Part shown: positions 1 to 64,000 of the stretch, one piece after another
Numbering within the stretch: the first letter of the stretch is position 1
How the letters are laid out: every line of letters starts with the position of its first letter
DNA from: Acidobacteriota bacterium
GTDB taxonomy: Bacteria; Acidobacteriota; Terriglobia; UBA7540
Assembly (NCBI GenBank): GCA_021838785.1
Contig: JAKCCV010000012.1
Coordinates: forward strand, 1-64,000
Length of the DNA: 64,000 bases
Direction: 5' to 3'
Notes under the pieces: generated by a model
Seen by the model: the letters and a program-made list of their open reading frames with translations, nothing else
What the model was told of the DNA's origin: nothing
Databases searched by the model: none
Made by a program: the position numbers and the translations under genes

Positions 1-1
1 G

Positions 2-121
2 CTGTACGAAGATCCTGGCCCCGCCCCTCCTCACCGAGCACAGGGCGTCAAACTGGAAAGGCGCCGCCGCTTCGACAACAACGACACGCACGGTCTGGTG
101 GAGGTGCAGTATGAAGCATAA
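2..121 (+). CDS. 3' end of an unidentified gene cut by the window edge
   Basis: An open frame enters from the left edge and stops at TAA 119-121. The visible 39 residues are rich in Arg and Asp near the end (RRRRFDNNDTHG) and finish in VEVQYEA. No family can be named from so short a piece. The last two codons and the stop lie inside sequence that belongs to the IS3 relic on the other strand, so the natural C-terminus may have been lost and replaced. It could also be a chance open frame. Confidence 0.25.
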   Translation: MYEDPGPAPPHRAQGVKLERRRRFDNNDTHGLVEVQYEA

Positions 122-375
122 GCCTTGTCGTAAGGGTTCACCGGCCGGCTCATGCTCGGCACCATGCCGTGTTTTTCCATCAGCGCCACATAGTCGGCGC
201 CGGCGTATTGAAACCCTCGGTCCGAATGGTGTACCAGGCCCGGTTGCGGACGCCGATTCTCGATGGCTTGTTCGAGCGCCCCGATCGTCAGCCGAGCCGT
301 CATGGTTCGGTCCAGGGCCCAGCCCACCACTCGCCGCAAGTAGGCATTCAGGATTACGGCCAAATAGCAGGTAGC
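118..375 (-). pseudogene. IS3-family transposase (OrfB) fragment
   Basis: The minus strand encodes about 86 residues of an rve integrase core: YLAVILNAYLRRVVGWAL, then LVHHSDRGFQYA with the second catalytic Asp, then a stretch ending NPYDKAYA. In the IS3 family the last motif normally runs on into the catalytic Glu (AESF); here the reading changes to unrelated sequence exactly at that point. The part before the fragment in the same open frame (376-573) does not resemble a transposase. The first catalytic Asp, the helix-turn-helix OrfA and both ends are missing, so this is a dead remnant. No terminal inverted repeats were recognised. Confidence 0.8.
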
Positions 376-704
376 GCAGAGGCGCGCGTCGTTGGCGCTC
401 CTCTGCGGCGTTTGTGCCGTCGGCCGCGGCAGTCGGGCTTTGGCAAGGAAAGGACGGTGGCAGGGGTCAAGGGCGGCAGGCGTCGGACGGCCCACCGCGC
501 AGGGCGGAGCTGCGCGTTGTGAAGCCGTGCGGTGCTTTCCCGCAGGCATCGGCTCGAGCCGCAGAGGTTCCAAGCGCGAACCTCCGCGCTACCGGCTGCG
601 CTGCGCGCGATGCCGTGAATCCGAGGTCAAGAGCCGCAAAGGAAGGCAGGCCACGGCTACCTTGGCGCTACGCGAGGAGCATATTCCAAGCCGATGTTTA
701 GAGG
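376..704. other. Intergenic stretch with one copy of a dispersed short repeat
   Basis: No convincing gene. The open frames here are on both strands, have arginine/alanine-rich translations and resemble no family. Positions 561-591 match two other intergenic sites in the window (1050-1081 and 43661-43691). In this copy AGGTTC and GAACCT form a 6-bp stem around a 7-nt loop. Confidence 0.5.
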
Positions 705-710
705 TACAAT
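705..710 (+). promoter_or_regulatory. Candidate -10 element (TACAAT) of a leaderless promoter
   Basis: TACAAT ends six bases before the ATG of the YdeI-type gene at 717, which would put the transcription start on or next to the start codon. No Shine-Dalgarno sequence lies between them. The -35 region at the expected distance (TATTCC, 682-687) is poor, so the promoter is inferred mainly from the -10 and the missing ribosome-binding site. Confidence 0.4.
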
Positions 711-716
711 CGAGCA

Positions 717-968
717 ATGGTCAAGAGAGCCATCCCCGGCGGTGTCGTCCATAGCCTGCCCGCGGATTTACGAAAGGCCCTCGCTCTTGATCCGGCGGCG
801 CTCGCAAAATGGCAGGACATTACGCCGCTCGCCCGCAATGAATGGATCTGCTGGATTATCTCCGTCAAGAAACCGGAAACCCGAAAGCAGCACGTCGAGA
901 GGACGCGCACGGAGCTTAAAGAAGGAATGCGGCGCCCCTGCTGCTGGCCCGGCTGCCCTCATCGTTGA
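717..968 (+). CDS. YdeI/OmpD-associated family protein
   Basis: 83 residues. The core matches the short stand-alone YdeI/OmpD-associated proteins (PF13376 type): a DLRKALALDP start, then TPLARNEWICW, then an ETRKQHVERTRTEL helix and a terminal RRPCCWPGCPHR. The last segment has three Cys and a His, which is typical of this group, although the cofactor or function is not established. Longer relatives are annotated as bacteriocin-protection proteins, but that role should not be assumed here. It stands alone, with no SD before the ATG and a TACAAT box just upstream, so it may be translated from a leaderless mRNA. Length and motif spacing agree with an intact gene. Confidence 0.8.
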   Translation: MVKRAIPGGVVHSLPADLRKALALDPAALAKWQDITPLARNEWICWIISVKKPETRKQHVERTRTELKEGMRRPCCWPGCPHR

Positions 969-1276
969 AAAAATAAATAAAGCCTCGGTGTAACCCGCCG
1001 CCACTGCTTGCGGTCATCGTGGGCGAAACGTGGATTTGGAGCGGGTGGCGCAGAGGTTGCGACACGCGAAACCGTGCGCTAGCGGCTGGTTTCAGGCGAG
1101 AAAACAAGGAACTCGCCGTGCAAACGTGGTGGCCGATGGGTCTTGTGGAACCAGAAATTTGGATTCTATTATCTTAAAAACAGGAGATTCTGTGAGTCAA
1201 CCTGAGCCCGGGGGGATGAAATGCCTCGCTCGGCCTATAACATATCCTAATGATAGGAATTAACTTAGCTTATGGG
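969..1276. other. Intergenic region without a recognisable gene
   Basis: No supported coding frame. A second copy of the dispersed short repeat is at 1050-1081. An AT-rich segment at 1155-1190 could hold a promoter for the downstream structured region, but no clean -35/-10 pair was found. Confidence 0.4.
1050..1081 (+). repeat. Dispersed short intergenic repeat, copy 2 of 3
   Basis: GCAGAGGTT followed by GCGACACGCGAA and ending GCGCTA; the same motif is at 561-591 and 43661-43691. All three copies are intergenic and differ at several positions in the middle. The flanks (GCGGCT or GGCTCGA before, CGGCTG after) are also partly shared. Confidence 0.55.
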
Positions 1277-1446
1277 AAGGCATGTTGTGATGATGCGCAA
1301 TTGGTTTGGAAGCGGACGTGCCATAAAGGAAGACGAGAGCTCGCATCGGTGAACCCTCATCGTTTGGGGGAATTGGCGCGAAGCTCGGAGATTAGACCCA
1401 AGACCCGACGCTTCGAGGGGAGGAGAAATTCTCCCCTCTTTTTTTT
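1277..1446 (+). ncRNA. Candidate structured small RNA ending in an intrinsic terminator
   Basis: Non-coding stretch with three nested or successive pairings that can be drawn by eye. GGCATG (1277-1282) pairs with CGTGCC (1317-1322). GAGCTCGC near 1340 pairs imperfectly with GCGCGAAGCTC near 1376. A perfect terminator hairpin follows at 1415-1438. No long open frame runs through it on the plus strand with family resemblance. I could not match it to 6S, tmRNA, SRP RNA or a known riboswitch. It could instead be a long 5' leader of an unrecognised short transcript. The terminator is clear; the RNA gene is an inference. Confidence 0.35.
1415..1446 (+). terminator. Strong rho-independent terminator
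   Basis: GAGGGGAG (1415-1422) and CTCCCCTC (1431-1438) form a perfect 8-bp stem with an 8-nt loop, followed directly by eight T residues (1439-1446). It lies far from the end of any recognised gene, so it implies a transcript that ends here. Confidence 0.85.
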
Positions 1447-1763
1447 GCCAACTCAAAGAAGCCTCGGGTCTGTTTGGGGTAACAACGGCTCGCTCAACAG
1501 GGTTAAACCAGTGGAGGATTGGCCGATACTGCGCCATTTTGGCTACAGGAATGCCTTACCTTGATGGTGAAGAAAGTACTGGCCCGACGCCAATGTCCGT
1601 GCAACCTTCTTGGTGGCAGAGGCTTCTAAGTGAGTGATTGCTCGATAGATACCTCGACGGCTGGTTCGTAGAAGCATTTCCAGTGTGGCAGTGGAGTTGC
1701 TCGACAAGCGATGAGAAGAAGGGTGGGGTTCCTCCGATTTTGGAAGATGAAGGGAGGTAAACA
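1447..1763. other. Upstream region of the repeat protein gene
   Basis: No gene seen; the open frames on the minus strand are shadows with no family resemblance. The segment ends with AGGGAGG at about 1753-1759, a strong ribosome-binding site for the gene at 1764. No riboswitch was recognised. Confidence 0.4.
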
Positions 1764-2363
1764 ATGAAAACAAAGCTCCTTTTAGCGACAATTTTTGTGG
1801 TGGCACTCGGTTGGGGGATTGATGCGCGAGCTGGAGCCATTCGATGGCTGGCTGGGAACTTTGTGCCAGCAACCAAAACGGCAGCTTCGGCGACGGTGAG
1901 CGGGGTGGCCAGAGCAAGTAAAGCAACGGTTAGCGCGGTCAAGACGGCGGCTCCGCCTACCGGTCACGCCATCGTGACGGCGGGGAAAGCGACGGGCGAT
2001 GCCGTGGCGGATGGAGCGGTGGCCACACGCAACGCGGTTGCCACGGCGGCTCCGCCTACTGGTCACGCCATCGTGACGGCGGGGAAAGCGACGGGCGATG
2101 CCGTGGCGGATGGCGCGGTGGCCACACGTAACGCGGTTGCCACGGCGGCTCCGCCTACTGGTCACGCCATCGTGACGGCGGGGAAAGCGACGGGCGATGC
2201 CGTGGCGGATGGCGCGGTGGCCACACGTCACGGCGTGAAAGCCGCTCCCGGATGGCTGGCAGAGCAAAGCTCCAACGTGGCTCACGGCGCCGAGGCTGCT
2301 CCGCGCTGGGTTGCCCAAAAGACATCCTCCGCCGCCAAGGCGGTTTGGAACACAATCTGGTAA
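1764..2363 (+). CDS. Exported alanine-rich protein with three 33-residue repeats
   Basis: 199 residues with an N-terminal signal peptide (MKTKLLLATIFVVALGWG, cleavage probably after ARA). The body is low-complexity, rich in Ala, Val, Thr and Gly. Three consecutive 33-residue units begin AAPPTGHAIVTAGKATGDA, and degenerate half-units flank them. A Trp-containing motif (APGWLAEQSS, then APRWVAQKTS, then AVWNTIW) marks the C-terminal part. Cys is absent. The function is not recognised. The amphipathic Ala/Val pattern suggests a fibrous or helical periplasmic or surface protein, but that is inference. The gene is monocistronic, with an AGGGAGG ribosome-binding site 5 nt before the ATG and a strong terminator 54 nt after the stop. 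Confidence 0.8.
   Translation: MKTKLLLATIFVVALGWGIDARAGAIRWLAGNFVPATKTAASATVSGVARASKATVSAVKTAAPPTGHAIVTAGKATGDAVADGAVATRNAVATAAPPTGHAIVTAGKATGDAVADGAVATRNAVATAAPPTGHAIVTAGKATGDAVADGAVATRHGVKAAPGWLAEQSSNVAHGAEAAPRWVAQKTSSAAKAVWNTIW
1947..2243 (+). repeat. Three tandem 99-bp coding repeats
   Basis: Units at 1947-2045, 2046-2144 and 2145-2243 differ at only a few bases (for example ACC/ACT in the Thr codon and GGA/GGC in the Gly codon). They stay in frame, adding 33 residues per unit. Near-identity at silent positions means recent duplication or ongoing homogenisation, so copy number may vary between strains. Confidence 0.95.
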
Positions 2364-2416
2364 AGCCTGCAAACCACGGCTCAATCAGATTGAGCGCAGG
2401 ATGCGGAAATGAAAAC

Positions 2417-2450
2417 AAAGAGGGCGCTTGAAAGCGCCCTCTTTCTTTTT
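2417..2450 (+). terminator. Rho-independent terminator after the repeat protein gene
   Basis: AAAGAGGGCGCT (2417-2428) and AGCGCCCTCTTT (2433-2444) form a perfect 12-bp stem with a TGAA loop, followed by CTTTTT. The A/T-rich stem base makes it potentially bidirectional. Confidence 0.9.
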
Positions 2451-2700
2451 GTGAGTCTGAATTCCTCGAAGACGCTTGTCTTCAACCTCATGAGTGGGCA
2501 TAATCGGACGTTCACCGATGGCGCGGGCGCAGCCACAAGCGTATGGGCGTAACCGACGGCGGCTGAAGCAGGCCAAGGCGCAAGAATGTTCGATGACCCG
2601 CGAGCGTGGAAGGGGGCCAGCACGCTTGCGTAACGGTTCGGCGTTGAGCCGTATGAATCCTCACGGATCGGCCCCGCTCGAAGGGGCGAGGAGATTCAAA

Positions 2701-3972
2701 ATGAGCGAAGACTCGGGACTTGGTCGGAAGAAGGCTTCGGGCAGCGCTTCGCGCCGCAGTTTTCTCAAGGGCGCAGCAGCGCTTGCCGTCAACGCACCGC
2801 TCGCGCGAGCGTATCCGGAGAAGCTCCACAGGGGTGGCGAGGCAACGTTTGCCTACGTGGGGACGTACAGTTCGCCCGAGGGGCCTGAAGGGATCCGAGG
2901 AAATGGCAAAGGAATCTACCTGTTCGCGGTGGACGCCGCGACGGGCGCGCTCGCGGAGCGCGAAGTCTTTCCCAACACAATGAATCCTTCCTGGGTTACC
3001 TTCAATCCCGCGAAGACTCATCTCTACTGCGTCAATGAAACCCATAGCTACAAGGGGCAAGCAACCGGGTCCGTCAGCGCGTATCTGATTGACCGTTCAA
3101 CCGGGCGGCTGAGCCTGCTCAACACCGTGAGTTCGGAAGGCTCGGGTCCAGCGCACATGAGCCTTCACCCTTCCGGGAAATTTGCGTTGGTGGCTAATTA
3201 CGCCGGCGGGACCATAGCCGTCATCGCCATTGGTCCAAAAGGCGAATTGGGGGCGGCAACTTTTGTGCATCATGATGAGGGGCCGGTCGGCGCAACCCAC
3301 GCCACCAGCGCTCCGCCGGGCAGTTTTGCGATTAGCGGGCATCATTCGCCGCACGCCCACATGATTCACGCCGACCCGTCGGGACGGTACGTGCTCTCGA
3401 CCGATTTGGGGATGGACAAAATTTTTGTGTGGAAGTTTGACTCGAATCGGGGGACGATGGCGCTGCATCAGACCGTTTCCCTTCCGAGCGGGGACGGGCC
3501 GCGACATTTTGCTTTTCACCCCAACGGCCGGTGGTTCTATTCGGATGAGGAAGAAGCCTCCACGCTGACCTTCTTCGAATATGACGCGGCGCATGGCCGG
3601 CTGAGGGAACGGGGCGCCGTCTCCGCGCTTCCCAAGGGCTTTGCCGGAACCAATTTTTCCTCGGAGGTTCGCGTTTCGCCGGATGGAAGATTCGTTTATG
3701 TGGCGAACCGGCTGCATGACAGCATCGCTCGGTTTGCGCTCGCGGCGGACGGATTTCCAACCTTTGCGGGAGAAACGTGGACTCGGGGCGACTATCCTCG
3801 CAGCTTCAATTTCGACCCCACCGGAAATTTCGTCTATTCCTGCAATCAGCGCGCGGACGCCGTGACCGTGTTCCGGGTGCATCAGCCGACAGGCGAGTTG
3901 ACGTTTACCGGCCAATATGTGCCCGTGGGCACTCCTGCCTCCATTATTTTCCTTGCGCCGCAAGGGAGTTAG
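2701..3972 (+). CDS. Tat-exported lactonase (6-phosphogluconolactonase-like beta-propeller)
   Basis: 423 residues from ATG 2701, preceded by GAGGAG at about 2690; the open frame extends further upstream but without a signal sequence. The N-terminus carries a twin-arginine signal (SRRSFLKGAAALAV), so the protein is exported folded. The rest is a seven-bladed propeller of the lactonase family (Pgl/CycB type), with the repeated blade pattern HPSGKFALVANY, HADPSGRYV, FHPNGRWFY, SPDGRFVYVANR and FDPTGNFVYSCNQ. Family members hydrolyse 6-phosphogluconolactone or similar lactones. Because this copy is exported, its substrate is more likely an extracytoplasmic sugar lactone than the pentose-phosphate intermediate. 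It stands alone. Confidence 0.88.
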   Translation: MSEDSGLGRKKASGSASRRSFLKGAAALAVNAPLARAYPEKLHRGGEATFAYVGTYSSPEGPEGIRGNGKGIYLFAVDAATGALAEREVFPNTMNPSWVTFNPAKTHLYCVNETHSYKGQATGSVSAYLIDRSTGRLSLLNTVSSEGSGPAHMSLHPSGKFALVANYAGGTIAVIAIGPKGELGAATFVHHDEGPVGATHATSAPPGSFAISGHHSPHAHMIHADPSGRYVLSTDLGMDKIFVWKFDSNRGTMALHQTVSLPSGDGPRHFAFHPNGRWFYSDEEEASTLTFFEYDAAHGRLRERGAVSALPKGFAGTNFSSEVRVSPDGRFVYVANRLHDSIARFALAADGFPTFAGETWTRGDYPRSFNFDPTGNFVYSCNQRADAVTVFRVHQPTGELTFTGQYVPVGTPASIIFLAPQGS

Positions 3973-4015
3973 CCGGCGCGACGGCGCTCCGGGTTGAGAC
4001 GCGGCGGCGCTTCAA

Positions 4016-4044
4016 TTGACAAGATTCGCGCTCGCCCGTAAAAT
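4016..4044 (+). promoter_or_regulatory. Near-consensus sigma70 promoter of the rplU operon
   Basis: TTGACA (4016-4021), a 17-bp spacer and TAAAAT (4039-4044). The predicted start is near 4051, giving a leader of about 26 nt to the rplU ATG. This is the best promoter match in the window and fits a highly expressed ribosomal protein operon. Confidence 0.85.
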
Positions 4045-4076
4045 GAAGATTCAGCACTGCTATCCAAAGGGGCGTT

Positions 4077-4388
4077 ATGTACGCGATATTTCAGACGGGT
4101 GGGAAGCAGTACCGGGTGGCTCCAGGCGACGTGGTGCGGGTGGAGAAACTTCCCGGCGAGCCGGGCTCGAGGGTGGAGTTCCAGCACGTTTACGCGATTC
4201 GCCAAGGCGAACTGATGACGGGTCAGCCCCTTATTAAGGGCGCTTGCGTTCGCGGGACGATTGTTTCGCACGGGCGAGCGGCCAAGGTCCGTGTGCTGAA
4301 GTACAAGCGGAAGAAGCAATATCGGCGCACGTTGGGGCACCGGCAAAATTTCAGTGAAGTTCGCATCAACGAGATTGTTGCGCCCTAA
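4077..4388 (+). CDS. rplU: 50S ribosomal protein L21
   Basis: 103 residues, the usual length. The opening [18 protein letters not shown] is diagnostic. The C-terminal part holds the basic [16 protein letters not shown] segment that contacts 23S rRNA. It is the first gene of the rplU-rpmA-obg group, which is conserved in most bacteria, and sits directly behind a strong promoter. An AAAGGGG ribosome-binding site precedes the ATG. Confidence 0.98.
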
Positions 4389-4423
4389 GGCGATGCGGAC
4401 TTCACGCGATAAGGATCTTTTGT

Positions 4424-4687
4424 ATGGCGCACAAAAAAGGACTCGGCAGTTCGCGCAACGGGCGCGATTCCAACGCGCAACGCTTGGGCGTGAAGCGTTT
4501 TGATGGGCAATGGGTGAGCGGCGGTTCGATTTTAGTGCGCCAGCGGGGCACGCGCCTGAAACCCGGCGAGAACGTCGGGCTGGGCAAAGATGACACGCTC
4601 TACGCCAAGGTTCCGGGGGTGGTTCGGTTCGAGGATAAGGGGCAGAGAGGGCGCTTTGTGAGCGTTCTGCCCCGCGCGGCGAATTAG
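4424..4687 (+). CDS. rpmA: 50S ribosomal protein L27
   Basis: 87 residues, starting [19 protein letters not shown] with the typical basic N-terminal arm that reaches the peptidyl-transferase centre. There is no Firmicutes-type cleavable N-terminal extension. [18 protein letters not shown] is the conserved core. It lies 35 nt after rplU and is probably co-transcribed with it. Confidence 0.98.
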
Positions 4688-6518
<1,831 letters not shown>

Positions 6519-6522
<4 letters not shown>

Positions 6523-6863
6523 TGAATCCGCATTGGAGAGAGGCGGTCAGTGCCGCCCAAGGCCGAAAAGCCCTCAACCTGGAGGTGCTCAATCTGAAGG
6601 GCATCAGTTCTTTTACCGACTATTTTGTGATTTGCAGCGCCACCTCGACGCGGCACGCGCAAGCCATTTGCGACGCCATTCAGGCTCGGCTGGAGGAACT
6701 CGGCGTGCGGCTGGCCCACGTGGAGGGTTATGCTCAAGCGGAATGGATTCTGATGGACTACCTCGATTTTGTGGTCCATGTTTTTACCGAAAGGGCGCGG
6801 GAATTTTACGATCTTCCGCGATTGTGGAAAGCGGCGTCGCATGTCGCCATTGCCGAGGAGTGA
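6519..6863 (+). CDS. rsfS: Ribosomal silencing factor RsfS
   Basis: 114 residues; the ATG overlaps the nadD stop by 4 nt. The DUF143 core is clear: LNLKGISSFTDYFVICSA, then RHAQAICDAI, and DYLDFVVHVF. The protein binds L14 and blocks subunit joining when nutrients are short. The nadD-rsfS-rlmH order is widely conserved. Confidence 0.96.
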
Positions 6864-6936
6864 CGGCTCGGGCGCGCGACGGCGCCGTGAAACGCGGCAG
6901 TGACGAAAACGTCTCGCGGTCAAGAAGGAGCCAGCG

Positions 6937-7395
6937 ATGCGCATCCGTGTCCTGCGCGAAGGCAAGGCCCGGGATCCGCATTTGCGGGCTTTGGAGGCGG
7001 AATACGCGGCGCGCCTTGCTCGCTTCACGGACATTGTTCTGGAGGACGTGGCTTTCGAGCGGAAAGCGCCGGCGCGCCGGGAGCTCAGCGGCGAAGAGCG
7101 GCGGCTGATTGAGAAGCTGCGAGGGAGCGTGAAGATTCTGCTCGATCCCGCGGGCCAGCAGTGGACCTCAGAAGCCTTCGCCGAATGGTTGGAGAAACAA
7201 GCCACGCAGGGAACGCGAGAGTTGGCGTTCATGATTGGAGGCGCGGATGGATTTTCGTCGGCGTGGCGGAAGGAAGCCGACGTGCTCTTGGCGCTTTCCC
7301 GCATGACCTTCACGCACGAATGGGCCCGCGCCATTTTGCTCGAACAAATCTATCGCGGCTTTACCATGCTGCGGGGTTTCCCCTACGCGCGCTAA
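6937..7395 (+). CDS. rlmH: 23S rRNA pseudouridine-1915 N3-methyltransferase
   Basis: 152 residues, a SPOUT methyltransferase that methylates pseudouridine 1915 in helix 69 of assembled ribosomes, using SAM. The knot motif MIGGADGF is at about residues 98-105, followed by LLALSRMTFTHEWARAILLEQIYRG. The protein ends GFPYAR, where most RlmH proteins end PYHR or PYHK, so the usual His near the C-terminus is Ala here. An AAGGAG ribosome-binding site precedes the ATG. Confidence 0.95.
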   Translation: MRIRVLREGKARDPHLRALEAEYAARLARFTDIVLEDVAFERKAPARRELSGEERRLIEKLRGSVKILLDPAGQQWTSEAFAEWLEKQATQGTRELAFMIGGADGFSSAWRKEADVLLALSRMTFTHEWARAILLEQIYRGFTMLRGFPYAR

Positions 7396-7411
7396 CGAAC
7401 TCGAGGGTTGC

Positions 7412-7951
7412 TTGTCCGAAAACGAACGAGGCCTCATCATCGTCCACACCGGCGCGGGCAAAGGCAAGACAACCGCTGCCTTGGGTATCGCCTTCCGGGC
7501 CGTCGGCCAAGGCTTGCGCGTGTTGATGGTTCAATTCATCAAGGGATCGTGGCATTATGGCGAATTGGACGCGGCGCGGCTTTTGGGAGAAGATCGAATG
7601 CGCATTCTCCCCATGGGCCGGGGGTTTGTGAAGGTCGGCGTCGAAAAGCCCGATCCCGCGGATGTTCGCCTGGTTGAGGAAGCCTGGCAATTCGCCCGCG
7701 AGGAGATTTTGAGAGGCGAATACGATCTGGTGATTTTGGACGAAATCAACTACGCCATCAGCTACAAGATGCTGGAGGCGGAAAAAGTGGTCGAGGCGCT
7801 GAAGAGCAAGCCGGAAGGGGTGCATGTGATTCTGACGGGGCGCAACGCCCACCCGTCGCTGTTGGAAATCGCCGATTTAGTCACCGAGATGCGCGAGGTG
7901 AAGCATCCGTTTCAGAAAGGAGTTCTCGCTCAGCGCGGCATTGATTATTGA
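7412..7951 (+). CDS. cobO: Corrinoid adenosyltransferase (CobO/BtuR type)
   Basis: 179 residues from TTG 7412, the only sensible start before the Walker A motif TGAGKGKTTAALG. It adenosylates reduced corrinoids to give adenosylcobalamin or its precursors. Other family marks are MVQFIKGSWHYGE and VILDEINYAISY (Walker B-like). No other cobalamin genes are nearby, so it may serve salvage for B12-dependent enzymes encoded elsewhere. It begins 16 nt after rlmH, and its stop overlaps a possible TTG start of accD. Confidence 0.92.
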   Translation: MSENERGLIIVHTGAGKGKTTAALGIAFRAVGQGLRVLMVQFIKGSWHYGELDAARLLGEDRMRILPMGRGFVKVGVEKPDPADVRLVEEAWQFAREEILRGEYDLVILDEINYAISYKMLEAEKVVEALKSKPEGVHVILTGRNAHPSLLEIADLVTEMREVKHPFQKGVLAQRGIDY

Positions 7952-8004
7952 CTGAGCCTCGGGTCGCCACAGCCTCGAACTCTGTGCCGGCTCGGTTTAA
8001 TCGA

Positions 8005-8874
8005 ATGACTTGGTTCCGAAAAGAGAAAAAGCCGCTTGAAACTTCGCCCGCCGAAAAGCGCGTTCAGACCGAGGGGCTATGGACGAAGTGTGAGGGATGC
8101 AAACAAATCCTTTGGAAGAAAGATTTGGAAAACAACCTTCAATGCTGCCCGAAGTGCGGCTTCCACTTCAAGATGGGTTCGCGGGCGCGGCTGGCCATGC
8201 TGTTCGACGAGGGCAAATATGAGGAGTACGACGCCGGCTTGGCGTCTCCCGACCCGCTCCACTTTGCCGACCGCAAAACGTATCGAGCGCGGCTGGAGGA
8301 GGCGCAAAAGCTCACGGGCATGAAGGACGCCCTGTTGACCGGCCGCGGATTGATGGCCGGCAAGCCGATCATCATTTGCGCCATGGAATTCCAGTTTATT
8401 GGGGGCAGCATGGGCGCCGTGGTGGGCGAGAAGATCACTCGGGCGATTGACCGCTGCATCGCCCAGCGGCTGCCGCTGGTCATCATATCCTGTTCGGGGG
8501 GCGCGCGCATGATGGAGGGAGCCATTAGTCTGTTGCAGCTCGCCAAGATTAGCGCGGCGCTCGCGAGGTTCGACGAAACCCGGAAACCCTATATATCGGT
8601 TTTGACGAATCCCACGACGGGCGGTACGACGGCAAGCTTCGCCATGTTGGGCGATTTGAATATCGCCGAGCCGGGGGCGTTGATTGGATTTGCCGGTCCT
8701 CGGGTGATTGAGCAGACAATCCACCAGAAGTTGCCGGAAGGGTTCCAACGCTCGGAGTTTCTCTTGGCGCACGGGATGTTGGACGCCATTGTGCCGCGAA
8801 AAGACTTGAAGTCTTATCTTGCTTCCACGCTGGAGCTGCTGGGCGCATGGAATTCTTCGCCCACACGCTCCTGA
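8005..8874 (+). CDS. accD: Acetyl-CoA carboxylase carboxyltransferase subunit beta
   Basis: 289 residues from ATG 8005 (MTWFRKEKKP, as in homologues). An in-frame TTG at 7948 overlapping the previous stop would add 19 residues and cannot be excluded. A C4 zinc ribbon (CEGC, then CPKC 15 residues later) opens the protein. The carboxyltransferase core follows: GGSMGAVVGEKI, SCSGGARMMEGA, NPTTGGTTASFAMLGD and GFAGPRVIEQTI. With the alpha subunit (not in this window) it transfers carboxyl from biotin to acetyl-CoA in fatty-acid synthesis. The accD-folC order is common. Confidence 0.97.
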   Translation: MTWFRKEKKPLETSPAEKRVQTEGLWTKCEGCKQILWKKDLENNLQCCPKCGFHFKMGSRARLAMLFDEGKYEEYDAGLASPDPLHFADRKTYRARLEEAQKLTGMKDALLTGRGLMAGKPIIICAMEFQFIGGSMGAVVGEKITRAIDRCIAQRLPLVIISCSGGARMMEGAISLLQLAKISAALARFDETRKPYISVLTNPTTGGTTASFAMLGDLNIAEPGALIGFAGPRVIEQTIHQKLPEGFQRSEFLLAHGMLDAIVPRKDLKSYLASTLELLGAWNSSPTRS

Positions 8875-8982
8875 GTGGACCGCCCCATCTCGTCGGTCTG
8901 TAGCTGTGGCCTTGGGCCACGAGAACCGGCGGATAAGATATCCCTATGAATCGGCTCAACCTGCGCCCGCGGTGAGGACACT

Positions 8983-10329
8983 ATGGATTACGTCCAATGC
9001 CTGGAGCTTCTCGCTGCCTCTGGCCGCGAATTGCGCAAGACTCGCTTCGACCTTGCCACCATCCAGACGGTCCTTGCCGCCCTGGGCCGGCCCGAGCAGC
9101 GATACCCGACGGCCATCGTCGCGGGAACGAACGGGAAAGGTTCCACATGCGCGATGCTGGCGTGCATCCTCCAGACGGCCGGTTATCGAACCGGGCTTTA
9201 CACGTCGCCCCACCTGGTTCGGGTGAATGAGCGCATTCAGGTCAATGGAGAATTGATCTCGGACCAGGACTTTGCGGAGGCGTTCACGGAGGTCTCGGAA
9301 CAGGTCAACCGGCTTTGTGCCACAGGCTCCCTTGCCCACCCGCCGAGCTTTTTCGAATATCTCACCGCAACGGCGTTTACGCACTTCGCCAAGGCGAAAG
9401 CGGAGTTTGTTGTTCTGGAGGTGGGGATGGGCGGACGGCTTGACGCAACCAACGTCACCGACCCTGCGGTTGCCGCCATTACCAACGTCGAGTTGGACCA
9501 CCAGGAGTTCCTCGGCAGGACCCATGCGGAAATCGCGCGAGAGAAAGCCGGTGTCATCAAGCCGGGCCGCCCGGTCATCACGGCCTGTGAGCATCCGGCG
9601 GCGCTTGAGGAAATTCGTCGCCGATGCCGCGTCCTGGAAGCTGAACTGCTTGAGATTGACCGAGTTGCCACCTTCCGAGGCGTGGAGCAGGAAGGCGGTT
9701 GCTATCGGTTTGATCTCACGGTGAAGGACAGCCCGGCGCTGCACCTGCGTATCCCGCTCGCCGGACGCTTTCAAATCCGCAACGCGGCCGTGGCCGCCGC
9801 CGCGGCCCTCCTTTTGGCGCGTCAAGGATTCCACATTTCACCGGCTGCCATCGAACAGGGGATCGAGCAGGCGCGATGGCCTGGTCGGCTGGAAACCATT
9901 TCCCCTTCGCCCCTCATTGTCTTGGACGGGGCGCACAATCCGGCGGCCGCCCGCGAACTGGCGCGCTTCGCCGCCGCTCGTTGGCAAGGACGAAGGCTTC
10001 GGCTGGTCTATGCTTCCATGCGCGACAAGGCGATTGAGGAGATCAGTTCAACACTGTTTCCGCTCGCTCACGAAGTCTTTCTGACGCAGTGCAATGTGGG
10101 ACGCGCCGCCACGCCGGAGGATATTTTGGAGCGGTCGCCGGTGACGGCTCCCAGCGTGGTTATCGAACGCGACCCAGTGTGCGCTTTGGAGCTGGCCGTT
10201 CAGCGATCGGGAAGAGACGACGTGATTCTCGTGGCGGGATCCTTATTCCTTGTCGGCGCCATCAAAGCGGCGATGAGCGAAGGTCGGCTGACCTTGGCCG
10301 GCCAGCCCGCGCCAGCGGAAGTCCTCTGA
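8983..10329 (+). CDS. folC: Bifunctional folylpolyglutamate / dihydrofolate synthase
   Basis: 448 residues. It is an ATP-dependent Mur-ligase family enzyme that adds glutamate to dihydropteroate and extends folate tails. The P-loop GTNGKGSTCAML is near residue 47, followed by TSPHLVRVNERIQ (omega loop) and VGMGGRLDATNV. LDGAHNPAAAREL marks the C-terminal domain. It lies 108 nt after accD and 11 nt before plsC. Confidence 0.97.
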   Translation: MDYVQCLELLAASGRELRKTRFDLATIQTVLAALGRPEQRYPTAIVAGTNGKGSTCAMLACILQTAGYRTGLYTSPHLVRVNERIQVNGELISDQDFAEAFTEVSEQVNRLCATGSLAHPPSFFEYLTATAFTHFAKAKAEFVVLEVGMGGRLDATNVTDPAVAAITNVELDHQEFLGRTHAEIAREKAGVIKPGRPVITACEHPAALEEIRRRCRVLEAELLEIDRVATFRGVEQEGGCYRFDLTVKDSPALHLRIPLAGRFQIRNAAVAAAAALLLARQGFHISPAAIEQGIEQARWPGRLETISPSPLIVLDGAHNPAAARELARFAAARWQGRRLRLVYASMRDKAIEEISSTLFPLAHEVFLTQCNVGRAATPEDILERSPVTAPSVVIERDPVCALELAVQRSGRDDVILVAGSLFLVGAIKAAMSEGRLTLAGQPAPAEVL

Positions 10330-10340
10330 CAGGACCGACG

Positions 10341-11123
10341 ATGGAAATAGCCCCTGCAACGGAGAGCAGGAAGCCAGGGCTGGGTGAGGGGCTCCTGAGC
10401 CTTCTGAGCTACCTGCGCTCTCTGCTCTTTACCGACCTCCTGATTTATTTCTACACCGTGGTGTGCGGGATAGCCTCCTTGTGCGGCTCGTTCTTCGACG
10501 CGCAAGGAAGGTGGCAGCACGGTTGTGCTCGGTGCTGGGCCCACTTGATTTTGCGCACCAGTGGCATCGAGGCGCGCGTTGAAGGGGCGGAAAACATCCA
10601 ACCCGGGCAAACGTATGTCTTTTGCGCCAATCATCCGAGCGCCATGGACATTCCCATTTTGTTTGTGAGCTTACCGGTGCAGTTTCGGTTTCTCGCCAAA
10701 CGGTCTCTGTTCCGATGGCCGTTTCTCGGCTGGCACCTGCGCCGGTCGGGACACATTCCGGTGGACCGTGGTCGTGCCGGCGCTGCGGCCAAGGGCTTTG
10801 AACAAGCCGCCCAAAGGATTCGCGAAGGGCGCTCGGTCGTCATGTTCCCGGAAGGCAGCCGGAGCCGCACGCCCGGCATCTTGCCCTTTAAGAATGGCAG
10901 CTTCTATTTGGCCATCCTTTCCGGCGTGCCTATTATCCCGATTACGCTCAACGGCTCGCGGCAGGTTCTAAAGCCCGATTCTTTGCACGTTCGCCGAGGG
11001 AAAGTGGACGTCATCATTCATCCGCCGATTTTTACTGATCATCTGTCCGCGCAGGATGTCGCAACTCTTTCAGCGAGAGTGCGGGAGCAGATCGCCTCAC
11101 GATTCCAGCCGGCGGCCGATTGA
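10341..11123 (+). CDS. plsC: 1-acyl-sn-glycerol-3-phosphate acyltransferase
   Basis: 260 residues from ATG 10341; the frame is open much further upstream, but that part lies inside folC. A hydrophobic segment at residues 20-50 anchors it to the inner membrane. The acyltransferase motif NHPSAMD (HX4D) is near residue 97, and FPEGSRSRT, the glycerol-phosphate binding block, near residue 170. It makes phosphatidic acid from lysophosphatidate. Confidence 0.94.
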   Translation: MEIAPATESRKPGLGEGLLSLLSYLRSLLFTDLLIYFYTVVCGIASLCGSFFDAQGRWQHGCARCWAHLILRTSGIEARVEGAENIQPGQTYVFCANHPSAMDIPILFVSLPVQFRFLAKRSLFRWPFLGWHLRRSGHIPVDRGRAGAAAKGFEQAAQRIREGRSVVMFPEGSRSRTPGILPFKNGSFYLAILSGVPIIPITLNGSRQVLKPDSLHVRRGKVDVIIHPPIFTDHLSAQDVATLSARVREQIASRFQPAAD

Positions 11124-11279
11124 AGGAGAGCACGGAGGCAATCGCCTGTAAGATGAATGTCTAAGATGGAGAAGGTCGAGGGGCTACAAAACGTGGCCCG
11201 AGCAATCCGAGGGGCTCCGCCGGCGAGGTTCCCTCGAGGCGGCGAAATATCATCTAAGTTACTGGGAGGGTCATTGTTC

Positions 11280-12098
11280 ATGGAGCGTGCGGTCGGGACA
11301 CCAGGCGGTCGGAAGCGAACGCCCCACCGTGTCTCATGCTCAGTGCTTTGCGGGTTGCTGCTTGTGATGGCAGCCACCGCGTCCTTTTCGGCACAAGACA
11401 AGGGGTCACCACCGCCGTCTTTTATCAGCCCGGCGGCCAAGCAAAAGCTCGAGCGCTCGATTCAGGCGCTCGGTGGGTCGGCTTTCCTCGGCTGGAAAAG
11501 CCTGCGAACGACCGGCCAAGTCTTTTTGATTCAGGACCACAGCACGGCGGGGTTCGCCCCTTATAAAAACATTGAGGTGCCTCCTGACAAGCGCCGCTTT
11601 ACTTACGGCAGTGACGCGCCGGTCACCCGCATCAATAATGGAAAGCGGGGATGGGAGATTGACCACTACGGAATCATTCAGCAGACGCCCGAGCAAATTC
11701 GCGCTTGGAAAGTCGGCAACCGCTACAGCCTCGAAAACGTGTTGCGCGTGCTCATCCATGAACCCGGCATCTTTATCGAGGATAAAGGTTTGGCATTAAA
11801 GGACAATCAGCCGCTCGAAGAGGTCGAAATGATTGACGCGCGCCACGTCCACGTCAAAATCTATCTCGATCAGGACAATTTTCTTCCGCGCGAGATTACC
11901 TACCGGGTGCGCGATCCCCGCACCCACCAGTGGCAGGAATATTCCGACGTATATAGTAACTATCAGACGTTTCAGGGCATTGAAACCCCCATGCACATTA
12001 CCCGTTATCTGAACGGAGAGCGCATCTCAGAACTTTTCCGCAATAAAGTGCGTTATAACGTGGCCGTTCCGCCGACCTCTTTCCAGGCTCCACAGTGA
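11280..12098 (+). CDS. Secreted protein of unknown function, LolA/LppX-like
   Basis: 272 residues from ATG 11280, chosen because GGGAGGG lies 8 nt before it and the signal peptide (CSVLCGLLLVMAATASFSA) begins soon after; longer starts put 40 unlikely residues in front. The mature part starts with a helix (AKQKLERSIQALGG), followed by beta-rich sequence with paired charged strands, reminiscent of the LolA/LppX lipoprotein-binding fold. Comparable proteins are common in Acidobacteriota and are often annotated as outer-membrane lipoprotein-sorting proteins. The fold assignment is tentative. The gene is followed closely by hslV. Confidence 0.6.
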   Translation: MERAVGTPGGRKRTPHRVSCSVLCGLLLVMAATASFSAQDKGSPPPSFISPAAKQKLERSIQALGGSAFLGWKSLRTTGQVFLIQDHSTAGFAPYKNIEVPPDKRRFTYGSDAPVTRINNGKRGWEIDHYGIIQQTPEQIRAWKVGNRYSLENVLRVLIHEPGIFIEDKGLALKDNQPLEEVEMIDARHVHVKIYLDQDNFLPREITYRVRDPRTHQWQEYSDVYSNYQTFQGIETPMHITRYLNGERISELFRNKVRYNVAVPPTSFQAPQ

Positions 12099-12140
12099 GA
12101 ATGCCTCCGATCTGCTATAATGAGGGTGGGAAAAATCCAC

Positions 12141-12683
12141 GTGCATCAGAGCCCGCAGATACGTTCCACGACCATTTTGAGTGTCCGGCGAGACGGGCGC
12201 CTGGCCATGGGAGGCGACGGGCAAGTCACCATGGGCGAGAGCGTGGTCAAGCAGAAAGCCCGCAAATTGCGGCGCCTGTACAATGACAAGGTGCTGGCGG
12301 GCTTTGCCGGCAGCACCGCGGATGCGCTTTCGCTGTTTTCACGTTTTGAGCAGAAGCTCGAAGAGTTCCACGGCAATCTGAGCCGAGCGGTGGTGGAGTT
12401 GGCCAAAGAGTGGCGCACGGACCGGGCTTTACGTCACCTGGAGGCCTTGCTCTTGGTTGCCGACCAGAAATCCACTTACCTGGTGAGTGGCAATGGCGAC
12501 GTCATCGAGCCTGACGATGGCATTGTGGCGATAGGCTCGGGCGGTCCTTACGCGCTGGCGGCGGCGCGCGCCCTGGCTCAGCATACCAAACTGAGCGCCA
12601 AGGAAATTGTCCAGGAAGCCATGCAGTTGGCCGGCGAGATTTGTATCTTTACCAACGACCAGATTCAGATTGAGGAACTTTAG
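12141..12683 (+). CDS. hslV: ATP-dependent protease subunit HslV
   Basis: 181 residues from GTG 12141; in-frame ATG 12120 and GTG 12126 are alternatives. The proteolytic Thr is the first of the TT pair in [13 protein letters not shown], so a propeptide of several residues must be removed, unlike the Met-Thr start of E. coli. [25 protein letters not shown] and [15 protein letters not shown] are conserved. HslV forms a double hexameric ring capped by HslU, encoded 26 nt downstream. TATAAT (12116-12121) overlaps the ATG at 12120; if it is a promoter box, translation must begin further on. Confidence 0.93.
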
Positions 12684-12709
12684 AGCCCGCCGCCCGAGAA
12701 AGCAAAGCT

Positions 12710-14113
12710 ATGGTCTTTTACCTTCCGGAAAATATCGAAACAGCTTCGGTGCTGGATGAACTGACACCGCGTCAAATCGTGGCGGAGCTGGACAAATACG
12801 TGATTGGCCAGGCCGAGGCGAAGCGAGCCACGGCGATCGCTCTCCGCAACCGCATCCGGAGGCAGAAACTCCAGTCCGAGTTGGCGGAAGAAATTCTTCC
12901 CAAAAACATCATTCTGATCGGCCCCACGGGCGTGGGCAAGACGGAAATTGCCCGGCGGCTGGCGCGGCTGGCCAACTCGCCTTTCCTGAAGGTGGAAGCC
13001 TCTCGGTTTACTGAGGTCGGTTATGTCGGACGGGATGTGGAATCCATGATCCGCGATTTGGTCGAAATCGCCATTGACATGGTGAGAGAGGAGAAGGTCG
13101 AAGAAGTCGCCGAAAAAGCCGAACAAAACGCCGAAGAGCGCCTGTTAGACCTTCTGCTGCCGCCGCCGTCCACCTCGGCCGGGCCCGAGAAGCCCCCCGG
13201 AACGGATCATGGCGAGGCGGCCGGCGAGCACTACAAGAGAACGCGCGAGAAGCTCCGCGCCCAGCTTCGTGAAGGCAAGTTGGATGAACGGCAAGTGGAA
13301 GTTGAGGTGCGCGAGCGCAGCTTCCCCGCCGTTGAGATTGTCTCCTCGCAAGGCATTGAGGAGATGGACATCAACTTCCGGGATATGCTGCCGGGTCTTT
13401 TTGGTCAACGGTCCAAGAAGCGCCGCATGCGGGTGGCCGACGCCATGGACTATCTGATTCAGGAAGAAGAGAACCGCCTGATTGATATGGACCAGGTGAC
13501 CCGCGCTGCCGTGGAGCGGGCCGAGCAGTCGGGCATCATCTTCCTCGATGAGATTGACAAGATCGCGGGGCGCGAGCATGGTCACGGACCCGATGTGAGT
13601 CGGGAAGGAGTGCAGCGGGATATTCTTCCGATTGTGGAGGGTACGACGGTCAATACGCGGTATGGCATGGTCCGCACCGACCACATCCTGTTTATTGCCG
13701 CCGGCGCTTTCCACGTCAGCAAGCCTTCGGACCTGATTCCGGAACTGCAAGGCCGGTTTCCCATTCGGGTTGAGTTGCAAGCGCTCACGGTAGAGGACTT
13801 TATTCGCATCTTGAAGGAGCCGAAGAGCGCGCTCGTCAAGCAATACACGGCGTTGCTGGAGACGGAGGGCATCAAACTTTCTTTCACCGATGACGCCCTG
13901 GAGGAGATTGCCCGATTCGCCGCTACCGTCAACGAGCAGACGGAGAACATCGGCGCGCGTCGGCTTCACACCATCATGGAAAGAGTGCTGGACGAGATTT
14001 CTTTCGAGGGCCCCGACCTTAAGAAAAAGAACGTCCGCATTGACGCTGCCTACGTCCAAAAGCAGTTGGCGGATATCGTCAAGAATCAAGACTTGAGTCG
14101 CTACATCTTGTGA
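12710..14113 (+). CDS. hslU: ATP-dependent protease ATPase subunit HslU
   Basis: 467 residues. The AAA+ unfoldase that feeds HslV. It begins [17 protein letters not shown], with Walker [16 protein letters not shown] near residue 70. The [14 protein letters not shown] pore loop follows, then an inserted I domain at about residues 110-230. Walker B is [12 protein letters not shown] and the sensor region VEDFIRIL. It ends in [14 protein letters not shown], the C-terminal tail that docks into HslV pockets. The stop overlaps the next gene's GTG by 3 nt. Confidence 0.97.
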
Positions 14114-15279
14114 CCTTCCCGGTGAAAGCGGCCCGTCACGCCCGCGTGGAGACTTGTGCCGTCGCGGGCTTTATTCTCCTCTTTTTCCGGCGTCGTCGGC
14201 CCCCCGGGCGAGGGTATCGCCTGCTGCTCACTGTTTCGATCTGCGCATTTTTCCTGGGCTGCGCGGCCGAAGGGCCGCCTCAGCCCCCGCGGGTCGAGCG
14301 GCCCCAGCGCATCAAGGATTTGGCCGCCCAGCAGGTGGGCCGAAGCATCGAACTCAAACTAACGCTGCCCCGACTTGCCACGGATGGTGAACGACTCACC
14401 AAGCCGATTGAGCTGCAACTTTTCCGCGCCGTCGCTCCGCCCAACCAAGCCCCCGCGTTCCCCCTCACGACCGGCAAACCTTGGGTGAGCCTCAACTCGG
14501 CCAGCCTGGCTCGGTATCGCCACGGCTCGGAACTGCTTTATGTTTTTACGCTCTCCCCCAACCAATTCCGACAGCTTTTGGGCTCTACGCTGAGCTTTTT
14601 GGCGGTCAGCCAAGTGCGAGGCTTTCGAGGGCGCGCTTTGCGAAGCGCTGCTTCCAACCTCGGGGTTGTCCATGTCATGGACGTCCCCAAGCCACCGCGA
14701 AACCTAACCGTCCGAGCAAAGCCGAAGGTTTTGGTTCTCCGCTGGTCAACTCCCCGAGCGACGCTGAGCGGTCGCCCCATTGCCTCAACGTTAACCTATC
14801 AAGTCTATGCCAGCGCCACCGGTCAACCGCATTCCTTTCGGCTTTTAGGGACAGCCGCAACGACAGAATTCGAGGATCGGAAATTTGAATTTGGAGAGCA
14901 TTACGTTTTCATGGTCCGGGCGATAGTCGTTCATGGAAGGGAGGTTGCCGAGAGCGAAAACTCCAACCTGGTGGGCATCACGCCGCTCGATATCTTTCCT
15001 CCGCCAACCCCTCGAGGTCTAAGCGGGATCTATTCGGCAGGCGTGGTGGAGTTGGTCTGGAAACCCGATACGGAAGCGGACCTGGCAGGCTATCGAGTTT
15101 ATCGGCGTCAAAACCAAGGACCGTTCACACTGCTCAACAAAACGCTCGCACAGACCCCTGTGTATCGCGACCGGAATGTCAAGGCAGGCCAGCGATACAT
15201 TTATGCCGTGAGCGCTGTCAATCAGGCCGGCTATGAGAGCGCCAAGTCTCAGCCCCTCGTCGTCAAGACTGGGAAATAA
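14110..15279 (+). CDS. Lipoprotein with fibronectin type III domains
   Basis: 389 residues if read from GTG 14110, which overlaps the hslU stop; a later start closer to the signal sequence is possible. ICAFFLGC is a good lipobox (Cys near residue 51), so the mature protein is probably lipid-anchored. At least two fibronectin III-like domains follow: [23 protein letters not shown] around residues 195-285 and [23 protein letters not shown] around 298-385. The latter includes the typical YRVYRR and [12 protein letters not shown] strands. Such domains bind proteins or polysaccharides outside the cell. The link to hslVU is positional only. Confidence 0.8.
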
Positions 15280-15404
15280 GGTCAGTCGCCGAAAGACAGG
15301 AGACGGCGGGACGGCATCGTCTGTCTCCCCGCCCCCGGTCGTGCTATCATCGCAGCGGCGGGCCGCGATGGCTCCACGGTACCGTGCGGCGCGCGAAAAA
15401 TGCG

Positions 15405-15869
15405 ATGATCGTTTCCGGTTTGGAAAAGCTGATCGGCCTGGTGGTCGCCGCTTTGGGTGCGATTGGGGCGATGGCCTATTATTGGCGGTCGCGCCGAAAA
15501 ACGCCGGAGGAGGTGGAGCGGGCGCGCTGTCTGGACCTCCATCGCCGCGGGCGGCTGACTTCCGGGGAAATTATTGATGTGATTGAACCCCAGGCTGACC
15601 CGAGGAATCACCGGCTGGTCGTTTACAGGTATGACGTTGCCGGTGTCCGCTACGAGGTTGCCCAGGATTTAACCCGCCTTCCCCAGGCTTACGAGTTAGC
15701 CCAACGAATGCTCGGCAGCGCCATTTATCTGAAATACGACACGCAGCAACCCGCCAACTCCATCATTGCCTGTGAGTATTGGAGCGGAATCCCTTCGCCG
15801 AGTCCGCAGGAATCATCTCCCAGTCTGCTTGGCATATCATCCGGCCGAAGGGCAAAAGCCGGAAGCTAA
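15405..15869 (+). CDS. Small membrane protein, DUF3592-like
   Basis: 154 residues from ATG 15405 (GTG 15384 is also in frame). One transmembrane helix (LIGLVVAALGAIGAMAYYW) is followed by a charged linker. A beta-rich soluble domain contains GEIIDVIEPQ, VVYRYDVAGVRYEV and IYLKYDTQQPANSI. That pattern of a converted-value strand, a VYRY strand and a final proline-rich turn resembles DUF3592 proteins. No function is known. It lies 125 nt after the fibronectin lipoprotein and converges with the next gene. Confidence 0.6.
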   Translation: MIVSGLEKLIGLVVAALGAIGAMAYYWRSRRKTPEEVERARCLDLHRRGRLTSGEIIDVIEPQADPRNHRLVVYRYDVAGVRYEVAQDLTRLPQAYELAQRMLGSAIYLKYDTQQPANSIIACEYWSGIPSPSPQESSPSLLGISSGRRAKAGS

Positions 15870-15964
15870 TAAATACCCTCGAGCGCCGCGCGCGATTCTT
15901 GCGCAGCCCTTGCAGGCTGCCAACGACCGTCGCTCGGCGGGCTTGTTGGAGCCGCTCGGTTGGC

Positions 15965-17152
15965 CTACCGCATGGCGACTCCCTCTTGTCTCAAAATCCT
16001 CTCCGCATAATAATTCCTCACCTGGGCCCTGTCACGTAAGACCTCGAGAAAAGCCGCTTTTAGGAGCTGCGTTTTTTCGCTCATGAGGGTATTGCGAATG
16101 GTGGCAACCACCTGCGGGTCGGAAAGAGTCCGTTGCCCGGCCTTTTCAATTCCCAATAGCTTGACGATGTGATATCCGGAACGTGTCTGAACAATGCCGG
16201 AGATTTGTCTGGGTTTAAGCGAAGTCACGATTTTTTTGAGCGTTGGATCCGCATTGAGCGCCGAGAGAGGAATGAAACCCATATCCCCTCCGCTCAGGGC
16301 GGTGCGCGGGTCTTCCGAGTAATTTTCCGCTAGGGCACGGAAGCTCGCCCCGGCTCGGAGCTGAGCGTAGAGCGCCTTAATCTTGCGCTGCGCATCAACC
16401 GGTGTCTTGGCGTCGTCGTCTTTAAGATTGCGCACCTCGGGATCCGCATACGGGGTCACCTCAATCTGAGCCAGATGGTATTCCGTCTCCGGCACGTCGA
16501 AGCTGGCTTGGTTGCGCTTATAGTAAGCGGCGATTTCCGCCTGGCTGACCGAAATATGCGCCTCGATATCGCGGTTGATCAAGCGGTGGACAATCAAACT
16601 GGTTTTGATCTCTCGCCTCAATTCGCCGAGCGTCATTCCTTCCTGTTGCAGTTTCTGGGCGAATTCTTGTGGTGAATAGGGGCTTTTGAGTTGCGCGAGG
16701 CGCCTGTCCACTTGGGCTTCCGAGACGCTAATTTGAGAACGCTGAGCGTCATTGAGCAAGACCTGGTCATTAATCAAGTCATTGAGGATATTCAGTTTGA
16801 AATTGGCCGCTTCTTCCGAGTCCGCCGCGTCATTGCCTGCCTTCCTCCGCTGCTGGTAAATGCTTTCAACCTGCCGGCGATAGATCGGCTGACCATCCAC
16901 CCGCGCCAAAACGTTGGGCGCCAAGCCGGGGCCTCCGTGACAACTGGCCATCAAAATCAAGCCGGCCAGCAGCGCGCCGAGGCGAGCCGAGGTCCATCGC
17001 GGCGGCGTCTCCCAAGGACGCCAAGCGGGTTGGGCCGGTTCGAAATGAAGCTGCAACTGCCGCGGCCTTGCGGTCCGCTGGGCAAACCTCAGCTTCCGTG
17101 CTAAGATAATGAGGCGATTTGCAATGCAATTTCTTCTAAGAGGTTTTTTCAT
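15965..17152 (-). CDS. SurA/PrsA-like peptidyl-prolyl isomerase lipoprotein
   Basis: 395 residues if read from the outermost ATG, but that codon sits opposite the rpmB start, so the true start is probably downstream (TTG 17056 is a candidate). A lipobox ILMASC implies a lipoprotein in the periplasm. A SurA_N-like chaperone domain (VLARVDGQPIYRRQVESIY, and DLINDQVLLNDAQ) is followed by a parvulin domain. The parvulin core is seen in YHLAQIEV, AENYSEDPRTALSGGDMGFI and RSGYHIVKLLG. It probably assists folding of exported or outer-membrane proteins. A single parvulin domain makes it more PrsA/PpiC-like than two-domain SurA. Confidence 0.85.
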   Translation of the reverse strand: MKKPLRRNCIANRLIILARKLRFAQRTARPRQLQLHFEPAQPAWRPWETPPRWTSARLGALLAGLILMASCHGGPGLAPNVLARVDGQPIYRRQVESIYQQRRKAGNDAADSEEAANFKLNILNDLINDQVLLNDAQRSQISVSEAQVDRRLAQLKSPYSPQEFAQKLQQEGMTLGELRREIKTSLIVHRLINRDIEAHISVSQAEIAAYYKRNQASFDVPETEYHLAQIEVTPYADPEVRNLKDDDAKTPVDAQRKIKALYAQLRAGASFRALAENYSEDPRTALSGGDMGFIPLSALNADPTLKKIVTSLKPRQISGIVQTRSGYHIVKLLGIEKAGQRTLSDPQVVATIRNTLMSEKTQLLKAAFLEVLRDRAQVRNYYAERILRQEGVAMR

Positions 17153-17375
17153 GGCTTATTCCTGCGATCTATGTGGAAAAGCGCCGGCTTATGGAAATCA
17201 CATCAGTCACGCCCATAACGTCACTCGCCGTCGCTGGAATCCGAACCTCAAGCGGGTTCGCGCGGTCGTCAATGGGGCCACGAGGCGATTGCGGGTTTGC
17301 GCGGCGTGCCTCCGGTCGGGCAAAGTTATCAAGCCGGGGCCATCGGCTCCCTCACGGCGATCTTCGACGGCGTGA
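17151..17375 (+). CDS. rpmB: 50S ribosomal protein L28
   Basis: 74 residues from ATG 17151, behind an AAGAGG ribosome-binding site. MAYSCDLCGKAPAYGNHISHAHN with CxxC, and a second Cys pair (CAACLRSG), make this the zinc-binding form of L28. RRRWNPNLKRVR is the rRNA-contacting core. It is divergent from the isomerase gene and convergent with the (p)ppGpp synthetase gene. Confidence 0.96.
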   Translation: MAYSCDLCGKAPAYGNHISHAHNVTRRRWNPNLKRVRAVVNGATRRLRVCAACLRSGKVIKPGPSAPSRRSSTA

Positions 17376-17439
17376 AAGTCCCTCGTCTCGCGTGGGCTCA
17401 ACCGAGCGCCCAGGGCCCCTCGCCGGCCGGTGAGTTTGC

Positions 17440-19590
17440 TTACCGTGGGCCCACCACTCGCTCCACCTGATAAACACCTTCGATTTTTCTTAACGAGGAG
17501 ATAATCCTCTCCAAGTGGTCCTTATCCACGATGTCCACGGTGACGTCAATGTGGGCTTGATTGTCTCCGGTGCGAGCGGCAATGTTCTGGATGTTGGAAT
17601 GGACATCGCTGATGGCGGTGGTGACATCCGCCAGCATCCCCTGACGGTCCGCCGTGAATAGCGCCAGCTTGACGGGGTAGAAGGTGAATTTGGGTCCGGA
17701 CCATTCGACCTCAATGCGCCGTTCCACATCATACATCAGACTCTGGACGTTGGGGCAATTTTTAGAGTGCACCGCGATCCCTCGGCCGCGAGTGATGTAG
17801 CCAATGATCTCCTCTCCACGGATCGGGTTGCAGCACTTGGCGCGATACACCAGGAGATCGTTGTAACCGTGAACTTGGATGGCCACATCCGACTTGATGC
17901 CGAGAGCGGATTTAACCCGTGTCGCCAGCCGTGCGGGAGGGCGCGACTCCAGAGGAACCGTGGGAACCAGTTTGGCGAGAACCTGCCGGGCAGCCAGCTT
18001 GCCGAATCCAACGCCAGCGTAAAGGTCATCCCCCTGCGTGCAACCATAATCCTGCGCCACCTTGCGGACGTCAGCCTCCTCCAGTTTCTTCAGGGACACA
18101 TCATATTTTCGCGCTTCTTTTTCAATCAGCCGCTTTCCTATCTCAATGGCTTGACGGCGCTGCTGGAGGTTGATCCAGTGCTTGATCTTATCGCGGGCGC
18201 GTGAGGTCTTGACCCAAGCGAGCCAGTCGCGCGTGGGGCGGTGATCAGGATGGGTGATAATTTCCACGATATCGCCGTTGCGAAGCTTGGTTCGAAGCGG
18301 AGCGATCCGGCCGTTAACCTTGGCGCCCGCGCAATGATGGCCCACCTCGGTGTGAATGGCATAGGCAAAATCTACCGGGGTGGCCTCGCGCGGCAGCACA
18401 ATCACCTTCCCTTTCGGCGTGAAGGTATAAACCTCTTGCGGATATAGATCAATCTTGAGGGTGGAGAGGAACTCGCTGGGGTCGCGCATCTCCTGCTGCC
18501 ATTCGACCAAGTGCCTTAACCAGGCAAAGCGCTCATCATCCTCGGGGGTTAAAGGCTGACCCGCTTTGTACTTCCAATGGGCGGCAATGCCTTCTTCCGC
18601 CAAGCGATGCATCTCTTCGGTTCGGATTTGAATTTCGAATGGCTGGCCGTGCGGGCCAATCACCGAAGAATGCAAGGATTGGTAGGAGTTGGGTCGGGGA
18701 ATTGCAATGAAATCTTTGATGCGCCCCGGAACGGGCCGCCAGGTATTGTGAATAACTCCCAGGGCCGCATAGCAGTTCTTAACGCTATCGGTGATAATCC
18801 GCACCGCCAAAAGGTCATAGACCTGCTCGATGGTAATGCGCTGCCTCACGAGCTTCTGCCAGATGCTATAGAGCCGCTTCACCCGTCCCTCGACCCGCGC
18901 CGGGATGCCGTATTCCTTCATTTTGGCTTCGACTTGCGTCTGGACGTCCTTTAGAAATTCTTCGTTGACCTTGCGGCGACTTTCGACGGCCTTCTTGACT
19001 TCATGGTAGGCTTCGGGTTCCAGATAGCGGAACGCGAGATCCTCCAATTCACCTCGCAATTTCCCCATTCCCAAGCGGTGGGCGATGGGCGCATAAACCT
19101 CCAAGGTTTCGCGGGAGACGCGGCGTTGGCGTTCCGGGGGAAGAAACTCGAGCGTCCTCATGTTGTGGAGGCGGTCGGCAAGCTTTACCAGGATGACTCG
19201 CACGTCGTCCACCATCGCCAAGAGCATCTTGCGGAAATTCTCTGCTTGCTGTTCTTCCCGATTGAGGAACTGCATGCGCCCGAGCTTGGTGACGCCTTCA
19301 ACAATCCTTGCCACTTCCGGCCCAAATTCCTGCCCCAGGCTGGCAATGCTGGTGGGCGTGTCCTCCACCACGTCGTGGAGCATGCCGGCCGTCAGACAAA
19401 CCTGATCGAGCCGCAGATCGGCAAGAATACTGACCACCTCCAGGGGGTGAGAGATGTAGGGGTCTCCCGAGAGTCGTTTTTGACCGTCATGCACGCGGGC
19501 GCAGAGCTGATAGGCTCGAGTTAACAAGTCCAGGTTTTCACCGGGCCGGTAGCTCTCCACCTTTTTGGTGATTTCTCTGAAATCCGTCAT
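17440..19590 (-). CDS. relA: Bifunctional (p)ppGpp synthetase/hydrolase (RelA/SpoT)
   Basis: 716 residues. The order is HD hydrolase (SGDPYISHPLEV, then AGMLHDVVEDT, residues about 40-160) and synthetase (about 190-340, with RIKDFIAIPRPNSYQSLH and QIRTEEMHRLAEEGIAAHW). TGS (EVYTFTPKGKVIVLP, about 380-440), a zinc-finger/helical region (YRAKCCNPIRGEEIIGYITRGRGIAVH) and a C-terminal ACT domain follow. The synthetase carries the RXKD motif (RIKD) of enzymes that both make and degrade (p)ppGpp, and the HD residues are intact, so this is probably the sole long RSH. A TTGAAG-N18-TACAAT promoter lies upstream. Confidence 0.97.
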   Translation of the reverse strand: MTDFREITKKVESYRPGENLDLLTRAYQLCARVHDGQKRLSGDPYISHPLEVVSILADLRLDQVCLTAGMLHDVVEDTPTSIASLGQEFGPEVARIVEGVTKLGRMQFLNREEQQAENFRKMLLAMVDDVRVILVKLADRLHNMRTLEFLPPERQRRVSRETLEVYAPIAHRLGMGKLRGELEDLAFRYLEPEAYHEVKKAVESRRKVNEEFLKDVQTQVEAKMKEYGIPARVEGRVKRLYSIWQKLVRQRITIEQVYDLLAVRIITDSVKNCYAALGVIHNTWRPVPGRIKDFIAIPRPNSYQSLHSSVIGPHGQPFEIQIRTEEMHRLAEEGIAAHWKYKAGQPLTPEDDERFAWLRHLVEWQQEMRDPSEFLSTLKIDLYPQEVYTFTPKGKVIVLPREATPVDFAYAIHTEVGHHCAGAKVNGRIAPLRTKLRNGDIVEIITHPDHRPTRDWLAWVKTSRARDKIKHWINLQQRRQAIEIGKRLIEKEARKYDVSLKKLEEADVRKVAQDYGCTQGDDLYAGVGFGKLAARQVLAKLVPTVPLESRPPARLATRVKSALGIKSDVAIQVHGYNDLLVYRAKCCNPIRGEEIIGYITRGRGIAVHSKNCPNVQSLMYDVERRIEVEWSGPKFTFYPVKLALFTADRQGMLADVTTAISDVHSNIQNIAARTGDNQAHIDVTVDIVDKDHLERIISSLRKIEGVYQVERVVGPR

Positions 19591-19604
19591 GGGCCCCTTT
19601 GGTT

Positions 19605-19634
19605 ATTGTAGGGCGCGGAGTCTGCGCGCTTCAA
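19605..19634 (-). promoter_or_regulatory. Candidate promoter of the relA/spoT gene
   Basis: On the minus strand TTGAAG (19634-19629) and TACAAT (19610-19605) are separated by 18 bp. The predicted start gives a leader of only about 8 nt, overlapping the AAAGGGG ribosome-binding site region. Confidence 0.5.
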
Positions 19635-20087
19635 GGGTCGCGCCGGTAGGCGTCACGTCAGAGGTTCACCGTCGGTGCCGTTGTTCGAAATCGCTGAACG
19701 GCTAAGAGGAGTGATGGAAGGGAATGAACCCCTGGCCAGCCTGTATCGCATGGCTCGGTGAGCCGCCATGGCGGCCGGGTCCTGAACGAGAAGCCGATTG
19801 GTAAGGACATGCCCGGCATGGTAGCCCCCAAGGCACCTAATCTCGGGGGCGCACGACACAGCGCAAGAACTTAGATATTCAACTTCGTCAAGCCAAGTCC
19901 ACGCCGTTCAGTCCGCCGGCTTCCATTCGATGGAGCGACTTCTCAAAGTGCAGCCTGTTCTGGCCGCAGCCAGAGACACGGCGGCGCGACACTGGGTTAT
20001 GGGAATTGTCGGGAGGTTTCTATGCGACTGCCGGTCTGAGCTTATGAAGGCCCGGCCGTCCCTCGCTCTTTTCGCAGCCGGCCACGG
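19635..20087. other. Intergenic region without a recognised feature
   Basis: About 450 bp. No tRNA, terminator or convincing open frame was found. The 68-codon minus frame at 19653-19859 has no family resemblance. Confidence 0.4.
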
Positions 20088-20354
20088 CTAAGAGCTGGCC
20101 AGGGTCTGATAATAGTTCGCGTTCACCTCGATGAACTGCTTTTTGTCCTCCGGGACCTCATCCAGTACAAAAATGGAGTTGGTGGGACAAACGGGAATGC
20201 ACGCTCCACAATCAATACAATCGGTCGGGTTCACGTAAAGGTGGGGCGCTTCCTCAAACCCCGGTTCGTCCTTTCGAGGATGAATGCAATCCACCGGGCA
20301 AACCTGAATGCATTCTTCATCCTTGTTGCAAGTATCTACAATCACATAAGCCAT
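20088..20354 (-). CDS. Ferredoxin with two iron-sulfur clusters
   Basis: 88 residues of the FdxA type. The C-terminal [4Fe-4S] motif is canonical, CIDCGACIPVCP. The N-terminal motif is C9-x5-C15-x3-C19-P and then C23; in the classic 7Fe ferredoxins the first spacing is x7, with an extra Cys inside, so the first cluster loop is two residues shorter. The IHPRKDEPGFEE linker and EVPEDKKQFIEVNANYY tail are typical. It is a cytosolic electron carrier with unknown partners. GGAGG precedes the ATG. Confidence 0.9.
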   Translation of the reverse strand: MAYVIVDTCNKDEECIQVCPVDCIHPRKDEPGFEEAPHLYVNPTDCIDCGACIPVCPTNSIFVLDEVPEDKKQFIEVNANYYQTLASS

Positions 20355-20578
20355 GGTACGGTCCTCCGCGGCAAAGTTGGCGCATCCGAGCGACTCCGGA
20401 TACCCATTTCACACTAACGCTAGGGAGTCAGGCCGCCCGTGACGGTCGTCACATTACAGAAAGGAGTGGGAGCGGAGTCGAACCCGGCGCCGAGCGCCCT
20501 CCGGGACCGGCCAACGGGAGGAAAGGTCAGGCTCAAAGAGCGAAAACATGGAATCGAGCTTGCGGCGCCGGCCTAACC

Positions 20579-21646
20579 TTACGAGGGCACAAAGTAGAAA
20601 AAGATGGCTAGGATGACATAGACACTCAAGAGCTGGAAGCCTTCCAACCAATTCGTTTCGCCATCAAAGGAGACAAGCGCCACGACGGCGACGGAAAGGA
20701 ACACCCCCACGATCTCCAAAGGAGGGAACACCAACGTCATCGGTTGAGCGCGGAACTGCGAGAGCAGGACGAGCAACGGGGCGACAAACAGAGCGATTTG
20801 GATGCTGCTTCCCATTGTTACGCTGAGGGCCAAATCCATCTTGTTCTTGCGCGCGAGCGCCACGGCGGAGGAATGTTCGGCCGCGTTGCCCACGACGGCA
20901 AGCACCACCACGCCCAGGAACGTCTTTGTCCAACCGAGCGCGTGGCTGGCGGCCTCGACGCCGTGACTCACGATGGCGCTCTCCACGGCGATCAACGCGC
21001 CCGAAAGCGTCAGGGCGACGATCGCCGCCTTCACCGTCCCGCGCGGCGGTTCTATTCCGACTCGCCCGAACAGATTGCGGTGCGTCCGAAAAGTAAAGAA
21101 GAGGCTGGCGAAATAGCAAACCAGCAGCACCCATGCCGTCCAGCGGCTGACCAAAGGAATGATCTGGCCTTGAGGTCGGAGCGAACCGTAGGTGGTGAGA
21201 GCAAAAAACGCGGGCATCACCAGCCCGACGACAGCCAGGAAAAGCATGGTGTTGCTGGCCCCGGCGGCAGCGCGGCTAAAGGACTGCTTTTCTCGGCGCA
21301 AGCCGCCCACAAAAATGGCGAGCCCAAACACCAGGAGCAAGTTGCCGATAATGCTGCCAGATAACGAGGCCTTGACGATTTGCGTGTGCCCGTGCCAGAG
21401 CAGAACCAAGCCGAGAATCAGTTCGGTGGCGTTGCCGAGGGAGGCGTTCAGCAATCCGCCGGCCGCCGGACCGAGATGGCGAGAAAGCGCTTCGGTCGCG
21501 CTACCGAGCACGGCCGCCAAAGGAACCAAGCTCGCCGCCGAAAGCACAAAGGCCCACGGAGGTGAAATCCCTAAGAGGGCCACAAGGATTGAGGCCGGAA
21601 CCAAAATGAGGGCCGGAAGGCGCCAAGTTGTCAGGAATTCTCGCAA
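20579..21646 (-). CDS. Calcium/proton exchanger (CaCA superfamily, Cax)
   Basis: 355 residues with about eleven hydrophobic helices. The two alpha-repeat signatures are present: GNATELILGLVLLWHG in the first half and GNAAEHSSAVALARKNK in the second, each with the acidic residue that binds the cation. A short charged loop (LRREKQSFSR) separates helices in the first half. Family members export Ca2+ in exchange for H+ at the inner membrane. It is transcribed toward the ferredoxin gene but 224 nt away from it, so co-transcription is uncertain. Confidence 0.93.
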   Translation of the reverse strand: MREFLTTWRLPALILVPASILVALLGISPPWAFVLSAASLVPLAAVLGSATEALSRHLGPAAGGLLNASLGNATELILGLVLLWHGHTQIVKASLSGSIIGNLLLVFGLAIFVGGLRREKQSFSRAAAGASNTMLFLAVVGLVMPAFFALTTYGSLRPQGQIIPLVSRWTAWVLLVCYFASLFFTFRTHRNLFGRVGIEPPRGTVKAAIVALTLSGALIAVESAIVSHGVEAASHALGWTKTFLGVVVLAVVGNAAEHSSAVALARKNKMDLALSVTMGSSIQIALFVAPLLVLLSQFRAQPMTLVFPPLEIVGVFLSVAVVALVSFDGETNWLEGFQLLSVYVILAIFFYFVPS

Positions 21647-21792
21647 TGCAGTCCATCACGAGCGGCGCCGCTTATCTCCTCGGGTCGCCGCTACGGCGGG
21701 ATCGCTCCCTGGCGCTACCCACCTCGCGCCTCTGAGAATGCAGTATGTTTGACCCCAGTCGTTCTGCCGCCGGCTCCGCGCCTGGGCATTGT

Positions 21793-23367
21793 TCAAGGAT
21801 TCTTCGGCTGAGTTGTCGTTGGGTTCCGTTTTCCGAACAATCCTTGCAAGGTCTGTAATAAGCCGGAGCCCTGCTGAGTTCGAGTCTGGCTTCCGGAGCC
21901 GGAGGCGGGCCGTCCGAGAGCGGCCGGCAAATTTGCCAACCCGCTGCCCGCGGCGCTCAGGATGAAGCGAGGGTTGTTCAGCGTCCCTGTCAGGCTGAAG
22001 GGAAAGGAAAGTTTGCCGTTATTGTAGCTGCCCCCGAGGACGCCCGCCAACACGTTGGTCAGCCCCGTTGGGCCTGCCTCGAGCATGGCAACGCCCGTGT
22101 AGTCCAGACCTTGCCGCCCGACCAAAGCGAGGCTTCCGGCGCCATTCACATCCACGCCGTTGCCGACCATCACCACATGCCGGCTCCGAACGACGCCGGC
22201 GGAAACATCAAAATCGGTGGAGATCGAAGAAAAGGAGGAAGGGTTGCCGGCCGCGGAGCCTAAGCTCGCCGCGTGCGCCAGCAGCAATAAGTTCCTATTC
22301 AACTGCAAGGTGGGCATGGTTCCGTTGCGGATACTGAGCTGACCGCTGCCGTTCATCGTCGAAAGCGGGTCCGAAGACTGCGCCACCTCGCCCGTCAACT
22401 TCACGGTTCCGTCCAAGGTTCCGGTCATCTTGCCGCGCGCTTGCGGAAACGGTTCGAGCAACTGCGCCATGTCCACTTTCTGGAGCTGAGCATCTGCCGA
22501 ATATCCAAAATGTGGTCCAGAGAAATCCAGGGTCAAGTTTCCGGTGGCACGGCCGCCGGCGACCTTCATGACGAATTTGTCGAAGAGAATCTTCGTGGAA
22601 TAGGCACGCACGTCAGACTTGAAGCTGCTGCACTGGAGCGCGCCGAATTGGAGGTTCCGAGCTGCCAACGAGCCCTGCGCGGCCATCGGCGCAGCCTGCT
22701 CGGCGGCCTCAGCGATTGGAAAGAGCCAATTCGATAGGCTCGCGCGGGGTGAGGCCGAGGCGCCGCGCGCGCCGAACACACTCAGATTGACGTTACGGAG
22801 GTCGGTTGAGACGCCTTGACCCTCGACATAGGGCGGGCCGGCGCGATGGGAGGGGAGAACATCCGCTACGCTCCACTCGCCGTTTTCGACGCGGAGTTGC
22901 GAAATCACTCCGAGGGTAAACAGCGGGCGATCCGCCGCCGAGGCAGAGGAGCCGGCCTCATGCGCCTTCGGAGGGCTTTGAAAATTCCAATGCCCCTGAC
23001 CATCGGAAAGCAGACGCAGGTTCGGGTTCTGGAGGTTCAGCGAAGTGATTTGAACGACACGATGCCAGAGCGCGCGGGCGCTCAAGGTGGCATCAATCCT
23101 CTTCACGCTCAGTAGTTCGCCCGGGGGAAAACCGTCGGGGTTTCCGATTTGGAAATCATCCACACGAACGGAGATGCTGGGAAACAGCGCCAGCGCCAAA
23201 TGGCCGACATGGACCGGCTTTCCTGTTTCTGCTTCCAGCCGGGCTTCGACCTGAGAGCGATAGCGGTTAATATTCAGATAAGCTGGCACGACCAAGACCA
23301 CCAGCAGAAACAGCGCAACCACGAAGCCACATGCCAGCCAAAGCAATTTCTTTTTACGGGGCGACAT
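21793..23367 (-). CDS. AsmA family protein
   Basis: 524 residues from ATG 23367 (an earlier in-frame start adds 14 unlikely residues). One N-terminal transmembrane helix (LLWLACGFVVALFLLVVLVVP) is followed by the AsmA opening YRSQVEARLEAETGKPVHVGHLALALFPSISVRVDDFQIGN-type motif (seen at about residues 36-77). The long periplasmic part is beta-rich, with the C-terminal GNGVDVNGAGSLALVGRQGLDYTG repeats typical of the family. A Gln/Ser/Pro-rich tail ends the protein. Relatives act as bridge-like lipid-transfer or outer-membrane assembly factors. Confidence 0.88.
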   Translation of the reverse strand: MSPRKKKLLWLACGFVVALFLLVVLVVPAYLNINRYRSQVEARLEAETGKPVHVGHLALALFPSISVRVDDFQIGNPDGFPPGELLSVKRIDATLSARALWHRVVQITSLNLQNPNLRLLSDGQGHWNFQSPPKAHEAGSSASAADRPLFTLGVISQLRVENGEWSVADVLPSHRAGPPYVEGQGVSTDLRNVNLSVFGARGASASPRASLSNWLFPIAEAAEQAAPMAAQGSLAARNLQFGALQCSSFKSDVRAYSTKILFDKFVMKVAGGRATGNLTLDFSGPHFGYSADAQLQKVDMAQLLEPFPQARGKMTGTLDGTVKLTGEVAQSSDPLSTMNGSGQLSIRNGTMPTLQLNRNLLLLAHAASLGSAAGNPSSFSSISTDFDVSAGVVRSRHVVMVGNGVDVNGAGSLALVGRQGLDYTGVAMLEAGPTGLTNVLAGVLGGSYNNGKLSFPFSLTGTLNNPRFILSAAGSGLANLPAALGRPASGSGSQTRTQQGSGLLQTLQGLFGKRNPTTTQPKNP

Positions 23368-23490
23368 TGGAGGCGTCCTTCCCGCGCCAGCCTGCGGCCA
23401 ACGACCCACGGTCTCTGCCGGTCACGCGGCCCGCGCCTTGCGGTTAGCTGCCAGACTTCATTCTACCCCAGATCAGAAAGGCCAGCCGTC

Positions 23491-24081
23491 CTAAGGCGAA
23501 GAGGGCGCGGTTGCCGGTCGGGATGACGGGAGGCGAGTGAACTGCGCTTTGTAGTAATCAAAGAAGGGATGGCCGGGCGGCGCCACCTGCACGGTTTCAA
23601 CAAAGGCTGCTTCTCCGGTTCGTTGGATGCTGCGGCGAAACAGCCATCCAGCAGGCGCCGGGTCGCCTCCAGAAAAATTGAAGCGAATCTCCGGCCCTTC
23701 AGCCATCACCGTGTAGCGAATCAAAAAACCCGTCGAGGTGAAGACGCGCAGAACGTAGGGTGGCCGCGCGCGAGGCTCCATCAGAATCCCGAGCCAGGAT
23801 CGTTGGGTTGCCGGCGCGGTCCGCGCCGCTTGAAGGGAAAGCCTTTCTCGAAGCACAATCACCCGGCGACCTGCACCATATTGGACGGTCCAGCGCAACT
23901 GGCCCCGTTGGCCGGGACCCGTGATTTGCCCCCTCCAACGGCCGACCAGCCAGGCGAGCGGAGAAAAATTCGGCGGGCCCGGAATCGGAATCGCGTAGGT
24001 GGGCGGGGCTTTGTGCCTCGCCAAAGCAAGTTGGGGCAGTAGGAACAGCGCCAAGACTAGACGACTTGGCCGCCCGGTCAC
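23491..24081 (-). CDS. Exported protein of unknown function with a lipocalin-like WLVGRW motif
   Basis: 196 residues with a signal peptide (RLVLALFLLPQLALA). FSPLAWLVGRWRGQITGPG at the start of the mature part, followed by alternating strands (LRWTVQYGAGRRVIVLRERL, YVLRVFTSTGFLIRYTVM), resembles the calycin/THAP4-type heme or small-molecule binding barrels (the L-x-G-x-W motif). The ligand is unknown. The start overlaps the stop of the methyltransferase gene upstream by 4 nt (ATGA), so the two are translationally coupled. Confidence 0.6.
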   Translation of the reverse strand: MTGRPSRLVLALFLLPQLALARHKAPPTYAIPIPGPPNFSPLAWLVGRWRGQITGPGQRGQLRWTVQYGAGRRVIVLRERLSLQAARTAPATQRSWLGILMEPRARPPYVLRVFTSTGFLIRYTVMAEGPEIRFNFSGGDPAPAGWLFRRSIQRTGEAAFVETVQVAPPGHPFFDYYKAQFTRLPSSRPATAPSSP

Positions 24082-24776
24082 ATCGCCCTCCGATTTTTGA
24101 AGTCGAAGACGAAGCCTAGATGGGTGCGGCGGTGGGTGAAGACCGTCGCCCCCTCAAGCCCCGCCTGCGCGAGCAGGTTCTTCAACTCGGCGACGGTGAA
24201 AGCCGCGCGAACCGAATCCCGATAAAGTTTTTTCATCAACCCGGAATAATAGCGACCGTGCCACCCGACGTGCCAGCGATAGAGGAGCCGGGAGGGTCGG
24301 CGCAAGTCCCGCATTAAGATGACACCGGTCGGGCGAGTCACGCGGACCATCTCCCGCAGCACTCGCGTTGGATTCGCCAGATGATGCAGAACCGAATTGG
24401 AAAGCACGTAATCAAAGCTCGCGTCTGGGAAGCAGAGACGGTTGCCATCCCCTTGCAGAAACCGAGCGCGGTCGGAAAGCCCCTGCTTCTCAGCGGCGCA
24501 AAGCGCCTGATGAATCATGGCCCGCGAGCAATCCACCCCGACCACGCAAAGGCCGGGAGCCTTTTGGGCCAATTTGAGCGCGATGTTGCCCGGCCCACAT
24601 CCCAAATCCAGTAACCTTCCCGAGGGCGCCCCGGCGCGTGAAAACAGGCTCAGCGCCTGCGCGACCAACGTGTCATCCACGGCATCCAGATAGTTTTGCG
24701 CCGCGGCCGATGCGTAAGCTTCCGCTTCGGCGTCGTTGTCCATCACCTCGGGCTCGGGTTTTCGTTCCCACCCCAT
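24078..24776 (-). CDS. Class I SAM-dependent methyltransferase
   Basis: 232 residues from ATG 24776; the frame continues 61 codons upstream, over the end of the CBS gene, but with no family resemblance. Motif I is LLDLGCGPGNIAL near residue 55, the acidic loop is GVDCSRAM, and the post-motif FDYVLSNSVLHHLANP is typical of UbiE/Methyltransf_11 proteins. The substrate is unknown; the position next to an exported calycin-like protein gives no clear hint. Confidence 0.85.
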   Translation of the reverse strand: MGWERKPEPEVMDNDAEAEAYASAAAQNYLDAVDDTLVAQALSLFSRAGAPSGRLLDLGCGPGNIALKLAQKAPGLCVVGVDCSRAMIHQALCAAEKQGLSDRARFLQGDGNRLCFPDASFDYVLSNSVLHHLANPTRVLREMVRVTRPTGVILMRDLRRPSRLLYRWHVGWHGRYYSGLMKKLYRDSVRAAFTVAELKNLLAQAGLEGATVFTHRRTHLGFVFDFKNRRAM

Positions 24777-24853
24777 CGTCTTCGCAGCCTCATGGCGGGA
24801 CTTCAGCACGACGCAGAGGCCAAGGGAAACGTTGGCAACGGCGGCGGAGCGCC

Positions 24854-25279
24854 CTATTCCTGAGCCAGTTGCTCGCGGGTGAGGTAAATCAGCAGCCGGA
24901 GCATGTCGGTGGTGGTAATGACTCCCTTCAGGTGGCCGTCCTCCACGACCGGCAGGCACCCGATGTGATGAGTAAAGAGAAGCTGAGCCGCTTCCGTCAC
25001 CGGCTGGTCCGGTCTCACGGTGAGGGGATTTCGGGTCATGACCTTGGCCACGGGCGTGGATTCGAGGATGTGGTTGTATTCCTCTGGCCCGCCGCGCGCC
25101 ATCAGGGAGGGAAGAAATTGCCGAACATCGCTTTCGGTCACGATGCCCACCAAGTGACCCTTGGCCAGTACCGGCAAATGCCGGAAGTGCGTTCGCCGAA
25201 ACGTCAGCGTCGTATCCAAAAGATTGTCCTGCTCGTCAATGGTCGCGACCTCCGAGGTCATAAAGTCGCGGACTAGCAT
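24854..25279 (-). CDS. CBS-domain pair protein
   Basis: 141 residues from ATG 25279, preceded by GGGAGG with 5-6 nt spacing (GTG 25285 is in frame but lies too close to that site). It consists only of two CBS motifs forming one Bateman module: MTSEVATIDEQDNL with HLPVLAKGHLVGIVTESDV, and MTRNPLTVRPDQPV with CLPVVEDGHLKGVITTTDM. Such modules bind adenine nucleotides and regulate partner proteins. The partner is unknown. Confidence 0.92.
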   Translation of the reverse strand: MLVRDFMTSEVATIDEQDNLLDTTLTFRRTHFRHLPVLAKGHLVGIVTESDVRQFLPSLMARGGPEEYNHILESTPVAKVMTRNPLTVRPDQPVTEAAQLLFTHHIGCLPVVEDGHLKGVITTTDMLRLLIYLTREQLAQE

Positions 25280-25317
25280 CCACACCTCCCGCCTTGGCGA
25301 TGCGCTCGGCGGAACAC

Positions 25318-25677
25318 CTAGCCTCCGCGAGCCGCAGGGGACGAATCCGGAGGGAACTTGATTTCCCAGAAATCCTCCTCGTCAATGATTTCGAACCCGA
25401 GTTCAATGCCCTGCGGCGTCTCTTCGGTGGAGGTCCAAACCACTCGCGCGTGAGCGACGCGCTCTGGGTTGCGCATTCGAATCTCCAAGATGGCCCCTAC
25501 CCCGAAGGGCTGATGGGTGCGAAGCATCCCTCCGTGAAGACTCACGATAATGGTCTCCACGTTTTCCCAATGGGCTGCCAGGTTCGGGTCGGCCGAGCCC
25601 ACGAGCAACGGCAGCCGGAGCAGAATCCGACCGCTGCGCCGGCGCAACGGCGGCTGCGGCTGAGATTGGTCTGTCAT
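25318..25677 (-). CDS. PilZ-domain protein with a degenerate c-di-GMP motif
   Basis: 119 residues from ATG 25677 (an earlier start at 25695 adds six). RRRSGRILLRLPLLV supplies the RxxxR part of the PilZ motif. The second part is IIVSLHGGM, where the usual Asp/Asn of D/NxSxxG is Ile. RMRNPERVAHARVVWT and GIELGFEII are the typical closing strands. c-di-GMP binding is therefore doubtful. The gene probably heads a minus-strand group with the CBS gene. Confidence 0.8.
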   Translation of the reverse strand: MTDQSQPQPPLRRRSGRILLRLPLLVGSADPNLAAHWENVETIIVSLHGGMLRTHQPFGVGAILEIRMRNPERVAHARVVWTSTEETPQGIELGFEIIDEEDFWEIKFPPDSSPAARGG

Positions 25678-25695
25678 ACCCATCAAGCTTGACAC

Positions 25696-26023
25696 GGTTT
25701 ACCCCAAAGCCCAAGGCGCTCCGTAGCAAGGGAGATAATAGCATAGCTGTTTCGGATAGGCGAAAATGCCTCCAGAAGGCTGAGCCGAAACCGAACCCTC
25801 CGTTTGTTTTTCTTGAGAATCCCACGAACGCGTGGCGTTGACTCAACCTCCGGGCGCCGCTGGTTTGGCTGACCAGACCGCGAGGCGACGTCCAACCCGC
25901 CGAGGGGCAGACGAACGTCAGCCCGGCCCCGGCGGCGCTTTCCCGTTGGAATCAACCAGGGCGCGCGGCATTCCCTCATGCTCCATCTTCTTTTACACTG
26001 GACGTTGGGGAGTTCGCTCCGCC
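25696..26023. other. Divergent intergenic region
   Basis: Lies between the divergent PilZ and DUF2914 genes. The frame of the latter is open across it, but the translation is Arg/Gly/Pro-rich and not conserved-looking, so it is taken as untranslated. No clear promoter box was found. Confidence 0.4.
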
Positions 26024-27175
26024 ATGCCACAACGCCGCACGTCGGTCAAGCAACTCGCGCAAACCTGGTACTTGCGTTTGGAGCGACCGATTTCTTCTCT
26101 CTCGCTCATCGGCGGTTTTGTATTCGATGCCCTCACGCTCCACCGAGTGGACCGTTTTTGGGACAATTTTTGGGTTGCCCTTCACCTCGCCATCGTGACG
26201 GTCAGCATCGTGTGGATTAACCTGCTTGGCGACCAACTTGCCGAAGATGGCCCGGCTCCAAAATCGAATCTCTCCCAACTCCAGTTCTGGCTTGTGAATG
26301 TCTTGCAGTTCTTTTTTGGAGGCTTGCTCTCCGTCTATTTGGTGCTCTATTTCCGCAGCGGCACGTTCGCCACCAGTTGGCCTTTTCTGCTGATCCTTGC
26401 GCTCGCCTTCGTCGCCAATCAATTCTTAAAGCGTCGGATTACGCGCTTATCTTTCCAGATGGCGCTCCTGTTCCTGACCTTCTATTGCTTTGCCATTTAT
26501 TTGATGCCGATGCTGCTGCACCGTCTCGGCACCCGAATCTTCCTCCTCAGTGGCGTGGTGAGCGTGGCGGCGATTGGATTCATTCTTCTTATCCTGGCCG
26601 CGTTTTCGCGCCAGGGGTTCCGAGGCCATGCTCGCTGGGCCGTCTTCGGTTCGCTGGCCGGCATTCTGATGGTTGTGAACGGCCTTTATTTCCTCAACCT
26701 CATTCCGCCCCTCCCTCTTTCGTTGAAGGACGCCGCCGTCTGCCACAGCTTGGTGGTGAGAGGGCCGGGCGAATATACAATAACCCGTGAATACCGCAGG
26801 AGCACCGGGCTTGCTTCCGTAGATTTTCTCAAGCGCTTTTTCGCCTTCCGCCAAGCCGTCCACATTGCTCCCGGAAACTCACTGGCTGTTTATACTGCCG
26901 TTTTTTCTCCCACGGCTTTGAACACAAAAATCATTCATGAGTGGCAATATTACGACCCTGCCGAAGGTAGATGGATCACCCGCGCGCGCATCCCGCTTTC
27001 CGTGGTGGGAGGTAGTGACGGAGGATACCGAACGTTCTCCGTTGTGTCGGCTATTACGCCCGGCCCTTGGCGAGTGGACGTCGAAACACCCCAAGGGCAA
27101 GTGATTGGGCGACTCAACTTTGACGTCATATTCCAGAACGGGGAGCCGCCACTCAGAACACAAAATATAGGTTAG
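26024..27175 (+). CDS. Membrane protein with C-terminal DUF2914 domain
   Basis: 383 residues from ATG 26024. About seven transmembrane helices fill residues 45-245 (for example FWVALHLAIVTVSIVWINLL, LLSVYLVLYF and ALLFLTFYCFAIYLMPML). A soluble domain at about 280-375 matches DUF2914: YTAVFSPTALNTKIIHEWQYYDP, then RIPLSVVGGSDGGYRTFS, then PGPWRVDVETPQGQVIGRLNFDV. The domain has an immunoglobulin-like strand pattern. Function unknown; it is probably an inner-membrane protein with the domain in the periplasm. Confidence 0.82.
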   Translation: MPQRRTSVKQLAQTWYLRLERPISSLSLIGGFVFDALTLHRVDRFWDNFWVALHLAIVTVSIVWINLLGDQLAEDGPAPKSNLSQLQFWLVNVLQFFFGGLLSVYLVLYFRSGTFATSWPFLLILALAFVANQFLKRRITRLSFQMALLFLTFYCFAIYLMPMLLHRLGTRIFLLSGVVSVAAIGFILLILAAFSRQGFRGHARWAVFGSLAGILMVVNGLYFLNLIPPLPLSLKDAAVCHSLVVRGPGEYTITREYRRSTGLASVDFLKRFFAFRQAVHIAPGNSLAVYTAVFSPTALNTKIIHEWQYYDPAEGRWITRARIPLSVVGGSDGGYRTFSVVSAITPGPWRVDVETPQGQVIGRLNFDVIFQNGEPPLRTQNIG

Positions 27176-27322
27176 GGAGCCGGTCGAGGCATCGTTTCCC
27201 AGCGCGCGGCCCGGCGTTTTACCTTCGAGGAACTTCCTGAGCTTCCCGTTTCCGCCTGCGGACCGGCCAGTGTGCTCCTGCGCGCAGATGCTCACGGTCT
27301 TTGGAGCGTCACGCGTGGCGGC

Positions 27323-28003
27323 TCAATGGGAAAGCTCCGCGGCGTTTAGGTCAAGCGGTGCGTTGAGGCGCAATTCAAGGTCGGTGCCGCGCGGCAGCAC
27401 GATTTCTCGACCGCGTGTCGCCATCACCCAAATCGCTCCGGCGCCGGCGCCGGCAAGACTTCCAATCCCCAGCCCTTCGAGCGAATGGTGGGCTCCAATC
27501 CCAGCCAGGGTGCCGATTTCCGCTCCCGTGACGGTCGTGCGCGCCACGCGACCCGCGTCTTTGCCTTTGGAGCTTGCGCCCTTGATCTTCCCTTCTTGAG
27601 GGTTAAAGCCTTCCTTGCCGGTTCCAGAAAAACCGGACAGCGTAGCCCGCAGCCGCTTGGTCATACCGGTCGGCAAAGTGAGCCAATTGAATCGAAGTCC
27701 GAGCCGCGCCTTTCCCCGAATTCGGCCTGGGCGTTTCACCTGAGTGATGGAACCCCTCACATAGCTGCCTACAGGGATCACAATGCGGTTGGCGACGACA
27801 ATCGGGAAAATGGTCCGACAGTAAACGGATTGCCCCACGTAGGCGGTTCTAGAGTTAATCGCGCTTTCGAGTTCCAGTGGGATCCGGGTTCCCGCGGGAA
27901 CAAGGATGTCTTTAGGCGTGGTTTGGGCCGGAGAGCAGACAGGCAGCATGAGGAGGGTTGTCAAAGCAACGAACTTTGCGCAATGTCGAGGCATGGTTCG
28001 CAC
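27323..28003 (-). CDS. Exported protein with glycine-zipper segment, function unknown
   Basis: 226 residues; ATG 27994 is an alternative start. A signal peptide (ALTTLLMLPVCSPAQ) is followed by ILVPAGTRIPLELESAI, a VirB10/TrbI-like strand pair that recurs in weaker form at the C-terminus as IVLPRGTDLELRLNAPL. Between them are a basic GKARLGLRFNWLTLP block and a glycine-rich hydrophobic stretch (GTLAGIGAHHSLEGLGIGSL) that may insert in the outer membrane. Similar proteins are common in Acidobacteriota with no assigned role. It lies downstream of glmM on the same strand. Confidence 0.6.
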   Translation of the reverse strand: MRTMPRHCAKFVALTTLLMLPVCSPAQTTPKDILVPAGTRIPLELESAINSRTAYVGQSVYCRTIFPIVVANRIVIPVGSYVRGSITQVKRPGRIRGKARLGLRFNWLTLPTGMTKRLRATLSGFSGTGKEGFNPQEGKIKGASSKGKDAGRVARTTVTGAEIGTLAGIGAHHSLEGLGIGSLAGAGAGAIWVMATRGREIVLPRGTDLELRLNAPLDLNAAELSH

Positions 28004-28079
28004 CTTCCTTTACTACGGTTGCCGAGGACGAATCGGGAGCGCGACCGCCCTGACCGGCCAAGAATCCTTCGGACCGTCC

Positions 28080-29486
28080 TCAGTTCTGCTCGCGTCCAGT
28101 GCGTTGGACACCGAGCGAGGCTTCGATCGCCTGCGCGATGCACCCGGCATGATGCTCGACTAAATTCGCGTCTTCCGCTTCCACCATCACGCGGGCGAAC
28201 GGTTCCGTACCCGAGTAGCGTACCACCACGCGGCCTCGCGCGCCAATCTGCCGGCGGCAGTCTGCGATAGCCCGATGGAGTTCTTCCAAGGATTCCAAGG
28301 GCGGCTTTTCGGCCACCCGAACGTTGCGGATGATTTGAGGAAATAAATGCAAGCCGGCGGCTAGCTCTTCGAGCGGCTTGCCACTCTCCGTGACTAAGCG
28401 GAGAACCTCCAGGAAGGTGACGAAACCGTCGCCTCCCCGAGCGAGGCTGGCAAAGATGATGTGGCCGGAGGGTTCGCCGCCCAGTTCGGCTCCGCTCCGA
28501 AGCATTTCCTCCAGGACGTATTTATCTCCCACGGCGGCTCGTCTCAAGGTGATGCCGTGTTGGGCCAACGCCAACTCTACGGCCAAATTGGTCATCAAGG
28601 TTCCCACAACGAGGTTATGGGGCAACGCATCGCGCCGCTTCCGCTCGAGCGCCGATACGTAGAGCACAAAGTCCCCGTTGAGCACCTGGCCGTTGCGCCC
28701 GGCGAAGATCGCGCGGTCGGCGTCTCCATCGAAAGCCACGCCCAAATCAGCTCCTTCCCTTGCTGTCCGTCGAGCCATCTCCTCCGGGTGAACCGAGCCG
28801 CACGCTTGATTGATATTTCGACCGTCGGGCGAAGCGTGCAGGATATGCGCCTCGATGCCCAACTGCTCCAGCAGTTTCGGCGCCAATTCGGAGGCAGCGC
28901 CGTTGGCGCAATCCACCACGCATCGAAATCGCCGCAGGGCCGCCGTCCCCGGCGCCAGGCGCGCCAGCCACCGAAGGTATTCTCCTTTAAGTTCTTCAGC
29001 AAGTCTTGAGGCGGGATGGTGGTCGTAATCGCCGTCCGGCTCAGCGGTTGGAACGGAAAGCTGCCCTGCTCGCATCAATTCTTCTTCAATTTCAATCTCC
29101 CAATCCTCGCTCAGCTTTATGCCACTCGAGGCGAGAACCTTGACGCCATTGTCGGTGTAGGGATTATGCGAGGCAGAAACCACTACGCCGGCATCCCATC
29201 CGTGTTCGCGGACGAGAAAGGCGACCGCGGGGGTGGTCAGGATGCCAGCGTTGATCACGCAGGCTCCCGCCGACTCCAGGCCGGCAGCCACCGTTCCCGC
29301 AATCCAAGGGCTCGACTCGCGCGTGTCCCGGCCAAGCAGTAAACGCGGTGGCTTGCCCGTTCGATGCCGCGCCAGGACGTTGGCAATGGCTGCTCCCAAA
29401 TGAAAGAGCGTCCGCCGGTCGAGCGGATATTCACCTGCTCGTCCGCGAATGCCATCCGTTCCGAAAAGTTGCGGCTTCTCCGTCAC
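28080..29486 (-). CDS. glmM: Phosphoglucosamine mutase
   Basis: 468 residues from GTG 29486. It converts glucosamine-6-phosphate to glucosamine-1-phosphate for UDP-GlcNAc synthesis. It opens LFGTDGIRGRAGEYPL. The phosphoserine loop VSASHNPYTDNGVK has the catalytic Ser at about residue 106. The Mg2+ loop is DGDADRAIF, the sugar-binding motif GGEPSGHI (most GlmM have EQSGH or EMSGH, so Pro is unusual), and the phosphate-binding loop RYSGTEPFARVMVE. Confidence 0.95.
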   Translation of the reverse strand: MTEKPQLFGTDGIRGRAGEYPLDRRTLFHLGAAIANVLARHRTGKPPRLLLGRDTRESSPWIAGTVAAGLESAGACVINAGILTTPAVAFLVREHGWDAGVVVSASHNPYTDNGVKVLASSGIKLSEDWEIEIEEELMRAGQLSVPTAEPDGDYDHHPASRLAEELKGEYLRWLARLAPGTAALRRFRCVVDCANGAASELAPKLLEQLGIEAHILHASPDGRNINQACGSVHPEEMARRTAREGADLGVAFDGDADRAIFAGRNGQVLNGDFVLYVSALERKRRDALPHNLVVGTLMTNLAVELALAQHGITLRRAAVGDKYVLEEMLRSGAELGGEPSGHIIFASLARGGDGFVTFLEVLRLVTESGKPLEELAAGLHLFPQIIRNVRVAEKPPLESLEELHRAIADCRRQIGARGRVVVRYSGTEPFARVMVEAEDANLVEHHAGCIAQAIEASLGVQRTGREQN

Positions 29487-29543
29487 GTCGAGCTATTTTA
29501 GCAGGGAACCGGAGGCGCGCGAGCAGCCTTGGGCCGAAGGCGA

Positions 29544-30386
29544 CTAATGAAGGTGGCTGGACGAATCCGGCCCACGCAACCGAACCGAGCCAGCGACCGG
29601 CGGTTCGGTTCTTGCTTGGCAGTGGGCTTGAACATACCGTCGCACCGGCTCCGGCATGGCGGGATCCTGAGAGATTTGTCGCAGGTCACTCACGGCAAGA
29701 TTAGGGAGCCAGGTCAATACCGCATGAAAGGGGGTCAACGGATGGCGCACCATCGCCAGCCGAAGGTTGTAGCGTAGCGACCATTTGCGATGCTGGGCCA
29801 GAGCTTTGACGGTCGTTGACGGGACTTGCTGGAGGCCAAGAACCTTAATGAGGTGCGCCTCCGTAAGATATGGATTATCGAGCGCGGCGGCAATCAGCGT
29901 GCGGTCAGTGGTTAGTGCGAGGGCTGCGGCCACGCGCCCCGGCCCGCGACGCGCCAAAGTGATTTTTTCGCCTCGCGGGAGCCCCTCCATCCTTTTTAAG
30001 ACCAATTCTTCAGCGGCGCGCTTCACGTCTGCCGGCACTGTCGGAGCAAGCGCGACTCCCACCAAATCGAAAAGATAGAGTTGCTTGAGCGTTGGCAGCG
30101 AGACCGAGCGCGGCGCGCGTGGATGCCGAGCCAGCGCTATCCGCACCGCATAGCTTTGCTCGGTTATCGGGTGGGCGGCAACGGCTTCCACGGCTTTGGC
30201 CGGCAGGTCCTTGCGCTCCAATAACCGGAGCAGGTCACGCTCTTTTAGGTGAGGATTCCGTGCCAGGCCAATGAGGACGGCCGGCGCGGTTTCCTTGAAG
30301 TAAGGCGCCAGTTGCGGGTAGGGTGCCACGGCGGCGCTTTGCGCACGTTCTGTTAGGCTGACGTTTGCCTTTTGAGACAGGTCCAT
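29544..30386 (-). CDS. Helical-repeat protein (HEAT/LRV-like), function unknown
   Basis: 280 residues from ATG 30386. The sequence is made of repeated short helices around the pattern LARNPHL, LARHPRAP, ALDNPYLTEAHL and AMVRHPLTPFHAV, each with Leu/Ala at regular spacing and NP or HP at the turn. This looks like a leucine-rich-repeat-variant or HEAT solenoid, a protein-binding scaffold. There is no signal peptide or membrane helix. It lies upstream of glmM on the same strand, with about 57 nt between the genes. Confidence 0.65.
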   Translation of the reverse strand: MDLSQKANVSLTERAQSAAVAPYPQLAPYFKETAPAVLIGLARNPHLKERDLLRLLERKDLPAKAVEAVAAHPITEQSYAVRIALARHPRAPRSVSLPTLKQLYLFDLVGVALAPTVPADVKRAAEELVLKRMEGLPRGEKITLARRGPGRVAAALALTTDRTLIAAALDNPYLTEAHLIKVLGLQQVPSTTVKALAQHRKWSLRYNLRLAMVRHPLTPFHAVLTWLPNLAVSDLRQISQDPAMPEPVRRYVQAHCQARTEPPVAGSVRLRGPDSSSHLH

Positions 30387-30428
30387 GTCGGGCTCGCCCC
30401 TAACGGCCTTCCCTAAGCGGCAAGGCAT

Positions 30429-31010
30429 GGTTCGTGGCTGTCAGCCTGACGCAGAGAACCGCCATGCGCCGCAGGCCCCCGAAACCTGATTTTATTCGCC
30501 CCTCTCATGGCCCGCAACCATCCGCCGGACGCCGCCGGGGCCTCGCTTTGTCGGGTTGTCTGGCGTTACGATTAACGGTTCGTCTGCGCGAGGGTTTGGC
30601 TCAGCTCAATCCCTGGCTCGGGCCGGAATGAATTTTCTTGACGAGACCTCCACGTTTCGATTTGATTTGAGCTTCAGTGACTTTGGGCCGAGGGCTGGTC
30701 TTCGACTTTACTTTAGAGGAAGGGCTCTTGCCGCGACCCGCGTTGCTTTTCCCGAGAAGCCCGAGAATTCTGGCTTTGGGGGTCGTTGCTGCCTTAATTC
30801 AGAACGCTTTGGGTGAGCGGAGGCTTGCCAGCTTCGAGCGAGGCAGATGTTTTTGCTTGATTCCGGAACCGCGTGGCTCGAGGGGCGGCGATGCCTCGGC
30901 TTGGTCGGCGTAAAGGCAGGCTCACCGCGGGGTGTCAAGGCGCGCTAGAGGTGAATGAGGCTGCCGCCTGATATTGGGAGCAGACTCCAGGCGGGTCTCG
31001 GTCGAGTGTC
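30429..31010. other. Intergenic region with a possible basic-protein remnant
   Basis: About 580 bp. On the minus strand a 66-codon frame (stop at 30601-30603, open up to about 30807) has a lysine-rich composition (GKSPSSKVKSKTSPRPKV), but no ATG, GTG or TTG start. An in-frame stop separates it from a similarly basic stretch upstream. It may be the tail of a decayed gene. Nothing else was recognised before tgt. Confidence 0.3.
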
Positions 31011-32159
31011 ATGGGAATTCAATTCGAAATTCTGGCGCGTGACAATTCATCTGCGGCCCGCGTGGGGAGGCTTCAAACTGCCCACGGGGTGGTGGAGACG
31101 CCGGCGTTTATGCCGGTGGGGACGGCAGCCACCGTCAAGGCAATCGCTCAGGATCAACTCGAGGAACTCGGCGCGCAAATGGTTTTGGCCAACACCTATC
31201 ATCTTTACCTTCGCCCCGGCCACGAGGCGATTCGTGAACTTGGCGGCCTGCATCGGTTCATGGCCTGGCCCCATGCGATTCTGACGGATAGCGGCGGCTT
31301 TCAGGTGATGAGCCTCAAAGGGCTCACACGCGTGACCGAAGACGGCGTTTGGTTCCGCTCCCACTTGGACGGCTCTTCGCATTACTTAACACCAGAGCGG
31401 GCCGTAGAGGTTCAGCTCGCTCTCGGCCCCGACCTTCTGATGCCTCTGGATGAATGCGTGGAATATCCGGCAAGCGAAGAGAACCTGCGCCGAGCCGTCC
31501 AACGCACCAACCGCTGGGCCGAGCGCGCCAAACGGTTCTTTGACGAGCATCGTGGCGAGGCTCCTCACGCTTCTTTATTTGGAATCATTCAGGGTGGAAC
31601 GGATTTGCGGTTGCGCGACGAGGGAACGGATGAAATTCTGCGCATCGGTTTTGAGGGCTACGCGGTGGGAGGATTGTCGGTCGGGGAGCCCAAGACCTTG
31701 CTCTACGACACGGCCGAATACGCCCTCGGACGTCTGCCCGCGGAGAAGCCCCGCTACCTGATGGGCGTTGGGACGCCCGAGGACCTGGTTGAAGGCGTGG
31801 CGCGAGGAGCCGATTTGTTTGACTGCGTGCTGCCGACCCGCAACGCGCGGAATGCCTGCCTGTTTACCTCGGAGGGCCGCTTGGTGATTAAGAGCGCCCG
31901 CTTCGCCCGCGACCCCGGCCCGCCCGACCCAGCTTGCCGGTGCGGGGTTTGCCGGCGCTATTCCCGCGCTTACCTGCGCCACCTGTTTGTGGCGAAGGAA
32001 ATGTTGGCGGCCTTCTTGGCCACCTACCATAATCTCTGGTTTTACCTTGACACCATGAGGGAAATCAGGCAGGCTATTTTTTCGGGGAAGTTCGGGGCTT
32101 TGCTCGCTGAGGTGCGGGCTCGGGGCGCAAGTGCCGAGGGATCTAAACACCGAGTGTAG
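31011..32159 (+). CDS. tgt: tRNA-guanine transglycosylase
   Basis: 382 residues. It exchanges guanine 34 for preQ1 in tRNAs with GUN anticodons. TPAFMPVGTAATVKAI and MVLANTYHLYLRPG mark the TIM barrel. DSGGFQVMSL carries a catalytic Asp, GGLSVGEPK the base-binding region and DCVLPTRNARNACLFT the nucleophile region. The zinc site is CRCGVCRRYSRAYLRHL. It heads the tgt-yajC-secD-secF group, a widely conserved order. Confidence 0.97.
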   Translation: MGIQFEILARDNSSAARVGRLQTAHGVVETPAFMPVGTAATVKAIAQDQLEELGAQMVLANTYHLYLRPGHEAIRELGGLHRFMAWPHAILTDSGGFQVMSLKGLTRVTEDGVWFRSHLDGSSHYLTPERAVEVQLALGPDLLMPLDECVEYPASEENLRRAVQRTNRWAERAKRFFDEHRGEAPHASLFGIIQGGTDLRLRDEGTDEILRIGFEGYAVGGLSVGEPKTLLYDTAEYALGRLPAEKPRYLMGVGTPEDLVEGVARGADLFDCVLPTRNARNACLFTSEGRLVIKSARFARDPGPPDPACRCGVCRRYSRAYLRHLFVAKEMLAAFLATYHNLWFYLDTMREIRQAIFSGKFGALLAEVRARGASAEGSKHRV

Positions 32160-32237
32160 AGGAGCGAGCGAACCGCCTCAGGCCGACCCAGCCGGGACGG
32201 TCTCCTCATTTCCAAACGGAGCATAAACGGCTCGACC

Positions 32238-32630
32238 TTGATCGAGTGTTGGGTAGTCAAACCTATCGTGTTGGCGGCGGACCCGGGACTGGGCGCCGCC
32301 CTGAGCCAGTTTCTTTTGCTGTTTGGCCCCCTCTTCCTAATCTGGTATTTTTTAGTTATCCTGCCGCAGCAGCGACAAAAACGAAAGACCCAGGAAATGC
32401 TCGCCAACCTCAAAACAGGGGATCGCGTCCTAACAACCGGGGGCCTTTATGGCTCGATCGTCGGTTTCCAGGGGGATGTTGTCCAGCTTCAGATTGCCAA
32501 TCAGGTGAAGGTGGATGTCGTCCGTTCGGCGGTGGCCGGGGTCGTCTCGGAAGAGCCGCGGGACCCAGCTTTGAGGGAGAAAGCGGGTCGAGGCGAGAAA
32601 CAGGGCGAACGGAAGGGCGGCAAAGCCTAA
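32238..32630 (+). CDS. yajC: Sec translocase accessory subunit YajC
   Basis: 130 residues from TTG 32238; GTG 32268 is an alternative start closer to the transmembrane helix. One helix (FLLLFGPLFLIWYFLVILP) is followed by the conserved QRKTQEMLANLKTGDRVLTTGGLYGSI region and a Lys/Gly-rich tail. YajC associates with SecDF in the inner membrane. The gene ends 9 nt before secD. Confidence 0.93.
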   Translation: MIECWVVKPIVLAADPGLGAALSQFLLLFGPLFLIWYFLVILPQQRQKRKTQEMLANLKTGDRVLTTGGLYGSIVGFQGDVVQLQIANQVKVDVVRSAVAGVVSEEPRDPALREKAGRGEKQGERKGGKA

Positions 32631-32639
32631 GAGGCTTGA

Positions 32640-34244
32640 ATGGATAAACGAGTCAGGAACCGGTTCCTCATCATCCTCGTCGCTATTCTCGCCTGTGTCC
32701 TCGAGGTAACGGGGTTCCCTAAGACTTTCCAACAACTCAAAGAAAACCTTGCCCATCGGATTCATTTGGGACTCGACCTCAAGGGCGGGACGCGCCTGAT
32801 TCTCCAGGTTCATGTGAACGATGCGGTGAAGGTCACGGTCGGTCAAGCGCTCGGGCGACTGCGCGACGAAATGACGAGCCGAAAGATTCCTTACGCCGAC
32901 ATCGAGCCGCAGGGAGGCACTTCCCTTCTCGTGAAGGGGTTGCCGGATTCCAGTCCTGCGGCGTTCCAATCCTTGGTGAGTAGCGAGTTTTCTACTTGGA
33001 CCGTCTCGCGCGTTCCGGGGGATGCGACGGCTCGGCTGCTTTCGCTCAAGCCCAGCCAGATAGGCACGATTAAAGATGAGGCCTTGAACGAGGCGCGAAA
33101 CACCATCATGCGCCGCATTGATGCGCTGGGCTTGGTAGGCCCTGAAGTTGCCGATTACGGTCAGGGCGACTATGAATTGGTGGTCCAGCTCCCCGGAGTG
33201 AGCGACCCCACGCACGTTGAAAATGTTCTCCGCACGCAGGCCATGTTGGAGCTCAAGCTGGTACGGGACGGGCCGTACCCCAGCCGAGACGCCGCGCTCG
33301 CCGCGCATGGGGGCATCTTGCCGCCGGACTCACAGCTTCTTCCCGGCAAGGCGGATACTTCCACGGGGACGAGCAGCGGAGAAATCTGGTACGTTGTGGA
33401 TCAAGTGGCCGCCGTGACGGGCAGCGACCTTACCAGCGCGGAGCCGGGAACCGGACAAAACGGCAACGCCATCGTCAATTTCACGCTGAACCGCGATGGG
33501 GCCACGCGATTCGCTCACGTGACCGGGGATAATGTGGGGAAACGATTGGCGATTGTGCTCGACAATCGCGTGGTTTCCGCGCCTGTGATTGATAGCCAGA
33601 TTCGCGACCGGGGAGAAATCCGCGGCAGCTTCACGCCTCAGCAGGCGGCGACGCTGGCTTTGGAACTGCGCTCGGGGGCGCTACCCGCCTCCATCAGCGT
33701 CTTGTTTGAGAACACGGTCGGGCCGTCCTTGGGCGCGGACTCGATTCGCCACGGCATCGTGGCCAGCCTGGTGGGGTTTATCGCCATTATTACCTTTATG
33801 CTCATCTACTACCGCGGCGCAGGCATTAACGCCGACATCGCCTTAATCTTGAACTTGGTCATCTTGGTGGCTGCCTTTGTGTATTTCGGCGCGGTGCTGA
33901 CCCTGCCGGGCATTGCCGGCGTGATTTTAACGGTGGGCATGGGCGTGGACTCCAATGTCCTGATCTTTGAAAGGATCCGGGAAGAATTGCGGCTGGGCAA
34001 AGCCCCGGGAGCGGCGGTGGCGGGCGGCTTCGAGCACGCTTTCGTTACCATTATTGATACTCACGTCACCACAATCGCTTCGGCGGCGATTCTTTACAGC
34101 TTCGGGTCGGGCCCGGTGAAAGGATTTGCTGTCACGTTGACCATCGGCTTGATTGCCAACCTTTTCACGTCGGTGTTTGTTTCCCGAACGATTTTCGATT
34201 ATGTGCTGTCACGGCGGCAAAAGGGGATGGCGCTCAGCATTTAG
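32640..34244 (+). CDS. secD: Protein translocase subunit SecD
   Basis: 534 residues. It has an N-terminal helix, then DLKGGTRLILQV at the start of the large periplasmic P1 domain. RRIDALGLVGPEVADYG and ELVVQLPGV follow, then the P1 head insertion at about residues 200-275. Six helices in total include GVILTVGMGVDSNVLIFERIREE, with the conserved Asp used in proton-driven movement. With SecF it pulls exported proteins from the periplasmic side. Confidence 0.97.
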   Translation: MDKRVRNRFLIILVAILACVLEVTGFPKTFQQLKENLAHRIHLGLDLKGGTRLILQVHVNDAVKVTVGQALGRLRDEMTSRKIPYADIEPQGGTSLLVKGLPDSSPAAFQSLVSSEFSTWTVSRVPGDATARLLSLKPSQIGTIKDEALNEARNTIMRRIDALGLVGPEVADYGQGDYELVVQLPGVSDPTHVENVLRTQAMLELKLVRDGPYPSRDAALAAHGGILPPDSQLLPGKADTSTGTSSGEIWYVVDQVAAVTGSDLTSAEPGTGQNGNAIVNFTLNRDGATRFAHVTGDNVGKRLAIVLDNRVVSAPVIDSQIRDRGEIRGSFTPQQAATLALELRSGALPASISVLFENTVGPSLGADSIRHGIVASLVGFIAIITFMLIYYRGAGINADIALILNLVILVAAFVYFGAVLTLPGIAGVILTVGMGVDSNVLIFERIREELRLGKAPGAAVAGGFEHAFVTIIDTHVTTIASAAILYSFGSGPVKGFAVTLTIGLIANLFTSVFVSRTIFDYVLSRRQKGMALSI

Positions 34245-34311
34245 GATGTTTTTTGGGAACATGATGGCTGTTTGCGGTGTCTCATCTCAAGGGAAGAAGT
34301 AAGAGCCAACG

Positions 34312-35544
34312 ATGGAGTTTTTCCACGAACCGAAGATTGACTGGATGGGGATGAAGTGGTACTTCATCAGTCTCTCGCTGGTGCTGATTGTGGCGGGCGT
34401 CACCTCCATTGTGGTTCATCACGGTCTGACTTACGGGATTGAATTCCGCAGCGGGACGCAAGTGACGGTGAAGTTTGCCAAATCGCCGGATGTGGGAGCC
34501 ATTCGTCGGGCCCTCGCCGCCGAAGGTCTGCGGGATGCTTCGATCCAAAGCATCGGCACTGCCTCCCAGCATGAGGTCGTGATCGAACTTCCCTTGATCG
34601 GGAAAGCGCAAGGCAATCGCGCCTTGGACACCGGGAAGACGGATATCGTGAAGGCTCTGACCGCCCTTTATGGAGTTGGACCGGCGGGAAAGATTGATTT
34701 CAACAATGCCGACGCCCACACCGTGGCCGAGCATCTTCTGGTCGCGGATCCGTTGGGTTTAGCAGCTCAGGGCATGGAGGCTGCCACGAAAACTTACTCC
34801 ACGTTGGCGCGGGCGATGATCAATTTCCGCAACAATCCGCCCCAAGATGGGCTCATCAGCAACTTCTCCCAGTTGAGTTCGGTAGCGGGGGTAACGCCGG
34901 CCGTGACCGGAGCGCTGGAAAAGGATTTCTATCTTTCGGGCTTCGCCATCCGCAATACCGAAATTGTAGGCCCCAAAGTGGGATCGGACTTGCGCCGGCA
35001 GGCGCTTTATGTCACCCTGGCCGGCCTGGGCGCCATGTTGCTTTACATCTGGTTTCGATTTGAGCTAATCTACGGCGTGGCGGCGGTGATTGCCACTTTT
35101 CATGATGTGATTATTACGATTGGCTTCTTCTCCCTGCTGAATAAAGAGATCTCCCTGACCGTCATCGCGGCGCTGCTAACGCTGGTGGGCTACTCGATGA
35201 ACGACACGATTGTGGTTTTTGATCGCATACGCGAAAATGTCCGCCTGACCAAGCGCGCCAACTTTCTGGAGCTGGTCAACCGCAGCATCAATCAGACCCT
35301 GAGCCGAACGATTTTAACCTCGGGATTGACTTTCTTGGCCGTGTTGTCCCTTTTCTTGTTTGGGGGTCAGGTGATCCACGGATTTGCTTTTGCGCTGGTG
35401 GTTGGTGTTATTATCGGCACCTATTCTTCCATTGCCATTGCCAGCCCGGTTCTGCTGTACTGGCAGCAACGGGCGGGACGCAGCGGAGTGGTGAGGGAGA
35501 AAGCCCGAGTCGTCGAGCGAGAGGCCGCCGCAACGCGGCGATGA
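34312..35544 (+). CDS. secF: Protein translocase subunit SecF
   Basis: 410 residues, longer than the roughly 320 of E. coli. The extra length lies in the periplasmic part between helix 1 and helix 2, about residues 100-215. GIEFRSGTQVTVKFAKSP is the conserved post-helix motif. NTEIVGPKVGSDL and LLTLVGYSMNDTIVVFDRIREN are the membrane signatures, and the last helices end in a basic tail. It is encoded 67 nt after secD. Confidence 0.96.
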   Translation: MEFFHEPKIDWMGMKWYFISLSLVLIVAGVTSIVVHHGLTYGIEFRSGTQVTVKFAKSPDVGAIRRALAAEGLRDASIQSIGTASQHEVVIELPLIGKAQGNRALDTGKTDIVKALTALYGVGPAGKIDFNNADAHTVAEHLLVADPLGLAAQGMEAATKTYSTLARAMINFRNNPPQDGLISNFSQLSSVAGVTPAVTGALEKDFYLSGFAIRNTEIVGPKVGSDLRRQALYVTLAGLGAMLLYIWFRFELIYGVAAVIATFHDVIITIGFFSLLNKEISLTVIAALLTLVGYSMNDTIVVFDRIRENVRLTKRANFLELVNRSINQTLSRTILTSGLTFLAVLSLFLFGGQVIHGFAFALVVGVIIGTYSSIAIASPVLLYWQQRAGRSGVVREKARVVEREAAATRR

Positions 35545-35606
35545 AAGAAGTCCCTCGCTGGCCCGCATCATCCGGCCGACGGGGAGGTCAAAGGAGGGTT
35601 ACTGGC

Positions 35607-36641
35607 ATGTTTGACGAGACGTTACTCGATTCGTCACCTGCCCGCGCGCCAGTACTGAAAACCCTGCATTGGGTGATCTCGGTGGTCGTCGGGTTGGTGG
35701 GCGTGGCCCTGTGGTATTTTGGCGCGCCGCTGATTCTTGGGCCGGCCGCGAACGCGAAAATTCTTCTAACGCAAGCGGTTCTGTTTGGCGGGTTGCCGCT
35801 GTTCTTTTATGCGTTGATCCTATGTTACGTCTTTGCGGACTCGCGGCATCTCGGGTTTAGCACCGTGCTTTGGTTTGCAGTGGTCTTGGTATTGAATCTG
35901 GTGGGGTTTATCCTCTATCTCATCTATTCTGCCAAGCGGACGGGGAATTGGAAACGGGCCACGCTGCCGATTGCTTACATCTTTGAGATCATTCTGATCG
36001 GGGGAATGATTCTCTACCCCTTGATTTACACCAATGCGCTGCCTAAAGGCCAGCTCATGACGTTTCTGGTTGCCCCCCCCCCACCACCGCCGCCTCCTCC
36101 ACCGCCGGCGGCAGCTCCGCCCAAGATTGTGGTGCATCAAGTTTCTCTCCAGCAACTGCTGAAAGCGCCGACCGTTATTCCCAAGACCATCCAGATCATC
36201 AAAGACCAGCCGCGGCCCCAGGGGGCCGTCGGGGTGGAAGGCGGCGTGCCGGGCGGGGTGCCCGGAGGGTCAGCCGGCGGTGTGATTGGCGGAGTACTCG
36301 GCGGGTTGGGTCCTGCGCCGCCGCCTCCGCCGCCCAAGGCGCAAGTGCCTTCCCGGATTCGCGTGGGTGGGCAGGTGGAGGCCGCGAAGCTGATTTACGG
36401 ACCCACGCCCCAATATCCGCCGCTGGCGAAGATGGCCCGTATTCAGGGCACGGTGAGGTTGCAAGCCATCATCGCCAAGGACGGAACGATTAAGGATCTA
36501 ACCGTGCTCTCTGGCCACCCGCTGCTGGTGCCGGCGGCGCTGGCGGCGGTTCGCCAATGGCGCTACCAGCCGACCTTGTTGAATGGCCAACCTGTGGAGG
36601 TTGAAACTGAAATTGATGTGAACTTCACTCTGGAGGACTAA
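35607..36641 (+). CDS. TonB-family protein with a multi-helix membrane domain
   Basis: 344 residues from ATG 35607, with AGGAGGG 11 nt upstream. Four transmembrane helices (for example VISVVVGLVGVALWYF, LPLFFYALILCYVF and WFAVVLVLNLVGFILYLIY) precede a proline run at about residue 155, a Gly-rich linker (GGVPGGVPGGSAGGV), a second proline run and a C-terminal TonB domain. The TonB domain shows YPPLAKMARIQGTVRLQAIIAKDGTIKDLTVLSG-type strands and RQWRYQPTLLNGQPVE. Classical TonB has one helix, so the N-terminal membrane domain is an added module known from Acidobacteriota. The first proline run is encoded by ten consecutive C bases (36073-36082). Confidence 0.9.
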   Translation: MFDETLLDSSPARAPVLKTLHWVISVVVGLVGVALWYFGAPLILGPAANAKILLTQAVLFGGLPLFFYALILCYVFADSRHLGFSTVLWFAVVLVLNLVGFILYLIYSAKRTGNWKRATLPIAYIFEIILIGGMILYPLIYTNALPKGQLMTFLVAPPPPPPPPPPPAAAPPKIVVHQVSLQQLLKAPTVIPKTIQIIKDQPRPQGAVGVEGGVPGGVPGGSAGGVIGGVLGGLGPAPPPPPPKAQVPSRIRVGGQVEAAKLIYGPTPQYPPLAKMARIQGTVRLQAIIAKDGTIKDLTVLSGHPLLVPAALAAVRQWRYQPTLLNGQPVEVETEIDVNFTLED

Positions 36642-36685
36642 ACCAGTCCGCTTTGGCAAAATCTTTGAGGAGGAAATAAAGGATT

Positions 36686-37417
36686 ATGGCATCCGCAACT
36701 TCGATCGTAGTGAGCATGCTGTTTCAGGCAGCACCCCCGACAAGCTTTGACCCTCTCGGCATGTGGCGGCTGATGGGCTGGCCGGCTCGCGCCGTGGTCA
36801 TCGTGCTTTTCTTTATGTCGGCTTGGTCCATCGGTGTGATGATTGACCGCTGGATCGCTTATCAGGCGGCCAGGAAGCAATCGCGCATGTTTGCTCCCGC
36901 CGTGGCCAACGCGCTGAAAGATGGCAAGATTGATGAAGCCATTTCGATCGCGGAGCAAAACAAACGGAGTCACCTGGCCAAGGTCGTGACGGCCGGCTTG
37001 CAGGAGTTCCAAGCCCACCAAGTGTCAGCGGAAATTCCCGGAGAAACCATTGAGGCCTCACGACGAGCGCTTGAACGGGCCTCGGCGATCGTTCACGCAG
37101 AGTTAAAACGCGGGGTCTCCAGCTTGGCGACCATCGGGTCCACGGCTCCGTTTGTGGGACTTTTCGGAACCGTGCTGGGAATTATTCACGCCTTCCAGGG
37201 CATCTCGGCGCAGCACACGACAGGGATTGGCGCCGTGGCCGGTGGCATTTCCGAGGCTCTGGTGACCACCGCTGTCGGGCTCTTTGTCGCCATCCCCGCG
37301 GTGTGGGTCTATAACTACTTTACCAGCAAGGTCGAGGCTTTTGACGTGGAGATGGATAATTCCTCTTCCGAACTGGTGGATTACTTCATTAAGCGCGCGG
37401 GAGGGGGTAAGAAGTAA
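36686..37417 (+). CDS. exbB: MotA/TolQ/ExbB proton channel protein
   Basis: 243 residues, three transmembrane helices. STAPFVGLFGTVLGIIHAF and ALVTTAVGLFVAIPAVWVYN are the signature helices that line the proton path with ExbD. A cytoplasmic helical segment with LERASAIVHAELKRG joins helices 1 and 2. It ends in TAATG, overlapping the exbD start by one base. Confidence 0.95.
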   Translation: MASATSIVVSMLFQAAPPTSFDPLGMWRLMGWPARAVVIVLFFMSAWSIGVMIDRWIAYQAARKQSRMFAPAVANALKDGKIDEAISIAEQNKRSHLAKVVTAGLQEFQAHQVSAEIPGETIEASRRALERASAIVHAELKRGVSSLATIGSTAPFVGLFGTVLGIIHAFQGISAQHTTGIGAVAGGISEALVTTAVGLFVAIPAVWVYNYFTSKVEAFDVEMDNSSSELVDYFIKRAGGGKK

Positions 37418-37869
37418 TGGCGTACAAACTCAAAGCCCCGGAGGCAGTGGCGGACATCAACGTAACGCCGATGGTGGACGTGATGTTGGTGCTCTTGATT
37501 ATTTTCATGGTCATTACCCCCTTGCTTCAGCACGGGGTATCGGTGAAGCTGGCCCAGGCGCAAAACGGCCGCCCGATGCCGGGAGAAGAGAAAACCAACT
37601 CGGTCGTCATTGCCATCACACGTGATGGAAAGTTATTTCTCGGCACCAGCCCCGTACGGATGAGCCAGCTCACCACGAAGGTTAAAAATCGCCTGGCAAA
37701 CCAGATTAACAAGATCGTGTATATTAAGAGCGATGCTCGCGCCAAGTACGGCGAAGTAACCTCGGTGGTGGATGCCGTCCGTGCTGCTGGTGTTGAGCAG
37801 TTAGGGCTGCTCACCGAGCAGGTCCAACAGCGCCGACCGATTGCCGCGGCCATCCCGGTTTCACCCTGA
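37417..37869 (+). CDS. exbD: Biopolymer transport protein ExbD/TolR (first copy)
   Basis: 150 residues. One N-terminal helix carries the essential Asp in INVTPMVDVMLVLLIIFMV. The periplasmic domain at residues 45-140 has the VVIAITRDGKLFLG strand and the closing VVDAVRAAGVEQLGLLTE. Its start overlaps the exbB stop by one base. It forms the proton-driven motor for TonB with the adjacent ExbB. Confidence 0.94.
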   Translation: MAYKLKAPEAVADINVTPMVDVMLVLLIIFMVITPLLQHGVSVKLAQAQNGRPMPGEEKTNSVVIAITRDGKLFLGTSPVRMSQLTTKVKNRLANQINKIVYIKSDARAKYGEVTSVVDAVRAAGVEQLGLLTEQVQQRRPIAAAIPVSP

Positions 37870-37920
37870 GCGGAGCTCGGGGCGCGGCAAGCGCGGAAGA
37901 GAACTAAGGAGGGTACCCAT

Positions 37921-38349
37921 ATGGCAATGACAGTTGGAGGAAGCAAGGGGGGCACGATGGTGAACCTTAACGTGACACCCTTGATTGATGTACTGCTGGT
38001 TTTGCTCATCATCTTTATGGTGATTACGCCCCTGACACCCCATGGATTGGATGCGTTGGCGCCGCAACCCAATCCCAACGCCAAGCCCGACCCGGCGGTC
38101 CTGGCAAGGACGGTCGTGGTTTCCATGGATGCGAATCGTCAGGTGACCATCAATCAGCAGCCAGTCGATATTCGCAGTTTGGGACAGCGCCTGGAAGACA
38201 TCTTTAAGACACGCAACGACCGGGTTATCTTTATCAAAGGAGACCCCTCGCTTGATTTTGGGGACGTCGCCCAGCTCATTGATATTGCCAAGGGCGCCGG
38301 TATTGATAAAATCGGTTTGATTACGCATAACCTCGAGATGGGCCACTAA
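37921..38349 (+). CDS. exbD: Biopolymer transport protein ExbD/TolR (second copy)
   Basis: 142 residues, a second ExbD with LNVTPLIDVLLVLLIIFMVITPL. It is clearly divergent from the first copy outside the helix: its periplasmic part has VVVSMDANRQVTINQQPVDI and FGDVAQLIDIAKGAGIDKIGLIT. Two ExbD genes in a row suggest a mixed ExbD dimer. The start has ATATGG 51 nt after the first copy, behind AAGGAGG. Confidence 0.94.
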   Translation: MAMTVGGSKGGTMVNLNVTPLIDVLLVLLIIFMVITPLTPHGLDALAPQPNPNAKPDPAVLARTVVVSMDANRQVTINQQPVDIRSLGQRLEDIFKTRNDRVIFIKGDPSLDFGDVAQLIDIAKGAGIDKIGLITHNLEMGH

Positions 38350-38379
38350 CCCCGCTGCATACGTCACGGAGGAACTTCG

Positions 38380-39198
38380 ATGAGATTTCAGAAGCTCGCC
38401 CTGCTGAGCGGGGTGGTGCTGGCAGTTATGGTCTCTAGTGGGTGCACCAGCATTGTCCATAGCCTCAAGGCTCGGGACCTGCTGAACAAAGGCGTCCTGG
38501 CTTATCGGAATGCGCAGTATGAAATTGCCATTGAGGATTTCAAGCAGGCAGTAAGCCTGGACCCGGGTCTTTTGAACGCCCGACTGTATCTGGCGACGGC
38601 TTACGCGCAGGAATACATCCCGGGTGCCGATACGCCCGACAACGATAAAATGGCTCATGAGGCGATCGCGGCATTTAAGTCGGTTCTGCAGATGGACCCC
38701 AAAAACCCCACCGCCCTGGCGAGCATCGCCCAAATCTATTACAACATGAAGGACTTTGAGCGAGCCAAGAAGTACCAAAGAGAACGGCTTAATGTTCAGC
38801 CCAACGACCCTCAGCCCTACTATTGGATTGGCGTGATTGATTGGCTCCAGTGCAACGTCAAGGATATGGAGTTGCGGAAAACCTTGAAGCTCAACGTGCC
38901 GGGGCGCGACGGAAATTACCCCCCTCTTCCTCCGAAGGCGCGTCAACAGCTCGCGGACGAGAATGGCAAATTGGTGGAGGAAGGGTTGCAAGCCTTGCAG
39001 AAATCACTCCAGCTCAAACCCAACGATTTCGATACCATGGCTTATCTCAACCTGATGTATCGCCAGAAGGCCGACCTCGAGCCCACGAACGCCGAGCGGC
39101 TGGCAGACTTCAAGATCGCGGATAACTGGCAACAGAAAGCTATTGACGTTCGCAAGGAAGCCGCGCAGCAAGTCGCGGCCACCAGCAGTTCGCAATAG
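38380..39198 (+). CDS. TPR-repeat lipoprotein
   Basis: 272 residues. A lipoprotein signal ends in VMVSSGC (Cys22). TPR units follow: LNKGVLAYRNAQYEIAIEDFKQAVSLDPGLLNARLYLA (about 33-70), AIAAFKSVLQMDPKNPTALASIA, and later AKKYQRERLNVQPNDPQPYYWIG. A final unit contains QALQKSLQLKPNDFDTMAYL. It closes the tonB-exbB-exbD-exbD cluster, 30 nt after the second exbD, and probably works with it at the periplasmic face, as in other Acidobacteriota; the exact role is unknown. Confidence 0.85.
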   Translation: MRFQKLALLSGVVLAVMVSSGCTSIVHSLKARDLLNKGVLAYRNAQYEIAIEDFKQAVSLDPGLLNARLYLATAYAQEYIPGADTPDNDKMAHEAIAAFKSVLQMDPKNPTALASIAQIYYNMKDFERAKKYQRERLNVQPNDPQPYYWIGVIDWLQCNVKDMELRKTLKLNVPGRDGNYPPLPPKARQQLADENGKLVEEGLQALQKSLQLKPNDFDTMAYLNLMYRQKADLEPTNAERLADFKIADNWQQKAIDVRKEAAQQVAATSSSQ

Positions 39199-39305
39199 CT
39201 TTTGACGTTAATTCCCCCCGATGACGCCTGCGAGGTGAAGGGTGCCTTTCCCGAACGCCCTTCCCAGTGTAAACTTGTTCTTCGAGAGCCCACTGAGGCG
39301 ATCCG

Positions 39306-40589
39306 ATGACCAAAGAAGAAATTATCCGTAAAAAAAGGGAATTTATTTTCGACTGCGCCGCCACCTATTACAAAGAGCCACTCGTCGTGGATCACGCGAA
39401 GGGGCAGTACGTCTGCGATATCGAGGGCCGCCAGTATCTCGACTTTTTTGGCGGCATCGTGACCGTGAGCGTCGGCCACGCCAATGAAAAAGTCACGTCG
39501 AAAATCAAGGCGCAGGTGGATAAAGTCTCGCACACTTCGACCGCGCATTTGACCGAAGCGGTCGTGGCGCTGGCGGAGAAAGTGGCCTCGATCGCCCCCG
39601 GCCGCTTGAAGAAGTGCTACTTCACCAACAGCGGCTCCGAAGCGAACGAGGTCGCGGTGATGACCGCCCGCATGTTCACGGGCAATTCGGAGGTCATCGC
39701 GCTGCGCCACGGTTACAGCGGACACACGCAGCTCACCAAATCCATGACCGGCATGTTCAATTGGCGCAGGGCCGGTCTGGTTCCGCAGAACGTCGTCCAC
39801 GCGCCCGGGCCTTATTGCTATCGCTGCCCTTACGGACTGACTTACCCGAGTTGCGATTTGCACTGCGCCAAAGACATCGAGGAAGTCATCAAGACGTCCA
39901 CCACCGGCTCCGTCGCCGCGATGCTGGCGGAGACCATCCAGGGCGCCGGCGGCTTCATCGTTCCCCCGCCCGGCTATTTCAAGATTGTCGCCAACATCGT
40001 TCGCAATTACGGCGGACTGTTTATTTCCGACGAGGTCCAGACCGGCTTCGGCCGCACCGGCAAGAAATGGTTCGGCATCGAGCACTGGGAGGTCGAGCCG
40101 GACATGATGACGATGGCCAAAGGCATGGCCAACGGCGCGCCCGTCGGCTGCACCATCACGCGACCCGAAATCGCCGACGCTTACAAGGGCTTTACAATTT
40201 CCACCTTCGGCGGCAACCCCGTCACCGCGGTCGCCGCCAAAGCCACCATTGACCTGATCGAGGAAGAACGGCTGATGGACAATGCCGAAACCGTTGGCCG
40301 GCGCTTCCGCCAAGGGCTCGAAGGTTTGAAGGAAAAATATCCCGTCATCGGCGACGTGCGCGGCATGGGCCTGATGCAGGGCTTTGAACTTGTGAAAGAC
40401 CGAAAAACAAAAGAGCCTGCGTCGGAATTAACCAATCAGTTGATGGAGCGCGCCCGCGCGAACGGCCTGCTGATTGGCAAAGGCGGCCTCTACGGCAACG
40501 TCATCCGCATGTCCCCGCCCCTCAATATCACGGGAGCCGACGCCGACGAAGCCGTCCGCATCCTGGACAAAAGTTTCGCGGACTTGTGA
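39306..40589 (+). CDS. Class III pyridoxal-phosphate aminotransferase
   Basis: 427 residues of the fold-type I, AGXT2/4-aminobutyrate group. YLDFFGGIVTVSVGHA, FTNSGSEANEVAVMTAR and LFISDEVQTGFGRTGKKWFG are conserved. The PLP lysine is in MTMAKGMANGAPVG (about residue 275). A Cys-rich insertion CYRCPYGLTYPSCDLHC (about 170-186) is found in one subgroup and could bind a metal. The substrate cannot be fixed: alanine-glyoxylate, beta-alanine or GABA are possible. Isoleucine codons are mostly ATC here, more C-ending than in the exb genes before it. It is probably monocistronic. Confidence 0.88.
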   Translation: MTKEEIIRKKREFIFDCAATYYKEPLVVDHAKGQYVCDIEGRQYLDFFGGIVTVSVGHANEKVTSKIKAQVDKVSHTSTAHLTEAVVALAEKVASIAPGRLKKCYFTNSGSEANEVAVMTARMFTGNSEVIALRHGYSGHTQLTKSMTGMFNWRRAGLVPQNVVHAPGPYCYRCPYGLTYPSCDLHCAKDIEEVIKTSTTGSVAAMLAETIQGAGGFIVPPPGYFKIVANIVRNYGGLFISDEVQTGFGRTGKKWFGIEHWEVEPDMMTMAKGMANGAPVGCTITRPEIADAYKGFTISTFGGNPVTAVAAKATIDLIEEERLMDNAETVGRRFRQGLEGLKEKYPVIGDVRGMGLMQGFELVKDRKTKEPASELTNQLMERARANGLLIGKGGLYGNVIRMSPPLNITGADADEAVRILDKSFADL

Positions 40590-40874
40590 GCAGCGGTTTG
40601 CCGTGATTGTCTTGGGAATGCCGTCGTTAGCCGGCGTCAGCGAACCGGTCAGTCGCTGAGCGAGAGCGAACAGACCCTAAATTTCGCGGCCTTCCGATTT
40701 CAGCCCAGATTTCAAATTTCACATCGGCTCGTCCGTGAAGGAGCACCGTCGGTAGAAGCTCCCAAGCCTCGATGTCGAACGGTCTTGGCGTAGGGCGCTG
40801 GACAAAGGACCGCTGCAGGATATACTGGTGCTTTGCAGGTGGTCTTTCCGCACTTCTTCTGAGGCTCTCATAGC

Positions 40875-41216
40875 TTGTCCGGACGACGCGCCAAGCGATT
40901 CGATCTCGCCCTCGCCCAGGTGATTCCTGTGGCAGTAGAAGCGGGAGCGCGCCGCTTCTTGGGCGTGGTGATGGACATTAGCTCGACCGGCGTCCTGGTG
41001 CGGTGCGACGACCTGCTGCCTGCCGGCGCCATCGCTCAGTTGGCCATTGGCAAGGACAGGGAATCGGTTCGCACGTTGGCTGTGGTCCGCCGAGTGGTGC
41101 CGGGGATGGGCCTGGGCTTCGAGTTTCGAAACATGTCCATCACCAATCGCGACTTTCTCAATCGTCTGCTGCGCCACTTGTCGCATGAATCCATTGTGAG
41201 GGGCAGCGGGGGTTAA
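40875..41216 (+). CDS. PilZ-domain protein
   Basis: 113 residues from TTG 40875, the only start before the domain. RRAKR gives RxxxR and MDISSTGVLVRCD gives the DxSxxG motif, so both c-di-GMP binding halves are present. VRTLAVVRRVVPGMGLGFEFRNM is the closing strand pair. It is a single-domain c-di-GMP receptor with an unknown target, and it is convergent with the next gene. Confidence 0.82.
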   Translation: MSGRRAKRFDLALAQVIPVAVEAGARRFLGVVMDISSTGVLVRCDDLLPAGAIAQLAIGKDRESVRTLAVVRRVVPGMGLGFEFRNMSITNRDFLNRLLRHLSHESIVRGSGG

Positions 41217-41259
41217 GCGGCCTCACGATGCTTTACCCCGGATGCTTTCACCCGGCGCC

Positions 41260-41757
41260 TCAGGGCTGCTCCGCCTGGCGGCGGCTTTTCTCCTTGAAGA
41301 TGACCTGGCGGCGTTCAATCTGCGGCTTGCCGGTTACAGAATTGTCCGTGATGGTTTCGAGTTCACCCACCAGTTCGAGATAATCTCGGTCGCCGGGCGC
41401 TTTGCCCTTGCCGCGCCTGACCGTTCCTGAGAACCGGTAGTATTTTTCATGGATTTTCTCGGTACGGAACTCGACATGGTTCCCGTGCCGCGAGCCAATG
41501 GTGAGGTTATAGCTGAAGATGGTGTCGGAGGCGTTTTCGCCTTGCCAAACGTCAATGTAACCCTTAAGCGTGGTGTCTTCCTGAAGGAGCGCAAGGGTGT
41601 TTTCTGGGGTGAGAAATTCGTACCGGCCCGTCAGATCAGGGATGGCATTGGCTTTAGATTGGCCAAAAGCGGGGGCAGACGCAAAGATCAACGCGCCAGC
41701 GAGCACGAGCGCGGACCATCTCGGTCGCGGCGCGTGGGTTTGTCGAAAGGCCGCCAT
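41260..41757 (-). CDS. Exported protein of unknown function
   Basis: 165 residues from ATG 41757, chosen for the signal peptide (WSALVLAGALIFASAPAFG); ATG 41871 is an alternative start. The mature part is a small beta-rich domain with GRYEFLTPENTLALLQEDTTLKGYIDV, HVEFRTEKIHEKYYRFSGTV and DYLELVGELETI. This arrangement resembles lipocalin-like secreted proteins, but no family could be named. The start codon has no good Shine-Dalgarno sequence. Confidence 0.6.
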   Translation of the reverse strand: MAAFRQTHAPRPRWSALVLAGALIFASAPAFGQSKANAIPDLTGRYEFLTPENTLALLQEDTTLKGYIDVWQGENASDTIFSYNLTIGSRHGNHVEFRTEKIHEKYYRFSGTVRRGKGKAPGDRDYLELVGELETITDNSVTGKPQIERRQVIFKEKSRRQAEQP

Positions 41758-42051
41758 GATGGGCGCGAGTGGAAACGCCTTCGCTGTAAGACGCGGAGAC
41801 TTGCCCATCGGCCACCCGTGCCAGAAACTCTTGCCACTCGTCACCGAACGCCTCGGATTTACGCGACTCATCCTCTCTATTTTAATACTCCCGACGGGAT
41901 ATGACGACTCTGTTTTGCCGCCTGCAGAGCAAAGAAGCGTGCCATTTCTCGACTCGGGGGCACTCCTCATGGCCCCACGGGACCGGGGAGTCTTGGCTGC
42001 CGTGTCTTGCGGCGGAGAGGTGGGGAAACCGGCGCCGACGATGGAGGGTGG

Positions 42052-42879
42052 TCAGCGTGGAGCGCTCGGATAGCAACCGAGAACGCGAAGGAAATGGGTT
42101 ACCTCGCGTAAATGCGCGAGCGCCTTGCGCACCGCCGTATCCTGAACGTTGCCGATAAAATCGAGGTAAAAGAAATATTCCCATGGGCGCCCGCGCAACG
42201 GGCGCGACTCCATTTTGCAGAGGTCCAGGTCGCGTAAAGCAAAAACACTCAGGCACTTGAACAGAGCGCCAGGAACGTTGCGCGTGGAGAAAACAATCGA
42301 AACCTTGTTCGCCTTTTTCGAGACTTGGTTTTCCTTGGAGAGCAACAGAAAGCGAGTAAAATTCTCCCGATGATCCTCCAGATGGCTCTTCAGAATCCGC
42401 GCCCCATAGGCTGCGGCTGCGACGTGGCTCGCAATGGCCGCCGCTCCCGCCGGCCGCCGCTCGGCGAGCATTTTGACGCTGCCCGCGGTGTCGTAAAAAG
42501 GAATCCGCTCGAGGCGCGGGTGCTGGGCAAAAAACCGGCTGCACTGCGCAAGCGCCACGGGATGCGAATAGACTTGGCGAAGGTTTCGGAGCGTGGTTCC
42601 AGGAAAAGCCATCAGGTGGTGAACGATGCGGAGATTCACCTCACCGATGATGTGGAGGTCGTTTTCGAGCAGTAGGTCGTAGTTTTCATAAACCGAGCCT
42701 GCCAGCGTGTTTTCAATGGGGACCAGGCAGTGGGTTGCCAGGCCGCGCACCACGCTTCGGAACGCCGCCCTAAAGCTCTCGCAGGGAAGAACACGAAGAT
42801 TGTGACCGAGCAGCCTATAAGCCGCTTCCTCGCTGAACGCGCCGCGCTCTCCTTGAAAGGCGATGATTTTCATAGCCAC
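42052..42879 (-). CDS. pheA: Prephenate dehydratase
   Basis: 275 residues from GTG 42879, or 273 from ATG 42873. It converts prephenate to phenylpyruvate in phenylalanine synthesis. The catalytic part has AFQGERGAFSEEAA, PIENTLAGSVYENYDLL, VYSHPVALAQC and the NFTRFLLL motif, whose TRF is essential. A C-terminal ACT domain (KVSIVFSTRNVPGALFKCLSVFALRDLDLCKMESRPLRGRPWEYFFYLDF region) gives feedback control by Phe. No chorismate mutase domain is fused. Confidence 0.95.
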   Translation of the reverse strand: MAMKIIAFQGERGAFSEEAAYRLLGHNLRVLPCESFRAAFRSVVRGLATHCLVPIENTLAGSVYENYDLLLENDLHIIGEVNLRIVHHLMAFPGTTLRNLRQVYSHPVALAQCSRFFAQHPRLERIPFYDTAGSVKMLAERRPAGAAAIASHVAAAAYGARILKSHLEDHRENFTRFLLLSKENQVSKKANKVSIVFSTRNVPGALFKCLSVFALRDLDLCKMESRPLRGRPWEYFFYLDFIGNVQDTAVRKALAHLREVTHFLRVLGCYPSAPR

Positions 42880-42894
42880 TTGGATGGCGAACTC

Positions 42895-43518
42895 TTAGCT
42901 GCTGGCTCGCGTACCCTCCTCCGGTGTATAGCCTAGCAGCCCACGAAAGAAAAATTCGACCGTTGCCCGGCCGAGCTCAGCTTGGCCGATGGTGCCTTCG
43001 GGCCGGTACCATTGATATAACCAGTTCACCAAACCCAAGAGATAAAACGCAGCGAGCGTCGGGGAAAGCAGAGCCGGGCGGCCCGATTGCTTCTGCACCT
43101 CCGCAATGAGATCTTTTAAGTAGTTGACATAAGCGCGCTTGCGGCAATTGATTTTTTCCCTCAACTCCCCCTGCAGCGAACGATTCTCGTGCAAGATGAC
43201 GGTGATTTCCAGGTCGCGGGCACGGACAATCAAGTCAATGTGCCCCAGGATGGTTTGCCGGAGCTTCTCACGGGGATCTTGGATGTTCTGGACGCGGGCA
43301 AGCACGGTCTCATCCAGAATATCCATCCCATAATTCATGATTTCAAAGAGCAGGTTGTCCTTGCTGCCGACGTGATGATAGAGCCCGGCTTTGGTAAGGC
43401 CAACCGCCTGGGCAATTTCCTGCATCGAGGCGCCGTCGTAACCCTTCTCGTAAAAGACGCGCGCCGCGATGCGACAAATTTCCCGCAGCCTTGCCTTGGG
43501 ATCTGATAGACCGCTCAT
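42895..43518 (-). CDS. TetR-family transcriptional regulator
   Basis: 207 residues. The N-terminal HTH reads ICRIAARVFYEKGYDGASMQEIAQAVGLTKAGLYHHVGSKDNLLFEI in sequence order (residues 12-58). The C-terminal part has TetR_C-like helices with DLEITVILHENRSLQGEL and LLGLVNWLYQWYRPEGTI. That pattern resembles regulators of fatty-acid degradation genes (FadR/PsrA-like), which is a guess. It lies just upstream of pheA on the same strand, but regulation of pheA is not implied. Confidence 0.9.
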   Translation of the reverse strand: MSGLSDPKARLREICRIAARVFYEKGYDGASMQEIAQAVGLTKAGLYHHVGSKDNLLFEIMNYGMDILDETVLARVQNIQDPREKLRQTILGHIDLIVRARDLEITVILHENRSLQGELREKINCRKRAYVNYLKDLIAEVQKQSGRPALLSPTLAAFYLLGLVNWLYQWYRPEGTIGQAELGRATVEFFFRGLLGYTPEEGTRASS

Positions 43519-43660
43519 TCAAAGTTACCTGGGGTCACTCTTTGCGCCCGATCGCCAGCGCGAACGCCCTTGCTGAGTGTACCATAGCCGTTCTCATTAC
43601 ACGCTGGTCGTGGCACTTGGTGGACGCGGGGAAGCGCTGCTTATCCCAGCGGCTCGATCC

Positions 43661-43691
43661 GCAGAGGTTGCGACGCGCGACTTTTGCGCTA
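43661..43691 (+). repeat. Dispersed short intergenic repeat, copy 3 of 3
   Basis: GCAGAGGTTGCGACGCGCGA, then CTTTTGCGCTA. It lies between the TetR and AraC regulator genes and shares the preceding GGCTCGA-CC with the copy at 551-591. Confidence 0.55.
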
Positions 43692-44651
43692 GGTGCTCCA
43701 TGCGGCAGGATCGGCGGCGCGCAGTCTGTTGAGGTCGCGCCTAGGGGGTTGGCCGAAGAAGCGTCGGTATTCCCGGTTAAACTGGCTGGCGCTTTCGTAG
43801 CCGACCTCGAAGGCCGCGCTGGCGGCGTCGAGACCGTCCTTGAGCATCCGCTCGCGGGCCGCATGCAGTCGAAGTTGTTTCTGATATTGCAATGGGCTCG
43901 TGCCGGTGAGCGTGCGGAAGTGATGGTGCAGCGTTGAGACGCCCATGCGGACGACGGCGGCGAGTTCCTCCATCCGCAAGGGCTTGTCGTAATGGGCCTG
44001 CAGCCAAGCCACCGCCAGAGCGGTTCGGTGACTTGGCCCGCCCAGCGCGGCGAGCGCGCGCAGGCAGCCACCCTCGGGAGAGCGAAGCAAGCGATAAACG
44101 ATTTCACGCTGAATGCTGGCGGCAAGGAACGGGATATCCTGCGGCGCGTCGAGAAGGTCGAGGAGCCGCGAGCATACGCTCAACAGCTCCCGCGTGGTCT
44201 TGCCAACCACAAGGCTGCGGACTTCAGAGGGGATGGTCGGCTCGGGGAATTCACCACGGCTGAGAACGTCGCGAACCATCGGCATTTCAATCGTCAGGTG
44301 GAGCGAGAGCAACGGCAACTGCTCGCTCGCCATGATAATTTGGCTGGTGACCGGCACGCTCACCGAGGCAAGCAGGAAGGTGGTTTCGTCGCACCCATAC
44401 ACCCTTCCGCCAAGATTGACGCGCTTTCGCCCTTGAGCGAAAACCGTCAAGCTGGGCTGGGAAATCACAGGATTGCAGGGCGTTGGTTGGGTTCGGCGGT
44501 AGAGCGTGAGACCGGGGACGACGGTTGCCTTTTCTCCCGCGTGTTGGATGTGGGAGGCGATCTTGCGCGCCAGTTCGGCGCGCGCTTCCGCCAGCCGCGA
44601 ATCCGACCCGCCGCCGACCAACGCTTGAACCGCCGCCCGTCCCATGCCCAC
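43689..44651 (-). CDS. AraC-family transcriptional regulator with AraC_N domain
   Basis: 320 residues. The N-terminal cupin-like AraC_N domain (PF06719 type) holds PVISQPSLTVFAQGRKRVNLGG and the LLASVSVPVTSQI strand. The C-terminal pair of HTHs includes MEELAAVVRMGVSTLHHHFRTLTGTSPLQYQKQLRLHAARERML and AAFEVGYESASQFNREYRRFFG. It is divergent from the aldo/keto reductase at 44811, the same arrangement as yqhC/yqhD-type pairs, so it probably controls that gene. Confidence 0.93.
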   Translation of the reverse strand: MGMGRAAVQALVGGGSDSRLAEARAELARKIASHIQHAGEKATVVPGLTLYRRTQPTPCNPVISQPSLTVFAQGRKRVNLGGRVYGCDETTFLLASVSVPVTSQIIMASEQLPLLSLHLTIEMPMVRDVLSRGEFPEPTIPSEVRSLVVGKTTRELLSVCSRLLDLLDAPQDIPFLAASIQREIVYRLLRSPEGGCLRALAALGGPSHRTALAVAWLQAHYDKPLRMEELAAVVRMGVSTLHHHFRTLTGTSPLQYQKQLRLHAARERMLKDGLDAASAAFEVGYESASQFNREYRRFFGQPPRRDLNRLRAADPAAWST

Positions 44652-44807
44652 GCCTCTCTCTTGTTCAGGCTACGGCAAAACAAGTCGGCTTGTTAACAAA
44701 AAAGTGGTGCGGCGACAGGATTAGGCAATCTTGAGGAAGGATTGGGATACCACCCGAAGGCCATCGGGGATACACTTGGACAGGTCAGAAATCATTGCGG
44801 AGGATAA

Positions 44808-45806
<999 letters not shown>

Positions 45807-45836
45807 ACGCAAGGAAAGTGGGAGGGTGAAAACACG

Positions 45837-46010
45837 GAAATCAAGCGAGCTGGCTCGCAAGCATCGGCGAAGGGACCTGCCGAGTTGTTCACGGGGAACG
45901 TGCGGATTGATCCGCTCGTGCAGGCGCCCGAACCGGCGCGTGTCTCCTGCGCGAGCGTCACGTTCGAGCCGGGGGCGCGGACGGCCTGGCACACGCATCC
46001 GCTCGGACAA
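45837..46010 (+). pseudogene. Truncated first copy of the cupin gene
   Basis: 174 bp that match 46740-46913, inside the intact cupin gene, with only about ten differences. The codon before the match is ACG (45834-45836), where the intact copy has ATG (46737-46739), so the start is lost. After CGGACAA the reading leaves the cupin sequence, so the last 80 residues are missing. Its [14 protein letters not shown] is closer to the usual family form than the RIDWQAQ of the intact copy. It sits right behind the reductase gene, the usual place for this cupin. Confidence 0.85.
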
Positions 46011-46077
46011 GAGACCGCAAAACCCGTAGTTCGCGCCGTCCGCTGCTGGAATTCGTGCGCGTTTGAGTTCCGGTGCG

Positions 46078-46413
46078 TTACGCGCTCAGGTGGCGGCAAA
46101 GACTCGCGAGAAGGCGATGGTGACGCTCGCGTGAAATTGAGCCGATTGTGCCCAGCAGGGCGGTTTCCGGCAATACACCGAGGAATCCCAGGCGGATAAT
46201 GGAGGCCGCCTTCAGGCCCGTGGTCGCAAACTCGGGGTCGCTCGGCCCGACCAGTTCGTCGAAATCGGCGACGCCCTGGTGCACTTGAGTGCTGACGCCG
46301 CAGACGAGCCAATCACCAAACGGTGGCAGGCGGCGGAGAAGAACGGCAGGACGATTCTTGATGCGGCCATCGGCTTGAGGAAGGGGAGCGAGGACGATGT
46401 CGCCTTCGTTCAT
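46078..46413 (-). CDS. MazF/PemK-type toxin
   Basis: 111 residues. [26 protein letters not shown] is the PemK/MazF opening, with the DG-K-RPAV block typical of the family. [15 protein letters not shown] and [14 protein letters not shown] match later strands. Family members are sequence-specific endoribonucleases. The ATG overlaps the stop of the upstream 69-residue gene by 4 nt, the normal antitoxin-toxin arrangement. Confidence 0.85.
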
Positions 46414-46619
46414 TTGCGAAGGTCAGCCTCGGTGTATTCGGGCTCGTTATCGCCGTAAGCGCGAGCCAGTTGTTGGACGGAAAGCCGCAACCAATCGTCC
46501 CGCTCGTCGTCTTGGGGAAGCACGACCACGACCAAGTGAGCGTTTTCTGGCAATGGGTAAGGCTCGTCCAGCACAATCTTCTTTCCATCGTAGTGGGCGC
46601 TCAAGGCTACCGTTTTCAT
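46410..46619 (-). CDS. Antitoxin partner of the MazF-like toxin
   Basis: 69 residues. The N-terminal half (ALSAHYDGKKIVLDEPYPLPENAHLVVVVLP) is beta-rich, like small antitoxins that begin with a KKIVLDE strand. The C-terminal half ([28 protein letters not shown]) is an acidic helix that would wrap the toxin. No DNA-binding fold is obvious. The call rests mainly on the 4-nt overlap with the toxin gene. Confidence 0.75.
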   Translation of the reverse strand: MKTVALSAHYDGKKIVLDEPYPLPENAHLVVVVLPQDDERDDWLRLSVQQLARAYGDNEPEYTEADLRK

Positions 46620-46736
46620 CGTACACTATCCTACAGTTCCTGAGACATCATCGCAAGCCCAGCTTTCAATGGCTGCGAGAGCCGCATCCGAGCGAAGTAA
46701 ATTTGGTCCAAACCTTAACAAAGACAGGAGTTGGAT

Positions 46737-47150
46737 ATGGAAATCAAGCGAGCTGGCTCGCAAGCATCGGCGATAGGACCTGCCGAGTGGTTCACGGGGG
46801 ACGTGCGGATTGATTGGCAGGCGCAGGCGCCCGAACCGGCTCGTGTCTCCTGCGCGAGCGTCACGTTCGAGCCGGGGGCGCGGACGGCCTGGCACACGCA
46901 TCCGCTCGGACAAACGCTCATCGTCACGGCGGGTTGCGGTTGGACGCAGCGCGAAGGAGGGCCGGTTGAGGAAATCCGACCGGGCGACGTCGTCTGGCTA
47001 GCGCCGGGCGAGAAACATTGGCACGGGGCCACGCCCGCCACGGGCCTGACGCACATCGCCATTCAGGAAAAGCTCGACGGCAAGACCGTGGATTGGATGG
47101 AGCACGTCACCGCCGAGCAGTATCTTTCTGGAAGCAAATCACCGCGCTAG
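46737..47150 (+). CDS. Cupin-domain protein
   Basis: 137 residues from ATG 46737 (TTG 46731 is also in frame). It is a single cupin barrel: [25 protein letters not shown] (metal-binding His pair) and [27 protein letters not shown] (third His). This is the small cupin often encoded after an aldo/keto reductase or carboxymuconolactone decarboxylase; a stress or aldehyde detoxification role is suspected in the family. It is separated from the reductase by a broken copy of itself and a toxin-antitoxin pair. Confidence 0.9.
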
Positions 47151-47161
47151 CACTTTGTGGC

Positions 47162-47265
47162 GCGGCCATCCTGGCCGTGTTCCGCCACGGGGGAGACGCC
47201 CCGGCCCCATGCGCGTCGCCATCCTGGCTGTGTTGATGCACGGGCGAGACGCCCGTGCCACATCC
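47162..47265. repeat. Pair of short intergenic palindromic repeats
   Basis: Two similar units, each with CCATCCTGGC-GTGTT followed by a hairpin. The second has a perfect 9-bp stem, GCACGGGCG (47238-47246) and CGCCCGTGC (47250-47258), around AGA. The first has a 5-bp core, CGGGG/CCCCG. They lie between the convergent cupin and efflux genes and resemble REP-type elements; one may also stop transcription. Confidence 0.7.
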
Positions 47266-47266
47266 G

Positions 47267-48652
47267 TTACGGTTGCCAGCCGCCGCCGAGCGCCTGGTAA
47301 AGCTGAACGAGAGCGAGGCGGGTGTTCAATTCCGCCTGAACGAGGTTGAATTGGGCGGCCAAGTAATTGGTTTCGCTGGTAAGGACCTGAAGGTAGCTCG
47401 CGCCGCCGTGGCGGTAAAGAATGAGCGAGAGGCGATCGGAGCGGCGCGCCGCGCGAGTGAGCCGCAACTGCTGGCGAAGATATTGGCGATCCTGCCGGTA
47501 AGCGACCAGGCTATCCGAGACCTGCTCGAGGGCGGTCAAAATGGCTTGATGGTAAGCAAAGACCATTTGGCGCCACTGGGCCTGAGCTAAACGCACGCCG
47601 GCATGAAGCGCGCCGGCCTGGAAAATCGGCTGGGTCAAATTGAGGGCAACGTTCCAGGTTCGGCTGGGGCGGATGAGCAAGCGGTTGAGCGCGTAACTTT
47701 CCGTTCCGCCGGTTCCGGTGAGCGAGATATCCGGAAACAGAGCCGCCTTCACGACGCCGATTTGCGCGGTGGCGGCCATCAGATTGGCTTCCGCCTCGGC
47801 GATGTCGGGCCGGCGTTCGAGCAATTGGGAGGGCAAGCCGGCGGGCACCACGGCGGGTTGAGGCTGCTCGATTAGAGGACGGCCGCGAGGAATCGGGCCG
47901 GGGTTTTGGCCGAGCAGAAGGCTAAGGAGATTTTCCTGCTGCGCGATCTGGCGCTCCAGGTCAGGGATTTGTTCCGCCGCCGTGTCCACAAGTTGCTCAG
48001 CCTGGCTCACGTCGAGCGCCGAGGCCGAGCCGTGCCGCGCCAACACCTGAATCAGCCGCAGCGAGCGTTGGCGCGAGGCGAGGGTGCGACGGGCTACCGA
48101 AAGGTCGGAGTCCAAGGCGCGAAGTTGGAAATAGGCGGCGGCCACGCTCGCCACAACCGAAGACTCCACGGCGCGCTGGCCCCATTCGGTGGAGAGCAAC
48201 TGGGCGCGAGCCGCTTCTGTCTCCCGCCGATACTTCCCCCAAAAATCCAAGTCCCAGATGACGGAAAGATTGAGCTTGCCGGCGTTCACTTGATAGGCCG
48301 GAAAAACCTTGGAGATTTTGGGATTCTGCTCGCTAAAAAGCCCCGCCCCAAAATCAACGAAAGGAAATTCATTGGCTCGGGTCAAGCCGAACTCGGCTTG
48401 GGCCTCCAGAACCCGGGTGGCGGCAATGCGCACGTCGTCATTCTGGACGAGCGCCGTGTGAATCAGTTTGACGAGCACCGGATCCTGAAATACTTGCCAC
48501 CATTTTTCCGCGCCGAGCGACGCCGGCGCGGTGGAAGGGGCCGCGCCACGATAAACCGCCGGCAGACTGACCGGCGGCCGATGATAATTCGGGCCAACCA
48601 TGCAGGAGGAGAAAAAGAGCACGAGCAGGCTAAGAAGGGCCCATTTTTTCAT
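47267..48652 (-). CDS. RND efflux outer-membrane lipoprotein (OprM/NodT family)
   Basis: 461 residues. The lipobox is LFFSSC (Cys17), followed by the typical MVGPNYHRPPVSLP. Two OEP repeats of long helices form the TolC-like channel. RPDIAEAEANLMAATAQIGVVKAALFPDISLTG is the conserved hinge of the second repeat. Its ATG directly abuts the stop of the pump gene (no spacer), so it is the last gene of the efflux operon. Confidence 0.95.
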   Translation of the reverse strand: MKKWALLSLLVLFFSSCMVGPNYHRPPVSLPAVYRGAAPSTAPASLGAEKWWQVFQDPVLVKLIHTALVQNDDVRIAATRVLEAQAEFGLTRANEFPFVDFGAGLFSEQNPKISKVFPAYQVNAGKLNLSVIWDLDFWGKYRRETEAARAQLLSTEWGQRAVESSVVASVAAAYFQLRALDSDLSVARRTLASRQRSLRLIQVLARHGSASALDVSQAEQLVDTAAEQIPDLERQIAQQENLLSLLLGQNPGPIPRGRPLIEQPQPAVVPAGLPSQLLERRPDIAEAEANLMAATAQIGVVKAALFPDISLTGTGGTESYALNRLLIRPSRTWNVALNLTQPIFQAGALHAGVRLAQAQWRQMVFAYHQAILTALEQVSDSLVAYRQDRQYLRQQLRLTRAARRSDRLSLILYRHGGASYLQVLTSETNYLAAQFNLVQAELNTRLALVQLYQALGGGWQP

Positions 48653-51600
48653 TTAATCCCCCTGCCCCGAAGCCTCGCCCGGCGCCCACTGCGGTGCCTG
48701 ATGGCGCTCGGCGCCCGAAACGCGCTCAACCACGTAAAAGATGGCGGGAATAAAGAAAACGCCGATGGCGCTGGCCGCCAGCATTCCCCCAATTACCGTC
48801 GTCCCCATGATTTGACGGGCAATCGAGCCGGTGCCCGACGCCGTCCAGAGCGGGACGCAGCCCAGAATGAAAGCAAAGGACGTCATCAATATGGGTCGAA
48901 GCCGCAGACGCGCTCCGCCGAGCGCCGCCTCGGAGAGCGACTTGCCTTGCTCGTGCTGTTTTTTGGCGAACTCCACAATCAGAATGGCGTTTTTGGCGGC
49001 AAGGCCGATGAGCATCACCAAACCAATCTGCGAAAAAACATCGTTGTTCAGGTGGACCATGTAGGCCGGATAGAACCGGGCGACGTACCACCGCCGCAGC
49101 AGCAACATGCCCAAGGCGCCAAAGACGGCAATGGGCGTGCTCAACAGAACGCTGAACGGCAGCGACCAACTCTCATACAGCGCCGCCAAGATCAAGAAGA
49201 CGAACAACAGCGACAAGCCGAAGATGGCCGTGGCGGAAACGCCGTGGCGGGCTTGCTGCTCCTGAAACGACATGCCCATGTAGCCGTAACCCATGCCGGG
49301 AGGCATGGTTTGCTGGAAAACCCGTTTCAAGGCCGCCGTCGCCTGGTCGGAGCTGTAGCCCGGAGCGGCGCTGCCGTTGATTTGAGCGGCGTCGTATTCG
49401 TCGTAGTGCATGACGAACTGGGGGCCGAGCTCCGGCTCAAAGTGGACCAGCGTCGAGAGCGGCACCATCTGGCCGCGGTCATTGCGAACATAAAAGCGGC
49501 GCACGTCGGTGGTTTGGGTGCGAAAGTTGGGTTCACCTTCCACATAGACCTGCCACTGCCGGCCAAAGCGGTTGAAGTAATTGACAAAGATGCCGCCCAG
49601 AAAGGCCTGAAGCGTGGTATAAACATCGGGCAAGCTCACGCCCATTTTGAGCGCTTCGGCGCGATCCACGCGAGCGTACATTTCCGGCATGTTGGGCACG
49701 AAGGTGGTGGAAATCGAGCCGATGGCCGGTTGCTTGCGCGCCGCCGCCAAAAACTTGGCCAAGTTGGCCGCCAAGAAAGGAATGCCTTGGCCGTTGCGAT
49801 CCTCCAAGACAAACGTGAAGCCGCCCGAGGTGCCGACGCCGGGAATGGCGGGCGGTGAGAAGCTGAAGGCCGTGCCTTGCGGCAGGCGGCTCAATTCGCG
49901 GTTGAGTCGCGCCTCAATCGCCCACACTTGCTCTTTGGCCTGCCGCCGGTCGCTCCACGGCTGGAGGGTCACAAAGAAGAAAGCCGAGTTGGTCGCCTGA
50001 ACGTAGCTCAGCAGGCTGAAACCGACCACGCTCGTGACGTAACGAACCCCGGGCGTGCGGCGGAGGATTTGCTCGATTCGATGCGCCACGGCATTGGTTC
50101 GCTGGAGCGAGGCGCCGTTCGGCAGGCTCAGGTTCACATAGGCGTAGCCCATGTCTTCCTCGGGCAGAAAGCTGGTGGGCAGTTTTTTGCCTATCAGCGC
50201 CGCGCCGCCCAGGAACAACAGCAGCAGAACCATCGCCACAGCGCTTTTGCGAATCAATTGCCCGGAGACGCGAATGTACGTGTTGGTGGAGCGAACAAAG
50301 ACCCGATTGAACCAACGGAAAAATGCCGCCAGCGGCCCGCGTCCCGGCTTGGCGGGACGAAGCAGCAAGGCCGCGAGCGCCGGACTTAGGCTCAGCGCGT
50401 TAAAGGCAGAAATGATGACGGAAATGGCAATAGTGACCGCAAACTGCTGATAAAGCCGGCCGGTGATGCCCGGAATGAAAACCGTCGGCACGAAGACCGA
50501 GGAGAGCACCAGGGCAATGCCGATGACGGGCCCGGAAATCTCCTGCATGGCGGTCAGCGCGGCCTGGCGCGGCGCCAGCCCTTCCTCGATGTGCCGCTCC
50601 ACGGCCTCCACCACCACAATCGCGTCATCCACAACCAAGCCGATGGCCAAAACCAATCCGAACATGGAGAGCGTGTTGATGGAAAAGCCGAACAGCGGGA
50701 AGAAGGCAAAGGTGCCCACCAGGGAGACCGGCACGGCCAGCAGCGGAATCAGCGTGGCGCGCCAATTCTGGAGGAAGAGGTACACGACCAGAATCACCAA
50801 GCCGAGGGCAATCAAGAGAGTGATAAGAATTTCCTTCATGCCTTCGGAAACGGCCAACGTCTGATCGAGCGAGACGGCGTAGCCCATGTCGGGCGGAAAG
50901 CGCAGCTTGGCGCGGGCCATATAATCACGCACTTCGCGGGCATCCTCGACGGCGTTGGAGCCGGGAAGCTGATAGACGGCGATGACGGCGCTGGGCCGGC
51001 CGTTCAACCGGCCCTTGAGCGAATAGAACTGCGTGCCGAGCTCCACGCGGCCAATGTCGCGCAGGCGCACCACGCCGCCCGCCGGATTTTCCCGCACCAC
51101 CACGTTGCCAAACTGCGCCGCCGTGATGAGCCGGCCTTGCGCGCGCACCGCGTAGGTGAATTCCTGGCCGGGCGGGGCGGGCTCGGCTCCAATCTGACCG
51201 GCGGGATTGACGGTATTCTGCGCCTGAAGGGCGCTGACCACGTCGGGAACGGTGATGCCCAACTGCGCCATGCGGTTCGGGTTAAGCCAGATGCGCATGG
51301 CGTATTGGCCGGAACCAAAGACCTGCACGTTGCCGATGCCTTTCAGCCGGGCAATCGGGTCGTAAAGATTGATGTAGGTGTAGTTGGCCAGGAATTGAGC
51401 GTTGTACGTGCCGTGGGGCGAGTCGAGCGCGACCAGCATGAGCGGCGCCGTGGTGGACTTCTGCACGATGACCCCGTAGCGGGTGACATCGGAGGGAAGC
51501 TGCGAGGCGGCCTGCGTTTCCCGCATCTGGCTCAAAATCAGGTCGGTGTCGGGATTGGTCCTGACGCCAAAATCCACAATCATGGTCATCTGATTATTGG

Positions 51601-51853
51601 ATGTGGCGCTCAGCGAATACATATAGTTCATGTTGTCCACGCCGCTCATCTGTTCCTCGATGGGCGTGGCCACCGATTGGGCGATGGTTTGGGCGTCGGC
51701 GCCGACGAACGTCGCCTGAATTTTGGTTTCCGGAGGAACGATTTGCGGAAACTGCGAAACCGGAAGGCGGAAGATCATGAGGGTTCCCACCAGCACGAAG
51801 AGGATCGCAATCACGATGGCCACGATGGGGCGTCGAATGAAAAAACGATACAT
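48653..51853 (-). CDS. RND multidrug efflux pump, HAE1 family
   Basis: 1066 residues, twelve transmembrane helices in two halves with two large periplasmic loops. MYRFFIRRPIVAIVIAILFVLVG opens helix 1. The proton relay Asp pair is in GLVLAIGLVVDDAIVVVEAVE of helix 4. GTSGGFTFVLEDRNGQG and GYGYMGMSFQEQ are porter-domain marks of AcrB/MexB-type hydrophobic and amphiphilic exporters. A 3-nt gap separates it from the adaptor gene. Confidence 0.97.
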   Translation of the reverse strand: MYRFFIRRPIVAIVIAILFVLVGTLMIFRLPVSQFPQIVPPETKIQATFVGADAQTIAQSVATPIEEQMSGVDNMNYMYSLSATSNNQMTMIVDFGVRTNPDTDLILSQMRETQAASQLPSDVTRYGVIVQKSTTAPLMLVALDSPHGTYNAQFLANYTYINLYDPIARLKGIGNVQVFGSGQYAMRIWLNPNRMAQLGITVPDVVSALQAQNTVNPAGQIGAEPAPPGQEFTYAVRAQGRLITAAQFGNVVVRENPAGGVVRLRDIGRVELGTQFYSLKGRLNGRPSAVIAVYQLPGSNAVEDAREVRDYMARAKLRFPPDMGYAVSLDQTLAVSEGMKEILITLLIALGLVILVVYLFLQNWRATLIPLLAVPVSLVGTFAFFPLFGFSINTLSMFGLVLAIGLVVDDAIVVVEAVERHIEEGLAPRQAALTAMQEISGPVIGIALVLSSVFVPTVFIPGITGRLYQQFAVTIAISVIISAFNALSLSPALAALLLRPAKPGRGPLAAFFRWFNRVFVRSTNTYIRVSGQLIRKSAVAMVLLLLFLGGAALIGKKLPTSFLPEEDMGYAYVNLSLPNGASLQRTNAVAHRIEQILRRTPGVRYVTSVVGFSLLSYVQATNSAFFFVTLQPWSDRRQAKEQVWAIEARLNRELSRLPQGTAFSFSPPAIPGVGTSGGFTFVLEDRNGQGIPFLAANLAKFLAAARKQPAIGSISTTFVPNMPEMYARVDRAEALKMGVSLPDVYTTLQAFLGGIFVNYFNRFGRQWQVYVEGEPNFRTQTTDVRRFYVRNDRGQMVPLSTLVHFEPELGPQFVMHYDEYDAAQINGSAAPGYSSDQATAALKRVFQQTMPPGMGYGYMGMSFQEQQARHGVSATAIFGLSLLFVFLILAALYESWSLPFSVLLSTPIAVFGALGMLLLRRWYVARFYPAYMVHLNNDVFSQIGLVMLIGLAAKNAILIVEFAKKQHEQGKSLSEAALGGARLRLRPILMTSFAFILGCVPLWTASGTGSIARQIMGTTVIGGMLAASAIGVFFIPAIFYVVERVSGAERHQAPQWAPGEASGQGD

Positions 51854-51856
51854 GGC

Positions 51857-53011
51857 TTAGCGATTCCCTCCCTGGTAAGGTTGGGGCGTCACCGGCTCGC
51901 CCGGCCGCACTTTTTGCGCGCCTTCCGCAATCACCTGCTCGCCCGCGTGCAAGCCCGAGGTAATCACCCACAGGGTGCCCACGGTGGGGCCGACTTCGAC
52001 CGAGCGAAAACTGACCCGATGGTCGGCGCCGACGACGGCCACCTGGTAGGTGCCTTGCAATTGGGTGACGGCGCGCTGAGGAATCAGCAACGCGTCCTTC
52101 AGAATCTGCGTGAGGGCGCGGACGCGCGCGTATTCTCCCGGCCGCAGCACGGCGTCAGGATTGGGAAACGCTCCCACAATCTGGATGGTCCCGGTTTGGG
52201 GATCCACTTGTCGGTCGGCGAACAGGATGCGTCCGCGATAGGGATACACGCTGCCATCCGCCAACGTCAGCGTGAGAGGAATCGCCGCGGCGCGGCTCAG
52301 CAGATTCATCCGGCCCGGCTGCACGCGCTGCGCAATGCGGAGATAATCCTGCTGGCTGATCGGAAAATAGACCTTGATGGGATTGACTTGCGAGACGGAC
52401 GTCAACACCGTGGAAGGCCCCACCAGATTGCCCACTTGAACCTGAGCGATACCCGCCAGCCCGCCAATCAGCGAGCGAACCTTCGTATAGCCCAGATTGA
52501 GGGAGGCTTGCTCGACCGCGGCGCGCCCGCCTTCGACCGCGGCTTGGGCGGCACGTTGAGCTTGACGATCGTCATCCAACTGGCTTTGTGGAATGGCTTG
52601 GGCGCGGGCTTCTGGAATGTCCCGCTGAACGTCCAGGGTGGTCTTGACCCACTGGGCTTTGGCCGCGGCCAGTTGAGCTTTGGCTTGGTCGAGCGCCGCT
52701 TGAAAGGGTCGGGGATCAATCTCAAACAGCACTTGGCCCCGATGAACAAAGCCTCCCTCGCGGTAATCCTGGCGGATGAGGTAGCCGGAAACTTGCGGCT
52801 CAATGTTGGCGTTCAGATAACCTTGAAGCGTTCCCACCCATTCGCCGTAAATGGGAACATCTTTTTGCGTCACCGTGACCACTTCCACCACCGGCGGCGG
52901 CGGCGCGGCAGCATGGACGGCTGGACGCTCGCAGCCGGCGCTCATCATCACCCCAAGCAAGACGGCCGCGGCGACGGCCTCTTTCGCTCTTTTGGACGTG
53001 TCCTTTGGCAA
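51857..53011 (-). CDS. RND efflux periplasmic adaptor (MexA/AcrA type)
   Basis: 384 residues. The lipobox VMMSAGC anchors it to the inner membrane. VTVTQKDVPIYGEWVGTLQGYLNANIEPQVSGYL (barrel-sandwich start), the helical hairpin at about residues 100-160 and PISQQDYLRIAQRV, then ADRQVDPQTGTIQIVGAFPNPDAVLRPGEYARV follow the family order. It links the pump to the outer-membrane channel. Confidence 0.95.
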   Translation of the reverse strand: MPKDTSKRAKEAVAAAVLLGVMMSAGCERPAVHAAAPPPPVVEVVTVTQKDVPIYGEWVGTLQGYLNANIEPQVSGYLIRQDYREGGFVHRGQVLFEIDPRPFQAALDQAKAQLAAAKAQWVKTTLDVQRDIPEARAQAIPQSQLDDDRQAQRAAQAAVEGGRAAVEQASLNLGYTKVRSLIGGLAGIAQVQVGNLVGPSTVLTSVSQVNPIKVYFPISQQDYLRIAQRVQPGRMNLLSRAAAIPLTLTLADGSVYPYRGRILFADRQVDPQTGTIQIVGAFPNPDAVLRPGEYARVRALTQILKDALLIPQRAVTQLQGTYQVAVVGADHRVSFRSVEVGPTVGTLWVITSGLHAGEQVIAEGAQKVRPGEPVTPQPYQGGNR

Positions 53012-53066
53012 GGTTGCCCCCTTCTGAGGAATATTGTGCGGACGAATCGAATGACCTGAAGGTTTC

Positions 53067-53675
53067 TCACTCCTTTAACCGCGCGTGCAGGTAGGCCGCC
53101 AGAAGCAGCTTGAATTCCTCGACAATCCGCTGGCGCTCGGTCGGAGTGGCTCGAGCGTAAAGCGTCAGGAAGGCCTTCAACACTTGGCGCAACACCCCCG
53201 CTAAACGCAGAGCTTGGGCGCGCGACAGCCAGGGACGGCCGAGGCGCAATATCGCCGCAATGCGCCGACGCATTCTCTCGTGGCGCCGATGGCTGTGACG
53301 GCTGGGCGGCAAATCCAGCAGCGGCAGAAAGGCGGGATGGCGTTGCGCCATCGCCACGGGAAAAGTCAGCAAGCGTTCGGTCAGCGGCTCGACCTCTAGC
53401 TTCTGCCCGCCCAGCCGGCCGACCCTCCAAAACTCCTCGTATTCCTTGGTGAAGCTTTCCCGCAGCGCGTCGGCCAGCGCATCCTTATTGGGGAAAAATT
53501 GATAGAGCGAACCGACAGCGGAGCCGCCCCGCCGCGCAATGGCGCACATGGTCGCCCCTTCATAGCCCGATTCCGCGATCACCTGCTCGGCCGCGCGCAG
53601 CAAACGCGTCACCCGCCGCCGGCCGCGCTCCTGCCTCGGCTCCTTGCGGGCCGACAAGCCAAAACGTGAGGCCAT
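53067..53675 (-). CDS. TetR-family regulator of the RND operon
   Basis: 202 residues. The HTH reads RLLRAAEQVIAESGYEGATMCAIARRGGSAVGSLYQFFPNKDALADAL in order (residues 24-71). The C-terminal domain resembles TetR_C pump regulators (FLPLLDLPPSRHSHRRHERMR). It is encoded just upstream of the adaptor gene on the same strand, 55 nt apart, so it probably represses its own operon. The ATG follows a TAAAAT box by 6 nt with no ribosome-binding site. Confidence 0.92.
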   Translation of the reverse strand: MASRFGLSARKEPRQERGRRRVTRLLRAAEQVIAESGYEGATMCAIARRGGSAVGSLYQFFPNKDALADALRESFTKEYEEFWRVGRLGGQKLEVEPLTERLLTFPVAMAQRHPAFLPLLDLPPSRHSHRRHERMRRRIAAILRLGRPWLSRAQALRLAGVLRQVLKAFLTLYARATPTERQRIVEEFKLLLAAYLHARLKE

Positions 53676-53681
53676 ATTCGC

Positions 53682-53687
53682 ATTTTA
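53682..53687 (-). promoter_or_regulatory. Candidate -10 box of a leaderless tetR promoter
   Basis: TAAAAT on the minus strand ends six bases before the tetR ATG, placing the transcription start at the start codon. No Shine-Dalgarno sequence is present. The -35 region is not recognisable. Confidence 0.4.
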
Positions 53688-53951
53688 CCACAGGAGGTGG
53701 CGCAGCGGTTGGGCGTCTCCACCTCTGCGGCTGGCGCCGCGTTGGAGATGGTGATATAGCATCGTCAGGCCATAAGCAAGGTGGGAAAAGTGTATCTTAA
53801 CAAATTGATTTGACCCAGGAGCCGGAAGGCGGATGCACGGTGCTCGTGCCATCGCTCGACGGGTGCGTATCCTATGACGCGACGTTTGAAGCAGCCACGG
53901 CGAACACCCGCGGGAGAGATCTGGCAACTGCTTGACGCGTAATGGGATCGT

Positions 53952-54027
53952 TGGTGGACCTGAGGGGATTCGAACCCCTGACCCCCTGGTTGCAAACCAG
54001 GTGCTCTCCCAACTGAGCTACAGGCCC
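53952..54027 (-). tRNA. tRNA-Ala (TGC anticodon)
   Basis: 76 nt including an encoded CCA. The acceptor stem GGGCCTG/CAGGTCC contains the G3-T70 pair that identifies alanine tRNAs. The D-arm TAGCTCAGTTGGGAGAGCA, the anticodon arm CTGGTTTGCAACCAG and the T-arm AGGGGTTCGAATCCCCT are complete. It is not next to rRNA genes here. Confidence 0.97.
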
Positions 54028-54204
54028 GGTTAAACTGCCCTTGCCATGATTCTAGGAGTGAGCGCACGGGCATTGCAAGCCCGAATCGCAGACGTCGCTC
54101 TCCATGGGAGTGAAGATTGATTCCCGCCTCAGAATCCCGCACACTGGAGGGAAAGGGAACTTGGCGAATGACGCGGGACGACTGCTGCAATCTGCGGGGA
54201 GGCT

Positions 54205-54531
54205 ATGGACTCAACACGCATGGAATTTCTGATGGAAAGCCTAAAGGCAAAGCCCAAGGACCCGTTTCTTCTCTATGCCTTGGCGATGGAGTTGGCCGGG
54301 GCAGGGCGTGACGAAGAAGCCTGGGCGCAGTTCAAGATTCTGTTGCACGAGCAGCCGGAATATCTGCCGACGTATTATCAGGCCGGGATGCTTCTGGAGC
54401 GACTGGGACAGACAGAGGAGGCTCGGCAAATCCTTGAGCGGGGCGTGAAATTGGCTCAAGAACAGGGCAATACGCACACTGCACGGGAGCTTGGCGCCGC
54501 CTTGGCGGAGTTGGAGGACGCGGCAAGTTGA
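54205..54531 (+). CDS. Small TPR-repeat protein
   Basis: 108 residues made of about two and a half tetratricopeptide units: LLYALAMELAGAGRDEEAWAQFKILLHEQPEYLP and TYYQAGMLLERLGQTEEARQILERGVKLAQ. It has no signal peptide, so it is cytosolic. The stop overlaps a possible TTG start of the transporter gene, suggesting co-transcription with it. Confidence 0.85.
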   Translation: MDSTRMEFLMESLKAKPKDPFLLYALAMELAGAGRDEEAWAQFKILLHEQPEYLPTYYQAGMLLERLGQTEEARQILERGVKLAQEQGNTHTARELGAALAELEDAAS

Positions 54532-54593
54532 AAGGCGGCCGTCCGGCTGAGGGTGACGGTGGGCGGCGCGGGGAGGGTGACGGAGGCGGGGCG

Positions 54594-56051
54594 ATGGCCG
54601 GCAGTCTGGGAGCGAAAGTTGAGGAAAGCCTTTCCGCGCATGAGAAGCAAGCGGTGGCCCTGAGTTCCATTCTGGCGGCCGGCGCTTTGATGGTGATGAA
54701 GCTGGCGGTGGGGATGGAGACGGGCAGCCTTGGCATTTTGTCGGATGCCGCGCATTCGGGGCTGGATTTAGTGGCGGCCAGTGTGACTTATTTTTCCATT
54801 CGGCTGGCGGATAAGCCGGCGGATCCTTCGCATCCCTTCGGGCACGGCAAGTTTGAGTCGCTTTCGGCGTTCATTGAGACCGCCCTGTTGCTGGTCACGT
54901 GCGGCTGGATTGCGGTGGAATCGCTGGAGCGGCTTTTTTTCAGGCCGGTTCGCGTGGAACCGTCGGTTTGGGCGTTCGTCGTGATGGGGACAGCGATGTT
55001 GGTGGATGTGTTTCGCTCGCGCGCCCTTTCTCGGGTGGCCCGCAAGCACCAAAGCCCGGCACTCGAAGCCGACGCGTTGCATTTCTCAACCGACATCTAC
55101 AGTTCCGGGGTGGTGGTCCTGGGGCTACTGCTGGTTTGGGTGGCAAAGGCATGGAAGATTCCCGGCTTGGAAGCCGCGGACCCGCTGGCGGCCTTGGTCG
55201 TGGCGGCCATTATTGTGCGCGTCACGCTGCGTTTGGGCCGCAAGACCGTGGACGCGCTGGTGGACGCCGCGCCCGCCGGAGCGGAGGATTCGATTGCCAA
55301 AGCCGTCGCGAGCGTGGAGGGCGTGTTCAGCGGCGATCATATCCGGGTTCGGCAGAGCGGCAATCGGCTTTTTGTGGACCTTCGGCTGACCCTCGGCAGT
55401 AACATTCCCTTCGAACATGCTCAATCGGTGGTGGATTTGGCGGAGGCCAAAATCCGCGAACTGTTTCCGAACGCCGACGTCGTGATTCGCGCCACGCCCC
55501 GCCAACCGGCGCGAGGAGATCTGCTGGAGGAGATTCGAACCGTGGCGCATCGGGAAAATTTCTTCATTCATAACGTCAGTGCTTTTGAGGTGGACGGCAG
55601 GCTTCACGTGGACCTTGACCTGGAAGTGGATCCGGCATTGAAGCTGGAGGAGGCTCACCGGCAGGCGACTCGGCTCGAACAACGGCTCCGCGAGGAAGTG
55701 GCCAATGTGGAGCGGGTGAACGTCCACTTGGAACCCCAGGTGAGAAGCGTGGAGACGGCTGGCGACCGTCCCTTCAAGCAAGCCGAGATGGAGCAGAAGC
55801 TGATTGAAATTGCCCGCAAAACACCCGGCCTGGTGGATTGCCACTCGGTGGAGATTCACTCCGTGGGCGGAAGCATGTTGGTGCGGTTGCACTGCACGAT
55901 GGAGCCGGGACTCCCGATCGGTCTGGTCCACGAGGTGACCGAGCAGATTGAGTTTCGCTTTCGGAAAGCCTTCCCGCAAATCTCCAAGGTCAGCATCCAT
56001 GCCGAGCCGGAAGGCGCGCCGGAGGAACCCTCGACCTCACCCTCCGCGTGA
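54594..56051 (+). CDS. Cation diffusion facilitator with three C-terminal regulatory domains
   Basis: 485 residues from ATG 54594, which follows GGAGG by about 18 nt; TTG 54528 overlapping the previous stop is an alternative. Six helices at residues 20-220 carry the metal site: SDAAHSGLD in helix 2 and DALHFSTD in helix 5 (HxxxD, the zinc-type arrangement), with HPFGHGKFE between. After the membrane part come three successive ZT_dimer-like domains, at about residues 225-300, 308-380 and 402-475. Each has a VxxVxGVxxxHxxRV-like strand and closing H/RAxP (IRATP, VHLEP, IHAEP). Most CDF proteins have one such domain. It probably exports Zn2+ or a similar cation in exchange for H+. Confidence 0.92.
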   Translation: MAGSLGAKVEESLSAHEKQAVALSSILAAGALMVMKLAVGMETGSLGILSDAAHSGLDLVAASVTYFSIRLADKPADPSHPFGHGKFESLSAFIETALLLVTCGWIAVESLERLFFRPVRVEPSVWAFVVMGTAMLVDVFRSRALSRVARKHQSPALEADALHFSTDIYSSGVVVLGLLLVWVAKAWKIPGLEAADPLAALVVAAIIVRVTLRLGRKTVDALVDAAPAGAEDSIAKAVASVEGVFSGDHIRVRQSGNRLFVDLRLTLGSNIPFEHAQSVVDLAEAKIRELFPNADVVIRATPRQPARGDLLEEIRTVAHRENFFIHNVSAFEVDGRLHVDLDLEVDPALKLEEAHRQATRLEQRLREEVANVERVNVHLEPQVRSVETAGDRPFKQAEMEQKLIEIARKTPGLVDCHSVEIHSVGGSMLVRLHCTMEPGLPIGLVHEVTEQIEFRFRKAFPQISKVSIHAEPEGAPEEPSTSPSA

Positions 56052-56125
56052 GCAAATTCCTTGGACGGGATTCGAGGCTTCTTCCGCTCGAGGGCCTTCC
56101 GGGAGAACAAGCCTAAGAGGCGTGA

Positions 56126-56746
56126 TTAAGGCTTCGGCTTGTCAGAGGCCGATTTCGACGCGGCCGCGGGAGCAGCGGGCGGCGTGGCGTTCGCCGTTTG
56201 CACAGGATATTTGGCGTCGTAGGCGGCCACGATGGCGCCGGTGATATTGAGCCCTTTGGCCGCGTAATAGACCGGCACCGTGGAAGCGTCCATCACCAGC
56301 GAGAAGCCGTGCTGTTGCGCGTACTGGTCAATCACCTGAACCATCTTGCGGCCGATGCGGCGAACAATGTCCTGACGGTCATAGGTAAAGTCCGTTTGGG
56401 CATCGTCTTCCTCGCGCTTGAGCATGGTTTCTTTTTCTTGCAACTCGCGCGTTAAGCGGCGCTCTTCGCTGCCGCTCAGCGTGGTAGCCTGGGTCTCAAG
56501 CTGGTTTTGGAGGTTTTGGACGGCCTGCTGGTCCTTCTGAATCTGTTCTTGTCGCGGCTTGAATTTGGCCTGCAGGTCGGCAAAGGCTTTCTTGCCTTCC
56601 GCGCAATCCAGAATCGCCGTTTGGATATCAATGATGCCGACTTTTCCCGATGACGCTGGCTGTGTCGAGGCAGCCCAGCCCGGAAGGCTCATCGGGCCAG
56701 CCAGCAGCAAGGCCAGCGTTGTGAGGGTCAAAATCTGATTCTTCAT
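56126..56746 (-). CDS. ompH: OmpH/Skp-like periplasmic chaperone
   Basis: 206 residues. A signal peptide (LTLTTLALLLAGPMSLPGWA) is followed by KVGIIDIQTAILDCAEGKKAFADLQAKF, the Skp start. A charged coiled coil at about residues 60-125 forms the grasping arms. VIDQYAQQHGFSLVMDAS is the conserved C-terminal strand. An Ala/Pro/Lys-rich tail ends the protein. It escorts unfolded outer-membrane proteins and is encoded downstream of bamA, the common arrangement. Confidence 0.9.
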   Translation of the reverse strand: MKNQILTLTTLALLLAGPMSLPGWAASTQPASSGKVGIIDIQTAILDCAEGKKAFADLQAKFKPRQEQIQKDQQAVQNLQNQLETQATTLSGSEERRLTRELQEKETMLKREEDDAQTDFTYDRQDIVRRIGRKMVQVIDQYAQQHGFSLVMDASTVPVYYAAKGLNITGAIVAAYDAKYPVQTANATPPAAPAAASKSASDKPKP

Positions 56747-56903
56747 CTTAACTCCTTGGAAAATAGCCCTAAATTGTTGAGGGTTCCTGAGCCACGCACG
56801 GCTATTTTCACGCTGGTTCGGACCGAGGTGGTCATGGTGGCTCCAAAACGTTCATTAAATTTGGATGGCTCTTCCGCCGCTCTTACGGTTTGTTCGCCTC
56901 CCC

Positions 56904-59903
56904 TCAGAAAGTTCGGGCCACGGTGAATCCAAACCGAGATCGGATGTCCTGCCACCGAAGGCCGGAAAAGAACGGGAACACTTCGTCGTATGTTGCCTGG
57001 TTGGGGAACATGGAGCGCGGCGGCAAATCCTGCGGCGGCGTCAACACCTTATCGAGCCGCAACCAATTATAACCCCAATAAATCTCAAAAGGAATATTCA
57101 TCATCGGAATGACTACTTGCAATTCCAAGCCGGTTGAGGCGCGCGGCTGGTAGTTCGTCCCGGGAATTGCATGAAGCTGGGTCGGCAGCGGGAAATAAGG
57201 GAATTCATTGTGAATCTGGCTGAGCGAGGCCGGCGCAATTTGCAACTGGCTGGCTCGAAGGGCCATGTCCTCGCCGGCGTCCACGAAATAAGCGAGGGTG
57301 ACCGGGCCCATGATGGGAATGCGATATTCGAAGTTACCATAAACCTCCGTGTCGCCCCCAGGGAAGATGGGCGTGTAATAGGGGAACTTGGTGGAGGAGC
57401 CGCAGGTCCCGTTGGGCTGGCCGTTGCTCCCGATACCCTGGATGCGATTTCCGGCGGAGTCCAAGTTGCACACGGAACCGATGGTCGGGAACCAGGCCAT
57501 CGGGCTGATGGTTCGCAGATCGAAGCCCCGAATATCATATTCGCCGCCCATGTAAAAACGAGAAAACGGTGGGGGAACCCGGCCGCCAAACCCGGAGATG
57601 GTGGAGGCGTACAAGTGGAAGGCCAGAACATTCCGCCGTTTGTTGATCGGATGGAAGTACTTAAACTCAAAGACGGGATTGATCGTGTTAACGTTGCCGC
57701 CGAGCACGCTGCCTGAAAACCCTAGCGCCGCGTAAATGTACTTCCCTGTGTGAGGATTGAATTCATTGTCCACCGTGTTGTAAAGGTAGGTCGGCATGAC
57801 CTCACTCGAAGTGATGCCGGAAAGCGAATTGGGGCCGACAAAACCGCTGAAGTTGAGAGCCTCAAAATAATTGAGCGACGCGGCGCTGAAGGCGGTGATG
57901 CTGCTCTTGGAATAGCTGTAGGTGAGGCCAACCCGGGCAAAGCTGCTCCGCAAAGGATAGCTGGCAAACGCGGTGAAGCCGGAAGAGTTCTCCGCAAAAT
58001 TCTGGAAGAGAAGCTGGCCGTAAGCAGTGTTTTGCAGGGAAGTGAGGTTCAGCCCGGTGAGGACGGAGGTTTGTTGCAATTCGTTGTAATTGTAATAGCT
58101 CTTGAACACCGTAAAGCCGGAAGTGATCGGCCGGTCAAACAGATAAGGCTCGGTGAAACCAAACTGATAGAGCTTCTGATAGGTGCCGAACTCCATATCC
58201 AGGCTTAGGGTTTCTCCCAGACCAAGAAAATTGTTGGTGGCGTAATTGAAGCCGATGAAGTTGCCTGCCAAGCCGCTCACACCGCCGGAGAATCCGATGG
58301 AGTTGCGCCCCTTTTCGTGAACCTTAAGGTCAATATCCACCGTGTGATTTCGATGATTCTGCCGGATGACGTAATCGCTCTTTTTGATGGGATTGAAAAA
58401 TCCAAGTTGGTTGACCCGTAAAATGCTCAGCTTCCATAACTCCGAGTTGAAGACCATGCCTTCATAAACTAGCAACTGGCGCCGAATGACCTTGTCGCGC
58501 GTCTTGGTGTTGCCGGAGAACTCAATCCGATGCACATAGTATTGGTGGCCCTCGTCGAAGTCGAAGGCGAGGTTGATGATTCTCTTTTTGCGAACCGGCT
58601 GCGGGTCGGGCGTCGCCACAAAGTTGATGTAGCCGTAAGCGCCGTACAGCGTGGTCAGATTCTTAATGGCGGTGCGCATCTTGCCCAAGCTGAAGACATC
58701 GCCCGGCTTCATGCCCAGGAACGGTTCGAGCTTGGCGGTGGGGAAGAGCTTGTTGCCGCGGATGGTAAATTTGCCCAAACGATATTGATGACCTTCGTCA
58801 ATGGGAATGGTGACGTCCACCGCCTTGCCGTGCCCCCAGCTCCAAAAGAAGAAGGGCCAACGGTGTTCGGTGTTCCTCATTTTGACGATGGGCTCTTTCG
58901 GCGTGGCGAAGAAATAGCCGTGGTTTTGGTAAAGGTCGCGGACTTTGCCGAGGTCATAAAGCACCTTGTCGCGGTCATAGGTTCGATGGAACCAGTAGAA
59001 CCAGGGCGGCAAACCGATGGGACGAACGTCCTTCATGCTCTGAACCAGAACACGGTTGGGAAAGACGGTGTTGCCGACGAATCGAATCGTGCCAATTTTG
59101 ATTTTGGGGCCTTCGTTGACAATGAAGGTCAACGCCACAGAATCAGGAGGGATATCGCGGGTGCGGGCGCGCACCGTGGCAAATTGACGCCCGTGCGCCG
59201 CCAGCATTTCCCGAATCACGACTTCGGCGCGCTTGACCACCGTCGGATCATATTGCGAATCAATGGTGAGACCGATGCGCTCCTTCTCAAAGGCTTGCAT
59301 CACGTCGGAGTCGGTAATCGTGGTCATGCCTTTGTAGGCAATGCTGCGAATGAGCTTCTTTTCCGTGAGCCAGAAAATGACGATCTTGTTGCCGTCCTTG
59401 GCTGTGGCGGCTTCCAAGCGAATATCGTCGAAGTAGCCCGTATTCCACAGGGCGTGAAAGTCCCGCTCCAGGCGGTTGACGTCATACGTCATGCCAGGAC
59501 GCGAAAAGATGCGGGCGCGCAGCGTGGAGTCTGGAATGCGCCGATTGCCACGAAAGATGATTTTGTCAATGAGGACTTGCTTGGCGGGCTTTTTAACTTT
59601 GGCCGCGGGTTTCGTGGGAGGAGCCTTCACGTTTTCAAGCTTTTGAGGTGGCACGGGAGCGGCCGCTTTGGGATTGATAAATTGCAACTTTTGCGGCGGC
59701 GAAGGAGGGGCGGGTGGAGTCTTCGCGGGCGGCCCGGAGGTCGTTGGATGCTGAGTAGAGCCGGAAGCCGCCTGGGGCGAGCCGGGGGAGTTCGATGATT
59801 GGCGCGGCGCGGCGGCGGCGAGGAGCGCGAAGACGCTCGCTACAGCCAGCGCGAGAGCGGCCCTGCGCACTGCGGCCGCAAGTCCTCGAATTTTCTGCTC
59901 CAA
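56904..59903 (-). CDS. bamA: Outer membrane protein assembly factor BamA
   Basis: 999 residues from TTG 59903, which has GGAGG 9 nt before it and puts the signal peptide (ALALAVASVFALLAAAA) near the N-terminus; GTG 59948 would add 15 residues. An unusual Pro/Ala/Lys-rich linker of about 75 residues precedes the POTRA domains. The POTRA series begins at VLIDKIIFRGNRRIPDSTLRARIFSRPGM and includes VALTFIVNEGPKIKIGTIRFVGN, then YRLGKFTIRGNKLFPTAKL, then YYVHRIEFSGNTKTRDKVIRRQL. The C-terminal beta-barrel has the QFGFTEPYLFDRP turn and the YMGGEYDIRGFDLRTISP lid strand, and it ends in Phe. It inserts barrel proteins in the outer membrane. Confidence 0.95.
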   Translation of the reverse strand: MEQKIRGLAAAVRRAALALAVASVFALLAAAAPRQSSNSPGSPQAASGSTQHPTTSGPPAKTPPAPPSPPQKLQFINPKAAAPVPPQKLENVKAPPTKPAAKVKKPAKQVLIDKIIFRGNRRIPDSTLRARIFSRPGMTYDVNRLERDFHALWNTGYFDDIRLEAATAKDGNKIVIFWLTEKKLIRSIAYKGMTTITDSDVMQAFEKERIGLTIDSQYDPTVVKRAEVVIREMLAAHGRQFATVRARTRDIPPDSVALTFIVNEGPKIKIGTIRFVGNTVFPNRVLVQSMKDVRPIGLPPWFYWFHRTYDRDKVLYDLGKVRDLYQNHGYFFATPKEPIVKMRNTEHRWPFFFWSWGHGKAVDVTIPIDEGHQYRLGKFTIRGNKLFPTAKLEPFLGMKPGDVFSLGKMRTAIKNLTTLYGAYGYINFVATPDPQPVRKKRIINLAFDFDEGHQYYVHRIEFSGNTKTRDKVIRRQLLVYEGMVFNSELWKLSILRVNQLGFFNPIKKSDYVIRQNHRNHTVDIDLKVHEKGRNSIGFSGGVSGLAGNFIGFNYATNNFLGLGETLSLDMEFGTYQKLYQFGFTEPYLFDRPITSGFTVFKSYYNYNELQQTSVLTGLNLTSLQNTAYGQLLFQNFAENSSGFTAFASYPLRSSFARVGLTYSYSKSSITAFSAASLNYFEALNFSGFVGPNSLSGITSSEVMPTYLYNTVDNEFNPHTGKYIYAALGFSGSVLGGNVNTINPVFEFKYFHPINKRRNVLAFHLYASTISGFGGRVPPPFSRFYMGGEYDIRGFDLRTISPMAWFPTIGSVCNLDSAGNRIQGIGSNGQPNGTCGSSTKFPYYTPIFPGGDTEVYGNFEYRIPIMGPVTLAYFVDAGEDMALRASQLQIAPASLSQIHNEFPYFPLPTQLHAIPGTNYQPRASTGLELQVVIPMMNIPFEIYWGYNWLRLDKVLTPPQDLPPRSMFPNQATYDEVFPFFSGLRWQDIRSRFGFTVARTF

Positions 59904-60090
59904 TCTCCCCTTCCTCCAGGAAAAGTCTCTTCCCTTTTCCTCCGCCACAGTTTAGTTCTTTCCGATGCCGGGAGCGCATCGAAAGTTGGCCGTGATGCTC
60001 TTTGGATCAACGGAGGAGCTTCCCTCGCCGGAAAGCCAACCTTCAGGTCGGCGTTGCCTGCGGGGGATTGAAGCGCCCGCGACAAGGGTG

Positions 60091-62529
60091 CTAGCGTGAG
60101 AGAGGCGTGGCCGTGGCAAGCCGGTCCTTTGCCGAACGGAAGCTGAGCGCCTCATTCTCCACCACCACGTCCAGCACCGCCGGCGGCTGGATCTCCCCTT
60201 GAATCAGCGCTTCCGAAAGAGGATCTTCCACATACTTTTGTAAGGCCCTTCTCAGAGGTCGGGCCCCGTAGGAACGGTCCGTGCAAGTCTTTTCCAGGAT
60301 CCACTTGGCAGCTTCCGGCAACAAATTGATGGAAATGTTCTTCTGACCAAGATGCTGGTTGGTCTGGCTCACCAGGAGCTCGAGAATGAGGATGAGGTCA
60401 TTTTCCGACAGGGCGCTAAAGACAATAATTTCGTCCAGGCGATTGAGAAACTCAGGGTTAAAGAGCCGTTTCACCTCGCTCATCACGAGTTCTTCGATCT
60501 TTTTTTCAGTCGCTCCCTCCGTGGCCGACTGGAAGCCCAAGTGCGATCGGCGCTCCAGGTAGCGCGCTCCAATGTTGGAGGTCATAATCATGATGGTGTT
60601 TTTGAAATCCACGGTGTTGCCGAGCCCGTCCGTGAGCTGACCATCCTCGAAGACTTGCAGCAGGATATTGAAGATGTCGGGATGGGCTTTCTCAATTTCG
60701 TCCAACAAGACGACGCAATACGGCGTGCGCCGCACGCGCTCGGTCAACTGCCCGCCTTCCTCGTAGCCGACATAGCCGGGCGGAGAACCGATGAGCTTGG
60801 AGACGGAATGCTTCTCCATATACTCGGACATGTCGAAGCGAATCAAAGAGCGTTCGCTGCCAAACAGAAAGGCGGCCAAGGAACGAGCCATCTCCGTCTT
60901 GCCGACGCCCGTCGGGCCTAAAAACAGGAAGGAGCCGACCGGACGGTTGGGAGATTTTAACCCCGCCCGTGAGCGGCGAATGGCGCGCGCCAGGGCGGAA
61001 ATGGCTTTGTCTTGGCTGATGATGCGCTTATGCAACTCCTCCTCAATGCGGAGAAGTTTGGACATTTCTTCTTCTTTAATGGAGTGGACGGGGACGCCGG
61101 TCCACCGGGACACGACTTCCTCAATGTCTTCGCGGCCCACGATTCCGATGGCGGTTTCATCAATATTGTACTTCTCGCGGAGCAGGCGCAGGTTCTCTCG
61201 TTCTTTGCGCTCTTCATCGGAATAGAAACGCGCCTTTTCAAATTCATGGTTGGCAATCGCGGTTTCCATCCGATGCACCACGAATTTGATGCGCTTTTGC
61301 ACGTCCACCATCTCTTCCGGTAGCGCGCTTTGGCGCAGCTTCACGCGGGCCCCGGCCTCGTCAATCAAATCCACGGCCTTATCCGGCAGGAAACGATCCG
61401 GAATGTAGCGGCTGGCGTGATAGACCGCGCTGGTCAGTCCATCGTCCGTATAACTGACGGCGTGGAATTTTTCGTAGCGTTCTTTGATGCCCATCAAAAT
61501 CTTAATGGCTTCTTCCTCGGTGGGAGGAGGCACCTTCACGGCTTGGAAGCGGCGCTCGAGAGAACGATCGCGCTCAATGGATTTGCGGAACTCCGCTGGC
61601 GTGGTGGCGCCGATGCATTGAATCTCGCCGCGGGAGAGTGCGGGCTTAAGGATATTGGCCGCATCGAGCGAGCCCTCGGCGGAGCCGGCGCCGACCAGGG
61701 TGTGAATCTCATCTATAAAGATAATCGCATCCTGAGCTTCCATCAGCTCTTTCATGATGGTTTTTAGGCGCTCCTCAAACTGGCCGCGATACTTGGTGCC
61801 GGCCACGATGAGGGAAAGATCCAGAGCGAGAATCCGCTTATCCGCCAAAAACGGCGGCACGTCGCCTTCCGCTACACGCTCCGCCAGCCCTTCGACGATG
61901 GCGGTCTTGCCCACCCCCGGCTCGCCAATCAGCACGGGATTGTTCTTGGTTCGCCGGCAGAGGATTTGAATGACCCGCTCCAGCTCCCTTTCTCGGCCGA
62001 CCAGCGGGTCGAGCTGGTTTTCCCGCGCCGCCTGAGTTAAATCCCGACTGAACTCGGCCAGCAGCGACGTTTCCTTGGGCCGGCTGGACGAGGCTTTTTC
62101 GCTCTGTGCCCGGCTCAATTCTTCGCGCAAGCTCGAGAGGCGCAGGCCCCGTTCGTGGAGAATCTCCGCCGCAAAGGATTTGTCTTCCCGCAGCAAACCC
62201 AGCAGCAGATGTTCCGTCCCGATATGTTTGTGCGCCAGCCGCTCCCCCTCCTCGGCGGCATAAGCCAGGACGCGCTTGCACTCCTGGCTGAGCGGAAGTT
62301 CGACCGAAGTGGGAACCTTCTCGCGAGGCGGCGTGCGAGCTTCAATCTGTTTGCGGATGGATTCGATCGAAGCGTGGGAGCGCAGAAAACGATTGGTGAG
62401 GGCTTTGTCTTCCCTTAGCAGGCCGAGCAGCAGATGCTCGGTTTCGATGTACGGGCTGCCAAACTGGCTGGCTTCGTAGCGGGCAAAAAATATAACGCGA
62501 CGCGCTTTTTCCGTGTATCTCTCGAACAT
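60091..62529 (-). CDS. clpC: Clp protease ATPase subunit ClpC
   Basis: 812 residues. The N-terminal domain has two Clp_N repeats ([20 protein letters not shown] and [18 protein letters not shown]). AAA module 1 has Walker [14 protein letters not shown] and module 2 [19 protein letters not shown]-like helix between them ([20 protein letters not shown]) marks the ClpC type rather than ClpA or ClpB. An LGF loop (RSHLGFQSA) is the ClpP-docking motif. It unfolds substrates for ClpP. Confidence 0.96.
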
Positions 62530-62579
62530 AGCTCCTCAGTTTGTCTTCCAACCTCGCCTTGCAGCGGGGTTACGGGCTT

Positions 62580-63290
62580 TCAATAAAACCGCGGAACTAC
62601 GGTCTCGACCAGTTGACCGTTTTCTAGCCGCAGCGTTCGGCTAGCACGCTGTGCCAATTCCAGATTATGCGTCGCGACCACCGACGTCAATCGGTGCGCT
62701 TTGTGCAGGCGCTCGAGCAGGTCCATCACTAGACCTGCCGTCCGGCGATCCAGGTTCCCCGTTGGCTCGTCCGCCAAAAGCAGCGCCGGGCGGTTGGCGA
62801 GTGCCCTTGCCAGGGCCACGCGTTGTTGTTCGCCGCCGGAGAGTTCACCGGCCCGCCGTTGCCAAGCTTTGTCCATCTCAACTTCCGCCAAAAGGGTCTT
62901 GGCTTGCGTTTCGGCCTCTTCAAACTTCGTCCCGGCGATCAATTGCGGCAACATCACGTTTTCAAGCGCCGTAAACTCGGGTAAAAGGTAATGCATTTGC
63001 CAAACAAATCCAACCTGCAAGTTCCGGTAAGCGGCTCGCTCCGCCAAGGAGAAGTCGCTCAGCTTTTGACGCTTAAAGTATAGCTCACCCCGCGTGGGAG
63101 TGTCCAGCGCCGCCAGCAAATGAAGCAGCGTCGTTTTACCGGTTCCCGATTCTCCAATCAGCGCCACGCGCTCGCCTTCGTACACCTCCAGGTTCAATCT
63201 CTCCAAGACCACGACGTCTTCGGTCGCTGAGCGGAAGATTTTGGTCAGCTCCTCGGCTTGGAGGAGCGGTGCCGAATCGGTGGTGCTCAT
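62580..63290 (-). CDS. lolD: Lipoprotein-release ABC transporter ATP-binding protein
   Basis: 236 residues. Walker A is GESGTGKTTLLHL, the signature LSGGEQQRVALARAL and Walker B LLLADEPTGNLD. VWQMHYLLPEFTALENVMLPQL is the conserved Q-loop region of LolD/MacB-type ATPases. The ATG overlaps the stop of the permease gene by 4 nt, so both form the Lol complex that extracts lipoproteins from the inner membrane. Confidence 0.95.
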   Translation of the reverse strand: MSTTDSAPLLQAEELTKIFRSATEDVVVLERLNLEVYEGERVALIGESGTGKTTLLHLLAALDTPTRGELYFKRQKLSDFSLAERAAYRNLQVGFVWQMHYLLPEFTALENVMLPQLIAGTKFEEAETQAKTLLAEVEMDKAWQRRAGELSGGEQQRVALARALANRPALLLADEPTGNLDRRTAGLVMDLLERLHKAHRLTSVVATHNLELAQRASRTLRLENGQLVETVVPRFY

Positions 63291-64000
63291 TCGTATTTCA
63301 AAACCTCAGCCGGATTCAATCGGGCGGCCGCCCGCGCCGGATAGAGCGTGGCCAAAAAGCTGATGGCCAGAGCGGCGGCGGCAATCCACAACCCGTCGCC
63401 CGGGCGCGGATGAAACGGTACTGCCGGCAAAGAATAAACCTGGGGCGAGAGAGGAAACAGGTGATAACGCTGCCCGGCCCAGGAAATGCCGTAGCCCAGC
63501 GCCAGCCCGAGCGCCGTGCCCAGCGCCCCGATGGCCAGCCCGTGCAACTTGAAAATTCTCGACACTTGCTCGGGCCGGGCTCCCATAGACATCAGCACGG
63601 CGATATCGCGGTTCTTTTCCATGACCATCATGGTGAGCGTGATGAAAATGTTCAGCGCGGCCACCAGGACAATGAGGCCGATCGTCAGGATGGTCACCAG
63701 CCGCTCCAAATTCATGGCGTTCAGCAAGGAGCGGTTTTGGCTCATCCAGGTGGTGGTATCAAAGCCCGGCCCGGCGGCGCGCCGCAGCTCCCGCGCTACC
63801 TGCGGAGCGAGATAAACATTATCAATCTTGAATTCGATATCGGAGACCACATTTTGCAGGTCAAAGAGGCGTTGCGCGGCCGCCAAGTTGGTAAACGCCC
63901 AACTCGAATCGAAATCATAGAAGCCGGAGTCGAAGACCCCCACCACGCGGAAGTGCCGGAACTTGGGAACGGTTCCGAACGGCGTCAGCGCGCCTTGCGG
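63287..64000 (-). CDS. lolC: Lipoprotein-release permease LolC/LolE (3' part)
   Basis: The frame is open to the window edge at 64000, so only the C-terminal 237 residues are seen. The last three transmembrane helices of an FtsX/LolCE permease are present: LVTILTIGLIVLVAALNIFITLTM and LHGLAIGALGTALGLALGYGISW. The last is LWIAAAALAISFLATLYPARAAARLNPAEVLKYE, ending in the family's usual YPA-RAA-P-E-LRYE-like tail. The periplasmic part shows FRVVGVFDSGFYDFDSSWAF. It forms the membrane unit with LolD. Confidence 0.93.
   Translation of the reverse strand, partial: PQGALTPFGTVPKFRHFRVVGVFDSGFYDFDSSWAFTNLAAAQRLFDLQNVVSDIEFKIDNVYLAPQVARELRRAAGPGFDTTTWMSQNRSLLNAMNLERLVTILTIGLIVLVAALNIFITLTMMVMEKNRDIAVLMSMGARPEQVSRIFKLHGLAIGALGTALGLALGYGISWAGQRYHLFPLSPQVYSLPAVPFHPRPGDGLWIAAAALAISFLATLYPARAAARLNPAEVLKYE

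Follow-up and report, generated by a model that had tools for sequence, protein, structure and literature searches.

The window, by which we mean the whole stretch of 64,000 nucleotides analysed here, forms the beginning of a 113-kb contig from an Acidobacteriota genome (G000; 3.4 Mb, 98% complete). Near its left end it carries a gene, starting with ATG in the list of open reading frames, for a protein of 199 residues that contains three tandem repeats (Table 1). The original prediction had given this gene its own strong ribosome-binding site and terminator, and both are borne out by the sequence. It had also called the product exported; by inspection the protein indeed looks exported, with a hydrophobic core (15-residue KD maximum 2.44) followed by a putative cleavage site. 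The repeat protein is present as a single copy in its genome, where two other matches appeared at E 0.02 and 0.1; the match at E 0.1 is the antisense strand of the repeat gene itself. An antisense ORF at 1782-2384 was judged to be a shadow of GC-rich coding. Close to the contig start, a 180-aa ORF on the minus strand (31-573) resembles, by eye, the remnant of an integrase-type transposase.

Table 1. Features of the repeat-protein locus (positions within the window).
Feature	Position	Strand	Basis
Ribosome-binding site AGGGAGG, 6 bases 5' of ATG	1751-1757	+	Sequence
Gene for putatively exported 11-mer-repeat protein, 199 aa	1764-2363	+	ORF; orthologues and family members
Putative signal peptide (residues 1-23), cleaved presumably at DARA|GAIRW	1764-1832	+	Inspection; hydrophobic core
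Mature N-terminus GAIRW, conserved	1833-1847	+	20-member alignment
Repeat unit 1, 33 aa = 3 x 11	1947-2045	+	TRF; unit comparison
Repeat unit 2	2046-2144	+	TRF; unit comparison
Repeat unit 3, differing in its last 15 bases	2145-2243	+	TRF; unit comparison
C-terminal end AKAVWNTIW, conserved, final W invariant	2334-2360	+	20/20 rows and C-terminal part of G023
Intrinsic terminator, 12-bp stem, loop 4 (hairpin 2417-2444), then T-run	2417-2452	+	Sequence

The three near-identical 99-bp units described in the original prediction were recovered by TRF, which reported a single tandem array in the 64 kb (1944-2232, period 99, 2.9 copies, 97% matches, score 550). Units 1 and 2 differ at 3 of 99 bases, units 2 and 3 at 9 and units 1 and 3 at 12, and every difference between units 2 and 3 falls within the last 15 bases of unit 3. 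When the 33-residue unit is read from its residue 8, it resolves into three 11-mers, AIVTAGKATGD, AVADGAVATRN and AVATAAPPTGH. Autocorrelation of the mature protein stands out at lags 33 (z 16.9), 11 (z 7.3) and 22 (z 6.5). Seventeen family members from outside the genus gave pooled z values of 7.3 at lag 11, 5.9 at lag 7, 5.0 at lag 18, 4.5 at lag 22 and 4.0 at lag 6, values that are inflated because the members are related and therefore not independent. These are mostly alpha-helix lags, and the array in the window is a local elaboration of an 11-residue period found across the family. A member from another genus (G011; L016, 6476-6874) has an internal repeat of its own, at lag 26 (z 5.8), which suggests that expansion of the core occurred there separately.

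Searching with a profile of eight sequences (A1), we found members in 21 of the 39 genomes of this bacterial family and in 13 of its 18 genera (E <= 0.01); among its 18 best-quality genomes, 14 match at the same threshold. A phylum-wide draw of 396 genomes returned three matches at E <= 0.001, one of them being the window genome and the other two falling among the 395 other genomes (G433, 1.2e-5; G087, 2.5e-5). The match in G433 falls on an alanine-rich part of a larger protein, and we treated it as convergent composition, not as a homologue. It belongs to a 318-residue frame (L051, 1267-2220, minus strand), in which an A/G/T/K-rich stretch like the window's repeat core is flanked by what we take to be peptidoglycan-binding and BON domains. 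Two class-level matches (G055 and G060) were not accepted as members, as they have no conserved ends. One of these, a 106-aa exported-looking protein rich in K/A/G/T repeats (G055; L010, 1399-1719), possibly represents a separate LEA-like family of the class.

Twenty intact members were aligned (A3), leaving out a partly masked one (G023) and second weak matches in two genomes (G016 and G014). The A-G pair at the cleavage site (A23, G24) is invariant in all 20, I26 and R27 (mature residues 3 and 4) are nearly so, mature residue 5 is Y or W in 17 of 20, and the last residue is W in every member. What the members share is a signal peptide, then a mature chain that opens near G-[AV]-I-R-[YW], runs through a core whose length varies and always closes on a C-terminal Trp. 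Mature length ranges nearly threefold, from 66 to 176 residues. The Trp motifs that had been noted as part of the repeat pattern do exist, but they sit mostly at these two ends, and in 11 of 20 members all aromatics are confined to the first and last 10 mature residues. The family is real and conserved, apparently undescribed, and belongs mainly to one bacterial family of Acidobacteriota, although 11-mer repeat proteins as such were already known; no description of it was found in the literature searched, at the level of listings and abstract starts.

The surroundings of the gene vary across the bacterial family. Within the genus of the window, a co-directional lactonase gene follows it (3 of 3 genomes; G000, G001 and G002). 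Elsewhere among the 21 member genomes it is transcribed divergently to tldE, at a distance of up to about 0.55 kb at eight loci (G011, G022, G006, G015, G030, G018, G005 and G017) and with one ORF between in a ninth genome (G019). TldE/TldD (PmbA/TldD) proteases are known for processing peptides. We nevertheless rejected a functional link, given the lactonase neighbour in the window's genus and the presence of PmbA/TldD in all 39 genomes of the bacterial family; moreover, these proteases are cytoplasmic, and the adjacency is therefore best read as inherited gene order. We saw no hidden members, by regular expression and by eye, in 20 stretches upstream of tldE (several of them short) from genomes without a detected member and from some carrying one elsewhere. 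Nor do the neighbouring genes offer any pointer to a membrane function.

Upstream of the repeat gene, at 1379-1446, lies a candidate small-RNA gene. Its core segment (1390-1411), GATTAGACCCAAGACCCGACGC, is almost unchanged between genomes; the intrinsic terminator behind it has a stem whose sequence varies (10 sequences compared). Allowing two mismatches or fewer, the segment occurs exactly once in 22 of the 39 genomes of the bacterial family and in none of the 296 other genomes of a phylum-wide draw; a reversed-pattern control also gave 0. Rfam gave no match up to E 1. The candidate is likely to be a small-RNA gene, and by this distribution it is specific to the bacterial family. In the genomes compared from outside the window's genus, the segment and the repeat gene are on different contigs.

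We compared the array with its orthologues in the genus. The syntenic orthologue of the sister species (G002) likewise contains three units, with identical placement and ends, and its product is the same at 197 of 199 residues. The two genes differ at 37 bases, 35 of them silent. Within the repeats there are 22 silent and no replacement changes over 99 codons (dS 0.307, dN 0), which indicates strong constraint at the protein level, that is, purifying selection; outside the repeats dS is lower, at 0.19 for the remainder of the gene, 0.11 for the adjacent lactonase gene and 0.15 for obg. A more distant congener (G001) has a 166-aa orthologue whose two units have diverged at 32 of 99 bases, so that unit counts in the three species are 3 (G000), 3 (G002) and 2 (G001). 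The original prediction had suggested that repeat number could vary between strains; between species of the genus it does vary. In a fourth genome of the genus (G003, 84% complete) no member was matched, which may reflect incompleteness.

Over their first 84 bases, the units differ from one another at 3, 3 and 0 positions within the window genome and at 3, 5 and 2 within the sister species, while the nine comparisons between the two genomes give 5-9 differences. Four silent positions (27, 39, 60 and 78) differ between the genomes in all three units and agree within each genome, and this number of shared positions was reached in only 8 of 200000 permutations of positions. This pattern leads us to reject old units that diverged silently on their own, and it indicates either ongoing homogenisation of the units within each lineage (concerted evolution) or independent re-duplication in both; the data fit either. 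The original prediction had taken the units to be recently duplicated, to which their near-identity conforms; a simple recent duplication does not, however, fit a sister species with the same three units and four silent positions that shift in concert. The pattern that the original prediction had named as evidence against itself, a constant repeat number with accumulated silent differences, is seen by half: the unit count is constant in the nearest relative, with silent differences that lie between genomes and are few between units. Collapse or expansion of the array during assembly is unlikely, because the same three units stand in another, silently diverged genome.

The window protein had been described as unlike any known family, and this holds in the libraries searched (Pfam, NCBIfam and PHROGs). 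Pfam DUF3756 (PF12581) matches it at E 5e-5 with 23.5 bits, under the gathering cut-off of 25 bits; the best stretch is 21 residues of the repeat, and two of the 20 members reach E <= 0.1 with this profile. Weak matches to Moricin, an antimicrobial family of insects, came from 2 of 20 members (best E 0.0016), and Pfam gave no further convincing match for the 20 members. At E <= 0.1 no member matched a Pfam profile for LEA, synuclein or perilipin, and no apolipoprotein profile was among the members' Pfam matches. NCBIfam, searched with the window protein alone, gave nothing near cut-off, and none of the 20 members matched PHROGs phage families at E <= 0.01. A lipobox cysteine of the Braun-lipoprotein type is absent, the mature start being glycine in 20 of 20. 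A PDB profile search listed alpha-synuclein (three chains) and one 'Lbp', all without significance (E 0.12-0.96), with alpha-synuclein best (E 0.12). Alpha-synuclein is an animal protein without a signal peptide.

AF2 modelled the window protein (20 rows) at pLDDT 42.9, confidently at the signal peptide only; helices were placed, with low confidence, at 2-56, 143-156 and 182-198, and the repeats were mostly without structure. A compact 110-aa member gave pLDDT 48.5 and a mostly helical model, whose confidence was again low except in the N-terminal signal. Such models would fit a protein that needs a partner in order to fold, and are no proof of disorder. All 20 members carry a net charge of +1 to +11. 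The mature window protein is low in acidic residues (8 D/E in 176 residues), and each 33-residue unit has net charge 0 and one Pro-Pro, a helix breaker. All 20 members have a sliding hydrophobic moment (100 degrees) above that of the average shuffle (z 1.84-3.85), the window protein being at the bottom of the range (z 1.84). As a 3-11 helix, its 33-mer has a small moment of 0.15, which does not surpass that of shuffles of its own residues (P 0.16). A transmembrane glycine zipper was rejected for the window protein, whose mature 19-residue hydropathy maximum is 0.85; for 19 of 20 members this maximum lies between 0.31 and 1.32, and only the remaining one (G024) reaches 1.72, with one GxxxGxxxG.

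The reading we favour, tentatively and as a real possibility short of a probability, is that the product is a Sec-exported, cationic, largely disordered envelope protein whose repeat core, on meeting an envelope membrane, would fold as an extended 11/3 alpha-helix of weak amphipathicity that rests on the surface. The Y/W at mature residue 5, at one end, and the W residues close to and at the C-terminus, at the other, would act as aromatic clamps. Binding would proceed through many weak contacts, so that repeat number would set avidity, as in perilipin 4 (Plin4). Recombination between units would keep the array uniform while selection holds the protein sequence, and the protein would probably serve to protect or stabilise the inner or outer membrane during stress. 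In support of this reading we count the 3 x 11 make-up of the unit, the helical lags across the family, the moments and positive net charges of all 20 members, the aromatics confined to the ends in 11 of 20, the low-confidence models, the non-significant first place of alpha-synuclein in the PDB search, the lack of replacement changes in the repeats and the precedent of Plin4.

The closest parallel is human Plin4 itself, whose amphipathic region is described (PMC5889406) as having 29 tandem 33-mers, each 3x11, as unfolded in solution, weakly amphipathic and targeted in a length-dependent manner through many weak contacts, so that more units bind better. The window protein shares with it tandem 33-mers of 3x11 with no indels between units, a Thr/Gly/Val-rich composition and, at best, a weak amphipathicity. 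Plin4, however, is eukaryotic and intracellular and coats lipid droplets with its 29 units, whereas the window protein is bacterial, apparently exported and Ala-rich, with three units, a Pro-Pro in each and conserved aromatic ends. The moment of its unit (0.15) is below that of Plin4 (0.257), the weakest in the table of that source, although scale and averaging may differ. The weak moment, the Pro-Pro, the zero charge per unit and a gene neighbourhood that gives no hint of a membrane role all speak against a coat; since two Plin4 33-mers are not enough for droplet targeting (PMC5889406), three weaker units may bind poorly alone. The Pro-Pro would kink the helix every 33 residues, bringing the protein nearer to apolipoprotein A-I, whose amphipathic helices are broken by prolines and have a listed moment of 0.39 (PMC5889406); no Pfam apolipoprotein match was found. 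Alpha-synuclein, the best if not significant PDB match, likewise has 11-residue repeats and lipid-dependent folding (PMC5889406). The likeness to Plin4 is analogy only, with no sequence homology shown; equally for synuclein and LEA proteins, we suggest analogy and do not claim homology.

The main competitor, which we consider unlikely, is a periplasmic LEA-like protectant (hydrophilin), disordered in water, that would shield proteins and membranes in bulk during drying or freezing with no specific membrane binding, its repeat number being a matter of dose. Group 3 LEA proteins (LEA_4) have 11-mer repeats, predicted helix and disorder, and the window family matches them in its 11-residue repetition (lag 11, in the window protein and in 17 others), its A/T/G/K-rich composition and its low-confidence AF2 models. 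There is also a bacterial precedent in BilRI of A. actinomycetemcomitans, a LEA-like 11-mer outer-membrane lipoprotein that is predicted to be helical and was disordered by NMR (PMC8096337). Yet LEA_4 11-mers carry regular K, D/E and A, and BilRI is a lipoprotein without aromatics (PMC8096337), whereas the window protein is poor in D/E and its family has conserved aromatic ends and no lipobox. No member matched a LEA Pfam profile, and a bulk protectant has no need of conserved aromatic ends or an invariant terminal W.

We regard as improbable a structural spacer or linker, joining the membranes to each other or to the wall, whose length would be set by repeat number as in a strut of the Braun-lipoprotein kind. 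The gene's own strong RBS and terminator, the helical period and the range of mature lengths would suit it, but the lipobox cysteine is missing, every unit has a Pro-Pro that would interrupt a rigid rod, lengths vary nearly threefold between members and there is no sign of cross-linking. Two further explanations are, in our view, very unlikely. Small size, net positive charge, Trp at the ends and the weak Moricin matches would fit a secreted, cationic, membrane-active peptide or precursor of bacteriocin type, anchored by its terminal Trp; against this, no gene for an exporter or of immunity type stood out among those shared neighbours that were searched, the repeat core is weakly amphipathic, and selection is strongly purifying, not diversifying. 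If instead the repeats were chance duplications whose number has no function, two units in one congener and three in the other two species would be expected well enough, but not the absence of replacement changes beside 22 silent ones, nor the same count in the sister species.

To return to the membrane-surface helix, a bolder version holds that the family is an independently evolved, exported bacterial counterpart of the Plin4/synuclein design, an envelope coat whose affinity for the outer or inner membrane is tuned by the number of 33-residue blocks, with recombination keeping the blocks uniform and selection freezing their sequence; we give this only a slim chance. To our knowledge, long 11/3 membrane-coating helices are known mostly from eukaryotes. 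If the reading is true, such helices would have arisen in the bacterial envelope too, among the little-studied envelope proteins of this group. The two or three units within the genus, and the 66-176 mature residues across the family, would then form a natural series for relating repeat number to membrane avidity, and the array would show, in a bacterium, how units within one gene evolve in concert while their protein sequence is strictly constrained.
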